Positions 1-43,512 of a DNA stretch of 43,512 nucleotides are shown one piece after another. Positions within the stretch are counted from its first letter, which is position 1. Each line of letters starts with the position of its first letter. Made by a program: the position numbers and the translations under genes. The notes beneath the pieces were generated by a model. The model did no database searches and was not told the DNA's origin. It worked only from the letters and a program-made list of their open reading frames with translations. Origin of the DNA: Lachnospiraceae bacterium (lineage in GTDB: Bacteria; Bacillota; Clostridia; Lachnospirales; Lachnospiraceae); contig JAUNGD010000026.1 in the NCBI GenBank assembly GCA_030524705.1, forward strand, positions 1 through 43,512. The letters run 5' to 3'.

Positions 1-553
1 CCACATTTTCTGAAATAGACATATTGTTGTCATTCAGCACAATAATAAAATTCGTCTTTAGCTGAGCCGCATTATTCAGCGCCTCATACGCCATTCCTCC
101 GGTCAGCGCGCCGTCCCCGATAACCGAGACGACGGAATACTCCTCTCCCTGCACATCTCTGGCGCAGACGTAGCCAAGTCCGGCTGAAATCGAGGTAGAG
201 CTGTGGCCCGTATCAAAGGCGTCGCAGTCGCTCTCCTTGCGCTTCGGGAATCCGCTCATGCCCCCGAATTTGCGGAGCTGCCCGAATCCGTCCTTGCGCC
301 CGGTTAGGATCTTGTGCGTATAAGACTGGTGTCCCACATCCCAGATAATCTTATCCTTCGGCAGATCAAAGGTCAGATGAAGCGCCATGGTAAGCTCCAC
401 CACACCCAGGTTTGATGCGAGGTGTCCCCCGGTCTGGCTGATGTTCTCAATCAGGAAATCCCTGATCTCCTGGGCCAGCTCCGGCAGCTTTTCCTTTTCA
501 ATATTTTTGATATCGTTTACTTCATTGATGTTCTCTAACAGAATAAACGCCAC
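1..553 (-). CDS. dxs: 1-deoxy-D-xylulose-5-phosphate synthase, N-terminal part (cut by window edge)
   Basis: Dxs makes DXP from pyruvate and glyceraldehyde-3-phosphate with thiamine diphosphate, the first step of the MEP isoprenoid pathway. The visible ~184 residues contain the family landmarks [43 protein letters not shown] and the ThDP/Mg motif [15 protein letters not shown]; the rest lies beyond base 1. No ATG precedes the conserved start of the protein: in-frame options are GTG at 553, ATT at 544 or CTG at 541, just downstream of an AAGGGTGG-like Shine-Dalgarno. The 553 end is therefore tentative. It directly follows ispA, the last gene of the nusB-xseA-xseB-ispA-dxs string, so it is probably in the same operon. 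Confidence 0.93.
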
Positions 554-559
554 CCTTCA

Positions 560-1465
560 TCACGCGCTGCGGTGAATCAGATTCAGAATCAGCTCCCTTA
601 AAAATTCGTTTTCACAGGGCAGCTCATCCAGGATCCGAATAGCCTCCTGGGAATAATAAGCCACATCCTCCTGAGCCTTTTCCAGCCCCTTCACCGTCAC
701 GTATGTTGTTTTTTTATTTTTCTCGTCGCTTTTGACCGGCTTGCCCAGCGTCTCCTGTTCTCCGATCACATCGAGAATATCGTCCTGTATCTGGAAAGCC
801 AGCCCCACGTTTCTGGCGGCCAGCTCTATTTTTCCGACCTCTTCCTCAGAAGCCCCGGCCAGTATCGCTCCAATCATCATGGAGCCCTCGATCAGCGCCC
901 CCGTCTTGAGCCTGTAAATAAAATAAAGCTGCTCCTCCGTCAGGGGCTGATCCACGTACTCCACATCCACAGACTGTCCGCCGATCATCCCGTACAGCCC
1001 AGTCTTGCTGGCAAGCACCTGAAAGGCCTTGCCTACCCGGGGATTATCCGGCTCCATCTCAAATGCCCTCGCCGCCGTCTCATAGGCATGATTCAAAAGC
1101 GCGTCCCCGGCCAGAATTGCCATTGCCTCCCCGTATACGACGTGGGTAGTCTTGCGGCCTCTCCGGTATTCATCATTATCCATAGCCGGGAGATCGTCGT
1201 GAATCAGAGAATGGGTATGAATCATTTCCATCGCGGCCATAAAGGGCTGCACCACCGCAGACTTGCCGCCGAACATCACGAAGGTCTGCTGCATCAGCAG
1301 CGGACGCAGCTTTTTGCCTCCCACCAGCATGCTGTAATTCACAGCCTCCAGAAGCGTTTTCTGAAATCCTTCCTCCTCTGGAAGATAATTCTGGATAATG
1401 CTTTTTATCTCCGTCACACGTTTTTTCATCTGGCTATCAAAACTCGTCAAGTCCACCATCCCCAT
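560..1465 (-). CDS. ispA: Geranylgeranyl/farnesyl diphosphate synthase (polyprenyl synthetase)
   Basis: This enzyme condenses DMAPP and IPP into farnesyl diphosphate for undecaprenyl-phosphate and quinone-type lipids. Both aspartate-rich motifs are visible: DDLPAMD (first, after HTHSLIH) and DDILD (second, in AFQIQDDILDV), together with GGKKLRPLL near the N-terminus. The length of 301 aa fits short-chain trans-prenyl synthases. The start overlaps the end of xseB by about 29 bases. The listed ATG has no clear ribosome site, and starts at the third residue or at the later MKKRVTEI are possible. It sits between xseB and dxs, a standard Firmicutes arrangement that ties it to the MEP pathway. Confidence 0.93.
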   Translation of the reverse strand: MGMVDLTSFDSQMKKRVTEIKSIIQNYLPEEEGFQKTLLEAVNYSMLVGGKKLRPLLMQQTFVMFGGKSAVVQPFMAAMEMIHTHSLIHDDLPAMDNDEYRRGRKTTHVVYGEAMAILAGDALLNHAYETAARAFEMEPDNPRVGKAFQVLASKTGLYGMIGGQSVDVEYVDQPLTEEQLYFIYRLKTGALIEGSMMIGAILAGASEEEVGKIELAARNVGLAFQIQDDILDVIGEQETLGKPVKSDEKNKKTTYVTVKGLEKAQEDVAYYSQEAIRILDELPCENEFLRELILNLIHRSA

Positions 1466-1652
1466 TCATGATCAGTATTTTCTTTTCAACAGTGTCAATC
1501 TTTTCATTGCAATGCTTCAAAAGCTCCATTCCCTGCTGATAAAGCTGAAAGGATTCCTCCAGCGGAAGCTCCCGGTCCTCCAGCCTTTCCAGCATCTCAT
1601 CCAGCCTTGTAAAAGCCTCCTCCAAAGTCAGCTCTTCTTCTTTTTCCTGCAT
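1437..1652 (-). CDS. xseB: Exodeoxyribonuclease VII small subunit
   Basis: Small subunit of exonuclease VII, which degrades single-stranded DNA together with XseA. The 71-residue product has the family pattern LTLEEAFTRLDEMLERLE followed by LPLEESFQLYQQGMELLK, two amphipathic helices. The chosen ATG at 1652 follows GGAGGTGAGG with good spacing; a longer form from 1679 would start immediately after the xseA stop without a ribosome site of its own. It lies 27 bases downstream of xseA and overlaps ispA, so it is almost certainly co-transcribed with both. Confidence 0.93.
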   Translation of the reverse strand: MQEKEEELTLEEAFTRLDEMLERLEDRELPLEESFQLYQQGMELLKHCNEKIDTVEKKILIMNGDGGLDEF

Positions 1653-1679
1653 GGCAGCCTCACCTCCATGTAAATTCAT

Positions 1680-2894
1680 TTACGGATCATACAGCCTTAA
1701 CGGCTCCGCCTCCGTCACAGAGGCAGTGATTTTTCCGTCGGAAACAAACAGCTCCAAGGCGTCGTCCTTTTTTACCTGTTCTACCGAATATACTCTTCTG
1801 CCCACAGGATCCGTCACCGCGGCATATCCCTGGGACAGCTTTTCCAAGGGAGAAAGCCCCTTCATCCGCTCAATATACACCGACATGCGGTGGCGCCGGT
1901 CCTGCAAAATGCGCTCCGTCTCACGGCGCAGCGCCTCCTCGGCGTCTGCCGCCCTCTGCCGCTGCTCCCGTATACGCTGCACCGGGCTTGCGTACTCCAG
2001 CCGCATCCGGTACCCCTCCAGCTTCATCCGGTATTCGTGTATCCGAAACTCCATCAGCCGCTCCAGCTGCTCCCCGCAATCATCCAGACGCAAAAGAACG
2101 GACTGAACATCCATGACGGCCAGCTCTGCCGCCGCAGAAGGCGTCGGCGCCCGTAGGTCTGCCACAAAATCTGCGATGGTCGTATCGGTCTCGTGACCCA
2201 CCGCCGATATAACCGGCGTCTTACAGGAAAAAATAGCCCGAGCTACGGTCTCTTCATTAAACGCCCACAAATCTTCAATGGAGCCTCCGCCCCGGCCGAC
2301 GATGATCGCATCCAGATTCAGAGCGTCCAGCCTGTGCAATCCCTCTGCGACGCTTTCGGCGGCTCCCTCTCCCTGTACCTTTGCCGGATACAGGATCAAT
2401 TGAATACCCGGATTACGCCTTGTCGATATGTTGATAATATCCCGCACCGCCGCACCGGTGGGGGCCGTCACCACTCCCAGCCTTCGTACATAAGGAGGAA
2501 TCCTTTTTTTATACTCCGGGGCAAACATCCCCATCTCCTCCAGTTCCTGCTTAAGAGCCAGAAATTTCTCATAAAGCAGCCCCGCGCCGTCCAGTCGGAT
2601 CCGGTTTGCATAGAGCTGGTATTTTCCGTCCCGTTCGTAGACGTTAACGCTGCCCTCCGCCACCACCTGCTGACCGTCGGACATCCGAAAAGCCAGTCCC
2701 TTTCTGGCACCGGCAAACATAATACAGGCAATCGTACCGGAGGCATCCTTCAAGGAGAAATAAATATGTCCCGACGTGTGATATTTACAGTTCGAGACCT
2801 CTCCCCGGATGCTGACCCGGTTCAGCACAAAGTCCTGCGTAAACATATTTCTGATGTACGTATTAATCTGACTGACTGAATAAACCTTCTGCAT
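1680..2894 (-). CDS. xseA: Exodeoxyribonuclease VII large subunit
   Basis: Catalytic subunit of exonuclease VII. The 404 aa protein opens with an OB-fold (YSVSQINTYIRNMF, then VRGEVSN-like IRGEVSNCKYH and GHIYFSLKD). It continues with the conserved nuclease core: VVTAPTGAAVRDIINI, DAIIVGRGGGSIEDLWAFN, SAVGHETDTTIADFVADLRAPTPS. A coiled-coil-prone Arg/Glu-rich segment follows, as is usual, before the C-terminal LSQGYAAV motif. The gene is a few bases below nusB and just above xseB. Nothing is odd in it. Confidence 0.96.
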   Translation of the reverse strand: MQKVYSVSQINTYIRNMFTQDFVLNRVSIRGEVSNCKYHTSGHIYFSLKDASGTIACIMFAGARKGLAFRMSDGQQVVAEGSVNVYERDGKYQLYANRIRLDGAGLLYEKFLALKQELEEMGMFAPEYKKRIPPYVRRLGVVTAPTGAAVRDIINISTRRNPGIQLILYPAKVQGEGAAESVAEGLHRLDALNLDAIIVGRGGGSIEDLWAFNEETVARAIFSCKTPVISAVGHETDTTIADFVADLRAPTPSAAAELAVMDVQSVLLRLDDCGEQLERLMEFRIHEYRMKLEGYRMRLEYASPVQRIREQRQRAADAEEALRRETERILQDRRHRMSVYIERMKGLSPLEKLSQGYAAVTDPVGRRVYSVEQVKKDDALELFVSDGKITASVTEAEPLRLYDP

Positions 2895-2913
2895 ATTTTT
2901 TCCAGTGCCGCAT

Positions 2914-3312
2914 TTACTGCGCCAGCTTTGCCAGAATCCCGTTTACAAAGGACGGCGAATCCTCTCCGCCGAATTTTTTGGCAAGCTCCACTGCCTCATT
3001 GATCGCTACTTTTACAGGTACCTCCTCGTCATACAGCATCTCGTACACTGCAAGTCTGAGGATTGCAAGCTCCGTCTTCCCCATGCGGTCTGTTTTCCAC
3101 CCCTGGGCGACGCCGTTGATCTTATCGTCGATCTCTCCGATCCTGTCTTTTATATGGTCGAATTTCTCCGCCATATATTCGTGCTCCTTCTCTGTCACCT
3201 CCGGCAGATCTTCAAAATAGAATTCCACCTGCTCCGGCAGCTCGTCACCGCTGTAAAATTCTCCGCAGAAAACCAGCTTAAAAATATTCTCCCTGATTTC
3301 ACTTCTTTTCAT
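2914..3312 (-). CDS. nusB: Transcription antitermination factor NusB
   Basis: NusB is an RNA-binding all-helical protein that binds boxA with NusE (S10) in rRNA antitermination. The 132 aa product shows the family end motifs [26 protein letters not shown] and an N-terminal [13 protein letters not shown] helix. The central part ([20 protein letters not shown]) is typical of clostridial NusB. The start has an AGGAG about 10 bases upstream. A terminator hairpin separates it from asp23, so nusB-xseA-xseB-ispA-dxs may depend on readthrough or its own promoter. Confidence 0.94.
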
Positions 3313-3330
3313 GCTTCTTTTTCTCCTCGT

Positions 3331-3367
3331 AAAAAGAGGCTGTTGAAAATCCTTGCAACAGCCCCTC
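3331..3367 (-). terminator. Rho-independent terminator between asp23 and nusB
   Basis: On the minus strand an 11-bp GC-rich stem (AGAGGGGCTGTTG paired with CAACAGCCTCT, one G bulge) is followed by a run of T residues. It starts a few bases after the asp23 stop. Confidence 0.8.
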
Positions 3368-3370
3368 TTC

Positions 3371-3751
3371 TTAGTTCTTTTCCATCAAAACATTTACAAT
3401 CTTGATATTTACTTCCGCAACCTCAAGTCCTGTCATCGTTTCGATCGCCGTCTTAACCTTCTCCTGAATCTTGGAGCTGGTAGCCGGGACACTGTAGCCA
3501 TACTGGATATTGATGGCAAGCGCCACATGCACCGTATTTTCATCCATTGTGATCTTGACACCCTTGGACAAGCTCTTCATGCCGAGCTTCTCGATCAGGT
3601 CCCTTGTAACATTCCCTGCCATCGACGCCACTCCGTCAACCTCAGAGGCTGCCAGACCGGCAATAATAGCGACTACCTCATCCGCAATCCGTACCTCGCC
3701 GAACTGCTCTTCGTTCTCTAATTTATGTGTATGAAGTTCTGTGTTTTCCAT
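3371..3751 (-). CDS. Asp23/Gls24 family envelope stress protein
   Basis: Asp23/DUF322 proteins are small cytoplasmic proteins, often membrane-tethered through a partner, linked to cell envelope homeostasis. The 126 aa sequence has the family pattern [76 protein letters not shown]. The ATG at 3751 follows GGAGGTGCTT; an in-frame ATG four codons earlier contains that ribosome site and is unlikely to be used. It commonly precedes nusB in clostridia. Confidence 0.92.
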
Positions 3752-3791
3752 AAGCACCTCCATGAGTCTGTCTGTTCCTTGTCTATATAGA

Positions 3792-3945
3792 TTACATTAC
3801 TCGCAGCTTAGCCGCTCGTTAAGCTGCGAAGTTCACCCTTGCGAACAAGTGAACTTCTTACAGCTTACATTACTCGCGGCTTAGCCGCTCGTTAAGCTGT
3901 GAAGTTCACCCTTGCGAGCAAGTGAACTTCTTACAGCTTACATTA
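3792..3945. repeat. Two tandem copies of a 73-bp hairpin-forming intergenic repeat
   Basis: Copy 1 is 3792-3864 and copy 2 is 3865-3937, differing at only a few positions, followed by 8 bases of a third. Each copy holds two inverted repeats: GCAGCTTA against TTAAGCTGC, and GAAGTTCAC against GTGAACTTC. It fills the space between the prfC stop and the asp23 start. A palindromic intergenic repeat family is likely; no ORF is present. Confidence 0.85.
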
Positions 3946-3980
3946 TAGTGAATCGAATGCTTTTTTGCAAGAAAGATTTT

Positions 3981-5567
3981 CTATCTTCCAAATTCTGAGA
4001 GTATCAGTCCCTCGTTTCTGTCAAGCACCATCCCCACGGACCAGCTATTGACAAACAGCAGCAGCGGACGGTCCTTCAAATCCTTGATCTTCTTCATGTC
4101 TGAGGTTCCCACAATCTTATTCAGGTCAATCTCCTCATTCTCGATCCAGCGGATGTGCTCATAGGGCAGGGTTTCCAGTCGAATATCCACATTATATTCA
4201 TTTTCCAGACGGTATTTCAACACGTCAAACTGAAGAACGCCGACGACTCCGACGATAATTTCCTCCATACCGGTATTGTATTCCTGGAAAATCTGGATCG
4301 CACCCTCCTGGGCGATCTGATTGATGCCCTTGACGAACTGCTTCCGCTTCATCGTATCCAGCTGCTTGACCCTCGCAAAATGCTCCGGCGCGAAGGTAGG
4401 AATGCCTTCGTATGCAAACTTCTTCCCCGGCATACAGATCGTATCGCCAATGGAAAAAATGCCCGGATCAAATACACCGATAATATCTCCGGCGTAGGCC
4501 TCGGACACGATGTGCCGTTCCTGAGCCATCATCTGCTGCGGCTGGGAAAGACGCTGCTTTCTGTCCCCCTGTACGTGATAAACCTCCATACCCGCGTCAA
4601 ATTTGCCGGAGCAAATACGCATAAAGGCGATCCTGTCTCTGTGGGCCTTATTCATGTTTGCCTGGATCTTGAACACGAAGGCAGAAAAATCCTCCTCCAT
4701 CGGGTCAATTACACCGCAGTCCGCAGTCCTGGGCAGCGGTGAAGTCGTCATCTGAAGGAAATGCTTCAAAAAGATCTCCACGCCAAAGTTTGTAAGAGCA
4801 GAGCCGAAAAATACCGGGGACAACTGCCCCTTGCTCACCAACTCCTGGTCAAATTCAGCAGAGGCTCCGTCCAGAAGCTCGATCTCCTCCAGCAGAGTTT
4901 CTTTATTCTGCGCGCCGATAAACTCCTCCAGCTCCGGTGCATCCACATCTATCTCCGTAGCCACCCCGGCCTTCGTTCCCTTCTGGGTATCGGTAAAGGT
5001 GGTCACCTTCCTGCTCGCCCGGTCATAGACACCCTTGAAATTCTTTCCTGAGCCAATCGGCCAGTTGATCGGGCAGGTGGCAATTCCCAGCTCCTTCTCA
5101 ATGTCATCCAGCAGCTCAAAGGTGTCGTTGGCATCCCGGTCCAGCTTATTAATAAAAGTAAAAATCGGAATATGGCGCATCACACATACCTTAAACAGCT
5201 TTCTCGTCTGCGCCTCCACGCCCTTCGATGCGTCGATCACCATTACCGCGGAGTCCGCCGCCATCAGCGTACGGTACGTATCCTCCGAGAAATCCTGATG
5301 TCCCGGCGTATCCAGAATATTGATACAGTATCCGCCGTAATTAAACTGCAATACGGAAGAAGTGACGGAAATACCTCTCTCCTTCTCAATCTCCATCCAG
5401 TCTGACACGGCATGTCTCGCCGTGGCCTTTCCTTTGACAGAGCCTGCCAGATTGATGGCTCCGCCGTAAAGCAGGAACTTCTCGGTCAGTGTCGTTTTAC
5501 CTGCATCCGGGTGTGAAATGATGGCAAAGGTCCGCCGCTTCGTAATCTCTTCTTTTATATTACCCAC
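3981..5567 (-). CDS. prfC: Peptide chain release factor 3
   Basis: RF3 is a GTPase that recycles RF1/RF2 from the ribosome. G-domain motifs are clear: AIISHPDAGKTTLTEK (P-loop), GISVTSSV (switch I), DTPGHQDFSEDTYR (G3, the DFSEDTYRTL extension is diagnostic of RF3), INKLDRD (G4). The 528 aa length is right. The GTG at 5567 has GGAGG eight bases upstream; the longer reading from a TTG at 5582 overlaps that ribosome site and is less likely. It is apparently monocistronic on the minus strand. Confidence 0.95.
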   Translation of the reverse strand: MGNIKEEITKRRTFAIISHPDAGKTTLTEKFLLYGGAINLAGSVKGKATARHAVSDWMEIEKERGISVTSSVLQFNYGGYCINILDTPGHQDFSEDTYRTLMAADSAVMVIDASKGVEAQTRKLFKVCVMRHIPIFTFINKLDRDANDTFELLDDIEKELGIATCPINWPIGSGKNFKGVYDRASRKVTTFTDTQKGTKAGVATEIDVDAPELEEFIGAQNKETLLEEIELLDGASAEFDQELVSKGQLSPVFFGSALTNFGVEIFLKHFLQMTTSPLPRTADCGVIDPMEEDFSAFVFKIQANMNKAHRDRIAFMRICSGKFDAGMEVYHVQGDRKQRLSQPQQMMAQERHIVSEAYAGDIIGVFDPGIFSIGDTICMPGKKFAYEGIPTFAPEHFARVKQLDTMKRKQFVKGINQIAQEGAIQIFQEYNTGMEEIIVGVVGVLQFDVLKYRLENEYNVDIRLETLPYEHIRWIENEEIDLNKIVGTSDMKKIKDLKDRPLLLFVNSWSVGMVLDRNEGLILSEFGR

Positions 5568-5703
5568 AGTATTTTCCTCCAACTGTTTTATCCTTGCCTA
5601 TTCTATCAAGGTTGGGAAAAGCTGTCAACGACCTGCCGGTGGATTTTTCAGGGATGGCCGGATACCCGGTTATTAGAGAAGAGTATTGGGTACTCGGACG
5701 CAA

Positions 5704-5841
5704 TGCTCGTGTGCGGTAAAGTATCACAAGAATTTGATTGATCGCAGCCCTGCTATTCCGTAAAGATAAAGGGAACTATATAGAAAATCGTTGGATAGCA
5801 TGATATACTTAACCCAATAACTGAGAGACAAATCGGGAGTT
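5704..5841 (+). repeat. Conserved 5' module, copy A
   Basis: Roughly 80 percent identical to 6530-6668 by eye. Shared blocks include GGTAAAGTATCACAAGAATT, CAGCCCTGCTATT, TAGAAAATCGTTGGA and AGAGACAAATCGGGA. No ORF lies inside it. The block GACAAATC (5827-5834) is exactly complementary to GATTTGTC at 6377-6384 on the far side of the gene, so the gene may sit in the loop of a long-range stem. Confidence 0.8.
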
Positions 5842-5918
5842 GTTAAAGACCCAATGTTACGATGGCATGATAAGCTTAATTTATGTCAGACGATAAATGA
5901 GAATATGGAGATAAAAAT

Positions 5919-6371
5919 ATGAGTAAATACACATATATCACTTTAAAAGACAGACCTCAATTAAAGGAACGAGCAGCTGCATGGTTTCATAGTAAATGGG
6001 AGGTGCCACAAGAAGCTTATCTTGAATGTATGGAAGCTTATCTCAATAACGAAACTGGCTATGGCTGGTACCTTTGCCTAGATGAGGATAAAGTTGTAGG
6101 AGGTCTTGGGGTAATAGAAAATGATTTTCATAACAGAAAAGACCTTACTCCTAATGTTTGTGCAGTATATACAGAAAAAGAATATCGCTGTAAAGGAATT
6201 GCAGGACATCTCCTTGATATTGTTGTAAATGATATGAAATCCAAAGGGATAACACCACTCTATTTAATAACCGACCATATAGGGTTCTATGAAAGATATG
6301 GTTGGGAATTTTTGTGCATGGTTCAGGGCGATGATAACCCTGACATGACAAGAATGTACATTCACAGATAA
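5919..6371 (+). CDS. GNAT family N-acetyltransferase (cargo of unit A)
   Basis: A 150 aa acetyl-CoA-dependent acyltransferase of unknown substrate. The GNAT fold is visible: GWYLCLDEDKVVGGLGVIEN (beta strands 2-4), NVCAVYTEKEYRCKGIAGHLL (motif A; the usual R/Q-x-x-G-x-G/A is CKGIAG), and the C-terminal LITDHIGFYERYGWEF. The ATG has GGAG eight bases upstream. The gene is clearly richer in AT than the flanking modules and the neighbouring chromosome, which suggests separate acquisition. It is the only ORF in its unit and is oriented the same way as the next cargo gene. Confidence 0.85.
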   Translation: MSKYTYITLKDRPQLKERAAAWFHSKWEVPQEAYLECMEAYLNNETGYGWYLCLDEDKVVGGLGVIENDFHNRKDLTPNVCAVYTEKEYRCKGIAGHLLDIVVNDMKSKGITPLYLITDHIGFYERYGWEFLCMVQGDDNPDMTRMYIHR

Positions 6372-6376
6372 ATTCA

Positions 6377-6529
6377 GATTTGTCGGGTAAATAGCAAAGC
6401 CGGCCGGGCCAGCGGGCGTTCAAGATGACTGGGCTTCGCCCGCCTCCCCACCCGGTTTTACAGGTAGGCATCCAAGGGGTGACAGCAAGGAATGCTGCTG
6501 CCCCTTGATACTTCTTTACCCTGCACCAA
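6377..6529 (+). repeat. Conserved 3' module, copy A
   Basis: Begins six bases after the GNAT stop. Shares with 7471-7634 the blocks TCGGGTAAATAGCAAA, GCCAGCGGGCG, CAGGTAGGCA, CCAAGGGG and TTGATACTTCTTT, ending CACCAA. The pairing AGCAAAGCCGG with CCGGTTTTAC has compensating base changes in copy B. A second hairpin CAAGGGG...CCCCTTG encloses TGACAGCA/TGCTG. It probably also serves as a transcription terminator. Confidence 0.8.
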
Positions 6530-6668
6530 TGCTCAGATGTGGTAAAGTATCACAAGAATTTGATAGACAACAGCCCTGCTATTTCGTAAAAATAAAGGGG
6601 AACGATGTAGAAAATCGTTGGAAAAGATGATATAGTTAACCCAAGTAATCAAGAGACAAATCGGGATT
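6530..6668 (+). repeat. Conserved 5' module, copy B
   Basis: Second copy of 5704-5841. A local hairpin AACGAT..ATCGTT (6600-6621) and a CCCT/AGGG pairing are possible here. Together with 6377-6529 this explains the whole 334-base stretch between the two cargo genes, which has no other gene. Confidence 0.8.
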
Positions 6669-6705
6669 GACCGCTGTAGTAGATGTTTTAGAGGAGACGT
6701 TAGAT

Positions 6706-7461
6706 ATGGATGCTTTAAATGATTTGCTTAAAAGTTTTGTCACACAAAGTAAAAATATATTAGGAGATAATTTGATTGGGATTTATCTTCATGGCTCTGC
6801 TGTTATGGGATGCTATAATGAGAAAAAAAGTGATATTGATTTGTTAGTTGTAGTAAAGGAAACTATTCCAAACAATGTAAAACATCGCTTCATGGATATG
6901 GTTGTAGAATTAAATACATATGCTCCTCCAAAAGGAATCGAACTAAGCATTGTTAAAAGAGGGGTATGCAATCCGTTTGTTTATCCGACACCTTTCGAAT
7001 TGCACTTTTCTATTGCACATTTAGAATGGTATAAAACCAATCCTTTAGATTATATTGATAAAATGAAGGGAACAGATAAAGATCTGGCGGCTCATCTTAC
7101 TATTATTTATCACAGGGGGAAATGTCTTTATGGAAACGATATCAAAGATGTCTTTGGAGCAGTCAGTAAAGAAGACTACTTTGATAGTATTTGGAGTGAT
7201 ATTGAGGAAGCTGAAACGGAAATAATGGATAATCCCACTTACATTATTCTAAACTTATGTAGAGTATTAGCATACAAAAAAGAAGAACTTATCCTGTCAA
7301 AACAGGAAGGTGGTAAATGGGGAATATGCAATGTCCCTGAAAAGTATCAAACTTTAATAGTACAGGCACTGGATGAATATTTATCTAATAAATCAACAGA
7401 ATGGGATGAAAATAATGCCCATGAATATGCTGCATATATGATAACACAGATAAGCAATTAG
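6706..7461 (+). CDS. Aminoglycoside-type nucleotidyltransferase (ANT/DUF4111 family; cargo of unit B)
   Basis: A 251 aa protein with the nucleotidyltransferase signature LHGSAVMGCYNEKKSDIDLL (GS, then DxD), as in spectinomycin/streptomycin adenylyltransferases of the ANT(9)/ANT(3'') group, and a helical C-terminal domain (ILNLCRVLAYKKEELILSKQEGGKW) also typical of that group. It would transfer AMP from ATP to a hydroxyl, but the substrate cannot be told from sequence. The ATG at 6706 has GAGGAG nine bases upstream; an upstream in-frame TTG at 6667 lies within the conserved module and is unlikely. AT-rich like the GNAT cargo, and in the same orientation. Confidence 0.82.
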   Translation: MDALNDLLKSFVTQSKNILGDNLIGIYLHGSAVMGCYNEKKSDIDLLVVVKETIPNNVKHRFMDMVVELNTYAPPKGIELSIVKRGVCNPFVYPTPFELHFSIAHLEWYKTNPLDYIDKMKGTDKDLAAHLTIIYHRGKCLYGNDIKDVFGAVSKEDYFDSIWSDIEEAETEIMDNPTYIILNLCRVLAYKKEELILSKQEGGKWGICNVPEKYQTLIVQALDEYLSNKSTEWDENNAHEYAAYMITQISN

Positions 7462-7470
7462 ATAAATTAA

Positions 7471-7634
7471 AGTTTATCGGGTAAATAGCAAACCCGGCCA
7501 AGCCAGCGGGCGGTCAATATGAACGGCTCTCCGAGCCGACTACAGCCCCGCCCGGCTTTGCAGGTAGGCAGCCAAGGGGCGACAGTAAAAAAGTGCTGCC
7601 GCTCGTTTTTTGATACTTCTTTGCCCTTCACCAA
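7471..7634 (+). repeat. Conserved 3' module, copy B
   Basis: Second copy of 6377-6529, with AGCAAACCCGG pairing with CCGGCTTTGC. The internal hairpin around 7573-7610 is less perfect than in copy A. Confidence 0.78.
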
Positions 7635-7637
7635 GAG

Positions 7638-8021
7638 TCAGGAAATATCGCAGCTGTCTATACTGCCGAGCTCCGGGTTGCCGTCGAGACTCTGGGTGTT
7701 CAGCGTCCTCCGGTGCAGTCTCTCGGCCTCTGACTGCCTCAGAATATAGTCCTTGATCTCCTTTGCATTTTTGATATGCATGATGCGAAGGTCCGGATCG
7801 GTCACGTCGCTGCTGAAGCAGTGTACCGTCCCCAGCCCGAAGATCCGCTCCAGCAGGCTTGTCTCCAGACGCACATCCACAATTTTGTACATGTAGCAGT
7901 CGTTCTCCACCCGCTTTAAAAATCCTGCGTTTACTGTGATAATCTCCTCTGAGACCGTGTATTTCGTAAAGGTCCAGGGCAGCCCAAGAAACGGCCACCT
8001 CTTTTTTTCTGTATATGCCAT
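7638..8021 (-). CDS. Bacterial PH-domain (YdbT/bPH_2-like) protein
   Basis: 127 aa. The core FTKYTVSEEIITVNAGFLKRVENDCYMYKIVDVRL, followed by LLERIFGLGTVHCFSSDVTDPDLRIMHIKNAKEIKDYI, matches the bacterial PH fold family, in which a small beta-barrel domain is followed by a short helix. No membrane segment is present, so it is a cytosolic single-domain form. AGGAGG precedes the ATG. The last residues (NPELGSIDSCDIS) end four bases from the edge of cassette-like unit B, so the native C-terminus might have been altered by that insertion. Function unknown. Confidence 0.75.
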   Translation of the reverse strand: MAYTEKKRWPFLGLPWTFTKYTVSEEIITVNAGFLKRVENDCYMYKIVDVRLETSLLERIFGLGTVHCFSSDVTDPDLRIMHIKNAKEIKDYILRQSEAERLHRRTLNTQSLDGNPELGSIDSCDIS

Positions 8022-8121
8022 AAAAGTTCCTCCTGTTTTATATTCTATTTCTTTTCCTGTCTAATTTACCATATTTTCAGCGGCTGGTCTATTTAAACTG
8101 AATTTTCCTGACTAAAACCGT

Positions 8122-8883
8122 CTATTTTAATCCGTTGATTGCATGCTGCAGGTTCGCTAAAAATTTTCCTGCATGCGCGCCGTCCATTTGGGTATGATGG
8201 AATTGAAAAGACACCGTCAAATCATACCGAAACAGCTTTCTTTTGTATTTGCCCCAAATCATAAATGGATTGTTAAAAATCCCGCTGTTCATGCCCACGG
8301 CGCCGTCAATCTCCGTATCTATGATTGCCGATGTGCCGATCACCATGCTGTCCTCCGACAAGTCCCTGTCCCGGCAGCTTTTGGCCACCCGCGAGGTGTA
8401 TTTTAAGTATTCCTTATTGAACTCCGCCAAAGCTTCATGATAAAGAATATCACAGGAGCTGACTTCGCCGTCTTTATTCTTAACAATCGTATTTACAGCA
8501 ATGGTATCATACTGCACCAGCTTATCGCCGACAGGCAGGATGTAAAATTCCTTCACGTCCACCGCTGCTTTTCCGATACAGTAATCCATCAGCATATTAA
8601 ATTTCAGCTTTCTTTTCCTGCTGACCTTAATTAAATTCGTCACATCTAAAGTCTTAAAAAACGTTACCATTGGGTTGGGAGCCGTCATCCACAGCTCATA
8701 AGCCATGGCGCGTTTTGTCTCCTTCGGGTCAATCTCTCTTGCCATTTCTGCCTCCGTAAATTCTGCTTTTCCATCCCTCAATGCTCCTGCATAAGCTTCC
8801 TGACACATCATACAGCGCGGCTCTTCCATTGGGATTCCGCTCGTCGGTTCCATATTAAACTCTGTGATAAAAGAAATCCGCAT
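8122..8883 (-). CDS. CatA-like (chloramphenicol acetyltransferase family) O-acetyltransferase
   Basis: 253 aa with the CAT-family catalytic histidine motif VSFQFHHTQMDGAHAGKFL near the C-terminus and the family strands KLKFNMLMDYCIGKAA and VKEFYILPVGDKLVQYDTIAV. Members are trimeric and use acetyl-CoA; many such chromosomal homologues are not proven to act on chloramphenicol. The N-terminal ~30 residues, containing CMMC, are unlike classic CAT. The first ATG lacks a convincing ribosome site, so the start is uncertain (internal ATGs at residues 11, 19 and 25). It follows the nitroreductase gene by 76 bases on the same strand. Confidence 0.78.
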   Translation of the reverse strand: MRISFITEFNMEPTSGIPMEEPRCMMCQEAYAGALRDGKAEFTEAEMAREIDPKETKRAMAYELWMTAPNPMVTFFKTLDVTNLIKVSRKRKLKFNMLMDYCIGKAAVDVKEFYILPVGDKLVQYDTIAVNTIVKNKDGEVSSCDILYHEALAEFNKEYLKYTSRVAKSCRDRDLSEDSMVIGTSAIIDTEIDGAVGMNSGIFNNPFMIWGKYKRKLFRYDLTVSFQFHHTQMDGAHAGKFLANLQHAINGLK

Positions 8884-8959
8884 GAACAGCTATTAATGCA
8901 AGCATAACGATGTTCTTTTCCTGTACATCATCAATATGTATTCCATTTGGCGTGGACGA

Positions 8960-9553
8960 TTAGCTCCTCCATTCTACTACATCATTAATTCTTTTGCGTG
9001 GTCTCTCCTTAGGAAATTCATCTGGATAGCCAAATGCAATCGCTGCAATAAGCTGTCCGTCGCTATCCAGCCATTTACATAATTCTGGATATGCAAAATA
9101 AATATCACATATCCAAAGGCTGCCTATTCCTTTTTCAGTAGCAGCAAGAAGCATATTCTGTATAGAAGCGCTTATAGATTGAATATTACAGATTTCATAT
9201 ACACGTTCTTCTGTTGTTAATTCTGCCATAATACTTTTCCCCAGCGAATTAACAACAAAAATCAGAGCTGGCGCTTCTGCCATTATGTCAATCGTATGCT
9301 TTGCAGCCGCTATATGCTGCTTGCTTTGCGGCAATAATGCGCTGCCCTTTTCTTCTCTCTCAATTCCCTGACGGAAAGCTTTTATCACATCTTCCTTCGC
9401 ATTTCCCTGAACCACAATATATTTCCACGGCTGCCTGTTTTTAGAAGAAGGGGCTTTTATTCCACTCTGGATAATATCTGTCATATCTTTTTGAGATATA
9501 GGCTTATCTGTGAATTTTCTTATGCTTCGTCTGTCATAAATTGCAGAAATCAT
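8960..9553 (-). CDS. Nitroreductase family flavoprotein
   Basis: 197 aa FMN-dependent oxidoreductase. It opens with the family hallmark YDRRSIRKFTDKPIS and continues with IKAPSSKNRQPWKYIVV (phosphate/FMN contact region), MLLAATEKGIGSLWICD and AIAFGYPDEFPKERPRK. The usual activity is NAD(P)H-dependent reduction of nitro or quinone compounds; the physiological substrate is unknown. The ATG is preceded by AAAGGAC at suitable spacing. It probably shares a transcript with the CatA-like gene downstream. Confidence 0.88.
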   Translation of the reverse strand: MISAIYDRRSIRKFTDKPISQKDMTDIIQSGIKAPSSKNRQPWKYIVVQGNAKEDVIKAFRQGIEREEKGSALLPQSKQHIAAAKHTIDIMAEAPALIFVVNSLGKSIMAELTTEERVYEICNIQSISASIQNMLLAATEKGIGSLWICDIYFAYPELCKWLDSDGQLIAAIAFGYPDEFPKERPRKRINDVVEWRS

Positions 9554-9559
9554 TTTTAC

Positions 9560-9706
9560 TTTTGTCCTTTCTAAGCTTTCATGCCTGCTTCGCAGGCACC
9601 ACCCAAAATATCAGTCCGCGGATTGCTCCGCATTTCGTGTCTCCGCTCCGCTTCAGTCGGTGCTTAACGAGTGCCACTGACGCTCAGCGTCTCCGCAAGC
9701 CGAAAT
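9560..9706. repeat. Hairpin-dense intergenic element
   Basis: Between two minus-strand genes lie several closely packed inverted repeats: a perfect GCCTGC-TTC-GCAGGC hairpin (9583-9597), a perfect GACGCT-C-AGCGTC hairpin (9679-9691), and an imperfect CAGTCGGTGC/GCCACTG pairing between them. GC content is higher than in the neighbouring genes. A dispersed intergenic repeat family acting as terminator or mRNA-stability element is inferred; no ORF is supported. Confidence 0.55.
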
Positions 9707-10210
9707 TTACCGTACCAAAGAGTACATTTTCATATCCAATATTTTACCATTCTTGACCGCATTTTTCCTAAGTACGCCCTCAAATTGAAAGCCTGCCTTT
9801 TCAAGCACTCGGCAGGAAGCAATATTATACGAAAACGGCTCGGCAAATATTCTCAATATATCTGAATGTGCAAAGACATATTCACAAGCCTGCTGCACAA
9901 CGCTTGTCATGATTCCTTTACCCCAATACGCTTCTCCGATGTAATACCCCAGCTCTGCAGTCCTGCAATGTATGTTCTCACACCGCAGCACTCCAATGCT
10001 GCCAATCACCCTATCGTCTAAAACAACAGCAAATGCAAAAGTTTTATCCGGGTCGGCATTTATCATAGCTGAAATGTATTCTTCAGCATCCTTCTCAGTA
10101 TATGGATATGGCAATCCATCCCGCAAATTGTCCTGTATTTTTTTATTTGAAAGATTGGCGGCCAATTCAGCAGCATCTGTCAGCCTCCATTTTCTGATAC
10201 TGTAATTCAT
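9707..10210 (-). CDS. GNAT acetyltransferase, RimJ/RimL type
   Basis: 167 aa. The layout is that of the RimJ/RimL subfamily: RKWRLTDAAELAANLSN at the N-terminus, FAVVLDDRVIGSIGVL in the centre, ELGYYIGEAYWGKGIMTSVV (motif A, G-K-G-I) and FNIASCRVLEKAGFQFEGVLR-like AEPFSYNIASCRVLEKAGF at the C-terminus. These enzymes acetylate protein N-termini or small amines; the target here is unknown. It lies on the minus strand 30 bases after the Abi gene and may be read from the same transcript. Confidence 0.85.
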   Translation of the reverse strand: MNYSIRKWRLTDAAELAANLSNKKIQDNLRDGLPYPYTEKDAEEYISAMINADPDKTFAFAVVLDDRVIGSIGVLRCENIHCRTAELGYYIGEAYWGKGIMTSVVQQACEYVFAHSDILRIFAEPFSYNIASCRVLEKAGFQFEGVLRKNAVKNGKILDMKMYSLVR

Positions 10211-10240
10211 CTTCTTCCCTCCGGCTTCCGATTTTTCGTA

Positions 10241-11125
10241 CTATTCATTCTTTGTCTCCAAAAGTTCTTTCCAGTTCTCCGGATAACCCATAGTCTTAAT
10301 ATCTACACTCTCATACTTCTCAAATAACAATCCAATTTCTTCTACGAACAGATTCCAATGACTATCATTCTTCAAAAGATGTTTAAGGCATAACAAGACC
10401 CCAAAAATACGGTTGTTCCCAACACCCGCCTGTGAATATTCTTTGTACAGAATCGGTGTCTTAGATAGTTTTGCGTTATATATGCGCCCATAATGCGCGC
10501 ATATATTGCGAACATAGGATATACTCTCTAGCCAACTTTCAAAATATGTATATCCTACATCAAAAGACCTTGCTACAATCTTTTTATCTGAATTTTTCAT
10601 ATTTTTATAGAATTTAGATAATGTTCCAAAGCTGAACACTTCCACTAGGGCATAAATGGGGAGGTTTCCACCTTCATAATTATCACGAAAATTTTTGACA
10701 AACGGTGCCTTGGAATTTCTTCTGATTTCTTCCTCTATATCAGCCAAGAATGCCCGATGATATTCCTGATTCACAAAATTTTCTGTCTCTAAATATCCTA
10801 AAACTCCATACTGTTCTGCAAAGTAATTTGCAATTCTGCACCTTACATATATTTCAACCTTTTCTATTTCAGGAAATATTATCTGGCGAAATTTTGCATT
10901 AAACATATATAATTCTACAATCTGTTCGAATGTAACTTTATCTTTATACTTTCCATTTTTAGGCTTAAGATTCAAACTATACGCTTTTATTAATCTGAAA
11001 TAAGATATATCATTTAATATTTGCTTAGCATATTGCTCATCTTCAACAATCAAGCCGATACTCTTTAAATTTTCTACTTGTTCCGCAATTGTCATAGAAG
11101 ACTGATGCTGTTTAAGTTCTCCCAA
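10241..11125 (-). CDS. Abi_2 family (AbiD/AbiF-like) abortive-infection HEPN protein
   Basis: Abi_2 proteins act in phage defence, and several carry a HEPN ribonuclease motif. Seen here: the N-terminal EQVENLKSIGLIVEDEQYAKQIL...YFRLIKAYS typical of the family, EKVEIYVRCRIANYF in the centre, and the HEPN-type R-x4-H in YVRNICAHYGRIYN (R206 and H211 in this numbering). The TTG at 11125 is chosen because AAGGAG lies nine bases upstream and a terminator hairpin sits just before that. A longer frame from a TTG at 11212 would run through promoter and hairpin sequence. The product is 294 aa. It is lower in GC than its neighbours, consistent with transfer. Confidence 0.82.
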   Translation of the reverse strand: MGELKQHQSSMTIAEQVENLKSIGLIVEDEQYAKQILNDISYFRLIKAYSLNLKPKNGKYKDKVTFEQIVELYMFNAKFRQIIFPEIEKVEIYVRCRIANYFAEQYGVLGYLETENFVNQEYHRAFLADIEEEIRRNSKAPFVKNFRDNYEGGNLPIYALVEVFSFGTLSKFYKNMKNSDKKIVARSFDVGYTYFESWLESISYVRNICAHYGRIYNAKLSKTPILYKEYSQAGVGNNRIFGVLLCLKHLLKNDSHWNLFVEEIGLLFEKYESVDIKTMGYPENWKELLETKNE

Positions 11126-11138
11126 TACAATATTCTCC

Positions 11139-11195
11139 TTAAAATTAAAAGACCCAACGTGGTCCGCATCGTTGAGAGGCGTGTTGGGTTCTGTT
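11139..11195 (-). ncRNA. Candidate small hairpin RNA immediately upstream of the Abi gene
   Basis: On the minus strand a promoter is followed by ~55 nt containing CCCAAC (11188-11183) and GTTGGG (11158-11153) around a 24-nt loop, then TCTTTTAATTTT. The loop contains CAACG, which could pair alternatively with the CGTTG in the 3' arm, so a pseudoknot or switch is possible. The RNA ends where the Abi ribosome site begins. Abi_2/AbiF-type genes are known to be associated with small structured RNAs; that this is one of them is inferred. Confidence 0.55.
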
Positions 11196-11201
11196 AGTTT
11201 T

Positions 11202-11229
11202 ATTATATTCAATCTTATAAAAAAATCAA
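11202..11229 (-). promoter_or_regulatory. Promoter for the small RNA/Abi locus
   Basis: A perfect TATAAT (11207-11202) with TTGATT 16 bases upstream (11229-11224) on the minus strand. Initiation near 11195 would place the start just before the hairpin arm. Confidence 0.6.
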
Positions 11230-11238
11230 CTCTTTTGC

Positions 11239-11379
11239 TTAATTTTTTATTTTATCTATAAACTTTTCATCTTCTGTCCACCCAAACAAATAATTCCATT
11301 TTGCAATTGTCTGCCGCGTTACCTGAAATCTATCAGCTGCCTCTTTCTGTGCATATTCTTCTTTCTTTTCAATAAATGT
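11239..11379 (-). pseudogene. Remnant of a helix-turn-helix protein
   Basis: An open stretch of 46 codons without a usable start, ending TAA. It reads KEEYAQKEAADRF, then QVTRQTIAKWN and LFGWTEDEKFIDKI: a recognisable HTH (AADRFQVTRQTIAKW). The codon before the first one is a stop, and the preceding bases resemble coding sequence in another frame (FQRYRGLDEHLL), so a frameshift has probably broken it. It could be the tail of a transposase orfA or a small regulator. It lies immediately upstream of the Abi promoter. Confidence 0.5.
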
Positions 11380-11414
11380 TCATCAAGTCCCCTGTACCGC
11401 TGAAAGCCGCATGC

Positions 11415-11767
11415 CTACTTTATATTCCAGCGAAGAGTATATTCTCCGTCTGCTTTTACAAACTTAGCAACCACCTGATAACGATTTTTTTCTTCCACAA
11501 TCATAGCAACAATGAGGGTTTGATCATCAAATCTTAAAATGCTTCCGCCCTTCTTATCCTGTGTTTCAACATTAACAGTTCCCTTTGTCACGTTTTTTGA
11601 AAAAGTAAACTGGTACCTTTTTCCCTTCTCAAGACAAATAACCCGTTTCGTCATGCCACTGCAGGAAACAAATTTTGCCCTTATGCAATTTATTCTCCTC
11701 ACAAATCCCGAGTCTTCCAGTTCCCTGCAAGCTCAAAGCCGGACAGGCTATAATCTACGCCAGGCAT
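11415..11767 (-). pseudogene. Small beta-rich protein, apparently frameshifted
   Basis: The downstream frame (from GTG at 11702, 95 aa) reads like a genuine protein end: LEKGKRYQFTFSKNVTKGTV, GGSILRFDDQTLIVAMIVEE, RYQVVAKFVKADGEYTLRW. It has no good start. The upstream frame starts with ATG at 11767, overlapping the end of the DUF1835 gene, and reads MPGVDYSLSGFELAGNWKTRD before a stop at 11699. The two frames meet at CGGGATTTG and would be joined by a one-base shift there. Either a frameshifted pseudogene or an in-frame small protein from the GTG; family not recognised. Confidence 0.5.
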
Positions 11768-12642
11768 ATTGTTCTTTTGTAGCTGTTCTCTGAATCCTCA
11801 ACAATTTTAATTTTTCCGGTCTGAATAAAGTACTCTATCCTTTTGGCATACCACCAATCCCCGATTCCAAGCTGACTGTGCCCAAGAATATCGCCGATCA
11901 GTCTTGCTTCCTTCACCGGCTTTTGCGTGATTCTTTGCCAGATAAGGAAATCATAAAAATCCTCCGGCACGCCAATCAGTTTTCCATTGACGAAGGCCCG
12001 CAGCGGACTGTTGTCTTCCTGTAAAATCCTCCACGCCATGGCATACATCTGAATTTCTTCCCTCGATAATTTCTTTTCCAGGTATAAAAATCCGGCAAAT
12101 TCTTCTGCTGCAGTCTCGGACCAGCTTTTATAAGAAACGATCGAATGATCGGTACGGATTCTGTATTCCGGCAATTTTACGACGCTGACCTCATTCTGAT
12201 AATTCTGTAAAACGGTACATACCTGGCAAAATCCACACCTCGAATACGGTACATCGCTGTACCACACCCGGACTGGCTCTCCAGCCTCCAGATACGCCTT
12301 CAGCCGCTCCATTTCCGTACAATAAAAATCACATAGCTGCATTAGCTCCGCATCCGTTTCCGCATCTTTTCCCCACTGCTCCTGAGCATACATAGAATAG
12401 ATCAAACGCCTGCGGTACTCACTGCTTACCTCCTCCCTGATATTTCCAATATCAAGCAGAAAGCCGAGACAAATCACGTCCTCTGACGTTCCCTCGATCC
12501 ATCCGCAGTTTTCCTTTTTGGGTGTTTTCTTTCTCCCGGCCATCCATACGGCTGTAGGGCCATCCACCTTCCCTGTGATGATAGTATTTTTTGCGGCCTT
12601 CATGGCCCCTGCTTCGCTTTCTCCGAATAATATCTCTATCAC
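11755..12642 (-). CDS. DUF1835/DUF3658 domain protein
   Basis: 295 aa. The N-terminal IEILFGESEAGAMKAAKN is the DUF1835 start pattern, and the C-terminal third (NSPLRAFVNGKLIGVPEDFYDFLI..., RLIGDILGHSQLGIGDWWYAKRIEYFI) fits DUF3658. Function is unknown; the pair is common in Firmicutes. The GTG at 12642 is preceded by AAGGAAGGG; a TTG nine codons upstream would overlap this site. A CGFCQVC motif in the middle could bind metal but may be lineage-specific. Confidence 0.75.
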   Translation of the reverse strand: MIEILFGESEAGAMKAAKNTIITGKVDGPTAVWMAGRKKTPKKENCGWIEGTSEDVICLGFLLDIGNIREEVSSEYRRRLIYSMYAQEQWGKDAETDAELMQLCDFYCTEMERLKAYLEAGEPVRVWYSDVPYSRCGFCQVCTVLQNYQNEVSVVKLPEYRIRTDHSIVSYKSWSETAAEEFAGFLYLEKKLSREEIQMYAMAWRILQEDNSPLRAFVNGKLIGVPEDFYDFLIWQRITQKPVKEARLIGDILGHSQLGIGDWWYAKRIEYFIQTGKIKIVEDSENSYKRTICLA

Positions 12643-12743
12643 AATGTCCCTTCCTTTCCGCTTTTCCAAACAATACTGCTATCACAGCTTACCTTCCTTC
12701 TTGCTTTTTCCAGCTAATACTGCTATCACAACGGGCCTGCCCC

Positions 12744-13217
12744 TTAGCTTCCGCTTTGACGCTCCAGCAGCACGAGATATTCCGTCGTACCTTCTTCAAA
12801 TTTCTTTGTTTCTGTCCTGAAAAAGCCATGTCTTTCGTAAAAACGTATCGCGTTTACATTTTTTTCCAGGGCCCATAAAAATCTTACCCGGAACTCTCTT
12901 TTGGCAAATTCAATCAGCGCGGCTCCCACACCCTTTCCCTGGAAAAAGCAGTCAACGTATAATTCTTTGATTTCTTCCCCCTCTATGTGAATCAATCCTT
13001 TCACGATCCCGTCATCGTAGACCCAGATATGATCGAGAATGTCCGGGGCCACATACGCCTCTGCCACCGTCAGCACCTGCAGCTCGCCGAAGGAATAACC
13101 TTCGTCTTTGAATATCGGAAGAAAATTTATTCGTTTTACAAAAACCAGAATCTCGGCAATTCTGGAAAGATCCCGTACCGTTGCTTTTCGTATGTTTATT
13201 CCAGTATCCATGTTCAC
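12744..13217 (-). CDS. GNAT family N-acetyltransferase
   Basis: 157 aa. Motifs: INIRKATVRDLSRIAEIL (start), YVAPDILDHIWVYDDGIVKGLIHIEG, EIKELYVDCFFQGKGVGAALIEF (motif A with QGKGVG), LWALEKNVNAIRFYERHGFF (motif B). The length and layout are typical for single-domain GNATs; substrate unknown. It lies on the minus strand, ~100 bases upstream of the DUF1835 gene. Confidence 0.87.
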   Translation of the reverse strand: MNMDTGINIRKATVRDLSRIAEILVFVKRINFLPIFKDEGYSFGELQVLTVAEAYVAPDILDHIWVYDDGIVKGLIHIEGEEIKELYVDCFFQGKGVGAALIEFAKREFRVRFLWALEKNVNAIRFYERHGFFRTETKKFEEGTTEYLVLLERQSGS

Positions 13218-13252
13218 TCTCCCTCTCTGAAAGCTCCGTTTTCCCGTCTCCC

Positions 13253-13335
13253 GATACCAGATACCTATAATATCTGATACCTAACGCCTGATCCCCAATA
13301 CCTAATATTAATACCTAATACCTAATACCTGACAT
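13253..13335. repeat. Degenerate heptad repeats (ATACCTA)
   Basis: The stretch is built of ATACCTA/GATACC variants, with three exact neighbours in 13310-13332 (AATACCTAATACCTAATACC). It looks like slippage-derived simple sequence. With the rest of 13218-13535, it and the pyrB promoter are the only recognisable contents of this 318-base gene-free stretch. Confidence 0.6.
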
Positions 13336-13449
13336 TATAGCATCATCGCACTTCCTTGTCTCCCCTCCTCCATTTTATTAAGAATATTTTCAGTTTTCTG
13401 CCGCACGTCCCTTCTGCATCCGTTCCTAAAAAATTTGAAAAATTTTGTC

Positions 13450-13478
13450 TTGAATTTCTGTAAGAGATACGGTATTAT
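13450..13478 (+). promoter_or_regulatory. pyrB promoter
   Basis: TTGAAT (13450-13455), a 17-base spacer and TATTAT (13473-13478). No attenuator-like terminator is seen in the ~50-base leader, so regulation of pyrBI by PyrR attenuation is not evident here. Confidence 0.7.
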
Positions 13479-13535
13479 ATCGTGAAGGAAAAACACAGAA
13501 GTATTTTTAGCCAACTATTTAGCAAGGAGGATACT

Positions 13536-14456
13536 ATGAGACATTTAATGAGTCCATTGGACTTCTCGGTTGAAGAGTTAGACCGACTTCTCAATCTGGC
13601 AAGTGATATTGAAGCAAATCCTGAAAAATATGCACATGTTTGTGCAGGCAAAAAATTAGCCACTTTATTTTATGAACCAAGTACCCGTACCCGACTCAGT
13701 TTCGAAGCAGCGATGTTGAATCTGGGTGGCAGCGTACTTGGTTTTTCTTCGGCCGATTCCAGCTCGGCATCCAAGGGAGAAAGCGTTTCTGATACAATCC
13801 GCGTCATCTCCTGCTATGCAGATATTTGCGCTATGCGTCATCCGAAGGAGGGTGCTCCGCTGGTTGCCTCTATGAAATCTTCCATTCCGGTAATCAATGC
13901 CGGTGACGGCGGACATCAGCATCCGACCCAGACTCTGACTGACCTTATGACTATCCGTTCCCTGAAGGGACGTCTTAATAATTTCACCATTGGGCTTTGC
14001 GGAGACCTGAAATTCGGTCGAACCGTACATTCTCTAATTCAGGCCCTGATCCGTTACCCGAACATCAACTTCGTACTGATCTCTCCTGAGGAGCTACGTA
14101 TCCCGGATAATATTCGCGACGATGTTCTTCGCCGGAACAATCAGAACTTCAAAGAGGTGGTTCGCCTTGAAGACGCCATGCCGGAGCTGGATCTGCTCTA
14201 CATGACCCGGGTTCAGAAGGAACGCTTCTTCAATGAAGAGGATTACGTCCGCATGAAGGATTTCTATATCCTGGACAAGGAAAAGCTGAAGCTGGCAAGA
14301 CCGGACATGCAGATCCTTCACCCGCTTCCCAGAGTCAACGAAATCTCCGTTGAGGTGGACGATGACCCCAGGGCTGCATATTTCAAACAGGTACAGTATG
14401 GCGTATATGTCAGAATGGCATTGATTCTCACATTATTGGAGGTAGAGGTATGTTAA
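13536..14456 (+). CDS. pyrB: Aspartate carbamoyltransferase catalytic subunit
   Basis: Catalyses carbamoyl phosphate plus aspartate to N-carbamoylaspartate in pyrimidine synthesis. Signature motifs: [13 protein letters not shown] (carbamoyl phosphate binding), [34 protein letters not shown] and [10 protein letters not shown]. 306 aa, normal length. The ATG at 13536 follows AAGGAGG; the frame is open back to a GTG at 13482, but that lies in the promoter region. The last bases overlap the start of pyrI by 7, indicating translational coupling. Confidence 0.96.
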
Positions 14457-14890
14457 ACGTCGGACAGTTAAATGAAGGTGTTGTTCTCGATCACATTGAA
14501 GCCGGAAAAAGTATGTCCATCTATAAATATCTGAAGCTGGACCGTATGGACTGCTGCGTAGCCATCATCAAGAACGCCCACAGCAACAAAATGGGAAAAA
14601 AGGATATTATTAAGGTTGAATGCCCGATTGATCAGCTCGATCTGAACGTTCTGGGCTTTATCGACCACCGAATCACGGTCAATATCATTCAGGACGGAAC
14701 GATTGTGGCCAAAAAAGAGCTGAATCTTCCGAAAAAGCTGGTCAATATCATTCACTGCAAGAATCCCCGCTGTATTACCTCCACCGAGCAGGAGCTGGAT
14801 CAGGTGTTTTTCCTTGCAGATGAAGAAAAAGAAATCTACCGCTGCCAGTATTGTGAAGAAAAATACCGCAGCTCAAGAAAGAAAAATTAA
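14450..14890 (+). CDS. pyrI: Aspartate carbamoyltransferase regulatory subunit
   Basis: Regulatory chain of the class B aspartate transcarbamoylase. The N-terminal nucleotide-binding domain ([17 protein letters not shown], ...[12 protein letters not shown]) is followed by the C-terminal zinc domain with CKNPRC and CQYC supplying the four cysteines. 146 aa. It overlaps pyrB and gives an allosteric, catalytic-regulatory holoenzyme like the enterobacterial one; such pairs are common in Clostridia. Confidence 0.95.
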
Positions 14891-14940
14891 CCGGCCGTAT
14901 CCTTTTATCCGGCCGGGCAAATATGATGGGAGGATCAGAT

Positions 14941-15426
14941 ATGCCTTATGAAATGAGACGCAGCGAACGGAAGCTGAAAAATGAGGATGTGTTTCGCATC
15001 CTGCGGGAGGGTGAATACGGCGTTCTTTCCACCTGCGGCGAAGACGGATACCCTTACGGTGTACCTGTGAATTATGCCTTCACAAACGACAGGATCGTTT
15101 TTCACTGTGCCCCCGGCGTCGGACACAAGCTGAAAAACCTGGAATTCTGTGAGAAGGTAAGCTTTACCGTGGTGGGACAGCACGAGGTTGAAGCCGCCGG
15201 ATTTACGGACCGCTACGAAAGCGTGATCTGCTTCGGCAGCGCCAGAATCCTGACGGATGACGCAGAAAAGCGCAGCGCTCTTCTGGCCCTGGCAGAAAAG
15301 TATTCCCCGGAGTACCGCGAACAGGGACTGAAGTATATTGAGTCCAGTCTCGCCAAAACAGGTATTTGCGAAATTCGCATCGAGCATATGACAGGCAAAG
15401 GAAACCGCCGAAACAAGCAGGATTAA
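14941..15426 (+). CDS. NimA-like pyridoxamine 5'-phosphate oxidase family flavoprotein
   Basis: 161 aa split-barrel flavoprotein. The start MRRSERKLKNEDVFRILREG, followed by YGVLSTCGEDGYPYGVPVNY and IVFHCAPGVGHKLKNL, is the pattern of the NimA/PNPOx-like group, some members of which reduce nitroimidazoles. The activity of this one is unknown. The ATG at 14941 follows GGGAGG; an earlier ATG at 14923 precedes that site and is rejected. It sits 50 bases after pyrI and ends at a clear terminator, so it may be the third gene of the pyr transcript. Confidence 0.85.
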   Translation: MPYEMRRSERKLKNEDVFRILREGEYGVLSTCGEDGYPYGVPVNYAFTNDRIVFHCAPGVGHKLKNLEFCEKVSFTVVGQHEVEAAGFTDRYESVICFGSARILTDDAEKRSALLALAEKYSPEYREQGLKYIESSLAKTGICEIRIEHMTGKGNRRNKQD

Positions 15427-15434
15427 AAACAGAA

Positions 15435-15476
15435 GCCATATCCGATCCGGTATTTTCGGAGCAGGATATGGCTTTT
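15435..15476 (+). terminator. Terminator after the NimA-like gene
   Basis: GCCATATCC (15435-15443) pairs with GGATATGGC (15464-15472), followed by TTTTACT. It abuts the end of the convergent truncated ATPase gene. Confidence 0.8.
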
Positions 15477-15477
15477 A

Positions 15478-15804
15478 CTATAAGTAGAGCTGACACATCG
15501 TCATCAATTTCACACCTTCCGACTCAGAAATATAATCCTTCGGAATACTGTCTATGCTTATTTCTTCTTTCAAAAAGCTCCCGCCCGGTTTTGTTTTCGG
15601 CTGCTTCATAATTCCCGCCCTGCCACCAAAACAGCCCGTAAAGACCTTCGGCAGCTCTGCCCCAAGCTGCCTGTACAAACCGTAATTGGATTCGTCCGCG
15701 TCAATGACCAGTACATTTTTGACGCGCTTCTGAAGCGCAAAGGCCAGCATGGATGTAATCGTACTTTTTCCGCAGCCGCCTTTTCCGCAAACCATAATTT
15801 TCAT
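15478..15804 (-). pseudogene. Truncated CooC/MinD-like ATPase (N-terminal third only)
   Basis: 108 residues starting MKIMVCGKGGCGKSTITSML, the deviant Walker A of CooC-type nickel-insertion/Fe-protein-like ATPases, with VLVIDADESNYGLYRQLGAELP (switch region). Full-length relatives are about 250-270 aa. This one ends shortly after EGVKLMTM, where the family would continue with its cysteine motif, and the frame closes at the terminator of the convergent gene. A deletion that removed the C-terminal half is inferred. It is probably nonfunctional, unless the short form is expressed as an inhibitor. Confidence 0.75.
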
Positions 15805-15805
15805 A

Positions 15806-15956
15806 GCTGCTACGCCCTTTCTTCCTATTCTTCTTGTCCTGTCCTTTTAGCTTTTCTTTCGCCTTTTATCTTTTTTGCCCTTTATCTTTTCTTTTGCCTT
15901 TTGCTTTTCCTTCGCCCTTCTAGTTTTTCTTTTGCTTTTTATTTCTCTCTCGCCTT
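15806..15956. repeat. 150-bp polypurine/polypyrimidine tract with degenerate repeats
   Basis: The plus strand is almost all C/T, the minus strand almost all A/G, built from variants of AAAAGGCGAAAGAAAAG. It separates the ABC ATPase stop (15957) from the ATP-binding remnant. Slippage-type repeat or degraded sequence; it could form triplex DNA. No ORF is recognised. Confidence 0.6.
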
Positions 15957-16727
15957 TTAGCCTTCCTTAGCGAAATTCAGGTTTTCCAAAACGGCATTGC
16001 GAATTTCTATAAATTCCCCTGATATCCGGCTGCGCGGATGAGCCATCGGCACGGGAATTACCCTCTTGATTGTTCCCGGTCTCAGCGACATTACGATAAT
16101 CCGGTCTGACATATAGATGGCCTCATCAATATCATGCGTTACCATGACCACGGTATTCCCGTGATAATTCCATACCCTGAGTAATTCGTCCTGCAATTTC
16201 ATTCTGGTGAGGGCGTCCAGCGCTCCCAGAGGCTCATCCAAAAGCAGCACCTCCGGTTCGTTTGCCAGCGCCCTTGCAAGAGCCGCCCGCTGAGCCATGC
16301 CGCCGGAGAGCTTATCGGGATACACCTCCGCAAACTGCTCCAAATGCATCATCTGAAGCAATTTTTCCGTATGCTCATCGGATTTTCTTTTCAGCAGCTT
16401 AGGGCCGAATTCAATATTTTCCCGCACGGTCAGCCAGGGAAATAAAATATTCTTTTGAAACATCATCCCGCACCTTCTGTTCGGCCCGTTTACCGTAATT
16501 CCATCCAGCCGTACCTCTCCCTCCGATGCCTGTTCCAATCCGGCAATGATACGCAGCAGCGTGGTTTTTCCGCAGCCGCTCTCCCCTATCACCGATACGA
16601 ACGATCCCGCCTCCGCCTGAAAGCTTACCCCCTGCAGTACCGGCAATTCACTTTTCTCTCTATGGTTCGCAAATATTTTCGACACACCGTCAATCTCAAG
16701 ACCTGCGCCGGTTCTCTTTTCAATCAT
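15957..16727 (-). CDS. ABC transporter ATP-binding protein, nitrate/sulfonate/taurine (SsuB/TauB) type
   Basis: 256 aa ATPase of a high-affinity importer. Walker A GESGCGKTTLLRIIAG, signature LSGGMAQRAALARALANEP, Walker B VLLLDEPLGALD and H-loop MVTHDIDEAIYMSD are intact. LPVLQGVSF and MMFQKNILFPWLTVRENI match the SsuB/TauB/NrtD group. It is the last gene of a substrate-binding protein-permease-ATPase set on the minus strand, 19 bases after the permease. The substrate cannot be read from the ATPase. Confidence 0.9.
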   Translation of the reverse strand: MIEKRTGAGLEIDGVSKIFANHREKSELPVLQGVSFQAEAGSFVSVIGESGCGKTTLLRIIAGLEQASEGEVRLDGITVNGPNRRCGMMFQKNILFPWLTVRENIEFGPKLLKRKSDEHTEKLLQMMHLEQFAEVYPDKLSGGMAQRAALARALANEPEVLLLDEPLGALDALTRMKLQDELLRVWNYHGNTVVMVTHDIDEAIYMSDRIIVMSLRPGTIKRVIPVPMAHPRSRISGEFIEIRNAVLENLNFAKEG

Positions 16728-16746
16728 ACTTGTATCTGATGCACCG

Positions 16747-17688
16747 CTACTTCCAGCGGATCACTTTCCTTTTGATTACATTTAATATAAAATCCACGAT
16801 TAAAAATGTGATGCAGATTGCTGCCACGGCTGTATACATTTTCGTAAAATTTCCCCAACCGCGCTGCCAGGTGATATACCAGGCCAGACCAGATTCCACT
16901 CCCATCATCTCTGCAATCATCAAGGAGGCGCACGCCGCCCGCATCCCCGCCACCAGCCCCTGAAACAGATCCGGCAGTATCATGGGAATCGTTACCCGGC
17001 GGATAAGCTGCAATGACGAACGCGCTCCCAGCATCTGGGCCGCCTCATAGTACGCCTTGTCCACCCGGAGGATTCCGTTCATCGTCCCTGACGTAACTGG
17101 ATACCATACGGAATAGGCCACCATAATCACACAGCCCATGGCAAGCGACGGAGCCAGAACAAAAATCAGCGCCATCCAGGTGACTGCAGGTATCGGTCCG
17201 ATCACCTTCAGCAGCGGCGCAATCCAGTATCTCACGCCGGAAAACTGCCCGGCCAGAAGTCCGCAGACCAGTCCCGTAAAAATCCCCAGCAAATAGCCCC
17301 GAAACAGCAGGAACAGCGAGTTTTTCGCACAGTCAAGCAAAATCCCGCGGTCCAGCACCATTTCACTCATCAGCTTATCCGGCCCCGGAAACATCGGAAG
17401 AGTAAAAATACCTTTTTTCAGCGTGATGTGATCATATATCAGAAAAATCAAAAATATAACAGTATACCAGGGCACATGCTCTCTCAAATACTCCCATACC
17501 GGATCTATAAAAAAGGAAAGAACACCCAGAAGCATAACGCATGCAAGCAAAATTTTCAAAAAAGCAGGATATACCTCTGTTCCGGCCTGATTGTTGTAAT
17601 TCGGCAGATAATAGTATTCTCCCAAAGCTAAAATTCCTGCCGCTGCAGGAATCATCCCATAAAGTCTCGTAATTTTGCGGCCTCTCAT
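16747..17688 (-). CDS. ABC transporter permease, SsuC/TauC type
   Basis: 313 aa integral membrane protein with two N-terminal hydrophobic segments (LYGMIPAAAGILALGEYYYLP; LLACVMLLGVLSFFIDPV) before the usual six-helix core. The EAA loop is YYEAAQMLGARSSLQLIRRVTIPMILPDLFQG, diagnostic for importer permeases. Most SsuC permeases are about 260 aa, so the N-terminal extension with extra helices is longer than usual. The ATG at 17688 has GGGAG upstream; an earlier TTG lies in a hairpin. Confidence 0.88.
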   Translation of the reverse strand: MRGRKITRLYGMIPAAAGILALGEYYYLPNYNNQAGTEVYPAFLKILLACVMLLGVLSFFIDPVWEYLREHVPWYTVIFLIFLIYDHITLKKGIFTLPMFPGPDKLMSEMVLDRGILLDCAKNSLFLLFRGYLLGIFTGLVCGLLAGQFSGVRYWIAPLLKVIGPIPAVTWMALIFVLAPSLAMGCVIMVAYSVWYPVTSGTMNGILRVDKAYYEAAQMLGARSSLQLIRRVTIPMILPDLFQGLVAGMRAACASLMIAEMMGVESGLAWYITWQRGWGNFTKMYTAVAAICITFLIVDFILNVIKRKVIRWK

Positions 17689-17710
17689 CTGCGTCTCCCA
17701 AACCTGCAGT

Positions 17711-17736
17711 ATCCACCTCCGCTGCCGAAGGTGGAT
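17711..17736 (-). promoter_or_regulatory. Intercistronic hairpin between binding-protein and permease genes
   Basis: ATCCACCT and AGGTGGAT enclose a 10-base loop in the 75-base gap, with no following T-run. This is a typical mRNA-processing or stabiliser hairpin that would favour the upstream binding-protein message. Confidence 0.5.
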
Positions 17737-17763
17737 CAAACAGTCATACGTATTCCGTGATTT

Positions 17764-18819
17764 TTATTCAAACATCGCGTCAATAGAGGATAGATCGTAT
17801 GCCTTCCAGGCAATGGCTTTTAACGCATCCACGTCTGTTTCCTCCGGCAAAATCCCGGCCTGTGTATATTCACCGATGGAATTGTCCAGACAGAGCTCAC
17901 ATGCTTCGTTTGAAACCCCAAACTTCCATTTTTTCATTACCTTCACGGCATAATCGGGATCTATGTTGAAATCATAATGCTCCTTCAGCATCTCCACTGC
18001 TTCATATTTATTCTCGTCGCTCTGATCTACCCAGAGGCATGCGCGATAAACCGCTCTCGTCATTTTCTCCGCGCAAATCGGATTCTCCTCTATAAATTTT
18101 TTGGACATTCCGAAGATACAGCACGGCTCCTCTTTGATTCCTTCGTCCGTATTGTTTGAATGAATGGCCACCACAGAGCCGTCGTCAAACCATTTCTGCA
18201 CCATCTGATCGTTGCTGACAAGAATATCCGCGTCCCCTCCCTTTAAAACCTCAAGACCCAGGGAAGCGTCAAAATTGATCCAGTTAAAATCATCCACAGA
18301 AAGCCCTTCCCGCAGCACGGCCCGCATCGCATAATTATGTACGCCGCTGCCAAAGCCGCCTGTCACAGCAATCGTACAGCCCTTCTTATCCGCAAAGCAG
18401 GTAATTCCCGAATCCGCCAGCACAACCACTTCACCGCAGCCCGTATGCACTCCGGTGGTCGCCGTATACTCAACGCCGTTGCTGATGGCCGGAAGCCAGG
18501 ATGCAAGAAACCCAGACGCCGCATCAATTTTGCCGCTCGCCAGAGCCTCCTTATCAGAATCAACGGCCACTGATTCCACAGTCAATCCTTCATCCTCATA
18601 ATACCCTAAATACTGTGCCAAGGTAGCCGGGCTGGTGCAAAGTCCGCCTCCGGCATAGCTCACATAAATCGTGCGGTTTGCAGCCTCCTCTGCCTGAAAG
18701 GCTTCTTCCTCATAGGTAAATCCATTTACCGTTACTTCACTGGCACTGACATTCGCCGTCCCCAGAGCCATGCCAAATACTGCCGCACAAACAAATGCCT
18801 TCAAAAACTTACTTGTCAT
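17764..18819 (-). CDS. ABC transporter substrate-binding protein, NMT1/SsuA-like
   Basis: 351 aa exported solute-binding protein. The N-terminal signal peptide is FLKAFVCAAVFGMALGTANVSAS with a signal peptidase I style end; no lipobox cysteine follows, which is unusual for Gram-positive binding proteins. The mature part has the NMT1-like fold: IYVSYAGGGLCTSPATLAQYLGYYEDEGL, then ALASGKIDAASGF and TGGFGSGVHNYAMRAVL. Several cysteines (HTGCGEV, CCIFG, ACELC) could matter for ligand or disulfides. The start at 18819 is chosen for spacing from GGAGGG; 18825 is an alternative. First gene of the importer. Confidence 0.85.
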   Translation of the reverse strand: MTSKFLKAFVCAAVFGMALGTANVSASEVTVNGFTYEEEAFQAEEAANRTIYVSYAGGGLCTSPATLAQYLGYYEDEGLTVESVAVDSDKEALASGKIDAASGFLASWLPAISNGVEYTATTGVHTGCGEVVVLADSGITCFADKKGCTIAVTGGFGSGVHNYAMRAVLREGLSVDDFNWINFDASLGLEVLKGGDADILVSNDQMVQKWFDDGSVVAIHSNNTDEGIKEEPCCIFGMSKKFIEENPICAEKMTRAVYRACLWVDQSDENKYEAVEMLKEHYDFNIDPDYAVKVMKKWKFGVSNEACELCLDNSIGEYTQAGILPEETDVDALKAIAWKAYDLSSIDAMFE

Positions 18820-18972
18820 TTTCATTTTCCCTCCGTTTCTTGTTTGAAATTTTACGCTCATGTAATACCAACTTAGCATTTTAAATAGGCCCCTTCAAGC
18901 CCTCCCGGGGGTTTTTCATGCATTCCAGTTTTGAATGTGCATCTATTCTATCTGCGGCCATATAGCGGAAAG

Positions 18973-19024
18973 AAAAAACTCCTTTCCGGCAGGAATCCGC
19001 ATAGGACTCCCGCCAAAAAGGAGT
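18973..19024 (-). terminator. Terminator downstream of the folA/glycerate kinase remnant
   Basis: On the minus strand ACTCCTTT (19024-19017) pairs with AAAGGAGT (18985-18978), with an inner GGCGGGA/TCCTGCC pairing, then TTTTTTC. Confidence 0.8.
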
Positions 19025-19051
19025 GTTCTTTATTATGATAAGTATTCTTTA

Positions 19052-19267
19052 TTATGATAAGGAAGATATTTTATACAGGCGCAGAATGCTGTCCATGGTC
19101 TTTTCCAGCTTTTTCGCACTGTCTCCTATGGAGCCCACCACGGCCACCACCGGAACCCTTTTGCAGCGCAAATATATAGGCTGCACCGCTTTTTTCATAA
19201 TACCGCAGATCTGTACTGCGCTTAATGTTCCCTTGTAGGAAGCCGGTATGATAATACACTTTTTCAT
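19052..19267 (-). pseudogene. Glycerate kinase remnant with internal deletion
   Basis: 71 residues. The first ~28 (MKKCIIIPASYKGTLSAVQI) match the start of GlxK/GarK-type glycerate kinases. The next part (VPVVAVVGSIGDSAKKL followed by MDSILRLY) matches their C-terminal region, so about 300 residues in between are missing. The reading frame stays open across the fusion. The start overlaps the folA stop in an ATGA configuration, so it is the last member of the thyA-DUF3783-folA transcript. Kinase activity is not expected. Confidence 0.75.
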
Positions 19268-19755
19268 TCTTTTCTCTCGTATTTCAAAAAGGTATATTCC
19301 AGGTCAAAATAGGTCTGTTCCTCACTGTCCGCCGTGATCCGCCATTCCTTCTTCTCATCCAGATTCGGGAAATGCGCGTCCGCTTCATAGGCATGGTCGA
19401 TCTTTGTGACATGCGCCACGCTGCAGTACGGCAGGAACTGGCGGTAAATGCTCTCGCCGCCGATGATATAAATATCATCATCCTCGTATTTTTTCAGCTC
19501 CTCCAGAACCTCCTCCGGAGAGTGAAGCACGATCGCTCCCTTTACGTGATAGTTCGGATTTTTCGTCAGTACAATGTTCGTTCTGTTTTTCAGCGGCAGC
19601 CCGTTCGGAAAGCTCTCCAGCGTCTTCCGCCCCATCACCACCACCTTGCCGGAGGTCGTCTCCCGGAAAAATTTCATATCTGCCGGAATACTCACCAGCA
19701 GCTTGTTCCTGCATCCGATTCCCCAGTTTTTATCTACTGCTACAATAAGATTCAT
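19264..19755 (-). CDS. folA: Dihydrofolate reductase
   Basis: Reduces dihydrofolate to tetrahydrofolate with NADPH, regenerating the cofactor oxidised by ThyA. Motifs: MNLIVAVDKNWGIGCRNKLLVSIPADMKFFRE (substrate pocket with the acidic D at ADMKFF), VVMGRKTLESFPNGLPLKNR, YIIGGESIYRQFLPYC (cofactor binding). 163 aa, normal. GAGGAG lies upstream of the ATG. Operon with thyA and the DUF3783 gene. Confidence 0.95.
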   Translation of the reverse strand: MNLIVAVDKNWGIGCRNKLLVSIPADMKFFRETTSGKVVVMGRKTLESFPNGLPLKNRTNIVLTKNPNYHVKGAIVLHSPEEVLEELKKYEDDDIYIIGGESIYRQFLPYCSVAHVTKIDHAYEADAHFPNLDEKKEWRITADSEEQTYFDLEYTFLKYERKE

Positions 19756-20259
19756 TTACTTTCTCCTCTCCATCATCATGGCAGTGTGTTCCCGAATCAG
19801 CTCCTGCGTAAGCTGATAAACGGTCCATGTATAATTATACGGCGTCAAAATTGCTTTCAGAAAAATGGGGGTGATGCCGGCCATCCTCCATGCGCCGAGA
19901 AACAGATCCAGCGCTTCGCTGGAAACTCCCGAAAATATCATGAGCTCCGGCTGCCGATACTCCTTCGGCGCCCTTTCAAGGCCGTTCCCCGGCCCTGCCT
20001 CTGCTTTTCCGGTTTCCGCTCTTCCGGTCTCTGCTCTTCCAGCTTCTGCCTTTCCGGTCTCTGCTTTTCCGGCAGCTCCTGTTTCTATGCCCGCCAGCCT
20101 TCCCACCGTCCTGTCTGCATCCGCTGTCCCAAGACGCTTCGTTTTGTATCCGAACTGCCCGCAGAGCATTTCGATTTGCTGCGCCTTGCCCGCATCCTCC
20201 GTACAATACAGCACCAGGGGCGTCGGCCCCGGGGCTCCTTTTTTTACTGGATTACTCAT
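19756..20259 (-). CDS. DUF3783 protein with an internal repeat linker
   Basis: 167 aa. The outer parts are conserved-looking: LVLYCTEDAGKAQQIEMLCGQF at the N-terminus and PELMIFSGVSSEALDLFLGAWRMAGITPIFLKAILTPYNYTW at the C-terminus, the DUF3783 pattern. Between them is a low-complexity Ala/Glu/Gly/Lys/Arg linker encoded by a 15-bp minisatellite. Function unknown. It ends one base before the folA start, so the pair is tightly coupled. Confidence 0.75.
   Translation of the reverse strand: MSNPVKKGAPGPTPLVLYCTEDAGKAQQIEMLCGQFGYKTKRLGTADADRTVGRLAGIETGAAGKAETGKAEAGRAETGRAETGKAEAGPGNGLERAPKEYRQPELMIFSGVSSEALDLFLGAWRMAGITPIFLKAILTPYNYTWTVYQLTQELIREHTAMMMERRK
19998..20072 (-). repeat. 15-bp minisatellite inside the DUF3783 gene
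   Basis: Five near-identical 15-base units (plus-strand form TCTCTGCTTTTCCGG and variants), each encoding five residues of type GKAET/GRAEA. As the unit is a multiple of three, copy number can change without breaking the frame. Confidence 0.85.
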
Positions 20260-20309
20260 GTATACTGCTCACGCTCCTTTCTTTTGCAGTCACCGATCTG
20301 ATATGCTTT

Positions 20310-21158
20310 CTATATCGCCACCGGTATATTTTTGATCTGCGGCCCGGTCACATAGTTTTCCACATGCAGGTCATCCACGGTAAATGCATAAAAATCCGTC
20401 ACATCCGGGCTTAGCCAGACCTTCGGAGCCGGATATGCTTCTCTGGAAATCAGCTCCTTCACCAAAGGGATATGGCGGTCATAAATGTGAGCGTCCGCGA
20501 TGACATGCACCAGCTCTCCCACCTGCATGCCGCAGCTCTGGGCCATCATGTGTACCAGCAGCGCGTACTGCGCCACATTCCAGTTGTTGGCCGTCAGCAC
20601 ATCCTGGGAACGCTGATTCAGGATCGCATTCAGGGTCAGCTTATCACGATCCTTCTCCTTGGTCACGTTGAAGGTCATGCTGTAGGCGCACGGATAAAGA
20701 TTCATCTCATGCAGGTCTGCATGCACATAAATATTGGTCATGATCCTGCGGCTGTAGGGGTTGTTCTTCAGGTCGTACAGCACCCGGTCCACCTGATCCA
20801 TCATGCCCTCCCGGTAAGCGTGCTTCACCTGAAGCTGATAACCGTAGGCCTTTCCGATGCTCCCGCTCTCGTCCGCCCAGCTGTCCCAGATATGGCTTCC
20901 CAGGTCGTGGATGTTGTTTGATTTTTTCTGCCAGATCCACAAAAGCTCGTCAAAGGCATTCTTAAGCCCCGTCCGGCGCAGCGTCATCGCCGGGAATTCC
21001 TTTCGCAGGTCATACCGGTTCACAACGCCGAACCGCTTGATCGTATAAGCGTAGGAGCCGTCCTCCCATTTCGGGCGCACCTTTTCGCCCTCAGTGCTGA
21101 CACCGTTTTCCAGGATGTCCTGGCACATAGTAATAAAAACCTCATCTGCGTAGCTCAT
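20310..21158 (-). CDS. thyA: Thymidylate synthase
   Basis: 282 aa, the folate-dependent methylation of dUMP to dTMP. ThyA features: GLKNAFDELLWIWQKKSNNI, YGYQLQVKHAYREGMMDQVD, NPYSRRIMTNIY (phosphate-binding arginines), QRSQDVLTANNWNVAQYALLVHMMAQ and HIYDRHIPLVKELISRE. The active-site cysteine lies in LYPCAYSMTFNV (C157), with Ala instead of the usual following His. The ATG at 21158 follows AAGGAAGG. First gene of the thyA-DUF3783-folA set. Confidence 0.9.
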   Translation of the reverse strand: MSYADEVFITMCQDILENGVSTEGEKVRPKWEDGSYAYTIKRFGVVNRYDLRKEFPAMTLRRTGLKNAFDELLWIWQKKSNNIHDLGSHIWDSWADESGSIGKAYGYQLQVKHAYREGMMDQVDRVLYDLKNNPYSRRIMTNIYVHADLHEMNLYPCAYSMTFNVTKEKDRDKLTLNAILNQRSQDVLTANNWNVAQYALLVHMMAQSCGMQVGELVHVIADAHIYDRHIPLVKELISREAYPAPKVWLSPDVTDFYAFTVDDLHVENYVTGPQIKNIPVAI

Positions 21159-21240
21159 CGTTTCCTTCCTTTCTGCCTGTATGCTAATTGTTCCACCGTT
21201 TCTCCGTTTCATTCCCCCGCGCATCAAAACGCAGCCTGTA

Positions 21241-22380
21241 TCAATAGGTGAGCCTGCTGATGCTCGTATCCTCCGCAAACCCGGAAGCGTTGTACAGGAA
21301 AAGCAGATCCGTATACTCTCCCTGAGCGATCAGGTCGCTGAGCTTCTGATTGTAATAGCGGATGTCCAGCACGTCAATTTCATCGAATTCCTTCAGCATA
21401 AACGGTACAAAGCAGTGCGCATAGGAATCCTTGATGACCAGTGCGCGCCGTCCGGTATTCTGCCGCGTACCGATCCTCACTAGTGCGTGATTGCCGCCGA
21501 AAAAGATATTGTACTTACTCTTTGTATCCAGCGCCGTATAATCATAAATACTGTACTCTGTCTCACCGCCGTCATTTTTCTGAACGGTATAAAAAATGTC
21601 TTCCTTTGAATGGTACAGCTCAATGGAGTCCTTTTTCGTGTCGATCCCCAGTTTCGACTGGATCGTCCCCTCAAAGCTGTCCGTCACGGTTTCGATCTCA
21701 AAATCCTCCGGCGACGGAACGTAGTACCCCTGCTGCTGCGCCCAGGACTGATATACATAAAATGCAGCCAGTGTTTTCCAATGATGATCGGTCCTGTAAT
21801 AGATGTCCTCGCCGCTGTGCTCCTTCAACAAAGCAGCCGTGTCAAACCACATCCCCTCCGGCAGGGTCTCCTTCACCTGGGCCAGATACTGCTCCTCGTC
21901 GTAGGGAGAGGCATAGGCCGGAAGCTTGTCCCGCAGAATATCCACGGCGTTCGGCACCACCATGAAGGTCATATGCCCCGCCCCAAACTGGTCCTGATAC
22001 ATCTCGGCAAACTGCCCCAGCACCCGGACATTCAGCGCCGCCGTATCCGACGTAAAGGATCCGGTATGCTTCTCGATCAGGTAACCGTCCTCTGCAAAGT
22101 AAATATCCTTACTTTCGCTGCGGAGCATCGCCCTCTCCACCGCTGTCTTCAGGCCGATCCAGCCGTCCCGGGCCACGAACTGATCCGTCAGATATTTTTC
22201 ATAGTCCGCCTCAAATTCCCCGTTCAGAACCGTCCGGGCGCTGATCTCCGGCATCTGGGCCAGATCCCGGTTCTCCGTTTCGGAGCGGGCCGTAGGGGGC
22301 TTGATGAGCGTTGCAATAGTAAATCCAAAAATCATGATACAAAATAATGTTATAATATTCCAGGCCTGTTTTCTGGTCAT
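21241..22380 (-). CDS. DHHW family protein (AlgJ/AlgX-like acetylation factor)
   Basis: 379 aa with one N-terminal membrane anchor (IITLFCIMIFGFTIATLI) and an extracytoplasmic SGNH-like domain. The DHHW motif is seen as IYYRTDHHWKT (D198-H199-H200), and a later LVIKDSYAHCFVPFM carries a candidate catalytic Ser. Proteins of this type accept acetyl groups delivered across the membrane by an MBOAT partner and transfer them to a glycan. The gene directly follows the MBOAT gene (82-base gap) and has a GGAGG site. Confidence 0.87.
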   Translation of the reverse strand: MTRKQAWNIITLFCIMIFGFTIATLIKPPTARSETENRDLAQMPEISARTVLNGEFEADYEKYLTDQFVARDGWIGLKTAVERAMLRSESKDIYFAEDGYLIEKHTGSFTSDTAALNVRVLGQFAEMYQDQFGAGHMTFMVVPNAVDILRDKLPAYASPYDEEQYLAQVKETLPEGMWFDTAALLKEHSGEDIYYRTDHHWKTLAAFYVYQSWAQQQGYYVPSPEDFEIETVTDSFEGTIQSKLGIDTKKDSIELYHSKEDIFYTVQKNDGGETEYSIYDYTALDTKSKYNIFFGGNHALVRIGTRQNTGRRALVIKDSYAHCFVPFMLKEFDEIDVLDIRYYNQKLSDLIAQGEYTDLLFLYNASGFAEDTSISRLTY

Positions 22381-22462
22381 ATTACCTCCTCATAACTGGT
22401 CTTCACAATTTCTTCGGTGCGGGCAGCCTGTACTGCCCCCGGATATTCTGCCGCCTCTCCCT

Positions 22463-23884
22463 TTAAAAGCGGAAATACAAAAACGGGTTGAAGGACGCAT
22501 CCACCAGCCATGCTACGGAAAGCAGAAAAATCCCCGCATAAAAAACATTTTTTATGACGATGAGCGCCGTGTCATTGCCTGAGAAAGCTGCACAGATCCG
22601 GTTCCCAAGCTTTTTCGGAAGCTGTGTGCTGCCCAGGATCAGCAAAACCAGAAGAATGATATTGTTGTAGAGCAGATAAACCGTCTCCTGATTGAAAAAT
22701 CCCTGTCCGTAGCCTCCGAACAGCGCCCGCATAAATCCAAGCCCCGCTCCCATATCGTCAAATACGAAGAGATTCCAGCCCAGCATGACGAAAAACATAC
22801 AATAGATATGCTGGAAAACAGCCGGAGCCTTTTTCAGGTATTTCCCTAAGAAAAACTTTTCAATTAACAGCAAAATGCCGTAATAAACGCCCCAGATCAC
22901 AAAGTTCCAGCTCGCGCCGTGCCAGATGCCCGTGAGCAGCCATACCACCAGAATGTTACGAACATGGCAAAGCTTACTCACCCGGTTGCCCCCCAGGGGT
23001 ATGTACACATAATCCCGGAACCATGTGCTCAGGGAAATATGCCACCTGCGCCAGAATTCCGTAATGCTTTTTGATATGTATGGATAATTGAAATTTTCCA
23101 GAAAACGGAATCCAAACATATGTCCCAGGCCGATGGCCATATCGGAATACGCCGAAAAATCAAAATAGATCTGCAGGGTATACGCCGCCAGCCCCATCCA
23201 GGCAGTGGCCACCGGAATCTCCGAAACCGTCATTGCGGAAATGCTGTTCCAAAGCGCCCCGGCGTTGTTTGCCAGCAGCACCTTTTTCCCCAGTCCCAGT
23301 ATGAACCGGTTGATGCCCTCCGCAAACTGCACCGAGGTTTCCGTTCTGCTGCGGAGCTGCTCGTCAATCGTCTTGTACTGAACAATGGGCCCCGCGATCA
23401 GCTGCGGGAACATCGTCACATACGCTCCGAAGGAAATGATATTTTTCTGTACCTTAGCCTCGCCGCGGTAAACGTCAATGGTGTACGACATGGTCTGAAA
23501 GGTATAGAAGGAAATACCAATCGGAAGCGCAATATGCAGCAGGTCCATCCCGGTGCCCGCGATGCCGTTGACCGTGCCGATCACAAAATCAGCATATTTG
23601 AAAAATCCCAGCAGGGACAAGCTGACGACGGATGACAGGATCAGCGCGATCTTAGCGCCCCGCTCATCTCCCCTGCGCTTCCGGCTATCCACCGCAATCC
23701 CTCCGGTGTACGACACCAAAATCGACACTAGCATCAGTACAATATAGACCGGTTCTCCCCAGGCGTAAAACACAAGGCTGAACAAAAGCAGCACCAGGTT
23801 CCTTAAGCTGCGGGGAACAATATAATATACTGCCAGAACCGCCGGCAAAAAACGAAACAGAAATAATAAACTGCTGAAAACCAT
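22463..23884 (-). CDS. MBOAT O-acyltransferase (AlgI/DltB-like)
   Basis: 473 aa polytopic membrane protein. The start FSSLLFLFRFLPAVLAVYYIVPRSLRNLVLL, the block IALPIGISFYTFQTMSYTIDVYRG, and the catalytic-histidine block LTGIWHGASWNFVIWGVYYG are those of AlgI-type acyltransferases. It moves acyl (usually acetyl) groups from the cytosol to the outer face for polymer modification. It has its own promoter (23955-23927) and an AGGAG site; the DHHW partner follows. Divergent to an SGNH hydrolase gene, forming one functional locus. Confidence 0.92.
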   Translation of the reverse strand: MVFSSLLFLFRFLPAVLAVYYIVPRSLRNLVLLLFSLVFYAWGEPVYIVLMLVSILVSYTGGIAVDSRKRRGDERGAKIALILSSVVSLSLLGFFKYADFVIGTVNGIAGTGMDLLHIALPIGISFYTFQTMSYTIDVYRGEAKVQKNIISFGAYVTMFPQLIAGPIVQYKTIDEQLRSRTETSVQFAEGINRFILGLGKKVLLANNAGALWNSISAMTVSEIPVATAWMGLAAYTLQIYFDFSAYSDMAIGLGHMFGFRFLENFNYPYISKSITEFWRRWHISLSTWFRDYVYIPLGGNRVSKLCHVRNILVVWLLTGIWHGASWNFVIWGVYYGILLLIEKFFLGKYLKKAPAVFQHIYCMFFVMLGWNLFVFDDMGAGLGFMRALFGGYGQGFFNQETVYLLYNNIILLVLLILGSTQLPKKLGNRICAAFSGNDTALIVIKNVFYAGIFLLSVAWLVDASFNPFLYFRF

Positions 23885-23926
23885 ATTTTATCTCCTGTAA
23901 ATGATTATTTTTGTCGTGCAAACTCG

Positions 23927-23955
23927 ATTATATAATAAAGAAGAAGGATACGCAA
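23927..23955 (-). promoter_or_regulatory. Promoter of the MBOAT-DHHW operon
   Basis: TTGCGT (23955-23950), 17-base spacer, perfect TATAAT (23932-23927) on the minus strand. Confidence 0.7.
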
Positions 23956-24024
23956 ATTAATTTTTCCATACAGGACAGGCTGCGACTTTTTTCGCCATAA
24001 TTTGATTACATCCTTCCGAAATAC

Positions 24025-24052
24025 TTGACTTTGCCCTTGATTATTATATAAT
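24025..24052 (+). promoter_or_regulatory. Promoter of the SGNH hydrolase gene
   Basis: TTGACT (24025-24030), 16-base spacer, TATAAT (24047-24052), followed by an AT-rich leader of ~85 bases. Divergent to the MBOAT promoter; the 260-base space holds nothing else recognisable. Confidence 0.7.
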
Positions 24053-24144
24053 ATTATATTGCGATATCAGTTCATTACTTACTTATTTATATAGATCCAT
24101 ACATATACTCAGTTAACAGCATAAGATACGGGAGATAATAATAT

Positions 24145-25179
24145 ATGAAATCACAGAAGCGCAAGCGCAGAAGGAGACAGGACCGTCTTGTCCTGAATCT
24201 TTTGATTATAGTCGCACTGGTACTGGTCATTTTTGAGGGTAAGCTTGTCATGACGATGTTTACCCATCGTTCTACTTCCAGCCAGACAGTGAATACAGAC
24301 ACATCCAACACTGCCACAGCATCAGCAGGCAGTGTGACAGAGTCAAAAACAGACAATAATACAACTGCCACAGACAATGGAAACTCAGGTTCTCTCTCTG
24401 CCGGGTCATCGCTTGCCGGATTTCCGGGCAACATAGAAACTTCTCCATCCAAAACAGCTTCTATGTCAACTGTATCTGATCCTGACAGCCCGGCCATCGT
24501 ACCGAAGGCCGCTTCTCCTGTGGATGATTCTTATTTTGCCGACGCGGTTTTCATCGGAGACTCCAGAATGGAAGGCTTTCGAAACGCCTCCGGCATCACC
24601 CAGGGACGTTTTTTCACCAGCGTAGGCATGTCGCTCTCTTCGATGGCGAGTGAAAATATCATCCAGACCGCCGATGGAAATATTACCGTCGCTGCGGCGC
24701 TGTCCGGCGGCTCCTATGACAAAATATATATTATGCTGGGCACCAACGACCTCGGGGAATACGACTGGGATGCCTTTCGGGACGGCTTTGTTTCCGTTAC
24801 AAAGCGGTTCCAGGAAATCCAGCCCAACGCCATCATATACATCTGCAGCGTTATCTACGTAGAAGAATCCAAGGTCTCCTCCGGCGAATACATCAACAAC
24901 GCAAACGTCGATAAGATCAACTCCATCCTCCTCGAAATATGCGAGGCGCAGGGATACTACTATCTGGATCTGAATGAATTTCTTTCCAACGGATACGGAG
25001 CGCTGATCGACGGGGCCTCCAGCGACGGCGTACATATTTATCCTGATTACTGCAAGCAGATGCTGGATTATCTGAAGAGCCATTACGTTACTGCAGACAA
25101 ACCGGCAGATAACACTACGGCAGATTCTACTACGGATGAAACAGAAGCCGGGACTGAAAAGTCCGACGGTTCTGTATGA
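24145..25179 (+). CDS. Membrane-anchored SGNH/GDSL hydrolase
   Basis: 344 aa. A basic N-terminus and one membrane segment (LVLNLLIIVALVLVIFEGKL) precede a Ser/Thr-rich linker (about residues 45-120). The SGNH domain follows: block I VFIGDSRMEG (nucleophile S140), block III IYIMLGTNDLGEYDW, block V SSDGVHIYPDY. The C-terminus is a Thr/Asp/Glu-rich tail. The likely role is acyl transfer to or removal from a surface glycan, in keeping with the divergent MBOAT-DHHW pair. GGGAG precedes the ATG. Confidence 0.88.
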   Translation: MKSQKRKRRRRQDRLVLNLLIIVALVLVIFEGKLVMTMFTHRSTSSQTVNTDTSNTATASAGSVTESKTDNNTTATDNGNSGSLSAGSSLAGFPGNIETSPSKTASMSTVSDPDSPAIVPKAASPVDDSYFADAVFIGDSRMEGFRNASGITQGRFFTSVGMSLSSMASENIIQTADGNITVAAALSGGSYDKIYIMLGTNDLGEYDWDAFRDGFVSVTKRFQEIQPNAIIYICSVIYVEESKVSSGEYINNANVDKINSILLEICEAQGYYYLDLNEFLSNGYGALIDGASSDGVHIYPDYCKQMLDYLKSHYVTADKPADNTTADSTTDETEAGTEKSDGSV

Positions 25180-25247
25180 CATCAAATATAAGGGGATACC
25201 TGAATGTGAATTTACTTCACGAAAAAAAGAAAGGGGAATTTATTATT

Positions 25248-25712
25248 ATGAAAAAAATCACATTGCTGCTCTGTGCTGTGCTCATGGCATTCTGCCTGAC
25301 AGCCTGCGGCGGAAAAGAAAAAGAAATCTCTGTGGATACGGCAAAGCTGGCGGATGAGCTGCTGGCCACCGTTACCTCTGACACCCTCAGCGAGACGGCT
25401 TCGGATATGCTGCCCTCCATCTACTTCTTCGAGGACGGCACCATCGACAGCGGCACCGCATATGCCAGCTCCGGCGCAACAGCCTGCGAAGTTGCCATCG
25501 TAAAGAGCAAGGACGCAAAGAATACCACCGACATAGAAAAGCTGTTCCAGACCAGAGTAGACAATCAGTCTGAGCTTTACGCTTCCTACAATGAAGGCGA
25601 GGTGGCAAAGCTCGACAAGGCCATCATCAAGAGCGCCGGCGCTTACACCGTTCTGTGTGTCTGCGACGATGTGGACAAGGCAAATGAAATTCTGAAGGGA
25701 TATGGTTTCTAA
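25248..25712 (+). CDS. DUF4358 lipoprotein
   Basis: 154 aa. Classic lipoprotein signal MKKITLLLCAVLMAFCLTACGG with lipobox LTAC, then a globular domain (VDTAKLADELLATVT, ACEVAIVKSKDAKN, IEKLFQTRVDNQSE, YTVLCVCDDVDKANEIL) of the DUF4358 type. Function unknown; such lipoproteins recur beside SGNH/MBOAT loci in Lachnospiraceae. The ATG at 25248 has AAAGGGG 11 bases upstream; longer in-frame readings start inside the preceding spacer. Closed by a strong terminator. Confidence 0.85.
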   Translation: MKKITLLLCAVLMAFCLTACGGKEKEISVDTAKLADELLATVTSDTLSETASDMLPSIYFFEDGTIDSGTAYASSGATACEVAIVKSKDAKNTTDIEKLFQTRVDNQSELYASYNEGEVAKLDKAIIKSAGAYTVLCVCDDVDKANEILKGYGF

Positions 25713-25730
25713 GGATTCCCGGACAAAAAC

Positions 25731-25755
25731 AAAAAGAGCCGTTAACGGCTCTTTT
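25731..25755 (+). terminator. Bidirectional terminator
   Basis: AGAGCCGTT/AACGGCTCT perfect stem flanked by A-run and T-run, serving the lipoprotein gene on the plus strand and the ABC-2 permease gene on the minus strand. Confidence 0.88.
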
Positions 25756-25756
25756 T

Positions 25757-26545
25757 CTATGCCGCCAGATCTCTTCTTTCATAGATCATTCCCGCACAGA
25801 TTCCCGCGGCGGCTGTCACCGCGAAGCTAAGAGCCGCCAGCGGCATATTGATTGTTCCCTCCGCAAAAATATCCGTTGCGTTGGAAAAATAATATGGGGT
25901 CACATATTTCAGGTTTTCGATTGATGGCATGACCCGGCACAGCAGATCCGCCAGATACAAAAGCACCGCCAGCCCCAGCGCTGCCCCGGTCTGCTTTTTC
26001 CGGCTAAGAGACGAGATCAGAAAACAGATGCTGCCGATCTCCGCCTGCATAAGGAGCTGTGCCAGATGATACAGCGCATATTCCCGCGGTGCAGGCATCT
26101 CCCCCGCCAGAGCAAAGCCGGCCGTCTCCCATACTATACCGATCGCCTGAAAAAGCAGTACGAGAACAAGCATTGCCAGATATTTCCACCGGACAATAGC
26201 CAAACGGCCCAGGGGCAGCGTATACAGGAATTCTCCGGTATGCCCCTCTTCCTCCTTTGAGAGCATGGCCGCCCCGGTCATTGCCGCGTACATAGCGCCC
26301 CCCGTTGCAAATATCAGTCCGATCTCTGTGGAATAAAACCCTTCCATCGTAGCGATGCTGAGCCGATCCATCCCCAGCGCTTTCGCAAAAATCCCCATCC
26401 CCGCATACAGCCCGGCCATGCTTTTCATGGTTTCCGCCAGACTCTCAAAGAGCAGAAGGCAGCCGAAGCAGACAGCCCCAACGCACATCGACCAGATCAG
26501 CAGAGCCTTTCCATTTCTTTTTAATTCATGCTTCAATAATGTCAT
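25757..26545 (-). CDS. ABC-2 type exporter permease
   Basis: 262 aa with about six membrane segments (ALLIWSMCVGAVCFGCLLLF, IFATGGAMYAAMTGAAML, YLAMLVLVLLFQAIGIVW, ALGLAVLLYLADLLC, LAALSFAVTAAAGICAGMIY). The block MLSKEEEGHTGEFLYTLPLGRLAIVRWKYLAM is typical of ABC-2 permeases. The ATG at 26545 follows AGGAGG and overlaps the ATPase gene by 20 bases; an earlier in-frame start at 26569 is less likely. Last gene of the LytTR-DUF3021-ATPase-permease operon. Confidence 0.87.
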   Translation of the reverse strand: MTLLKHELKRNGKALLIWSMCVGAVCFGCLLLFESLAETMKSMAGLYAGMGIFAKALGMDRLSIATMEGFYSTEIGLIFATGGAMYAAMTGAAMLSKEEEGHTGEFLYTLPLGRLAIVRWKYLAMLVLVLLFQAIGIVWETAGFALAGEMPAPREYALYHLAQLLMQAEIGSICFLISSLSRKKQTGAALGLAVLLYLADLLCRVMPSIENLKYVTPYYFSNATDIFAEGTINMPLAALSFAVTAAAGICAGMIYERRDLAA

Positions 26546-27392
26546 TTCCGTCCTCCTCTGCCCTTTCATAAAAGTCCATGAACAGCTCCTCCAGCGGCGG
26601 CTCTTCGATCAGCACGTCATCCACCTGCATTTCATCCAGCCTGTGCACCAGCTCCTTCATTCCCTCCGCGTAGGAAAAGGATTCCTCTTTCCCATTTTTC
26701 CAGATCCGTACCCTTCTCACCCGGGATCTGGAAAGCTGTTCCACCGAGTCTGTCCTTATGATCCGGCCTTCCCGTATGACAGCTGCATTGGCACAGTATT
26801 TTTTCACCTCCGAGAGTACGTGAGAGGAAAGAAAGCAGGTCGTTCCCTGGCGGTTATACTCCAGCAGAAGCTGAAAAAATGCCTCCTGCATCAGCGGATC
26901 CAGCCCGGAGGTCGGTTCATCCAGGATAAGCAGCTCCGGCCTGTGCTGCAGGGCGCACACGATGCTCACCTTTTTCCGGTTTCCCAGGGAAAGCTCACGG
27001 ATCCTTTTCTCCTCCTCCACCGCCAGAAGGCAGCAAATTTTCCGGGCCTCCTCCCGGCAGTCCAGGCCTCTGGCCTCCGCCGCAAAGCGAATAACGTCCC
27101 GAACCTTCATATCTGGATAAAAGAACGGCTCTGACGGCATATATCCGACCTTTTTCATGATCTCCCGCTGATTAGATACTGCATCCAGTCCCAGCAGGCG
27201 GATACTCCCCTCCTGGAAGCGCAGCAGCCCCAGCATGCTCCGAATAACCGTGGACTTCCCGGCGCCGTTGGGCCCCAGAAAGCCAAACATGTCCCCTTCC
27301 CTCACCGACAGGGATATATCCCGGACTCCTCTTTTCCTTCCATAATTTTTCGTCAGCCCTTTGATCTCCACCGCCATCAGCTTCTCACTCAT
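26526..27392 (-). CDS. ABC-2 exporter ATP-binding protein
   Basis: 288 aa. Walker A LGPNGAGKSTVIRSMLGLL, signature RELSLGNRKKVSIVCALQH, Walker B LLILDEPTSGLDP, H-loop LSSHVLSEV. The C-terminal ~80 residues are the usual DrrA/CcmA-type extension (IIRTDSVEQLSRSRVRRVRI). Substrate unknown; gene order suggests export of a small toxic or peptide molecule or lipid. The start overlaps the DUF3021 stop by 8 bases. Confidence 0.92.
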   Translation of the reverse strand: MSEKLMAVEIKGLTKNYGRKRGVRDISLSVREGDMFGFLGPNGAGKSTVIRSMLGLLRFQEGSIRLLGLDAVSNQREIMKKVGYMPSEPFFYPDMKVRDVIRFAAEARGLDCREEARKICCLLAVEEEKRIRELSLGNRKKVSIVCALQHRPELLILDEPTSGLDPLMQEAFFQLLLEYNRQGTTCFLSSHVLSEVKKYCANAAVIREGRIIRTDSVEQLSRSRVRRVRIWKNGKEESFSYAEGMKELVHRLDEMQVDDVLIEEPPLEELFMDFYERAEEDGNDIIEA

Positions 27393-27834
27393 CCCTATTC
27401 ACCCCCTTATAATCCTCCAGCATTTTATTCAGCGCCTCCGTATCAATTCTCCGCTTTAATTTATTGAGCAGATATACGCATACGTATATAAACACCAGAT
27501 ACAGGAAAAAGAGCGCCGTCGTTATTTTACTGTGTCCGAACCACGAAAGGATCCAGGCCACCGCTGTGTAAAGCCCGGCGCACAGGAACATCCCCGCCGC
27601 CTCTGCCGCCCCCATTCGCTCCGCATCGTCAAAATTGCGGAAAGCATAGACCTGAAGATACCCTGCCGCATACGCCGTCAGGATCATTTCACACATCACC
27701 GGCACGCTGGCGGAAAAAATTCCCTGAAACGCCAAATAACAGAAGTAAAAAAAGAGAAGGCAGCAAAAATACAGACACGCCTTGTACTCTATGACGATTT
27801 CCCGGCTCAGATATTTTTTTAGCCTATTCCGCAT
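27385..27834 (-). CDS. DUF3021 four-helix membrane protein
   Basis: 149 aa with four predicted membrane helices (YFCCLLFFYFCYLAFQGIF; VMCEMILTAYAAGYLQVYAF; AAGMFLCAGLYTAVAWILSWF; TALFFLYLVFIYVCVYLL) and a basic/acidic C-terminal tail. DUF3021 proteins are encoded next to LytTR regulators and are thought to control their activity at the membrane. It overlaps the LytTR gene by 11 bases, indicating coupled synthesis. Confidence 0.85.
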   Translation of the reverse strand: MRNRLKKYLSREIVIEYKACLYFCCLLFFYFCYLAFQGIFSASVPVMCEMILTAYAAGYLQVYAFRNFDDAERMGAAEAAGMFLCAGLYTAVAWILSWFGHSKITTALFFLYLVFIYVCVYLLNKLKRRIDTEALNKMLEDYKGVNRDE

Positions 27835-28276
27835 CTGCCCCGCCTCCCTTCAGAACCCTTCTGAGCTCCCCGGCATACTTTCTCGAAATAATAACCTGCT
27901 CCCCGTTTTCCATCGTCGCCCGGATCCGGTTGCCCGGCTCACTTTTCAGATAGCGGATCTTATGAATGTTCAGGATCATTGCCTTAGCACACCGGAAAAA
28001 GCCCCGGTTCGCAAACTGCATTTCCAGCGTCTTCAGGCTGGCCGGCACCTTTACTACCTTATCCCGCAGATAGGCGTATGTCACTCCATCCACATTTTCC
28101 AGATAATAGATGCCCTCCGGCTCCACGTATACCGTCTGGCCTTCCCATACCGAAGGAATCCTCTGCCCGCTGCCCCTTACGATCTCAGCGATCGCCTCGA
28201 CCTGCGGCGTCATTTTCCGGTAACGGATAATCACCTCTTCCTCTCCCTCCGAAATCAGGTGCAGTGTCAGCTTCAT
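27824..28276 (-). CDS. LytTR family transcriptional regulator
   Basis: 150 aa stand-alone LytTR DNA-binding protein: a short N-terminal region (VIIRYRKMTPQVEAIAEIVR) and the LytTR domain with IYYLENVDGVTYAYL, LKTLEMQFANRGFFRCAKAMILNIHKIRYL and RKYAGELRRVL. It lacks a receiver domain, so control likely comes from the DUF3021 partner. GAGGAG precedes the ATG. First gene of the exporter operon. Confidence 0.9.
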   Translation of the reverse strand: MKLTLHLISEGEEEVIIRYRKMTPQVEAIAEIVRGSGQRIPSVWEGQTVYVEPEGIYYLENVDGVTYAYLRDKVVKVPASLKTLEMQFANRGFFRCAKAMILNIHKIRYLKSEPGNRIRATMENGEQVIISRKYAGELRRVLKGGGADAE

Positions 28277-28311
28277 CGGAAGTCTCCTCTCTTTCTTTCC
28301 ATGTTACGTAC

Positions 28312-28339
28312 ATCTTATCATCTTTTCCCTGTTTTTCAA
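28312..28339 (-). promoter_or_regulatory. Promoter of the LytTR-exporter operon
   Basis: TTGAAA (28339-28334), 16-base spacer, TAAGAT (28317-28312) on the minus strand. Confidence 0.5.
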
Positions 28340-28410
28340 TGCTTCGAAGCGTAAGATGCATTTTATTCCGTGTAACATGCACCTGCGGCAGCATCATCCT
28401 CGTGTTATAT

Positions 28411-28452
28411 AAAAAAAGTGCATGGCTTCTCTTTCCGTATCCGCCATGCACT
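28411..28452 (-). terminator. Terminator of the DUF134-NifX gene
   Basis: GTGCATGGC (28451-28443 read on the minus strand) pairs with GCCATGCAC (28426-28418), followed by seven T residues. Confidence 0.88.
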
Positions 28453-28518
28453 GATCTCGGTGTCAGTAGACAAAAGATTACACGCCTCATGCCATGTAAT
28501 TTCGCTACTTTTATTAAT

Positions 28519-29280
28519 TTAATGATGACAACCGTGCTCTCCGCAGCCGTGGCTTCCGCAGTCTCCCCCATGGTGCTCATGATGGCTGCAGGTAGCCTCC
28601 GTCGCATACACCAGCTCATTTTTCAAAAGCGCTTCCACCGCCGCATCCGCATCTCCCGACACGCCGCAGTACAGGCGGATACCCGCCGCTGCCAGAGCGT
28701 TCTGTGCTCCGCCTCCGATACCGCCGCAGATCAATGTATCTACCTGATTTTCCTGCAGAAATCCGGCCAGAGCGCCGTGTCCGCTGCCGTTCGTGTCCAC
28801 CACCGCTGTCTTAATGACTGTTCCGTCCTGAACATCATAGATTTTGAACTGCTCCGTGTGTCCAAAATGCTGGAAAATCTGACCATTTTCGTAGGTAACT
28901 CCAATTCTCATCTCAATATCCTCTCCTTTTCGATGTATCATCTGGATCCCGTGACTGCAATATCTCCGGCAGCACCCGCCCCGCTTTTCACACAGGGTAA
29001 AATCGCCTCCGTCGATACACAGAACACAGCCCTGTACAAGGCACTCGGCAAGCCTTCGCCTGGCGCTGCTGTAAATTGCCTGAATCGTCGTCCTGGCAAC
29101 ATTCATCTGCACCGCGCACTGCTCCTGTGTCATTCCCTCATAGTCAATCAGCCGGATACACTCGTACTCATCCAGGGGCATACGTATAACCCGCTCCTCC
29201 TGGCCGCTGCCTTCCCGGGGTCCAAACTGTATGCAGGAAGGCTGGGCACAGATCCGCCTCTTTTTACATGGTCTTGACAT
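28519..29280 (-). CDS. DUF134 HTH regulator fused to a NifX/NifB-type metal-cluster-binding domain
   Basis: 253 aa with two modules. Residues 1-~115 are DUF134: MSRPCKKRRICAQP, then VIRMPLDEYECIRLIDYEGMTQEQCAVQMNVARTTIQ (HTH), and a cysteine cluster CVLC..CEKRGGCCRRYC. From M124 the Fe-Mo-cofactor-binding fold begins: RIGVTYENGQIFQHFGHTEQFKIYDV, NGSGHGALAGFL, DTLICGGIGGGAQNALAAAGI. The C-terminal tail is His/Cys-rich (CSHHEHHGG, then HGCGEHGCHH). The ATG at 29280 follows AGGAGGGG. A second strong site, AAAGGAGAGG, stands before M124, so the second domain may also be made alone. Metal- or Fe-S-responsive regulation is inferred. Confidence 0.85.
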   Translation of the reverse strand: MSRPCKKRRICAQPSCIQFGPREGSGQEERVIRMPLDEYECIRLIDYEGMTQEQCAVQMNVARTTIQAIYSSARRRLAECLVQGCVLCIDGGDFTLCEKRGGCCRRYCSHGIQMIHRKGEDIEMRIGVTYENGQIFQHFGHTEQFKIYDVQDGTVIKTAVVDTNGSGHGALAGFLQENQVDTLICGGIGGGAQNALAAAGIRLYCGVSGDADAAVEALLKNELVYATEATCSHHEHHGGDCGSHGCGEHGCHH

Positions 29281-29311
29281 CTCTTCCCCTCCTCTTCCCG
29301 CAGCTGTTCTA

Positions 29312-29340
29312 ATTATAAGTACGTTTCTGACATATGTCAA
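29312..29340 (-). promoter_or_regulatory. Promoter with a palindromic operator over the -35 box
   Basis: Consensus TTGACA (29340-29335), 17-base spacer, TATAAT (29317-29312). The perfect 12-bp palindrome TGACATATGTCA (29328-29339) covers the -35, a good candidate for autoregulation by the DUF134 protein. Confidence 0.72.
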
Positions 29341-29422
29341 TAATATATTTTTTTCATTTTCCAAGATGGGCGTGAACAGTAACTTTTCTCTCTGATTTTA
29401 CAAAATATTCTTAAAAAAACAC

Positions 29423-29451
29423 TTGCCAAAACAGAAGAAATTATATATAAT
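29423..29451 (+). promoter_or_regulatory. tRNA-Thr promoter
   Basis: TTGCCA (29423-29428), 17-base spacer, TATAAT (29446-29451), 30 bases before the tRNA. Confidence 0.75.
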
Positions 29452-29480
29452 ATCCTAGTCGGCTGAAGTAATAGCCGCGT

Positions 29481-29553
<73 letters not shown>

Positions 29554-29560
29554 GAAGAAA

Positions 29561-29585
29561 AGTCCCGTGTTTACGGGACTTTTTC
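29561..29585 (+). terminator. Terminator after tRNA-Thr
   Basis: AGTCCCGT and ACGGGACT enclose a 4-base loop, followed by TTTTTCTT. Confidence 0.88.
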
Positions 29586-29715
29586 TTATGTCACAGAAAA
29601 TACCCTGTCATGCTAAAGCATGAAAGCTTTTCCCTATGACAAAGCTCTCCCCTATGACATCAAAAGCGCTGCGCGCGAACGGTGTGCACGGACGCATAAC
29701 CTTGTGAGGATTATC

Positions 29716-31101
29716 ATGAAGCATACACAGAAGACCACTCTGCTTACCGAGGGCCCGATCTGGAAGCGCATGACTGCGTTTGCAGTCCCGCTCTTTCTCG
29801 GCAATCTGTTTCAGCAGCTATATAATACAGCCGACTCACTGATCGTCGGAAATTTTCTTGGCAGCAATGCACTGGCCGCCGTCAGCTCATCTGGAAGCCT
29901 TATTTTTTTGCTGGTGGGCTTTTTTAACGGCATCGCCATCGGCGCTGGCGTCGTCATCGCCAGATATTACGGGGCCCGGCAGATCCCGGAGCTTCAAAGA
30001 GCCATCCATACCACCATCGGCTTCGGCATCCTCTCCGGCCTCCTGCTGACCGTCACGGGACTTCTGCTGGCCCCTCAGATCCTTCTCTGGATGAAGACCC
30101 CGACGGATGTGCTTCCGAACTCTGTTCTGTATTTCAGAATATATTTTCTCGGCTCCCTGGCCTTTGTCCTCTACAATCACTTTGTCGGGATCCTGCAGTC
30201 TGTCGGCGACAGCCGTCATCCGCTGTACTACCTGATGTTTTCCTCCATCGTGAATATCGTGCTGGATCTTTTGTTTGTGGGCGTACTGCATCTCGGGGTG
30301 GGTTCCGCGGCGGCGGCCACGATCATTTCCCAGTTCGTCAGCGCCGGGCTCTGCCTGTACCGTCTGACGAAAAAAAGTCCTGAGGAATACCGGGTGTCGC
30401 TTCGCCGCATCCATCTTGATCCCTTTATGCTGCGCCAGATTATTTCCAACGGCCTGCCCGCCGGACTGCAGAATTCGATTATTTCCCTGGCGAATGTTGT
30501 TGTCCAGTCAAATATCAACGCCTTCGGCAAAATGGCGGTGGCCGGGTGCGGCTCCTACTCCAAAATCGAGGGCTTCGGCTTTCTGCCGATCACCTGCTTC
30601 TCCATGGCCCTGACCACCTTTGTCAGTCAGAACCTCGGAGCCAGGAAATACGACCGTGCCAAAAAGGGCGTCCGTTTCGGCGTTACCTGCAGCCTGATCC
30701 TCGCTGAATTTGTGGGGATCACCATTTATTTCACGATACCGTTTCTGATCTCCGCCTTTAACAGCGAGCCCGAGGTCATTGCCTACGGCACCCGGCAGGC
30801 CCATGTGATGACCCTGTTTTATTTCCTGCTGGCATTTTCCCACTGCATGGCAGGGATTTTAAGGGGAGCGGGAAAATCTGCCGCCCCCATGTTTATCATG
30901 CTGATCTGCTGGTGTATCGTCCGGGTGACCTATATTACGGTGGCTGTGCGCCTGGTTCCTTCCATTGAAGTCATATTCTGGGCGTACCCGCTGACCTGGA
31001 CGCTAAGCTCCATCCTGTTTCTGATCTACTACCTGAAGTCAGACTGGATACACGGCTTTGAGGAAAAGCAGCCAGAATCCCATCAGCTTCCTCCTGCGTA
31101 A
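29716..31101 (+). CDS. MATE family efflux transporter
   Basis: 461 aa, twelve hydrophobic segments in two similar halves. N-half: PIWKRMTAFAVPLFLGNLFQQLYNTADSLIVGNFLG (the D and GN of the cation/substrate path), followed by GFFNGIAIGAGVVIARYYGA. C-half: FGKMAVAGCGSYSKIEGFGFLPITCFSMALTTFVSQNLGA. DinF/NorM-like drug or metabolite:Na+/H+ antiport is expected; substrate unknown. The ATG at 29716 follows GAGG; the open frame back to 29620 has no site. The 3' end overlaps the convergent transglycosylase gene by 131 bases. Confidence 0.92.
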   Translation: MKHTQKTTLLTEGPIWKRMTAFAVPLFLGNLFQQLYNTADSLIVGNFLGSNALAAVSSSGSLIFLLVGFFNGIAIGAGVVIARYYGARQIPELQRAIHTTIGFGILSGLLLTVTGLLLAPQILLWMKTPTDVLPNSVLYFRIYFLGSLAFVLYNHFVGILQSVGDSRHPLYYLMFSSIVNIVLDLLFVGVLHLGVGSAAAATIISQFVSAGLCLYRLTKKSPEEYRVSLRRIHLDPFMLRQIISNGLPAGLQNSIISLANVVVQSNINAFGKMAVAGCGSYSKIEGFGFLPITCFSMALTTFVSQNLGARKYDRAKKGVRFGVTCSLILAEFVGITIYFTIPFLISAFNSEPEVIAYGTRQAHVMTLFYFLLAFSHCMAGILRGAGKSAAPMFIMLICWCIVRVTYITVAVRLVPSIEVIFWAYPLTWTLSSILFLIYYLKSDWIHGFEEKQPESHQLPPA

Positions 31102-31789
31102 GAAGCCTGTTTCTCACCATACTTTGAAGCACCTGTGCAGTGCGCTGCCAGGCAAGCTCCATATCGGCATTTGGAGAATACACAGAGGGAGCGTTCGGCA
31201 CGCCCGCCAGCACCGCCGCTTCACAGTCTGTCAGCTGGGCAGGCGGCTTGCCGAAATATCCCTTTGCAGCCGCACAGATCCCGTAATAGCCGCTTCCGAA
31301 ATAAGCTGTGTTCGCATACAGCTCAAAGATTTCCTCCTTCGAATATGTTTTCTCCAGCTCCAGGGCCGCGAACACCTCCGCTGCCTTCCGCTCAAGCGTT
31401 TTGTCCTGTGTAAAAAGCAGATTCTTGACAAGCTGCTGCGTGATGGTACTTCCGCCCTCCACAAAGGACATTGCTCTAAGGTCTGTCCATACGGCCCGGC
31501 CAATCGCCACCGGGTCAATTCCGCAGTGAGTTTCAAACCTGTGATCCTCCACTGAGATTGTGGCGTCTATATAAAACTGTGGAAGCTCAGAGTATGGAGT
31601 AAAGCCATCCATATCCCTGATTTCCTCCACCCGCTCCGCGATGCCCTTTTCCGTCACCGCCCTCCGGTACATTTTATAGCCCTTTATTCCGAAAAAAGCA
31701 CCCGCCGCAAATAGCACGCAAAGCAGAGCCAACAGCAGTCTGATACATATTTTTGTAAAAAGATGTTTCCTTCTGTATTTTTTCCTCAT
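30971..31789 (-). CDS. Monofunctional peptidoglycan glycosyltransferase (GT51)
   Basis: 272 aa. A basic N-terminus and membrane anchor (ICIRLLLALLCVLFAAGAFFG) precede the GT51 domain: ISVEDHRFETHCGIDP (catalytic E), VEGGSTITQQLVKNLL, ERKAAEVFAALELEKTYSKEEIFELYANTAYFGSGYYGI and AVLAGVPNAPSVYSP. No transpeptidase domain, so it only polymerises lipid II. The ATG at 31789 overlaps the stop of the upstream small membrane protein (ATGA); another ATG two codons earlier is possible. The last ~40 residues (FPQSRVSSLTSG onward) are encoded antisense to the MATE gene and look non-conserved. Confidence 0.88.
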   Translation of the reverse strand: MRKKYRRKHLFTKICIRLLLALLCVLFAAGAFFGIKGYKMYRRAVTEKGIAERVEEIRDMDGFTPYSELPQFYIDATISVEDHRFETHCGIDPVAIGRAVWTDLRAMSFVEGGSTITQQLVKNLLFTQDKTLERKAAEVFAALELEKTYSKEEIFELYANTAYFGSGYYGICAAAKGYFGKPPAQLTDCEAAVLAGVPNAPSVYSPNADMELAWQRTAQVLQSMVRNRLLTQEEADGILAAFPQSRVSSLTSGSRSETGWSLASRSAGTPRI

Positions 31790-31968
31790 AGGCATCCAGG
31801 CCTCTCCAATCTCCTGACCATACAATCTGCAAGCAGCCACACAATGCTTATAGCAGCAAACAAGATATATAACAGAATTATAAAAACTCCCAGAACTCCC
31901 AGCCCAGCCATTTCCTTTGCCCTCCGAAGGCTTTCTCCCAAAATACAAATCCAAGTCTTATCCTTCAT
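31786..31968 (-). CDS. Small single-pass membrane protein coupled to the glycosyltransferase
   Basis: 60 aa. A charged N-terminus (MKDKTWICILGESLRRAKEM), one long hydrophobic segment (LGVLGVFIILLYILFAAISIVWLLA) and a basic end (RRLERPGCL). The stop codon overlaps the start of the GT51 gene as ATGA, which supports real translation and co-regulation. The ribosome site (GGATATGGA) is weak. No known family recognised; a role as partner or positioning factor for the glycosyltransferase is only inferred. Confidence 0.6.
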   Translation of the reverse strand: MKDKTWICILGESLRRAKEMAGLGVLGVFIILLYILFAAISIVWLLADCMVRRLERPGCL

Positions 31969-32007
31969 ATTCCATATCCAATCTTAAAAATGGCGTATCA
32001 AATGCTT

Positions 32008-32039
32008 TGCGGTACAGCAGCTTTTTCCGCTGTACCGCA
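32008..32039 (-). terminator. Stem-loop after the FtsX-type transporter operon
   Basis: TGCGGTACAGC pairs with GCTGTACCGCA (11 bp) around a 10-base loop. The T-run on the minus strand is poor, so termination may be inefficient. Confidence 0.6.
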
Positions 32040-32055
32040 GTTTCTTATCGTCCTC

Positions 32056-34386
32056 TTATAATTCATTTATTGTATCGGTAATCGCCATGTTCCGTATCCT
32101 CTTTGCAGGAGCGTAAACTGCGGCCACCGCGCAGACAATGACAAACACAAGAATCACGCACAGCATCACAGCCGGAAAATGCCATATCCTTCCGAAATAC
32201 CGGGTAATCAACCGGGTATATAAAAGATAGTGAAGAGGCAGTCCAATCACGCAGCCTGCCATCAGGCCCGAAACGGCGTACGTAAATGCTTCGGCTAAAA
32301 TCATCCGGGTAAGCTGTCTGCCATCCATGCCGACGGCCCGCATAGCGCCATACTGTTTTGTCCGGGCCGATACACTGATGGAAACACTGTTAATAATATA
32401 AAACAGCGTGATCAGTCCGATAATCACCAGAAAGCCGTACGCCAGAGCCTTTGTTGCCACATAGGTAAGATTACTGCTCCTGTTAAGCTCTCTGTTGTCT
32501 GTAAAAACCACATCGCCGTCTACAAGGCCGCTGATCCTCCGCAGGGTCTCATCATCCGCGTTCTCATCCAGCTGCACGCCGATCATTGTATAATTTTGCT
32601 CTCCTGTCAGCTCCTCAAAGGTTTCCTGGGAACAGATGACAAGCAATTCGCTGGGAAACAGACCGGAAGAAACCGAGCAGGTGATCTCCACCTCTTTTCC
32701 CGCAATCTGGAGGGTATCGCCCACCTTCAGCGGATTGTCCTTATTATAGACCGTCATAACCTTGCCGCTGTCCCCGGTAAGATCCGACAGATCGCCCTGA
32801 ACGGCATCCTCCCCTGCTCTTTCCATGAGAAAATCATCGTAGGATTCCAGATTAATATGATCAATCCCCTCCCGTGAGGAAACCGCCGGGACACTGCCCA
32901 GATAAGAGCTGGCAAAGGCCTGTTTTACCCCGGAGACCTCCCCGATTTTTTCTTTCAGGTTCTGTTCCAGCACCAACGCGTTAGCATAACCGTTGAGCGT
33001 AATATCCGGCTGCCAGGATTTCAAGGTAGGCATCAGTCCCTTCGCAAAATCCAGTCCAAGAGAAAAGCTGAGGAACAAAATAATGCTGAGGGCAAAAGAC
33101 GCCGTCATCAGGAACCAGTTTTTCCTGGAGGCAGTTGCGTGATGCACCCCCAATGTCCTTTCAATTTTTCCTGTTTTCCGTTTTGACCCGTGTCTTACAG
33201 AGGACACTGTTCCTGCATTGCCGGAAACCGCAGCCACCGGAGAAACTCTTGCGGCACGCTTTGCCGGAGACTGCGCCGCCAGGAGCACGGTTATGATTCC
33301 CACCGCCACTCCGCTGACCAATCCCACCGGACTGATGGCAAACACGGGCATGGCAATCCATTCGCCGCCGATGCCGTAATGCAGATACGCACAGATACCG
33401 CAGCTTGCCGCAGTTCCCAGAATCAGCCCTGCCGGCACCGCCGTTTTACACCAGTTCAGCGCTTCCAGACGCACAAACCGGATAATCTGCCGGCGGCTTG
33501 CGCCGACACAGCGCATCATACCGAAAAATTTCGTTCTCTGCGCCACGCTGCTGTTCAGGCTGCCGGAGATCATCAATACGCCGGCCAGCAGCACCAAAAC
33601 AAATAGAAATGCTGCTATTCCATAGAAATTTTGCATGGATTTATTGCTGCTTTGTCCTGAAACGCCCATAACGGCAGTGTTTTCTGAAATACTTTCCTCC
33701 GGCAGATCATACTGCTGCCTGATTTCAGGAATTGCCTTGGAGGCTTTCGCTGCATCCTGAAACTGCAGATAACATACCGGATCATACGTCCTTCCATTTT
33801 TATTCATGCATCCGGCAAAGGCTGACGGCGTCATGTACACGGCCACCATATACGTTTGTCCCTGATAATATTTTTTATCATCTGAGCCAAAACCGGACAC
33901 CGTAAAATCCGCATCACCCCCGGGCGTATGCAGGGTCACACTGTCCCCGATCTGTACATCCAGCGCGAGCTTCGCATTTGCGCTCAGCATCACCTCATCA
34001 TCGTTTTGAGGAAAACGGCCCTCCTCAAGAGCATTCGCCAGCGTGACGATATACGTTTCATCCGAGCCATATAAGACGGCCTTTTTCTCATTGATATAAT
34101 ATGGCTGATCCCCGTCAAAATTAAATTCCTCCGACCAGCCCATTGCCGTGACATCGGACCTCCGGCTGATTTCTTCTGCTGTATCCTGTGAAACGTTTTC
34201 CAGCCGGATGTGCCAGCTTCCATGCTTGTTCTGCATATTTGAACTCTCTGACCGTTCAACCATGTCTGCAACGCTGAAAATTGCTGTTACAAGAAATACC
34301 GAAATAATAATGCACAGAAGCGTCATGCGGTTCTGGCGTCTGCGAACCTTTGCAGAAATCGGAATAAGGCTTAAATAACTTCTCAT
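32056..34386 (-). CDS. FtsX-like ABC transporter permease (two-core, MacB/antimicrobial-peptide type)
   Basis: 776 aa with an N-terminal helix (MTLLCIIISVFLVTAIFSVADMV), a large extracytoplasmic domain, then two FtsX cores: IAAFLFVLVLLAGVLMISGSLNSSVAQRTKFFGMMRCVGASRRQI, and at the C-terminus ALAYGFLVIIGLITLFYIINSVSISVSARTKQYGAMRAVGMDGRQL. Such permeases work mechanically with a LolD-like ATPase in antimicrobial peptide resistance or export. It overlaps the ATPase gene by 4 bases and lies downstream of a two-component system. Confidence 0.9.
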   Translation of the reverse strand: MRSYLSLIPISAKVRRRQNRMTLLCIIISVFLVTAIFSVADMVERSESSNMQNKHGSWHIRLENVSQDTAEEISRRSDVTAMGWSEEFNFDGDQPYYINEKKAVLYGSDETYIVTLANALEEGRFPQNDDEVMLSANAKLALDVQIGDSVTLHTPGGDADFTVSGFGSDDKKYYQGQTYMVAVYMTPSAFAGCMNKNGRTYDPVCYLQFQDAAKASKAIPEIRQQYDLPEESISENTAVMGVSGQSSNKSMQNFYGIAAFLFVLVLLAGVLMISGSLNSSVAQRTKFFGMMRCVGASRRQIIRFVRLEALNWCKTAVPAGLILGTAASCGICAYLHYGIGGEWIAMPVFAISPVGLVSGVAVGIITVLLAAQSPAKRAARVSPVAAVSGNAGTVSSVRHGSKRKTGKIERTLGVHHATASRKNWFLMTASFALSIILFLSFSLGLDFAKGLMPTLKSWQPDITLNGYANALVLEQNLKEKIGEVSGVKQAFASSYLGSVPAVSSREGIDHINLESYDDFLMERAGEDAVQGDLSDLTGDSGKVMTVYNKDNPLKVGDTLQIAGKEVEITCSVSSGLFPSELLVICSQETFEELTGEQNYTMIGVQLDENADDETLRRISGLVDGDVVFTDNRELNRSSNLTYVATKALAYGFLVIIGLITLFYIINSVSISVSARTKQYGAMRAVGMDGRQLTRMILAEAFTYAVSGLMAGCVIGLPLHYLLYTRLITRYFGRIWHFPAVMLCVILVFVIVCAVAAVYAPAKRIRNMAITDTINEL

Positions 34387-35117
34387 TCGCCGTCTCCTTT
34401 CCGCTCCTGCCTGCGCAGGGCCCGCGTCCCTGATTCATCCTGCGCCCTGCCAAGGTCAGTCAGTACGCCGTCCGACACATTCAGTACCCGGTCGGCGGTC
34501 TGGGCTATCCTCCGGTTGTGCGTAATCATAATAATGGTCTGCTCGTATTTTCTGGAGGCCTCTTTCAGCAGCGTGATGACCTCGCTGCTGTTCTGGGAAT
34601 CCAGGTTTCCGGTGGGCTCATCTGCGAGGATCAGGGAGGGACGTGTGATAAGCGCACGGCCGATAGCCACCCTCTGCTGCTGACCTCCTGATAACTGGCT
34701 CGGCAGATGATTCCTGCGTTCCTTCAGGCTCAGCACCTCAAGCAGCTCCTCCAGATATTTTTTATTCGGCTTCTGATAGTCCAAAAGCACCGGAAAAATG
34801 ATGTTCTGCTCAACCGTCAGCTCCGGGATCAGGTTAAATGCCTGAAAAATAAAGCCGATATTCCGGCGGCGGAAAACCGTCAGTCTGCTGTCATTCATGG
34901 AAAAAACGTCCTTGCCGTCAATCAGCACTTTACCGGACGTAGGCGTATCCAGCGCCCCCAGCATATTCAGAAGGGTACTTTTTCCAGAGCCCGATTCTCC
35001 CACAATCGCCACATATTCCCCCTTGGGGACAGAAAAACTAACGTCCTTCAGCGCATTGACAGCGGTTTCCCCCTTGCCATAAGTCTTACAGATATTATGG
35101 ACTTCCAGTAAATTCAT
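34383..35117 (-). CDS. LolD/MacB-type ABC ATP-binding protein
   Basis: 244 aa. Walker A GESGSGKSTLLNMLGALD, the family block RRRNIGFIFQAFNLIPELTVEQNI, signature LSGGQQQRVAIGRALITRP, Walker B LILADEPTGNLD, H-loop MITHNRRIAQTADRV. The C-terminal extension (about 20 residues, Arg/Glu-rich) is longer than in LolD. It partners with the FtsX-type permease that overlaps its stop. Confidence 0.93.
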   Translation of the reverse strand: MNLLEVHNICKTYGKGETAVNALKDVSFSVPKGEYVAIVGESGSGKSTLLNMLGALDTPTSGKVLIDGKDVFSMNDSRLTVFRRRNIGFIFQAFNLIPELTVEQNIIFPVLLDYQKPNKKYLEELLEVLSLKERRNHLPSQLSGGQQQRVAIGRALITRPSLILADEPTGNLDSQNSSEVITLLKEASRKYEQTIIMITHNRRIAQTADRVLNVSDGVLTDLGRAQDESGTRALRRQERKGDGE

Positions 35118-35180
35118 ACGTAAGCACCTCTTTCAAAATAGTTTCGCTTCGGCATAACGGATTGTATCTCCTCTGCCCCG

Positions 35181-35245
35181 CTTATACCTGAAAGAATAAC
35201 ACCGAAATCCTACAGTCTCCTTACGATAAAGCTACAATTTTGTAG
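35181..35245 (-). promoter_or_regulatory. Probable response-regulator-controlled promoter of the ABC operon
   Basis: On the minus strand TGTAG occurs at 35236-35232 and again at 35214-35210, exactly 22 bases (two helical turns) apart; the upstream one overlaps the end of the histidine kinase gene and forms an inverted repeat CTACAA-TT-TTGTAG. A TATAAG (35186-35181) follows, with no consensus -35 (GATTTC), as expected for an activator-dependent promoter. Binding by the adjacent OmpR-type regulator is inferred. Confidence 0.5.
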
Positions 35246-36290
35246 GAAACCTGTTTTCTTCGTATGACATAATAAAATTCAGGATGAATGAGGTGCCGAT
35301 CCCCAATTCACTGTCCACCTCGATCGTACCGTTATGCGCTTCCACGATCATTTTTGTAAGAGGAAGCCCAAGGCCGACCCCCTGCTTATCCTTTGAAAAC
35401 CGGCTCCGGTAAAACCGCTTGAAAATATGATGCAGATCCTCAGGATGGATACCGCTTCCATTATCCTTTATGATGATCTGAACCATAGACGCAGACGTTT
35501 TCCACTCAATCTGCACAAGCTCCCCGCTGTCTGTATGGTCAAAGGCATTTTTCACAATATTTTCCAAGGCCTCGATCATCCAGTCGCGGTCACAAAGCAG
35601 TGAAATGTGCTCATCTCCCGACAGAATCAGCTCCTTCTGCTCCTGCTTCGCACGGTACGCAAAGTGCAGCTCAATCTCCCCCATCATATCCGCTACATTC
35701 TCAGAGGTCTTTTCAAATACAATAGAGCCTGCGTCCAGCTTCGTTATTTTCAGCAGGTTCTGCACCAGCATTTCGATCCGGTCAAGCTCCTTTTCCGACA
35801 GTGAGGCAAGCTCCTGAAGCTCCGGCAGTTCCTCCGCTTCCCCCTGTATAAGCCCGTTATAAATATTCAGCGCCGCAAGAGGCGTTTTCAGCTGATGAGA
35901 AATATCCGATATGGTATTCTTCAAAAACTGTTTCGACCTTTTCTCATTTTCTGCGTGGGCATTCAAAATGGCGGCCAGAGTATTCACTTCATGAAACAGC
36001 CTGTACAGCTCTCCCTCCTCGTCGCATGCAATCCGGGCCTCCCGGTTGCCGGAGATATAGTCTGTAATCTGCATGATTGCATTTTCCATGATTTCATGCT
36101 GTTCGCTGAAGTACCCATAGCAGACAGCCAGGATCGCCAGACACATGACCAGAGCGCACAGCAGAATATAAAATGCCGCGTTATTCAGGCCGCAGACGAC
36201 TATTGCCGCAGACGCCAGAATAAAGATCAGCATGCTGATCAAAATTTTGTCAAGAAGAGCCCTTAATCTTTTATTTGCCAATATTCTCAT
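35232..36290 (-). CDS. Sensor histidine kinase with two membrane helices and little extracellular loop
   Basis: 352 aa. Two adjacent helices (ILISMLIFILASAAIVVCGL; FYILLCALVMCLAILAVCYGYF) with almost no extracytoplasmic loop, as in intramembrane-sensing kinases that work with ABC transporters. A HAMP-like linker, HisKA box ISDISHQLKTPLAAL (phospho-His), N box ENIVKNAFDHT, G boxes DNGSGIHP and GVGLGLPLTK follow. The ATG at 36290 has GAGG upstream; the earlier frame start lies in the regulator gene. 8 bases below the response regulator. Confidence 0.92.
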   Translation of the reverse strand: MRILANKRLRALLDKILISMLIFILASAAIVVCGLNNAAFYILLCALVMCLAILAVCYGYFSEQHEIMENAIMQITDYISGNREARIACDEEGELYRLFHEVNTLAAILNAHAENEKRSKQFLKNTISDISHQLKTPLAALNIYNGLIQGEAEELPELQELASLSEKELDRIEMLVQNLLKITKLDAGSIVFEKTSENVADMMGEIELHFAYRAKQEQKELILSGDEHISLLCDRDWMIEALENIVKNAFDHTDSGELVQIEWKTSASMVQIIIKDNGSGIHPEDLHHIFKRFYRSRFSKDKQGVGLGLPLTKMIVEAHNGTIEVDSELGIGTSFILNFIMSYEENRFPTKL

Positions 36291-36298
36291 AGCGCACC

Positions 36299-36985
36299 TC
36301 AATCCTGCGAAGCCCATTTATACCCCATACGGCGGACCGTTATGATTCGCTTCGGATTGCCCGGATCGTCTTCAATTTTTTTCCTCAGTCTCCGTATATA
36401 CACCGTAAGAGAGTTGTTATCTATATAATTTTCATCACAGTCCCACAGCCTGGTTAAAATCTGTTCTGGAGAAAGCACCTGATCGGGATTTTCCATAAAC
36501 AGGCACAGCAGCTTATATTCGCCCGCCGTTACATCCACCGGCTCACCGTTTTTATAGACCTCGCTTTTCAGGAGCCGGACTGTAATTCCGTTGGAGCTCA
36601 ATTCTGTGTCCGCCTGGTTAAAGTTGTCGCTCCTGCGGAGCAGCGCATGAATGCGCGACATAAAAATCGCCAGCTTAAATGGCTTCGTAATATAATCGTC
36701 GCCGCCGATATCAAGCCCCATAATAATATCTGTTTCTTCATCCATAGCAGTCAGGAACATGATCGGCACCTTCGAGGTCTGCCGGATGCTTCTGCAAATA
36801 TCAAATCCAGAACCGTCCGGCAGCGACACGTCTAAAATCACCAGATCGTATTTTCCCTCTTCCCACAGCCTGTCCGTCTCGCTGCTGGTATGTGTAACGT
36901 CAAGTAAATATCCCTGCTTTTTTACGGCAAAAGACAGACCGTTTATCAGACTCAGGTCATCCTCCACCAGCAAAATTCGTTTCAT
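36299..36985 (-). CDS. OmpR/PhoB-family response regulator
   Basis: 228 aa. Receiver domain: ILLVEDDLSLI, YDLVILDVSLPDGSG (phospho-Asp), MFLTAMDE, DYITKPFKLAI (Lys). Winged helix: GEYKLLCLFMENPDQVLSPEQIL, NSLTVYIRRLRKKIEDDPGNPKRIITVRRMGYKW. The ATG at 36985 follows AAAGGA; a GTG three codons earlier is in frame. Pairs with the following kinase and likely controls the FtsX-type transporter downstream. Confidence 0.94.
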   Translation of the reverse strand: MKRILLVEDDLSLINGLSFAVKKQGYLLDVTHTSSETDRLWEEGKYDLVILDVSLPDGSGFDICRSIRQTSKVPIMFLTAMDEETDIIMGLDIGGDDYITKPFKLAIFMSRIHALLRRSDNFNQADTELSSNGITVRLLKSEVYKNGEPVDVTAGEYKLLCLFMENPDQVLSPEQILTRLWDCDENYIDNNSLTVYIRRLRKKIEDDPGNPKRIITVRRMGYKWASQD

Positions 36986-37037
36986 TTCTTTCACATCCTT
37001 TTATGGCTTCTTTTATCTCCAAAATACCTTTAAAAGC

Positions 37038-37067
37038 ATACAAGGCGCTTCGCGGAGCGCCTTGTAT
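37038..37067 (-). terminator. Terminator after the Sir2-like gene
   Basis: Perfect 12-bp stem ATACAAGGCGCT/AGCGCCTTGTAT with a six-base loop; on the minus strand it is followed by GCTTTTAAA. Confidence 0.75.
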
Positions 37068-37069
37068 GA

Positions 37070-37819
37070 TCATTCGTTTATCTTTTTCAGTTCCTCTACT
37101 ATCTCCGGCAGAATATCCACCGCCCTGGCGTTGACAAAATAATCGGCCTCCTTGTCGCCGTAATGCTCTCCGTCATGAATCAGAATCACCCGGTTCCCCT
37201 GATAATACCGCATGAACTGCTGTACCTCCTCCGTACGCATATTCGTACCGGCTAACAGCAGGGTGTCCGCCTTTGATACCTCATCCGCCGCCTTTGTCGT
37301 AAGACCGATTTCCACCATCTCTCCCAGAAGCGTTACCCCCGGATGGATCGGGACTCCACACGTTTTGCACAGCGGCACCTTTTTCGAATTCTTCAGATAT
37401 TCCACCGGATATTCTTTATTGCACCGCGGGCAGCAATTTTTCTCATATATGTTTCCGTGCAGATTAAATACATTTTTGCATCCGGCCCTTCTCGGAAAAT
37501 TAAATAGCTGTCTGGTGATCGTACTTTTCAGAATCCCCATTTCCTCCATATCAGCCAGCGCTTTGTATGCCCTGCCCGGCTCCTTGTCCTGTGCAAGCAC
37601 CTCTTCCCGGTAAAACTCATAAAACTTTTCGGCGCGGGTATTAAAAAACTGCGCGCTGAAAACCTCTTCAGGAGAATAACCGTATTTCATTTCAATCTCA
37701 TAAGCTGTCTCCATGTCGCGCATGGAATCTATTCCGTCTTCCACTATCATCTCCCGCCCCGATAAACACACAACGTATTCACTGTCCGACAACATCCTTG
37801 CTATCTGTGCACTGTTCAT
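37070..37819 (-). CDS. Divergent Sir2-like protein
   Basis: 249 aa. Recognisable sirtuin parts: the catalytic-histidine region NVFNLHGNIYEKNCCPRCN (H121), a zinc ribbon with cysteines 130, 133, 151 and 154 (CPRC...CKTC), IHPGVTLLGEMV, and a Rossmann end (ADTLLLAGTNMRTEEVQQF). The normal NAD-binding GAGxSxxSGIPDFR is replaced by CLSGREMIVEDGIDSMRD, and TQNxDxLH by TITRQLFNFPRRAG. NAD-dependent deacylation is therefore doubtful. AAGGAGG precedes the ATG. Followed by a strong terminator; upstream is the CsoR-type gene. Confidence 0.75.
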   Translation of the reverse strand: MNSAQIARMLSDSEYVVCLSGREMIVEDGIDSMRDMETAYEIEMKYGYSPEEVFSAQFFNTRAEKFYEFYREEVLAQDKEPGRAYKALADMEEMGILKSTITRQLFNFPRRAGCKNVFNLHGNIYEKNCCPRCNKEYPVEYLKNSKKVPLCKTCGVPIHPGVTLLGEMVEIGLTTKAADEVSKADTLLLAGTNMRTEEVQQFMRYYQGNRVILIHDGEHYGDKEADYFVNARAVDILPEIVEELKKINE

Positions 37820-37855
37820 ACCTGCACCTCCTTAATGACCTGTCAGTAACGTCAA

Positions 37856-37880
37856 TGTACAGAGGGCACCGCCCCGTACA
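37856..37880. promoter_or_regulatory. GC-rich inverted repeat between the CsoR-type and Sir2-like genes
   Basis: TGTAC-x-x-x-GGGC..GCCC-x-GTACA forms a near-perfect 25-base inverted repeat in the 96-base gap. GC-rich palindromes with a G-run/C-run core are what CsoR/FrmR-type repressors bind; operator role is inferred. Confidence 0.4.
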
Positions 37881-37915
37881 CCGCGCTATAGATGAAAGTA
37901 TCTGACCCGCTTTAC

Positions 37916-38335
37916 TTACTTGATGAAGCGGTCTATTGCCTTATTCAATTCTTCAATTTCCTGCATATCCCCTGACTCGATGGCATCCACCAGACAGTGC
38001 TGTATATGATCCTGCAGAATCACCTTACCGGTATTGTTGATCGCCGCCTTCACAGCAGACAGCTGTATCAAAACCTCACTGCAGTCGCGTCCATCCTCCA
38101 CCATCCTCTTGATGGACTGCATATGCCCGATCACCCGGGAGAGGCGGTTCAGCACCGCCTTCGTGTTCTCATGGGTGTGCGTATGCTCATGCGAATGGCC
38201 GTCCGCACCCGCATGAGAATGGGTGTGCTTATATACCGTGCCGTCCTTTCCCACATGGGAATGAGTGTGTTCGTATACCGTACCGTCTGCTCCCACATGG
38301 GTATGGGGATGCTCATGTTCGTCTATATGTCCCAT
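37916..38335 (-). CDS. CsoR/RcnR-type metal-sensing repressor with a His-rich repeat arm
   Basis: 139 aa. Residues 60-139 are the DUF156 four-helix repressor: VLNRLSRVIGHMQSIKRMVE, with the copper-type ligand set C85 (DGRDCSEVL), H110 and C114 (LQDHIQHCL). Residues 1-57 are an unusual arm made of repeats of the type GADGTVYEHTHSH, GKDGTVYKHTHSH and GADGHSHEHTHTH, containing more than a dozen histidines. Such an arm could bind Ni, Co, Zn or Cu and act as metal store or second sensor. No exporter gene is adjacent in the window. Confidence 0.9.
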   Translation of the reverse strand: MGHIDEHEHPHTHVGADGTVYEHTHSHVGKDGTVYKHTHSHAGADGHSHEHTHTHENTKAVLNRLSRVIGHMQSIKRMVEDGRDCSEVLIQLSAVKAAINNTGKVILQDHIQHCLVDAIESGDMQEIEELNKAIDRFIK

Positions 38336-38389
38336 TTTAATCCTCTTTTTCTGTTCTGCCTGCTTTTCCGTCTGTCTTGCTTTTGCCGC

Positions 38390-40831
38390 TTAGCTTTCGC
38401 CCGCCGTTTTTTCCGGCTCAGCCTTTTTTGCGGATTCCTTTTTTACTGCGGATTTCTCTGTACCGGCTGCGCCGGAAGCAGCTTTAGCCGTTGTTTTCCT
38501 TGAAGCAGTCCTGGCTGCCGTTTTCTTCGAAGCAGCTTTAGCTGCCATACTTTTCTTCGCCCCGGTCTTCTTTCCCGCTTCCGATTTTGTCGAAGCAGCT
38601 TTTTTCACTTCGGTCTTTGACGCCGTCTCGGACCTGGTACATTTGAATACGGAAATTCCCATCGGCGGTACAAGTATCTCGATGGAGTCCTCCCGGTCAT
38701 CACACATCATCTTTTTGGAAGACTTCGCCCGGGGATTTGTGTTACCGTCGCCGCCGAATTCCGTGCTGTCACTGTTGAAGATCTCTTTGTATTTGCCGCT
38801 GTACGGAACGCCGATCTTATGCTTTTCATATACCAGCGGCGAGAAGTTGATCACCACCAGAAGATCCTCCTCCGGCTTATCGCTCCTGCGCATAAAGATC
38901 AGCATATTTTCATCGGACAGCATATTGTTGATCCACTCAAAGCCGTCCGGGTGGAAGTCCTTCTTAAACAGGGCAGGCTGCTCTTTATAAAGCTTCACTA
39001 ACGCTTTCATATAAGCCTGCATCTGCTGATGCTCGTCATATTCCAGCAGGTTCCATTCCACCGATTTTTCTTCGCTCCACTCAGAAAACTGTGCAATGTC
39101 CTGTCCCATAAACAACAGCTTCTTGCCGGGATGCGTCATCATATAGCCATACGCCGCCCGCAGATTTGCAAATTTTGCCTTGCGCTTGCCCGGCATCTTT
39201 CCGATCATGGAGCCCTTTCCGTGCACTACCTCATCGTGGGAGAAGTTCAAAACGAAATCCTCACTGTAGGCATAGATCATGCTGAAGGTAAGCTCTCCAT
39301 GGTGATAGGAGCGGAAAAACGGATCCAGCTGCATATATCCCAGGAAATCATTCATCCAGCCCATGTTCCATTTATAATCGAATCCCAGGCCGTCCTCCTC
39401 CACCGGAGCTGTGATCTTCGGCCACGCCGTAGATTCCTCGGCAATCAACACCGCGCCGTCTTTATCCTTTTTGAAGATAGAATTCAGATGCTTGAAGAAT
39501 TCCACCGCCTCAAGATTCTCGTGGCCGCCGTACATATTGGCCACCCATTCTCCGTCATTCTTCCCGTAGTCCAGATACAGCATCGAAGCCACGGCATCCA
39601 TGCGGATCCCGTCTGCATGGTAAACATTTTTCCAGAATAACGCATTGGCAATCAGGAAGTTCGATACCTCCGGCCGCCCGTAATTGTAGATCAGAGTGCC
39701 CCAGTGCGGGTGTGCGCCCTGCCTCGGATCAAGATGCTCATACAGGCATGTGCCGTCAAAGCCGCAGAGCCCGTGAGTATCCCTGGGGAAATGCGCCGGC
39801 ACCCAGTCAAGGATAACTCCGATGCCGTTTTCATGCATATAGTTCATAAAGTACATAAAATCCTGCGGCGTCCCGTAGCGGGAGGTCGGTGCATAATACC
39901 CCGTCACCTGATACCCCCAGGAGCCGTCAAAGGGATGCTCCATCACCGGGAGGAGCTCAATGTGAGTGTAGCCCATTTCTTTTACGTAATCCGCAATCAT
40001 CGGCGCCAGCTCACGGTAGTTGTAGAAATACCGTCCGTCCTCCGGCTTTCTGAAGGAAGCGAGATGCATCTCATAAATAAACATCGGCTCTTCCTTTGTC
40101 GAGCGCCGCTTCCGCTGCTCCATCCACTCCTGATCGCTCCAGGCAAAATCTCTCAGATCCGTGACAATGGACGCCGTATTCGGACGCAGCTCAGCCGCAT
40201 TGCCGTACGGGTCAGCCTTCAGATATGTAAGCCCGCCCTTCGCCTTGATCTCATATTTATATATCGCGCCAGCCGCAAGACCGGGCACGAACAGCTCAAA
40301 AATGCCGGAATCCGCCAGCCTCCTCATCGGCAGCCTGCGTCCATCCCAGAAATTGAAATCGCCCACCACGCTGACACGCACCGCATTGGGGGCCCACACC
40401 GCAAAATATACGCCCTCTGTCCCATCAACGGTCATCGGATGAGCACCCAGCTTATTATAAATATCGTAGCAAATGCCCGCATTAAACTTTTTCGTCTCTT
40501 TTTCCGTGATCTGCGGCGCAAAAGAATAGGCGTCCTTTTTCTCTTCCTCTGTGCCGTCCTCATATATCACGGTAAAGGAATATTCCGGTATCCTTTTGCC
40601 CGGAAGGAGTACTGCAAAATAACCGACCTCATCCTCCATATCCATGGGATACGTCTTTTTTCCTCCGTTTGCCTTTACGATGACTTCCTTCGCATCCGGA
40701 AAAAACGCCTGTATCATGATACCATCCTCTGTCTGGTGCGCTCCCAGATATTTTTCCGGATGATCCTCTTCTGAATAAACAATCGCTTCCACGCCCGCCC
40801 AGTCCATTAAATCATATAATTTCTTATCCAT
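38390..40831 (-). CDS. glgB: 1,4-alpha-glucan branching enzyme with a Lys/Ala-rich tail
   Basis: 813 aa, forming alpha-1,6 branches in glycogen. The N-terminal CBM48-like region (VYFAVWAPNAVRVSVVGDFN) is followed by a GH13 barrel: YTHIELLPVMEHPFDGSWGYQVTGYY, VILDWVPAHFP, DGIRMDAVASMLY (nucleophile Asp), VLIAEESTAWP (acid Glu), LNFSHDEVVHGKGSM (third Asp). After the normal end (MGISVFKC) come 80 residues of Lys/Ala/Thr/Ser repeats resembling a histone H1 tail. The ATG at 40831 follows GGGGGG; the TTG five codons earlier overlaps that site. No other glg genes are nearby. Confidence 0.95.
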   Translation of the reverse strand: MDKKLYDLMDWAGVEAIVYSEEDHPEKYLGAHQTEDGIMIQAFFPDAKEVIVKANGGKKTYPMDMEDEVGYFAVLLPGKRIPEYSFTVIYEDGTEEEKKDAYSFAPQITEKETKKFNAGICYDIYNKLGAHPMTVDGTEGVYFAVWAPNAVRVSVVGDFNFWDGRRLPMRRLADSGIFELFVPGLAAGAIYKYEIKAKGGLTYLKADPYGNAAELRPNTASIVTDLRDFAWSDQEWMEQRKRRSTKEEPMFIYEMHLASFRKPEDGRYFYNYRELAPMIADYVKEMGYTHIELLPVMEHPFDGSWGYQVTGYYAPTSRYGTPQDFMYFMNYMHENGIGVILDWVPAHFPRDTHGLCGFDGTCLYEHLDPRQGAHPHWGTLIYNYGRPEVSNFLIANALFWKNVYHADGIRMDAVASMLYLDYGKNDGEWVANMYGGHENLEAVEFFKHLNSIFKKDKDGAVLIAEESTAWPKITAPVEEDGLGFDYKWNMGWMNDFLGYMQLDPFFRSYHHGELTFSMIYAYSEDFVLNFSHDEVVHGKGSMIGKMPGKRKAKFANLRAAYGYMMTHPGKKLLFMGQDIAQFSEWSEEKSVEWNLLEYDEHQQMQAYMKALVKLYKEQPALFKKDFHPDGFEWINNMLSDENMLIFMRRSDKPEEDLLVVINFSPLVYEKHKIGVPYSGKYKEIFNSDSTEFGGDGNTNPRAKSSKKMMCDDREDSIEILVPPMGISVFKCTRSETASKTEVKKAASTKSEAGKKTGAKKSMAAKAASKKTAARTASRKTTAKAASGAAGTEKSAVKKESAKKAEPEKTAGES

Positions 40832-40974
40832 ATGGTATCCCCCCAAGGCTTTAAATTTTTACAGTTATCCAGAAATCCAAGTATTTGAATATCTATAAAA
40901 TCAGTTTATCATCTTATCAGTGGAAACACAAGAATAATCAGATAATTATAAGATTATAAATTCCTGTCTGGATT

Positions 40975-41505
40975 TCACCGGCGGACATAAATCAAATCTA
41001 CCATACCATTATATGCTTGTGTACCAATTAGTTTTAATTCGATTTGATTCTCTGCGTTCTCAAAGAGCCGTATACCTGAGCCTAAAAGTGTCGGAATTAC
41101 AGTAATGTAATAGCAATCAATCAGATCTTTCTTTACTAGCTGCTGTACAATACTGGCCCCGCCGCAAATCCAAATACCTTTTCCGTTTTCCATTTTTAGT
41201 TTTTCTGCCAGATCGGCCGGATTTGTATTGACAAATCGAATTTTCTCAGAGGAACTCTGCTCTTTATGTGTGATGACAAACGTAGTAAAATTCTCGTATA
41301 CCCACTCATCCGGTGAAAGATCCGTAACAATCTGATGATAAGTGTTCCAACCCATTAAGATTGTATCAATATCTTTTACAAAATCAGAATACGTGTCAAT
41401 ATTGCTGTTGTCGTCACCATGTCCCTTCAGCCAGCCGACGTTTCCATTGCAATCCGCAATATATCCATCAAGACTCATAGCAATAAATAAACTAATGTTT
41501 CTCAT
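40975..41505 (-). CDS. RibD C-terminal/dihydrofolate reductase-like protein
   Basis: 176 aa. The N-terminal NISLFIAMSLDGYIADCNGNVGWL, DTILMGWNTYHQIVTD, and IWICGGASIVQQLVKKDLIDCYYITVIPTLLGSGIRLF match the RibD_C reductase family, which resembles DHFR but usually lacks its activity. The true DHFR is the folA gene at 19264. Substrate unknown. Next to a GNAT gene on the same strand (24-base gap), so the two are probably co-transcribed. Confidence 0.88.
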   Translation of the reverse strand: MRNISLFIAMSLDGYIADCNGNVGWLKGHGDDNSNIDTYSDFVKDIDTILMGWNTYHQIVTDLSPDEWVYENFTTFVITHKEQSSSEKIRFVNTNPADLAEKLKMENGKGIWICGGASIVQQLVKKDLIDCYYITVIPTLLGSGIRLFENAENQIELKLIGTQAYNGMVDLIYVRR

Positions 41506-41529
41506 TTTATCACCTTCCCAGATTAGAAA

Positions 41530-41958
41530 TTATTTACTCCAATTCATGACAAATTCTTTTTCATTCGTACTTTCATCCAGATTCTCAGACTGAATGATAA
41601 ACTGCTCTCTCAAATAAAAGGCTACTGCCCGTACATTTTTCTGATAAACGTTTAAACGCAGAACAGGTTTTATCTCCTTCACATAGCTTAATAGCTGTTT
41701 TCCTATACCTTTTGACCGAGCAGCCTCTTCTATAAAAATCCCCGCAATATAATTGTTTGTTAGTCCGATAAAGCCAGCTATTTGATGCGTGGCGTCATCC
41801 TCATACACATACACTTCTGCTTGCGGCAGCATTTCTTTTACTGCGGCATAATTAGCCGTCCAGTATTCCTCTTGTATGAATCTATGCGCCTTTATGTTCG
41901 TATCAAGCCATATTTGCATAACAGCAGTTAAATCATTTTCTCTAAATGTTCTTATCAT
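41530..41958 (-). CDS. GNAT acetyltransferase (YjaB-like)
   Basis: 142 aa. IRTFRENDLTAVMQIWLDTNIKAHRFI at the start, QIAGFIGLTNNYIAGIFIEEAARSKGIGKQLL (motif A, SKGIG) and LRLNVYQKNVRAVAFYLREQF (motif B) place it in the YjaB/ElaA-like group. Substrate unknown. Upstream of the RibD-like gene; AT-richer than the central part of the window. Confidence 0.86.
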   Translation of the reverse strand: MIRTFRENDLTAVMQIWLDTNIKAHRFIQEEYWTANYAAVKEMLPQAEVYVYEDDATHQIAGFIGLTNNYIAGIFIEEAARSKGIGKQLLSYVKEIKPVLRLNVYQKNVRAVAFYLREQFIIQSENLDESTNEKEFVMNWSK

Positions 41959-42116
41959 CGTATTATCTCCTCAAAAATTTGGCAGGCTATTTGATTTTAA
42001 TTATTACCATTATAAATTATCAAATACAATCCCAGATATATCCTGATTCCAACCAAATACCAAAACAAGTCTATTCTGCATACGCAAAATAGACCCGCAA
42101 AAAGAACCTTTATTAT

Positions 42117-42221
42117 TTATCTGACAGACAAAATTTTCCCCGTGTCAAATTCAACCGTATGTAATACTTTATCCCCTTTAAAAATAGAAGTTAAAGCTTT
42201 GCGCTTAAATATTTGCTCCAT
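42117..42221 (-). CDS. Putative 34-residue protein
   Basis: ATG at 42221 with AAGGA eight bases upstream, stop at 42117. The product begins MEQIFKRKALTSIFKGDKV and ends VEFDTGKILSVR, with a balanced charged composition and no hydrophobic segment. It lies alone in a 289-base gap between the GNAT and beta-lactamase-like genes. A real small protein or the remnant of a larger gene; no family recognised. Confidence 0.4.
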   Translation of the reverse strand: MEQIFKRKALTSIFKGDKVLHTVEFDTGKILSVR

Positions 42222-42247
42222 AGTTTTTATCCTTAAGTTAATTTCTG

Positions 42248-43363
42248 TCACCGTGATATTTCCATTAGCTTCTTAAATCCAATCGTCGTTGTCTCAATAT
42301 CTTCGTTCTGGCTCAAATTGGACAGCACCACCACAGCCGTATTCTTCTCCGGGCAAAAGCCAAGATAGCTGGTATGCATACCCGTTGCACCATTGTGCCA
42401 GATAATTCCGTTTTCCTGATCAATCATCCAGCTCATTCCAATTTCATTTATCCCAAAGCCGCCCATCCGCTCCCATTTATCAGCAGCATTTACTTGCTTC
42501 AGGGCCTGATGACACATAGTCAGCATGGGATCCCCGCCAAGCTGTGCCTCCGCATACAGCAGCATGTCCGTAATATCAGATACCACCGCTCCCGCCGAAA
42601 TATATGCATCATCGTTTTCCCAGATCCAATTACCGTCAAAATCTGCATCGCCATTTGACACATAAGTATTCTTCAGCCCCAGATCACTCTGCAAGTATTT
42701 ATTCAGAAGGCTTGTATAATCGGTATCATATATCTGCTCCAGCATAAGGCCCAGCAAAGCAAAGCCATAATTGGAATATTCAAATCCGTATTCTTTTCCT
42801 TCTTTTAGCTTCGTCTCCTGATATTCCTGAACCACAGCTTCCGCTGTTATTCCCTGGAAGGGATTTTTTTCTGGATGAACCAAATATGGCAGCATCGACC
42901 ATTCAAAATAATATCCGTCCAGCCCGGAGGTATGTGTAAGCAATGACTCTATTGTCGGATACACTTTTCCGGCCGGAAGCTCCAAATACCTGTCAATCGT
43001 ATCTGTAAGCGACAGCTTTTCTTCCTGTATTGCCTGTGCAATTAATGCGGCTGTCATCGTTTTGGTAATGGAGCCTATCTCATACCGATATTCCGTCTGT
43101 TCAAGAGCCGCGGCATCAGGGCCGTATACTTCATAAGCCGCTTGTCCGTCTTTTATCACACCGACAGTAACCCGGGCTTCCTTTTTTCCAGCTAACGCTT
43201 CCTGAAGCAATTCCTCAGAAGACATATCTTCAATCCGCCTCAAAAGCTTATGAGCCGAATGAACCTGAAGCCCATACCATACGCCGGCAATGACAATCAC
43301 GACAACAAATACAGACAGTATCGTTTTCAATATTTTCTTTTTACGCTTTTCCCTTTTTTTCAT
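42248..43363 (-). CDS. Membrane-anchored serine hydrolase, class C beta-lactamase/PBP-like
   Basis: 371 aa. A very basic N-terminus (MKKREKRKKKILK) and one helix (TILSVFVVVIVIAGVWYGLQV) precede a penicillin-binding-protein-like domain: YEIGSITKTMTAALIAQ (Ser-x-x-Lys), FEYSNYGFALLG (Tyr-x-Asn), IIWHNGATGMHTSYLGF (HxG, in the KTG position), and LLTHTSGLDGY. It acts outside the membrane, most likely as an esterase, D-aminopeptidase or carboxypeptidase-like enzyme; resistance activity cannot be claimed. Apparently monocistronic. Confidence 0.9.
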   Translation of the reverse strand: MKKREKRKKKILKTILSVFVVVIVIAGVWYGLQVHSAHKLLRRIEDMSSEELLQEALAGKKEARVTVGVIKDGQAAYEVYGPDAAALEQTEYRYEIGSITKTMTAALIAQAIQEEKLSLTDTIDRYLELPAGKVYPTIESLLTHTSGLDGYYFEWSMLPYLVHPEKNPFQGITAEAVVQEYQETKLKEGKEYGFEYSNYGFALLGLMLEQIYDTDYTSLLNKYLQSDLGLKNTYVSNGDADFDGNWIWENDDAYISAGAVVSDITDMLLYAEAQLGGDPMLTMCHQALKQVNAADKWERMGGFGINEIGMSWMIDQENGIIWHNGATGMHTSYLGFCPEKNTAVVVLSNLSQNEDIETTTIGFKKLMEISR

Positions 43364-43512
43364 AACCAGTTCCTCCCAAGCTTCCCATAGACATTTTTAT
43401 TTTAGCATCTATTTTTGTAAAATGCCATACGGCCCTCAAATTTAAAACAATTATGTCACTGTCAAGTAAACATTGGCAAATTTTTTCATACACGATTTAT
43501 CATACGCCTGTC
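43364..43512. other. Non-coding end of window
   Basis: 149 AT-rich bases upstream of the beta-lactamase-like gene. It probably holds that gene's promoter, but no box pair is convincing. Nothing else is recognised. Confidence 0.4.

Follow-up and report, generated by a model that had tools for sequence, protein, structure and literature searches.

Here we describe two short units of DNA that abut each other in a 43,512-nucleotide stretch of a Lachnospiraceae bacterium genome (GenBank assembly GCA_030524705.1, contig JAUNGD010000026.1), referred to below as the window. They lie between a putative prfC-type gene, named as in the sequence-only reading from which this work started, and a gene for a bacterial PH-domain protein (Table 1). 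That reading had claimed two adjoining units in which common 5' and 3' modules enclose unrelated genes, and the alignments place them exactly there. In searches of the window's own genome the two 5' modules are 85-86% identical (E=6e-36) and the two 3' modules 78% identical (E=1.8e-27); each unit opens with TGCTC and closes with CACCAA, CAA precedes the first, and the domain profile matches of the enclosed genes are unrelated, GNAT in one unit and ANT(9)-like in the other. The 5' module is composite: its first ~58 bases match the left edges of larger elements in other genomes, and bases 59-138 are found in cassettes only.

Each window unit contains one plausible gene and, as judged from ORFs and domain matches, neither a serine recombinase nor a relaxase; no gene of either kind was seen within any unit described below. 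The gene of unit 2 begins with ATG at 6706, with an upstream TTG at 6667. Its protein, a distant ANT(9)/AadA relative, scores well below the NCBIfam cut-offs (102.6 bits against ANT_9, cut-off 340), so that a role in resistance is no more than a possibility.

Table 1. Features of the two units and their surroundings (positions in the window)
Feature	Position	Strand	Basis
Left neighbour, putative prfC-type gene	3981..5582	-	ORF
AA dinucleotide ahead of unit 1, putative crossover core	5702..5703	.	sequence
Cassette unit 1 (GNAT)	5704..6529	+	module alignments
Unit 1 putative left att arm, common to larger IME-type elements	5704..5761	+	matches in 27/397 family genomes
Unit 1 cassette-specific promoter/leader-like stretch	5762..5841	+	module comparison
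GNAT-family acetyltransferase ORF, 150 aa	5919..6371	+	PF00583, E=1.9e-11
Unit 1 3' module: inverted-repeat stretch, hairpin about 6473-6506, without T-run	6377..6504	+	
Unit 1 putative right att arm, TTGATACTTCTTTACCCTGCACCAA	6505..6529	+	
Tandem junction, right arm - AA - left arm, imperfect dyad	6505..6553	.	sequence
Cassette unit 2 (ANT-type)	6530..7634	+	module alignments
Unit 2 putative left att arm	6530..6587	+	module alignment
Unit 2 promoter/leader-like stretch, hexamers within 6608-6636	6588..6666	+	
ANT(9)/AadA-like nucleotidyltransferase, 251 aa from ATG	6706..7461	+	AadA_C PF13427, E=1.3e-30
Unit 2 3' module: inverted-repeat stretch, hairpin about 7576-7606, then T6 (terminator-like)	7473..7609	+	
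Unit 2 putative right att arm, TTGATACTTCTTTGCCCTTCACCAA	7610..7634	+	
Right chromosomal target arm, attB-like	7635..7655	.	attB model rank fraction 0.0002
Right neighbour, bacterial PH-domain gene (bPH_2)	7638..8021	-	domain match; 3 bases from insert

The same reading had proposed that related strains be compared for an empty junction between prfC and the PH gene. Among the 46 genomes of the genus that were searched, 21, the window's own included, have the PH gene, and the insert has no match in any of the 20 relatives. In 15 of these prfC adjoins the PH gene directly, across an intergenic stretch of varying sequence; in the other five the prfC segment gave no match. This comparison is one at the level of species, at which the relatives have diverged so far that no base-exact junction can be obtained. 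Neither a same-species empty site nor a circular form was seen.

Recurrence of the units

It had been allowed for that the modules might occur around these two genes alone; instead, they recur around other genes in other genomes. Units and fragments together number at least 17, spread over five genomes or records: five in the window's own genome (G000), three each in G481 and G482, four in G859 and two in a viral contig (G480). Both ends are visible in eight units, and for 13 the cargo, whether one gene or a set, can be named or its limits given; these cargoes are all different, three having an HTH_3 domain. Domain matches revealed no ribosomal-protection tetracycline gene among the cargo of the cassettes.

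A scan of genome contigs with a generalised left-end pattern, in which AA was required, yielded at least 119 loci, many of them ending downstream, and at least three of these bear cassettes. L168 is a single cassette with a 154-aa ORF that has no Pfam match; L138 is a tandem in which a unit with an HTH/zinc-ribbon gene (L138u1) is joined to one with three ORFs (L138u2), so single-gene content is not universal; and L190 is a tandem of a DUF1697 gene and a P-loop-kinase-like ORF, the latter broken by the contig end. On the viral contig L098 a DUF3788 cassette is joined to the beginning of a second one (L098b). Searches of the genomes behind the cassette loci added a cassette with an 83-aa ORF (L233), two degenerate units, one of them with a glycosyl hydrolase 46 gene (L234), a cassette with a 66-aa ORF (L298) and a cut unit (L297). 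In the window's own genome, contig C132 holds a further cassette piece with an Rce1-like protease gene, and C111 a gene for an HTH protein, followed by a junction and a cut unit. Degeneration is visible in L234, C132, L098a and the left arm of L138u1; that arm, like the right ends of L233 and L298, was read by eye, outside the fuzzy search.

Six tandem junctions were found, in the window, L235, L138, L098, L190 and L234, that of L234 being damaged. Contigs end in or beside units in L190, L098, L297, C111 and C132, which suggests that the arrays are longer than assembled, and short-read assemblies seem to break at such units.

A pattern for the right end, run over 397 genomes of the family and 391 of the class, found real ends in the window's own genome only; it also misses diverged ends such as that of C111, and seven rows from other genomes that had no locus were left out. 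By this pattern cassettes look rare in the sampled genomes. Its match in G359 was rejected as a chance match inside an ORF, and the two matches in viral contigs lie near neither a left end nor a module. L221, examined as a candidate, holds no cassette.

The left arm and the IME family

The left arm has matches in 27 of the 397 family genomes (scoring was limited to the best two candidates in each genome), that is, in 26 besides the window's own. In these 26 the sequence upstream of the arm varies from site to site and its last base is A; AA stands before 22 of the left ends and GA or TA before the other four. At 12 of the 26 places the upstream sequence is the same kind of ORF, which we take to be Maff2 of an ICE. 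This fits the published family IME_Rho_tet, for which the main text of PMC12904643 assigns 45% of the insertion sites that could be resolved to MAFF2 ORFs and describes inverted terminal repeats, a serine recombinase and a right boundary 81-90 bp past the stop of the recombinase gene.

Stretches of up to 20 kb were taken at 20 left-end places. At seven, a serine recombinase gene is followed by an IME right end close to ACTTCTTTATCNCACATNAGYA; the filter found no such pair at the other 13, where some stretches are cut. At four places cargo, a sigma-like ORF, a relaxase and a serine recombinase follow one another in the same direction, and the 3' module sits between the cargo and the sigma-like ORF. 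L054, the one locus of the seven that was checked for domains, has Pfam matches to both a serine recombinase and a relaxase. By layout, the larger elements with this left edge fit the IME_Rho_tet family as presented in the main text of PMC12904643, and the layout together with the Maff2 sites suggests that the left arm corresponds to its published 5' TIR.

The pair of units as a whole has no match in the plasmid or phage collections; the left arm alone has two matches in each. The conjugative plasmid pKUB3006-3 of Enterococcus faecalis has, at L103:8001-8060, an IME left arm copy of 83.6% identity, with a predicted tet(M) gene downstream of it. Four IMG/VR contigs classed as viral (L096, L097, L101 and L102) have an IME left arm that belongs to the TATCACAAGAAAATTATG type, and IME-type elements may therefore sit in or beside prophage-like regions. 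L218 and L223 have two left-end matches each, about 4.9 and 3.7 kb apart, possibly representing nested elements.

Cargo offers a second point of contact. Four of the 16 cargo ORFs tested have close counterparts (80-87% identity) in IME-type loci: the HTH/zinc-ribbon gene of L138u1 (87% to L124, L144, L166, L169 and L218), the HTH protein of C111 (80% to L041), the HTH gene of L138u2 (81% to L154 and L180) and the DUF3788 gene of L098 (83% to L118, in which the gene is found past the module). No close counterpart exists there for the other 12, both window genes included. In most of the counterpart loci (8 kb) no recombinase is visible. The cargo pools of cassettes and IMEs thus overlap in part. 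By eye, the 66-aa ORF of L298 (2816-3013, minus strand) starts like a methyltransferase found beside the 3' module in L008 and L009.

The right arm and the choice of target

Cassette right ends resemble TTGRTACTTCTTTRCCCTGTRCC-AA to varying degrees, those of L233 and L298 least, and differ from the right arm of the seven IMEs examined. The logo of the target arms reads CCYKG, four free bases, AA. From 121 flanks (36 Maff2, 85 others) we derived an attB model, trained on the 85 non-Maff2 flanks; repeated loci, cassette loci and flanks without AA or with N were excluded, and the positions were picked on a logo still containing six cassette flanks. In a held-out half, 76% of 42 flanks fall in the top 5%. 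Of the 12 chromosomal arms that flank cassettes, eight are placed among the top 8% of AA sites (Fisher p=9e-13, with the arms taken as independent), four of them within the top 0.2%. In the window, the left chromosomal arm reaches a rank fraction of 0.08. The model does not accommodate the left flanks of L138u1 (0.76) and L298 (0.40), and the right flanks of L138u2 and L298 fit weakly, near 0.1. As cassette flanks fit the attB model, a recombinase of the same kind probably chose the sites at which the units inserted. The arms also have features of large-serine-recombinase substrates, being arranged around a 2-bp core and following one target motif, from which two arms clearly depart.

According to Rutherford et al. 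(PMC3783163), the distance between the zinc-domain motif TTTAGTATC and the core is shorter by 5 bp in attB than it is in attP. By our own count, cassette left arms have TAAAGTATC at about the attP distance. The inner motif scores 6.0, the full attB-type value, in seven of nine right arms tested and 1.0, -1.3 and -0.5 in three attP-type arms, with 99% of random scores below 4.1. The best shift of the zinc motif is 4 for the majority of right arms, 5 or 7 for left arms and 2 for the IME right arm; the shift score exceeds the 99% random level (3.5) in C132 only (3.9). In the whole-arm attB model, 10 of 11 cassette right ends fall in the top 8%. The idea that the cassette right end is a pure attB-type arm was dropped, its outer motif being nearer to the attP spacing by eye. 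If the right arm resembles an attB half-site, each insertion would renew the target, which could explain the arrays.

The promoter-like stretch, the 3' module and the origin of the units

Bases 59-138 of the 5' module contain an extended -10-like TGATATACT in most copies. In unit 1 of the window, TAGAAA starts at 5781 and TATACT ends at 5809, with TG ahead. The match to the promoter consensus, here as in general, is no better than in shuffles; the weight of this stretch comes from its conservation around different genes.

As read by eye, the hairpin region of the 3' module is followed by at least five T in seven of 12 units with a right end (window unit 2, C132, C111, L168, L233, L234 and L298); window unit 1, L190a, L098a and both L138 units are without this combination. 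Folding z values are -2.0 (window unit 2), -3.2 (C132), -6.2 (L168), -3.3 (L298) and -1.5 (window unit 1, folded in part), and a terminator scan flagged no plus-strand sites at the modules. In a Candidatus Ruthenibacterium merdavium MAG (L183:52-267) the inverted repeat of the 3' module forms a nearly perfect long palindrome; this palindrome, found in both orientations, suggests that the repeat may derive from a palindromic element that was formerly independent.

The same parts of the units bear on the strongest alternative, that they are decayed IMEs (CIMEs): left remnants after deletion of the core, stacked into tandems by accretion and now immobile. The left arm and the 3' module are IME parts flanking a cargo slot, some cargo is common to IME-type loci, several units are degenerate as listed above, and the promoter-like stretch is missing from six of the 17 (two each in L138, C111 and L234). 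Accretion of CIMEs is among the processes described in PMC5704250, and the main text of PMC12904643 counts 1,090 partial elements, found by way of tetracycline genes, which might include similar remnants. However, the promoter-like stretch is common to 11 of the 17 units and occurs in no IME locus among the 302 loci compared (E<=1e-5), the cassette right ends are alike among themselves and unlike those of the seven IMEs, and independent deletions are not expected to leave the same backbone. We hold this explanation to be rather unlikely.

Far less probable is that the pair arose by local duplication in one lineage, with later replacement of a gene through homologous recombination across the repeats. 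Its product would be two adjoining copies whose borders are conserved, and homologous exchange may still account for the change of cargo, but the 5' module of unit 1 is nearer to those of L168 (92%) and L098b (93% over 111 positions of a cut unit) than to that of unit 2 (86%), and tandems with other genes exist in L138, L098 and L190; the duplication is thereby largely refuted.

The earlier suggestion that the modules form an RNA carrying the ORF, as a structured RNA or intron-like element would, fared badly and is hardly credible. Single 3' modules fold well, and in the alignment of 38 of 52 copies (reversed, truncated and degenerate ones left out) both partners have changed in one or more of the 38 sequences at eight of the 15 pairs predicted; against this, the covariation term is only -0.35 kcal/mol, two pairs are disrupted in three cassettes, L298 has lost the stem by deletion, and there is no Rfam match at E<=1 in window positions 5400-8000 and, in six loci, there are just two weak microRNA-family matches, both outside the modules. 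Integron gene cassettes moved by a tyrosine integrase would likewise give head-to-tail ORFs in one orientation with site-like ends, yet the left end matches those of serine-recombinase IMEs and direct reading confirms that no GTTRRRY core lies near the unit boundaries, which makes this origin practically negligible.

A model for mobilization

We think it fairly likely that the units are non-autonomous mobile expression cassettes, related to IME_Rho_tet and inserted at attB-like sites by a serine recombinase supplied in trans. Arguing for this reading are the anatomy of the units, their recurrence with different cargo, the IME-like left end, the attB-like flanks and the species-level absence from relatives; the action of the recombinase, its supply in trans, promoter and terminator function and present activity are presumed. 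A mobile cassette system mobilised in trans had already been suggested in the sequence-only reading: recurrence with other genes and absence from relatives bear out the first half, and movement would be in trans because the units contain no mobility gene. New here are the left end of a serine-recombinase IME family and, in most units, a promoter-like stretch of their own.

In the proposed order, a cassette would consist of a left att arm, a promoter and leader, an exchangeable gene, an inverted-repeat 3' module, closed in some copies by a terminator-like hairpin, and a right att arm, on a backbone whose lineage would be akin to integrative mobilizable elements of the IME_Rho_tet type. Insertion would occur at attB-like sites (CCYKG-N4-AA), most likely through a large serine recombinase provided in trans by an IME, and insertion next to an existing cassette would create head-to-tail arrays. 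None of 17 recombinase loci inspected has a cassette-type right end; they come from 27 matches in G000, G481 and G482, the other ten matches and G859 and G480 being outside this count. Two serine-recombinase-like matches in the window's own genome (contigs C123 and C107; L070 and L072) have one internal TAG each and are possibly decayed copies.

Tentatively, one may go further and see in the units a serine-recombinase counterpart of integron cassettes: promoter-bearing and gene-capturing, spread by IME recombinases and forming arrays through a right arm that mimics attB. We file them as mini-IME/CIME-like gene cassettes in arrays.

If the preferred reading of trans-mobilised expression cassettes is correct, gut Clostridia would possess a miniature version of their mobile elements, equipped with its own promoter but with no mobility genes, that carries and spreads genes, distant relatives of resistance genes among them. 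Annotation keyed on recombinase or relaxase genes would overlook such units, and the entry of new genes into mobile cassettes would become a testable question outside integrons.

Comparison with known systems

Titles and abstracts in the literature, closed journals being outside this scope, yielded nothing on such cassettes. The nearest relatives are the IME_Rho_tet elements as presented in PMC12904643, with which the units have in common the left end, cargo just inside it, serine recombination and hosts among gut Clostridia. Unlike these elements, they have no recombinase, relaxase or sigma-like ORF and a different right end; most carry a promoter-like stretch of their own, they mostly hold one gene, they occur in tandems, and their targets seen so far lie outside Maff2. 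The words 'tandem', 'in trans' and 'accretion' do not occur in the main text of PMC12904643. With CIMEs, as far as they are characterised in the relevant part of PMC5704250, the units agree in having no integration or transfer genes, two (here putative) att ends and tandems with related elements; they differ in presenting a similar backbone with many cargoes that recurs across genomes, four of the five having it at more than one site. The tet(W) genetic cassettes of Kazimierczak et al. (2006), known here through the main text of PMC12904643, which equates them with IME_Rho_tet, also have conserved flanks around a resistance gene.

The recombinase of the IME L054 shows a sub-threshold similarity to CcrB of SCC islands (94.8 bits, cut-off 900). 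Composite SCC islands, which Ccr serine recombinases move, are tandems whose elements meet at att sites; they exceed the cassettes described here in size and insert at a single chromosomal site, whereas the cassettes occupy several. Integron gene cassettes, finally, are interchangeable genes in head-to-tail arrays, as in these units, but the present cassettes are without attC core sites at their boundaries and are distinguished by serine-type ends and an internal promoter-like stretch.

What the first reader, a model, noticed from the sequence alone, without database searches (positions are those of the whole stretch)
5704..7634. Tandem cassette-like units: conserved 5' and 3' modules around unrelated resistance-type genes
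Two abutting units share ~138 bases before and ~155 bases after their genes at roughly 75-85 percent identity by eye, yet the genes are unrelated (GNAT; ANT-type nucleotidyltransferase). Both start TGCTC and end CACCAA, with CAA also before the first. The genes are AT-rich single ORFs in the same orientation, like integron cargo. However, there is no integrase, no GTTRRRY core, and the conserved part is far longer than an attC site. This may be a mobile gene-cassette system mobilised in trans. Inference: modules mark mobility and/or form an RNA that carries the ORF.
Basis: partly seen in the sequence, partly recalled or inferred. Interest (0 to 1): 0.87.

Follow-up and report, generated by a model that had tools for sequence, protein, structure and literature searches.

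The report
Recombinase-free gene cassettes in tandem
Two genes in a gut bacterium sit in small, matching DNA wrappers that look like cars of a train pulled by a known antibiotic-resistance mobile element, which would be a way to move single genes without each carrying its own enzyme.

Summary
In detail: two abutting units (5704-6529, 6530-7634) share 5' and 3' modules at 83% and 74% identity around unrelated genes. The left end is that of IME_Rho_tet-type integrative mobilizable elements (large serine recombinase, often inserted in Maff2 genes): 119 or more public stretches carry it and six complete 7.9-12.4 kb copies were examined. Small recombinase-free units like the window's were found in four genomes, single or tandem, with unrelated cargo, some of it shared with larger elements. 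Their right end differs from the element's own. It scores like the left half of a target site (CCC-N6-AA), and the DNA to the right of six units supplies the mirror half. So a unit reads P'...B: left junction attL-like, right junction attB-like again. Inference: units are enzyme-free cars that couple in front of an element inserting at their right end, leave with it, and stay when it leaves alone. A changed P arm, moved in trans, is the main rival. No integron, intron or guide-RNA element was found by the tests made. Nothing was tested at the bench. Verdict: a new variant of cis-mobilizable tandem elements.

The parts
5690..5703 (+). genomic left half-site (B) ending in the AA core, left of unit 1
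   Evidence: read; weak B-score -0.1 for 5690-5701; control 12-mers before AA in the window: mean -4.1, sd 3.8
5704..5763 (+). left end (P' arm) of unit 1, starts TGCTCGTGTGCGGTAAAG
   Evidence: 51 of 60 bases identical to unit 2; homologous to the left ends
5764..5841 (+). shared promoter-like/leader part (TAGAAA-17-TATACT at 5781-5809; ...GAGAGACAAATCGG)
   Evidence: the promoter scan as a whole finds no more than its shuffles (7 against 7.2), so this rests on conservation between units
5919..6371 (+). cargo 1: GNAT acetyltransferase, 150 aa
   Evidence: PF00583 44.7 bits
6377..6506 (+). 3' module of unit 1: structured, hairpins
6507..6529 (+). right end of unit 1 (B-type half-site), GATACTTCTTTACCCTGCACC-AA
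   Evidence: B-score 3.31 / 3.44, P-score -14.7
6530..6589 (+). left end (P' arm) of unit 2
6590..6666 (+). promoter-like/leader part of unit 2 (TAGAAA-17-TATAGT at 6608-6636)
6706..7461 (+). cargo 2: AadA/ANT-like nucleotidyltransferase, 251 aa
   Evidence: PF13427 106.1 bits
7471..7611 (+). 3' module of unit 2
7612..7634 (+). right end of unit 2 (B-type half-site), GATACTTCTTTGCCCTTCACC-AA
   Evidence: B-score 2.02 / 2.17, P-score -18.8
7635..7646 (+). genomic right half-site (B'), GAGTCAGGAAAT; with 7612-7634 an attB-like site
   Evidence: mirrored B-score 5.62

Best explanation
The units are recombinase-free gene cassettes that belong to the attachment-site system of IME_Rho_tet-type integrative mobilizable elements. 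Each has the element's P' arm at its left end (TGCTCATGTGYNRTAAAG...), a cargo gene, the element's structured 3' module, and at its right end a target-type (B) half-site ending in the AA core. Shown by sequence: the shared left end, the shared 3' module, shared cargo, insertion at the same kind of target site, tandem order, and no IME_Rho_tet-like recombinase among the serine recombinases found in the four cassette-bearing genomes. Inferred: each left junction is attL-like (B-AA-P') and each right junction attB-like (B-AA-B'), so an incoming element can insert at the right end of a cassette array. The composite can then leave by attL x attR recombination between the leftmost cassette's junction and the element's right end. 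If the element excises alone, it leaves the cassettes behind with a restored target, which is the state of the window.
For: (2) Six complete elements (L150, L151, L153, L155, L157, L165; 7.9-12.4 kb) have this left end and a last ORF ending 88-90 bp before the right end; PMC12904643 reports 81-90 bp for IME_Rho_tet. The L155 ORF is a large serine recombinase and L155 has a relaxase. L151 carries a Tet(M/W/O/S)-type protein (1246.6 bits, cut-off 1100) and L153 a very similar ORF. (3) Right ends of 12 cassettes average a B-score of 3.30; real targets average 3.28 leave-one-out (a slightly larger matrix); 14 right ends score -1.0 to -27 as P arms. (4) Right flanks of 6 cassettes average 5.46 on the mirrored B matrix (1.98 to 7.16), control -4.59, 0 of 20000 random sets as high; the matrix was made from left flanks only. 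(5) P-type right ends are followed by DNA other than a left end in 14 of 14 examined (part of the listing was cut); B-type right ends are followed by another left end in 8 of 14. (6) Cargo is shared with loci of IME-type module order, in which the recombinase was not examined: XRE gene of G397 87% identical to L040/L056/L075/L078/L117/L121; XRE gene of C111 79% identical over 152 aa to L045. (7) P-type right ends occur in 3 of 47 genomes of the genus, reversed-pattern control 0; one keeps a recombinase C-terminus 96% identical over 51-52 aa.
Against: No array with a complete, recombinase-bearing element to the right of a B-ended cassette was seen; the nearest, L043, is a MNT/HEPN cassette followed by a 5.1-kb P'...P element without a recombinase ORF. 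The B-score alone does not separate the two kinds of end: 3 of 10 IME-type ends also reach 2.0 or more (L150, L155, L043), though their mean is near 0; and the IME-type ends were in the training set of the P matrix, so their P-scores of 15-20 are not independent. TACTTCTTTA is shared by B-ended and P-type right ends, so the B-type end may be a changed P arm. Single right-end scores are modest: 0.25% to 20% of control 12-mers score as high, and the ends are related, not independent. Left flanks are uneven: window -0.1, L077 8.1, L097 4.3, L207 1.8, L141 -3.9, and -10.4 for the G397 XRE cassette, whose left end is uncertain. The core is not always AA (L160 GA, L264 CA). Right flanks of two IME-type elements score low (L043 -1.0, L033 1.4). 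B-ended cassettes are rare: the junction pattern is in 0 of 390 other genomes of the class, and of 299 others in the family of G397 three have 3-mismatch hits that do not look like cassettes.
Confidence: 0.58

Rival explanations
1. Ordinary non-autonomous mini-elements: the right end is a variant P arm, cut together with the left end by a serine recombinase supplied in trans; each cassette moves as its own circle.
For: TACTTCTTTA is shared by cassette and IME right ends; B-scores of 3 of 10 IME-type ends overlap those of cassettes; small P'...P elements without a recombinase ORF exist (L160 2.1 kb, L033 2.8 kb); no close helper found in the same genomes.
Against: Cassette right ends carry CCCTG in the register of the target half-site, and their mean B-score equals that of real targets; no recombinase of those examined has such a right end within 400 bp of its stop.
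Confidence: 0.25
2. Remnants: cassettes are decayed mobilizable elements that lost everything after the 3' module and no longer move; arrays only record repeated insertions.
For: Some copies are damaged (C132 lacks about the first 50 bases of its left end; the G398:C21 junction has lost bases).
Against: The right end is conserved over units with different cargo in four genomes, several are compact units with intact ends, and target sites differ, so copies have moved since the right end arose.
Confidence: 0.12
3. An integron-like system in which a cassette circle (B-AA-P' junction) inserts directly into attB by an unusual attL x attB reaction.
For: It would give exactly the junctions seen and needs no coupling. 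Integrases of IMEs may be less strict than phage ones: the recombinase of Tn4451 is said to integrate and excise without a directionality factor (PMC5704250 passage).
Against: Serine integrases are said not to recombine other pairings of sites (abstract of PMC3783163).
Confidence: 0.06
4. An IS1111/IS110-type element with a guide RNA in the 3' module, moved in trans by its transposase (subterminal inverted repeats with 7- and 3-base tips).
For: Layout of the ends (7 and 3 bases outside an inverted repeat), the comparison being recalled from memory; structured 3' module.
Against: No IS110 (PF02371) match in the own genome; complete elements with the same left end have a serine recombinase instead.
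Confidence: 0.01

Closest known systems
IME_Rho_tet (PMC12904643; sections 12 and 20 and passages read)
   Same: The complete elements seen here have its layout: recombinase stop 88-90 bp from the right end, Maff2 target in most of the copies examined, tet ribosomal-protection gene in two copies, relaxase. The window units share their left end.
   Different: Window units have no recombinase or relaxase, are 0.8 and 1.1 kb, carry other cargo, and have a different, target-like right end. The sections read do not mention such cassettes; the partial elements there are tet genes linked to one or both TIRs.
Cis-mobilizable elements (CIMEs) and site-specific accretion (PMC5704250, passages)
   Same: No integration or transfer genes, att sites kept, tandems, mobilised by an element inserting into the att site next to them.
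   Different: CIMEs are described there with attL and attR; here the right boundary is attB-like (B-AA-B'), and the window units are single-gene sized.
Tandem ssrA islands of Dehalococcoides (PMC3146451, passages)
   Same: Tandem islands, 15 without integration module, serine recombinases, possible cis-mobilisation by accretion.
   Different: A 20-bp direct repeat at one host gene; no dispersed single-gene cassettes in the passages seen.
Integron gene cassettes (recalled)
   Same: Single-gene units in tandem, same orientation, no own recombinase.
   Different: No GTTRRRY at the boundaries; some cassettes carry a promoter-like sequence; the sites are those of a serine-recombinase system.

Membership tests
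IME_Rho_tet | serine recombinase ending 81-90 bp before the 3' boundary | tested here: not met
   window units have none; complete elements with the same left end: 88-90 bp in 6 of 6
IME_Rho_tet | 5' terminal repeat | tested here: inconclusive
   left end homologous to that of the complete elements; the paper's TIR letters are in a figure and were not seen
IME_Rho_tet | 3' terminal repeat (P-type right end) | tested here: not met
   cassette right ends score -1.0 to -27 on the P matrix, IME-type ends 15-20, the latter being in its training set
IME_Rho_tet | relaxase and mobC | tested here: not met
   each window unit holds one gene
CIME (cis-mobilizable element) | no integration and no transfer genes | tested here: met
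CIME (cis-mobilizable element) | flanked by attL and attR | tested here: inconclusive
   left junction attL-like; right junction attB-like rather than attR
CIME (cis-mobilizable element) | mobilised in cis by an accreted element | not testable with these tools
   no composite with a recombinase-bearing element seen; needs experiment
integron cassette | attC site with GTTRRRY core | tested here: not met
   by reading: boundaries are TGCTC...CACCAA
integron cassette | IntI in the genome | not tested
   tyrosine integrases were not searched for
self-splicing intron / Rfam RNA | match to a covariance model | tested here: not met
   no match up to E = 5 in 5500-7800
IS110/IS1111 | DEDD transposase in the genome | tested here: not met
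   PF02371 not found in the own genome (88.3% complete); 4 of 14 control genomes ring

The most novel reading that the evidence does not exclude
A gene-cassette system of gut Clostridia built on serine-integrase site polarity: each cassette is P'-cargo-B, so any number can be chained, every chain ends in a regenerated attB, and only an element that couples at that end can carry the chain away as one composite. This would be a train-like counterpart of the integron, with one shared engine and cassettes that carry no enzyme.
Probability: 0.4. Interest if true: 0.82.

Novelty: new variant of a known kind. Interest (0 to 1): 0.62.

Why it matters
Integrons are the standard answer to how bacteria stockpile single mobile genes. 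If the site polarity read here is right, the attachment-site system behind much tet(W)/tet(32) spread in gut bacteria also moves single genes of other kinds without each carrying an enzyme, and does so by a simple rule (P' in front, B behind) that can be tested with short DNA sites. It also shows that left ends of IME_Rho_tet type open loci with far more than tetracycline resistance: a GntR regulator with an ABC transporter, a nitroreductase with a MATE pump, XRE regulators and, in an array next to such a left end, a MNT/HepT-like pair.

Tried and rejected
IS1111/IS110 guide-RNA cassette: the 7/3-base tips suggested it; rejected because the own genome has no PF02371 match and complete elements have serine recombinases. 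Self-splicing intron: no Rfam match. Integron: no attC-like boundary by reading. Helper in the same genomes: 29 PF07508 matches in G000, G397, G398 and G399; an ORF was taken for 28 of the 29 and compared with the IME recombinases, the best being 48% identical, and none has either right-end type within 400 bp of its stop apart from one weak match (L228). Plasmids and phages: no blastn match. Right-end pattern in the family: outside the own genome 38 hits with 2-3 mismatches, against about 46 for the reversed-pattern control by my count of the table. GNAT relatives near left ends in L023, L128 and L138 look like neighbouring genes, not cargo. RNAalifold on the 3' modules gave a poor consensus (covariation term 0.08). 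A structure that I named does better (9 of 21 pairs with changes on both sides, 0 of 500 shuffles), but it came from the same sequences, and with the partners slid by +3 columns the covariation score is nearly as high (0.141 against 0.145, with 3 such pairs). That alignment held 18 of the 26 modules collected, trimmed by hand; the 8 left out were one false hit, three truncated ones and four similar to ones kept. One Maff2 regular expression found 0 of 121; a simpler one in the same call found 34. Literature: no title or start of abstract listed (no paper) and 87 describes recombinase-free cassettes with such ends; apart from the five papers quoted, only these listings were seen. PMC13239906 (mini-IME of Lysinibacillus) was seen as a listing only.
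Full report
What is there. Two units abut between prfC and a bacterial PH-domain gene. Their 5' modules match in 116 of 140 alignment columns and their 3' modules in 122 of 164; shuffles reach at most 44% and 41%. The genes between them are a GNAT and an AadA-like nucleotidyltransferase, the latter well below the cut-offs of the resistance families it matched. Seven genomes of the same genus hold both flanks on one contig, with 6 to 424 bases between the matched parts and no 1.93-kb insert (G785, G786, G792, G794, G799, G802, G805; the left-flank matches in G792 and G805 are weak, E 0.003 and 0.0002). The intergenic DNA is too diverged to show the empty junction base by base.

The modules are not confined to this place. 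In the own genome further copies lie on C132, C111 and C45, the last two at tandem junctions near contig ends. By their titles they are mostly gut Clostridia, with a few bins labelled Bacilli, Spirochaetes and one cyanobacterium, where contamination is possible. Of 121 left ends, 34 stand in one Maff2-type context by pattern; after removing similar ones, 69 different left flanks remain.

Complete elements. In six copies (L150, L151, L153, L155, L157, L165) the left end opens a 7.9-12.4 kb element whose last ORF ends 88-90 bases before a right end of the type ACTTCTTTATCRCACATNAGYA. In L155 that ORF is a large serine recombinase (Resolvase, Recombinase, Zn ribbon, DUF4368) and there is a MobA/VirD2-type relaxase. 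L151 carries a tetracycline ribosomal-protection protein, and L153 a very similar ORF. These features agree with IME_Rho_tet (PMC12904643; sections 12 and 20 read): 10.7 kb, relaxase, one serine recombinase, boundary 81-90 bp after its stop, MAFF2 targets. Three of the six (L150, L155, L157) show no ribosomal-protection ORF among their ORFs of 150 aa or more on either strand; L165 has an MFS gene on the opposite strand whose relative in L072 is Tet(40) (910.8 bits, cut-off 800). The paper's search was keyed on ribosomal-protection genes and could not report the three. Cargo lies between the left end and a conserved structured 3' module, which in many loci is followed by a sigma-factor-like ORF named by eye.

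The small units. Window-type units, with the 3' module running straight into a short right end, were found in four genomes: G000 (window x2, C132, C111, C45), G397 (an XRE cassette followed by a SpoIIM-protein cassette; one more on C9), G398 (one on C32 and a damaged junction on C21) and G399 (DUF1697 followed by a kinase-like gene; AbrB-like with DUF998) (families by Pfam, the kinase, the AbrB-like gene and the G397 XRE by eye). Two further B-ended units precede other elements in L043 (MNT/HepT-like pair) and L141. The G397 XRE gene is 87% identical to a gene of six loci with the IME-type module order, and the C111 XRE gene 79% identical over 152 residues to that of L045. Part of the 5' module, a promoter-like TAGAAA-17-TATAST and the leader ...GAGARACAAA, is shared by six checked cassettes with different cargo (window x2, C132, L077, L097, second G399 cassette), and by eye by L207; by pattern it is in 2 of the 121 left-end loci (L077, L097).

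Half-site types. A matrix of 12 positions was made from dissimilar left flanks (68, 65; tandem cases left out). It shows A at -14, CCC around -11 to -9, then T/G and G; AA stands at -2,-1. Cassette right ends carry CCCTG or close to it in that same register and score 3.30 on average (12 ends; 3.2 for 14 ends), as real targets do when tested leave-one-out (3.28), and score -1.0 to -27 as P arms. Ten IME-type right ends score 15-20 as P, but they were part of that matrix; as B they score -1.7 to 3.6, three of them 2.0 or more, so the B-score separates the kinds only on average. The mirrored matrix, which never saw a right flank, gives the right flanks of six cassettes a mean of 5.46 against -4.59 for control 12-mers after AA in the window; 0 of 20000 random sets reach it. 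So the cassettes stand at targets of the same recombination system; and, on the balance of the scores, each brings a target-like half to its right end.

What follows. Left junction B-AA-P' corresponds to attL; junctions between cassettes are the same; the right-hand junction B-AA-B' is attB-like. The abstract of PMC3783163 states that attL x attR needs a factor and that other pairings do not recombine (passages), so a cassette circle (B-AA-P') should not insert by itself; the recombinase of Tn4451 is described as less strict about the factor (PMC5704250 passage). An element that inserts at the right end of a cassette array makes a proper composite, bounded by the leftmost attL and the element's attR; and the element can leave alone, which restores attB and leaves the cassettes. 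This is accretion as described for CIMEs (PMC5704250) and proposed for tandem ssrA islands (PMC3146451), with a different right boundary. As expected, IME-type right ends are not followed by a left end in the 14 examined, while 8 of 14 cassette right ends are (a fifteenth, G398:C21, is damaged). That ratio is inflated, since several tandems were found through the left end or through a junction pattern.

How cassettes could arise (inference). In L141 a left end follows a 3' module and a terminator-like hairpin tail, GCTGCTTCTTTGCCTTGGGACAC. If an element inserts into such an internal site of another element and then leaves with the other's right end, a P'...B unit remains. The shared TACTTCTTT block of cassette right ends fits descent from one such event, but equally a changed P arm, which is the main rival.

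Helpers. No IME_Rho_tet-like recombinase was among the serine recombinases found in G000, G397, G398 and G399 (28 of 29 compared, best 48% identity); the own assembly is 88.3% complete. IME-type right ends occur in 3 of 47 genomes of the genus, reversed-pattern control 0, one with a recombinase C-terminus 96% identical over 51-52 residues; the other loci end at a contig end before the gene.

The 3' module. Both window copies fold somewhat better than shuffles (z -2.3 and -1.7). On 18 modules a three-helix structure that I named has 9 of 21 pairs with changes on both sides (0 of 500 shuffles), in the second and third helix only; with partners slid by +3 the covariation score is nearly as high, though with 3 such pairs. 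It is probably a conserved, terminator-like structured end; there is no support for an RNA that carries the ORF.

Rarity. The tandem-junction pattern was found in 1 of 391 genomes of the class, the own one, and of 300 genomes of the family of G397 in G397 itself, plus three 3-mismatch hits that do not look like cassettes. In 397 genomes of the own family the right-end pattern matched with fewer than 2 mismatches only in the own genome; the 2-3-mismatch hits elsewhere are no more frequent than those of the reversed pattern. B-ended cassettes therefore look rare, although the left ends are common.

Noticed in passing
L043:904-7051: A MNT nucleotidyltransferase / HepT-like (HEPN) toxin-antitoxin-type pair is cassette cargo, next to what looks like a group II intron end (by eye); the following 5.1-kb P'...P element carries an ABC exporter and a DDE transposase but no recombinase ORF.
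   Followed up: partly
L114 (reverse strand, starting at base 7213 of that strand): A left end runs after about 84 bases straight into the 3' module, with no gene between, and then into a truncated second left end: an 'empty' cassette.
   Followed up: no
L141:246; G000:C45 end (L242); L043:904: A second left-end subtype (..TAAAGAAGC..) occurs in the same arrays and may belong to a sister recombinase.
   Followed up: no
L162 and L109: Left-end-like sequences in the opposite orientation lie a few kb from another left end, suggesting nesting.
   Followed up: no
L148 (viral contigs): A contig classed as viral ends just after a window-type left end with the start of the shared promoter-like region.
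   Followed up: no
L198 (G399:C151): The DUF1697 cassette stands next to DNA that itself begins a very similar DUF1697 reading frame (by eye).
   Followed up: no
loci L029-L147: Left ends of IME_Rho_tet type open many loci with cargo other than tet ribosomal-protection genes, wider than the published tet-based definition; most cargo was named by eye, some by Pfam.
   Followed up: partly
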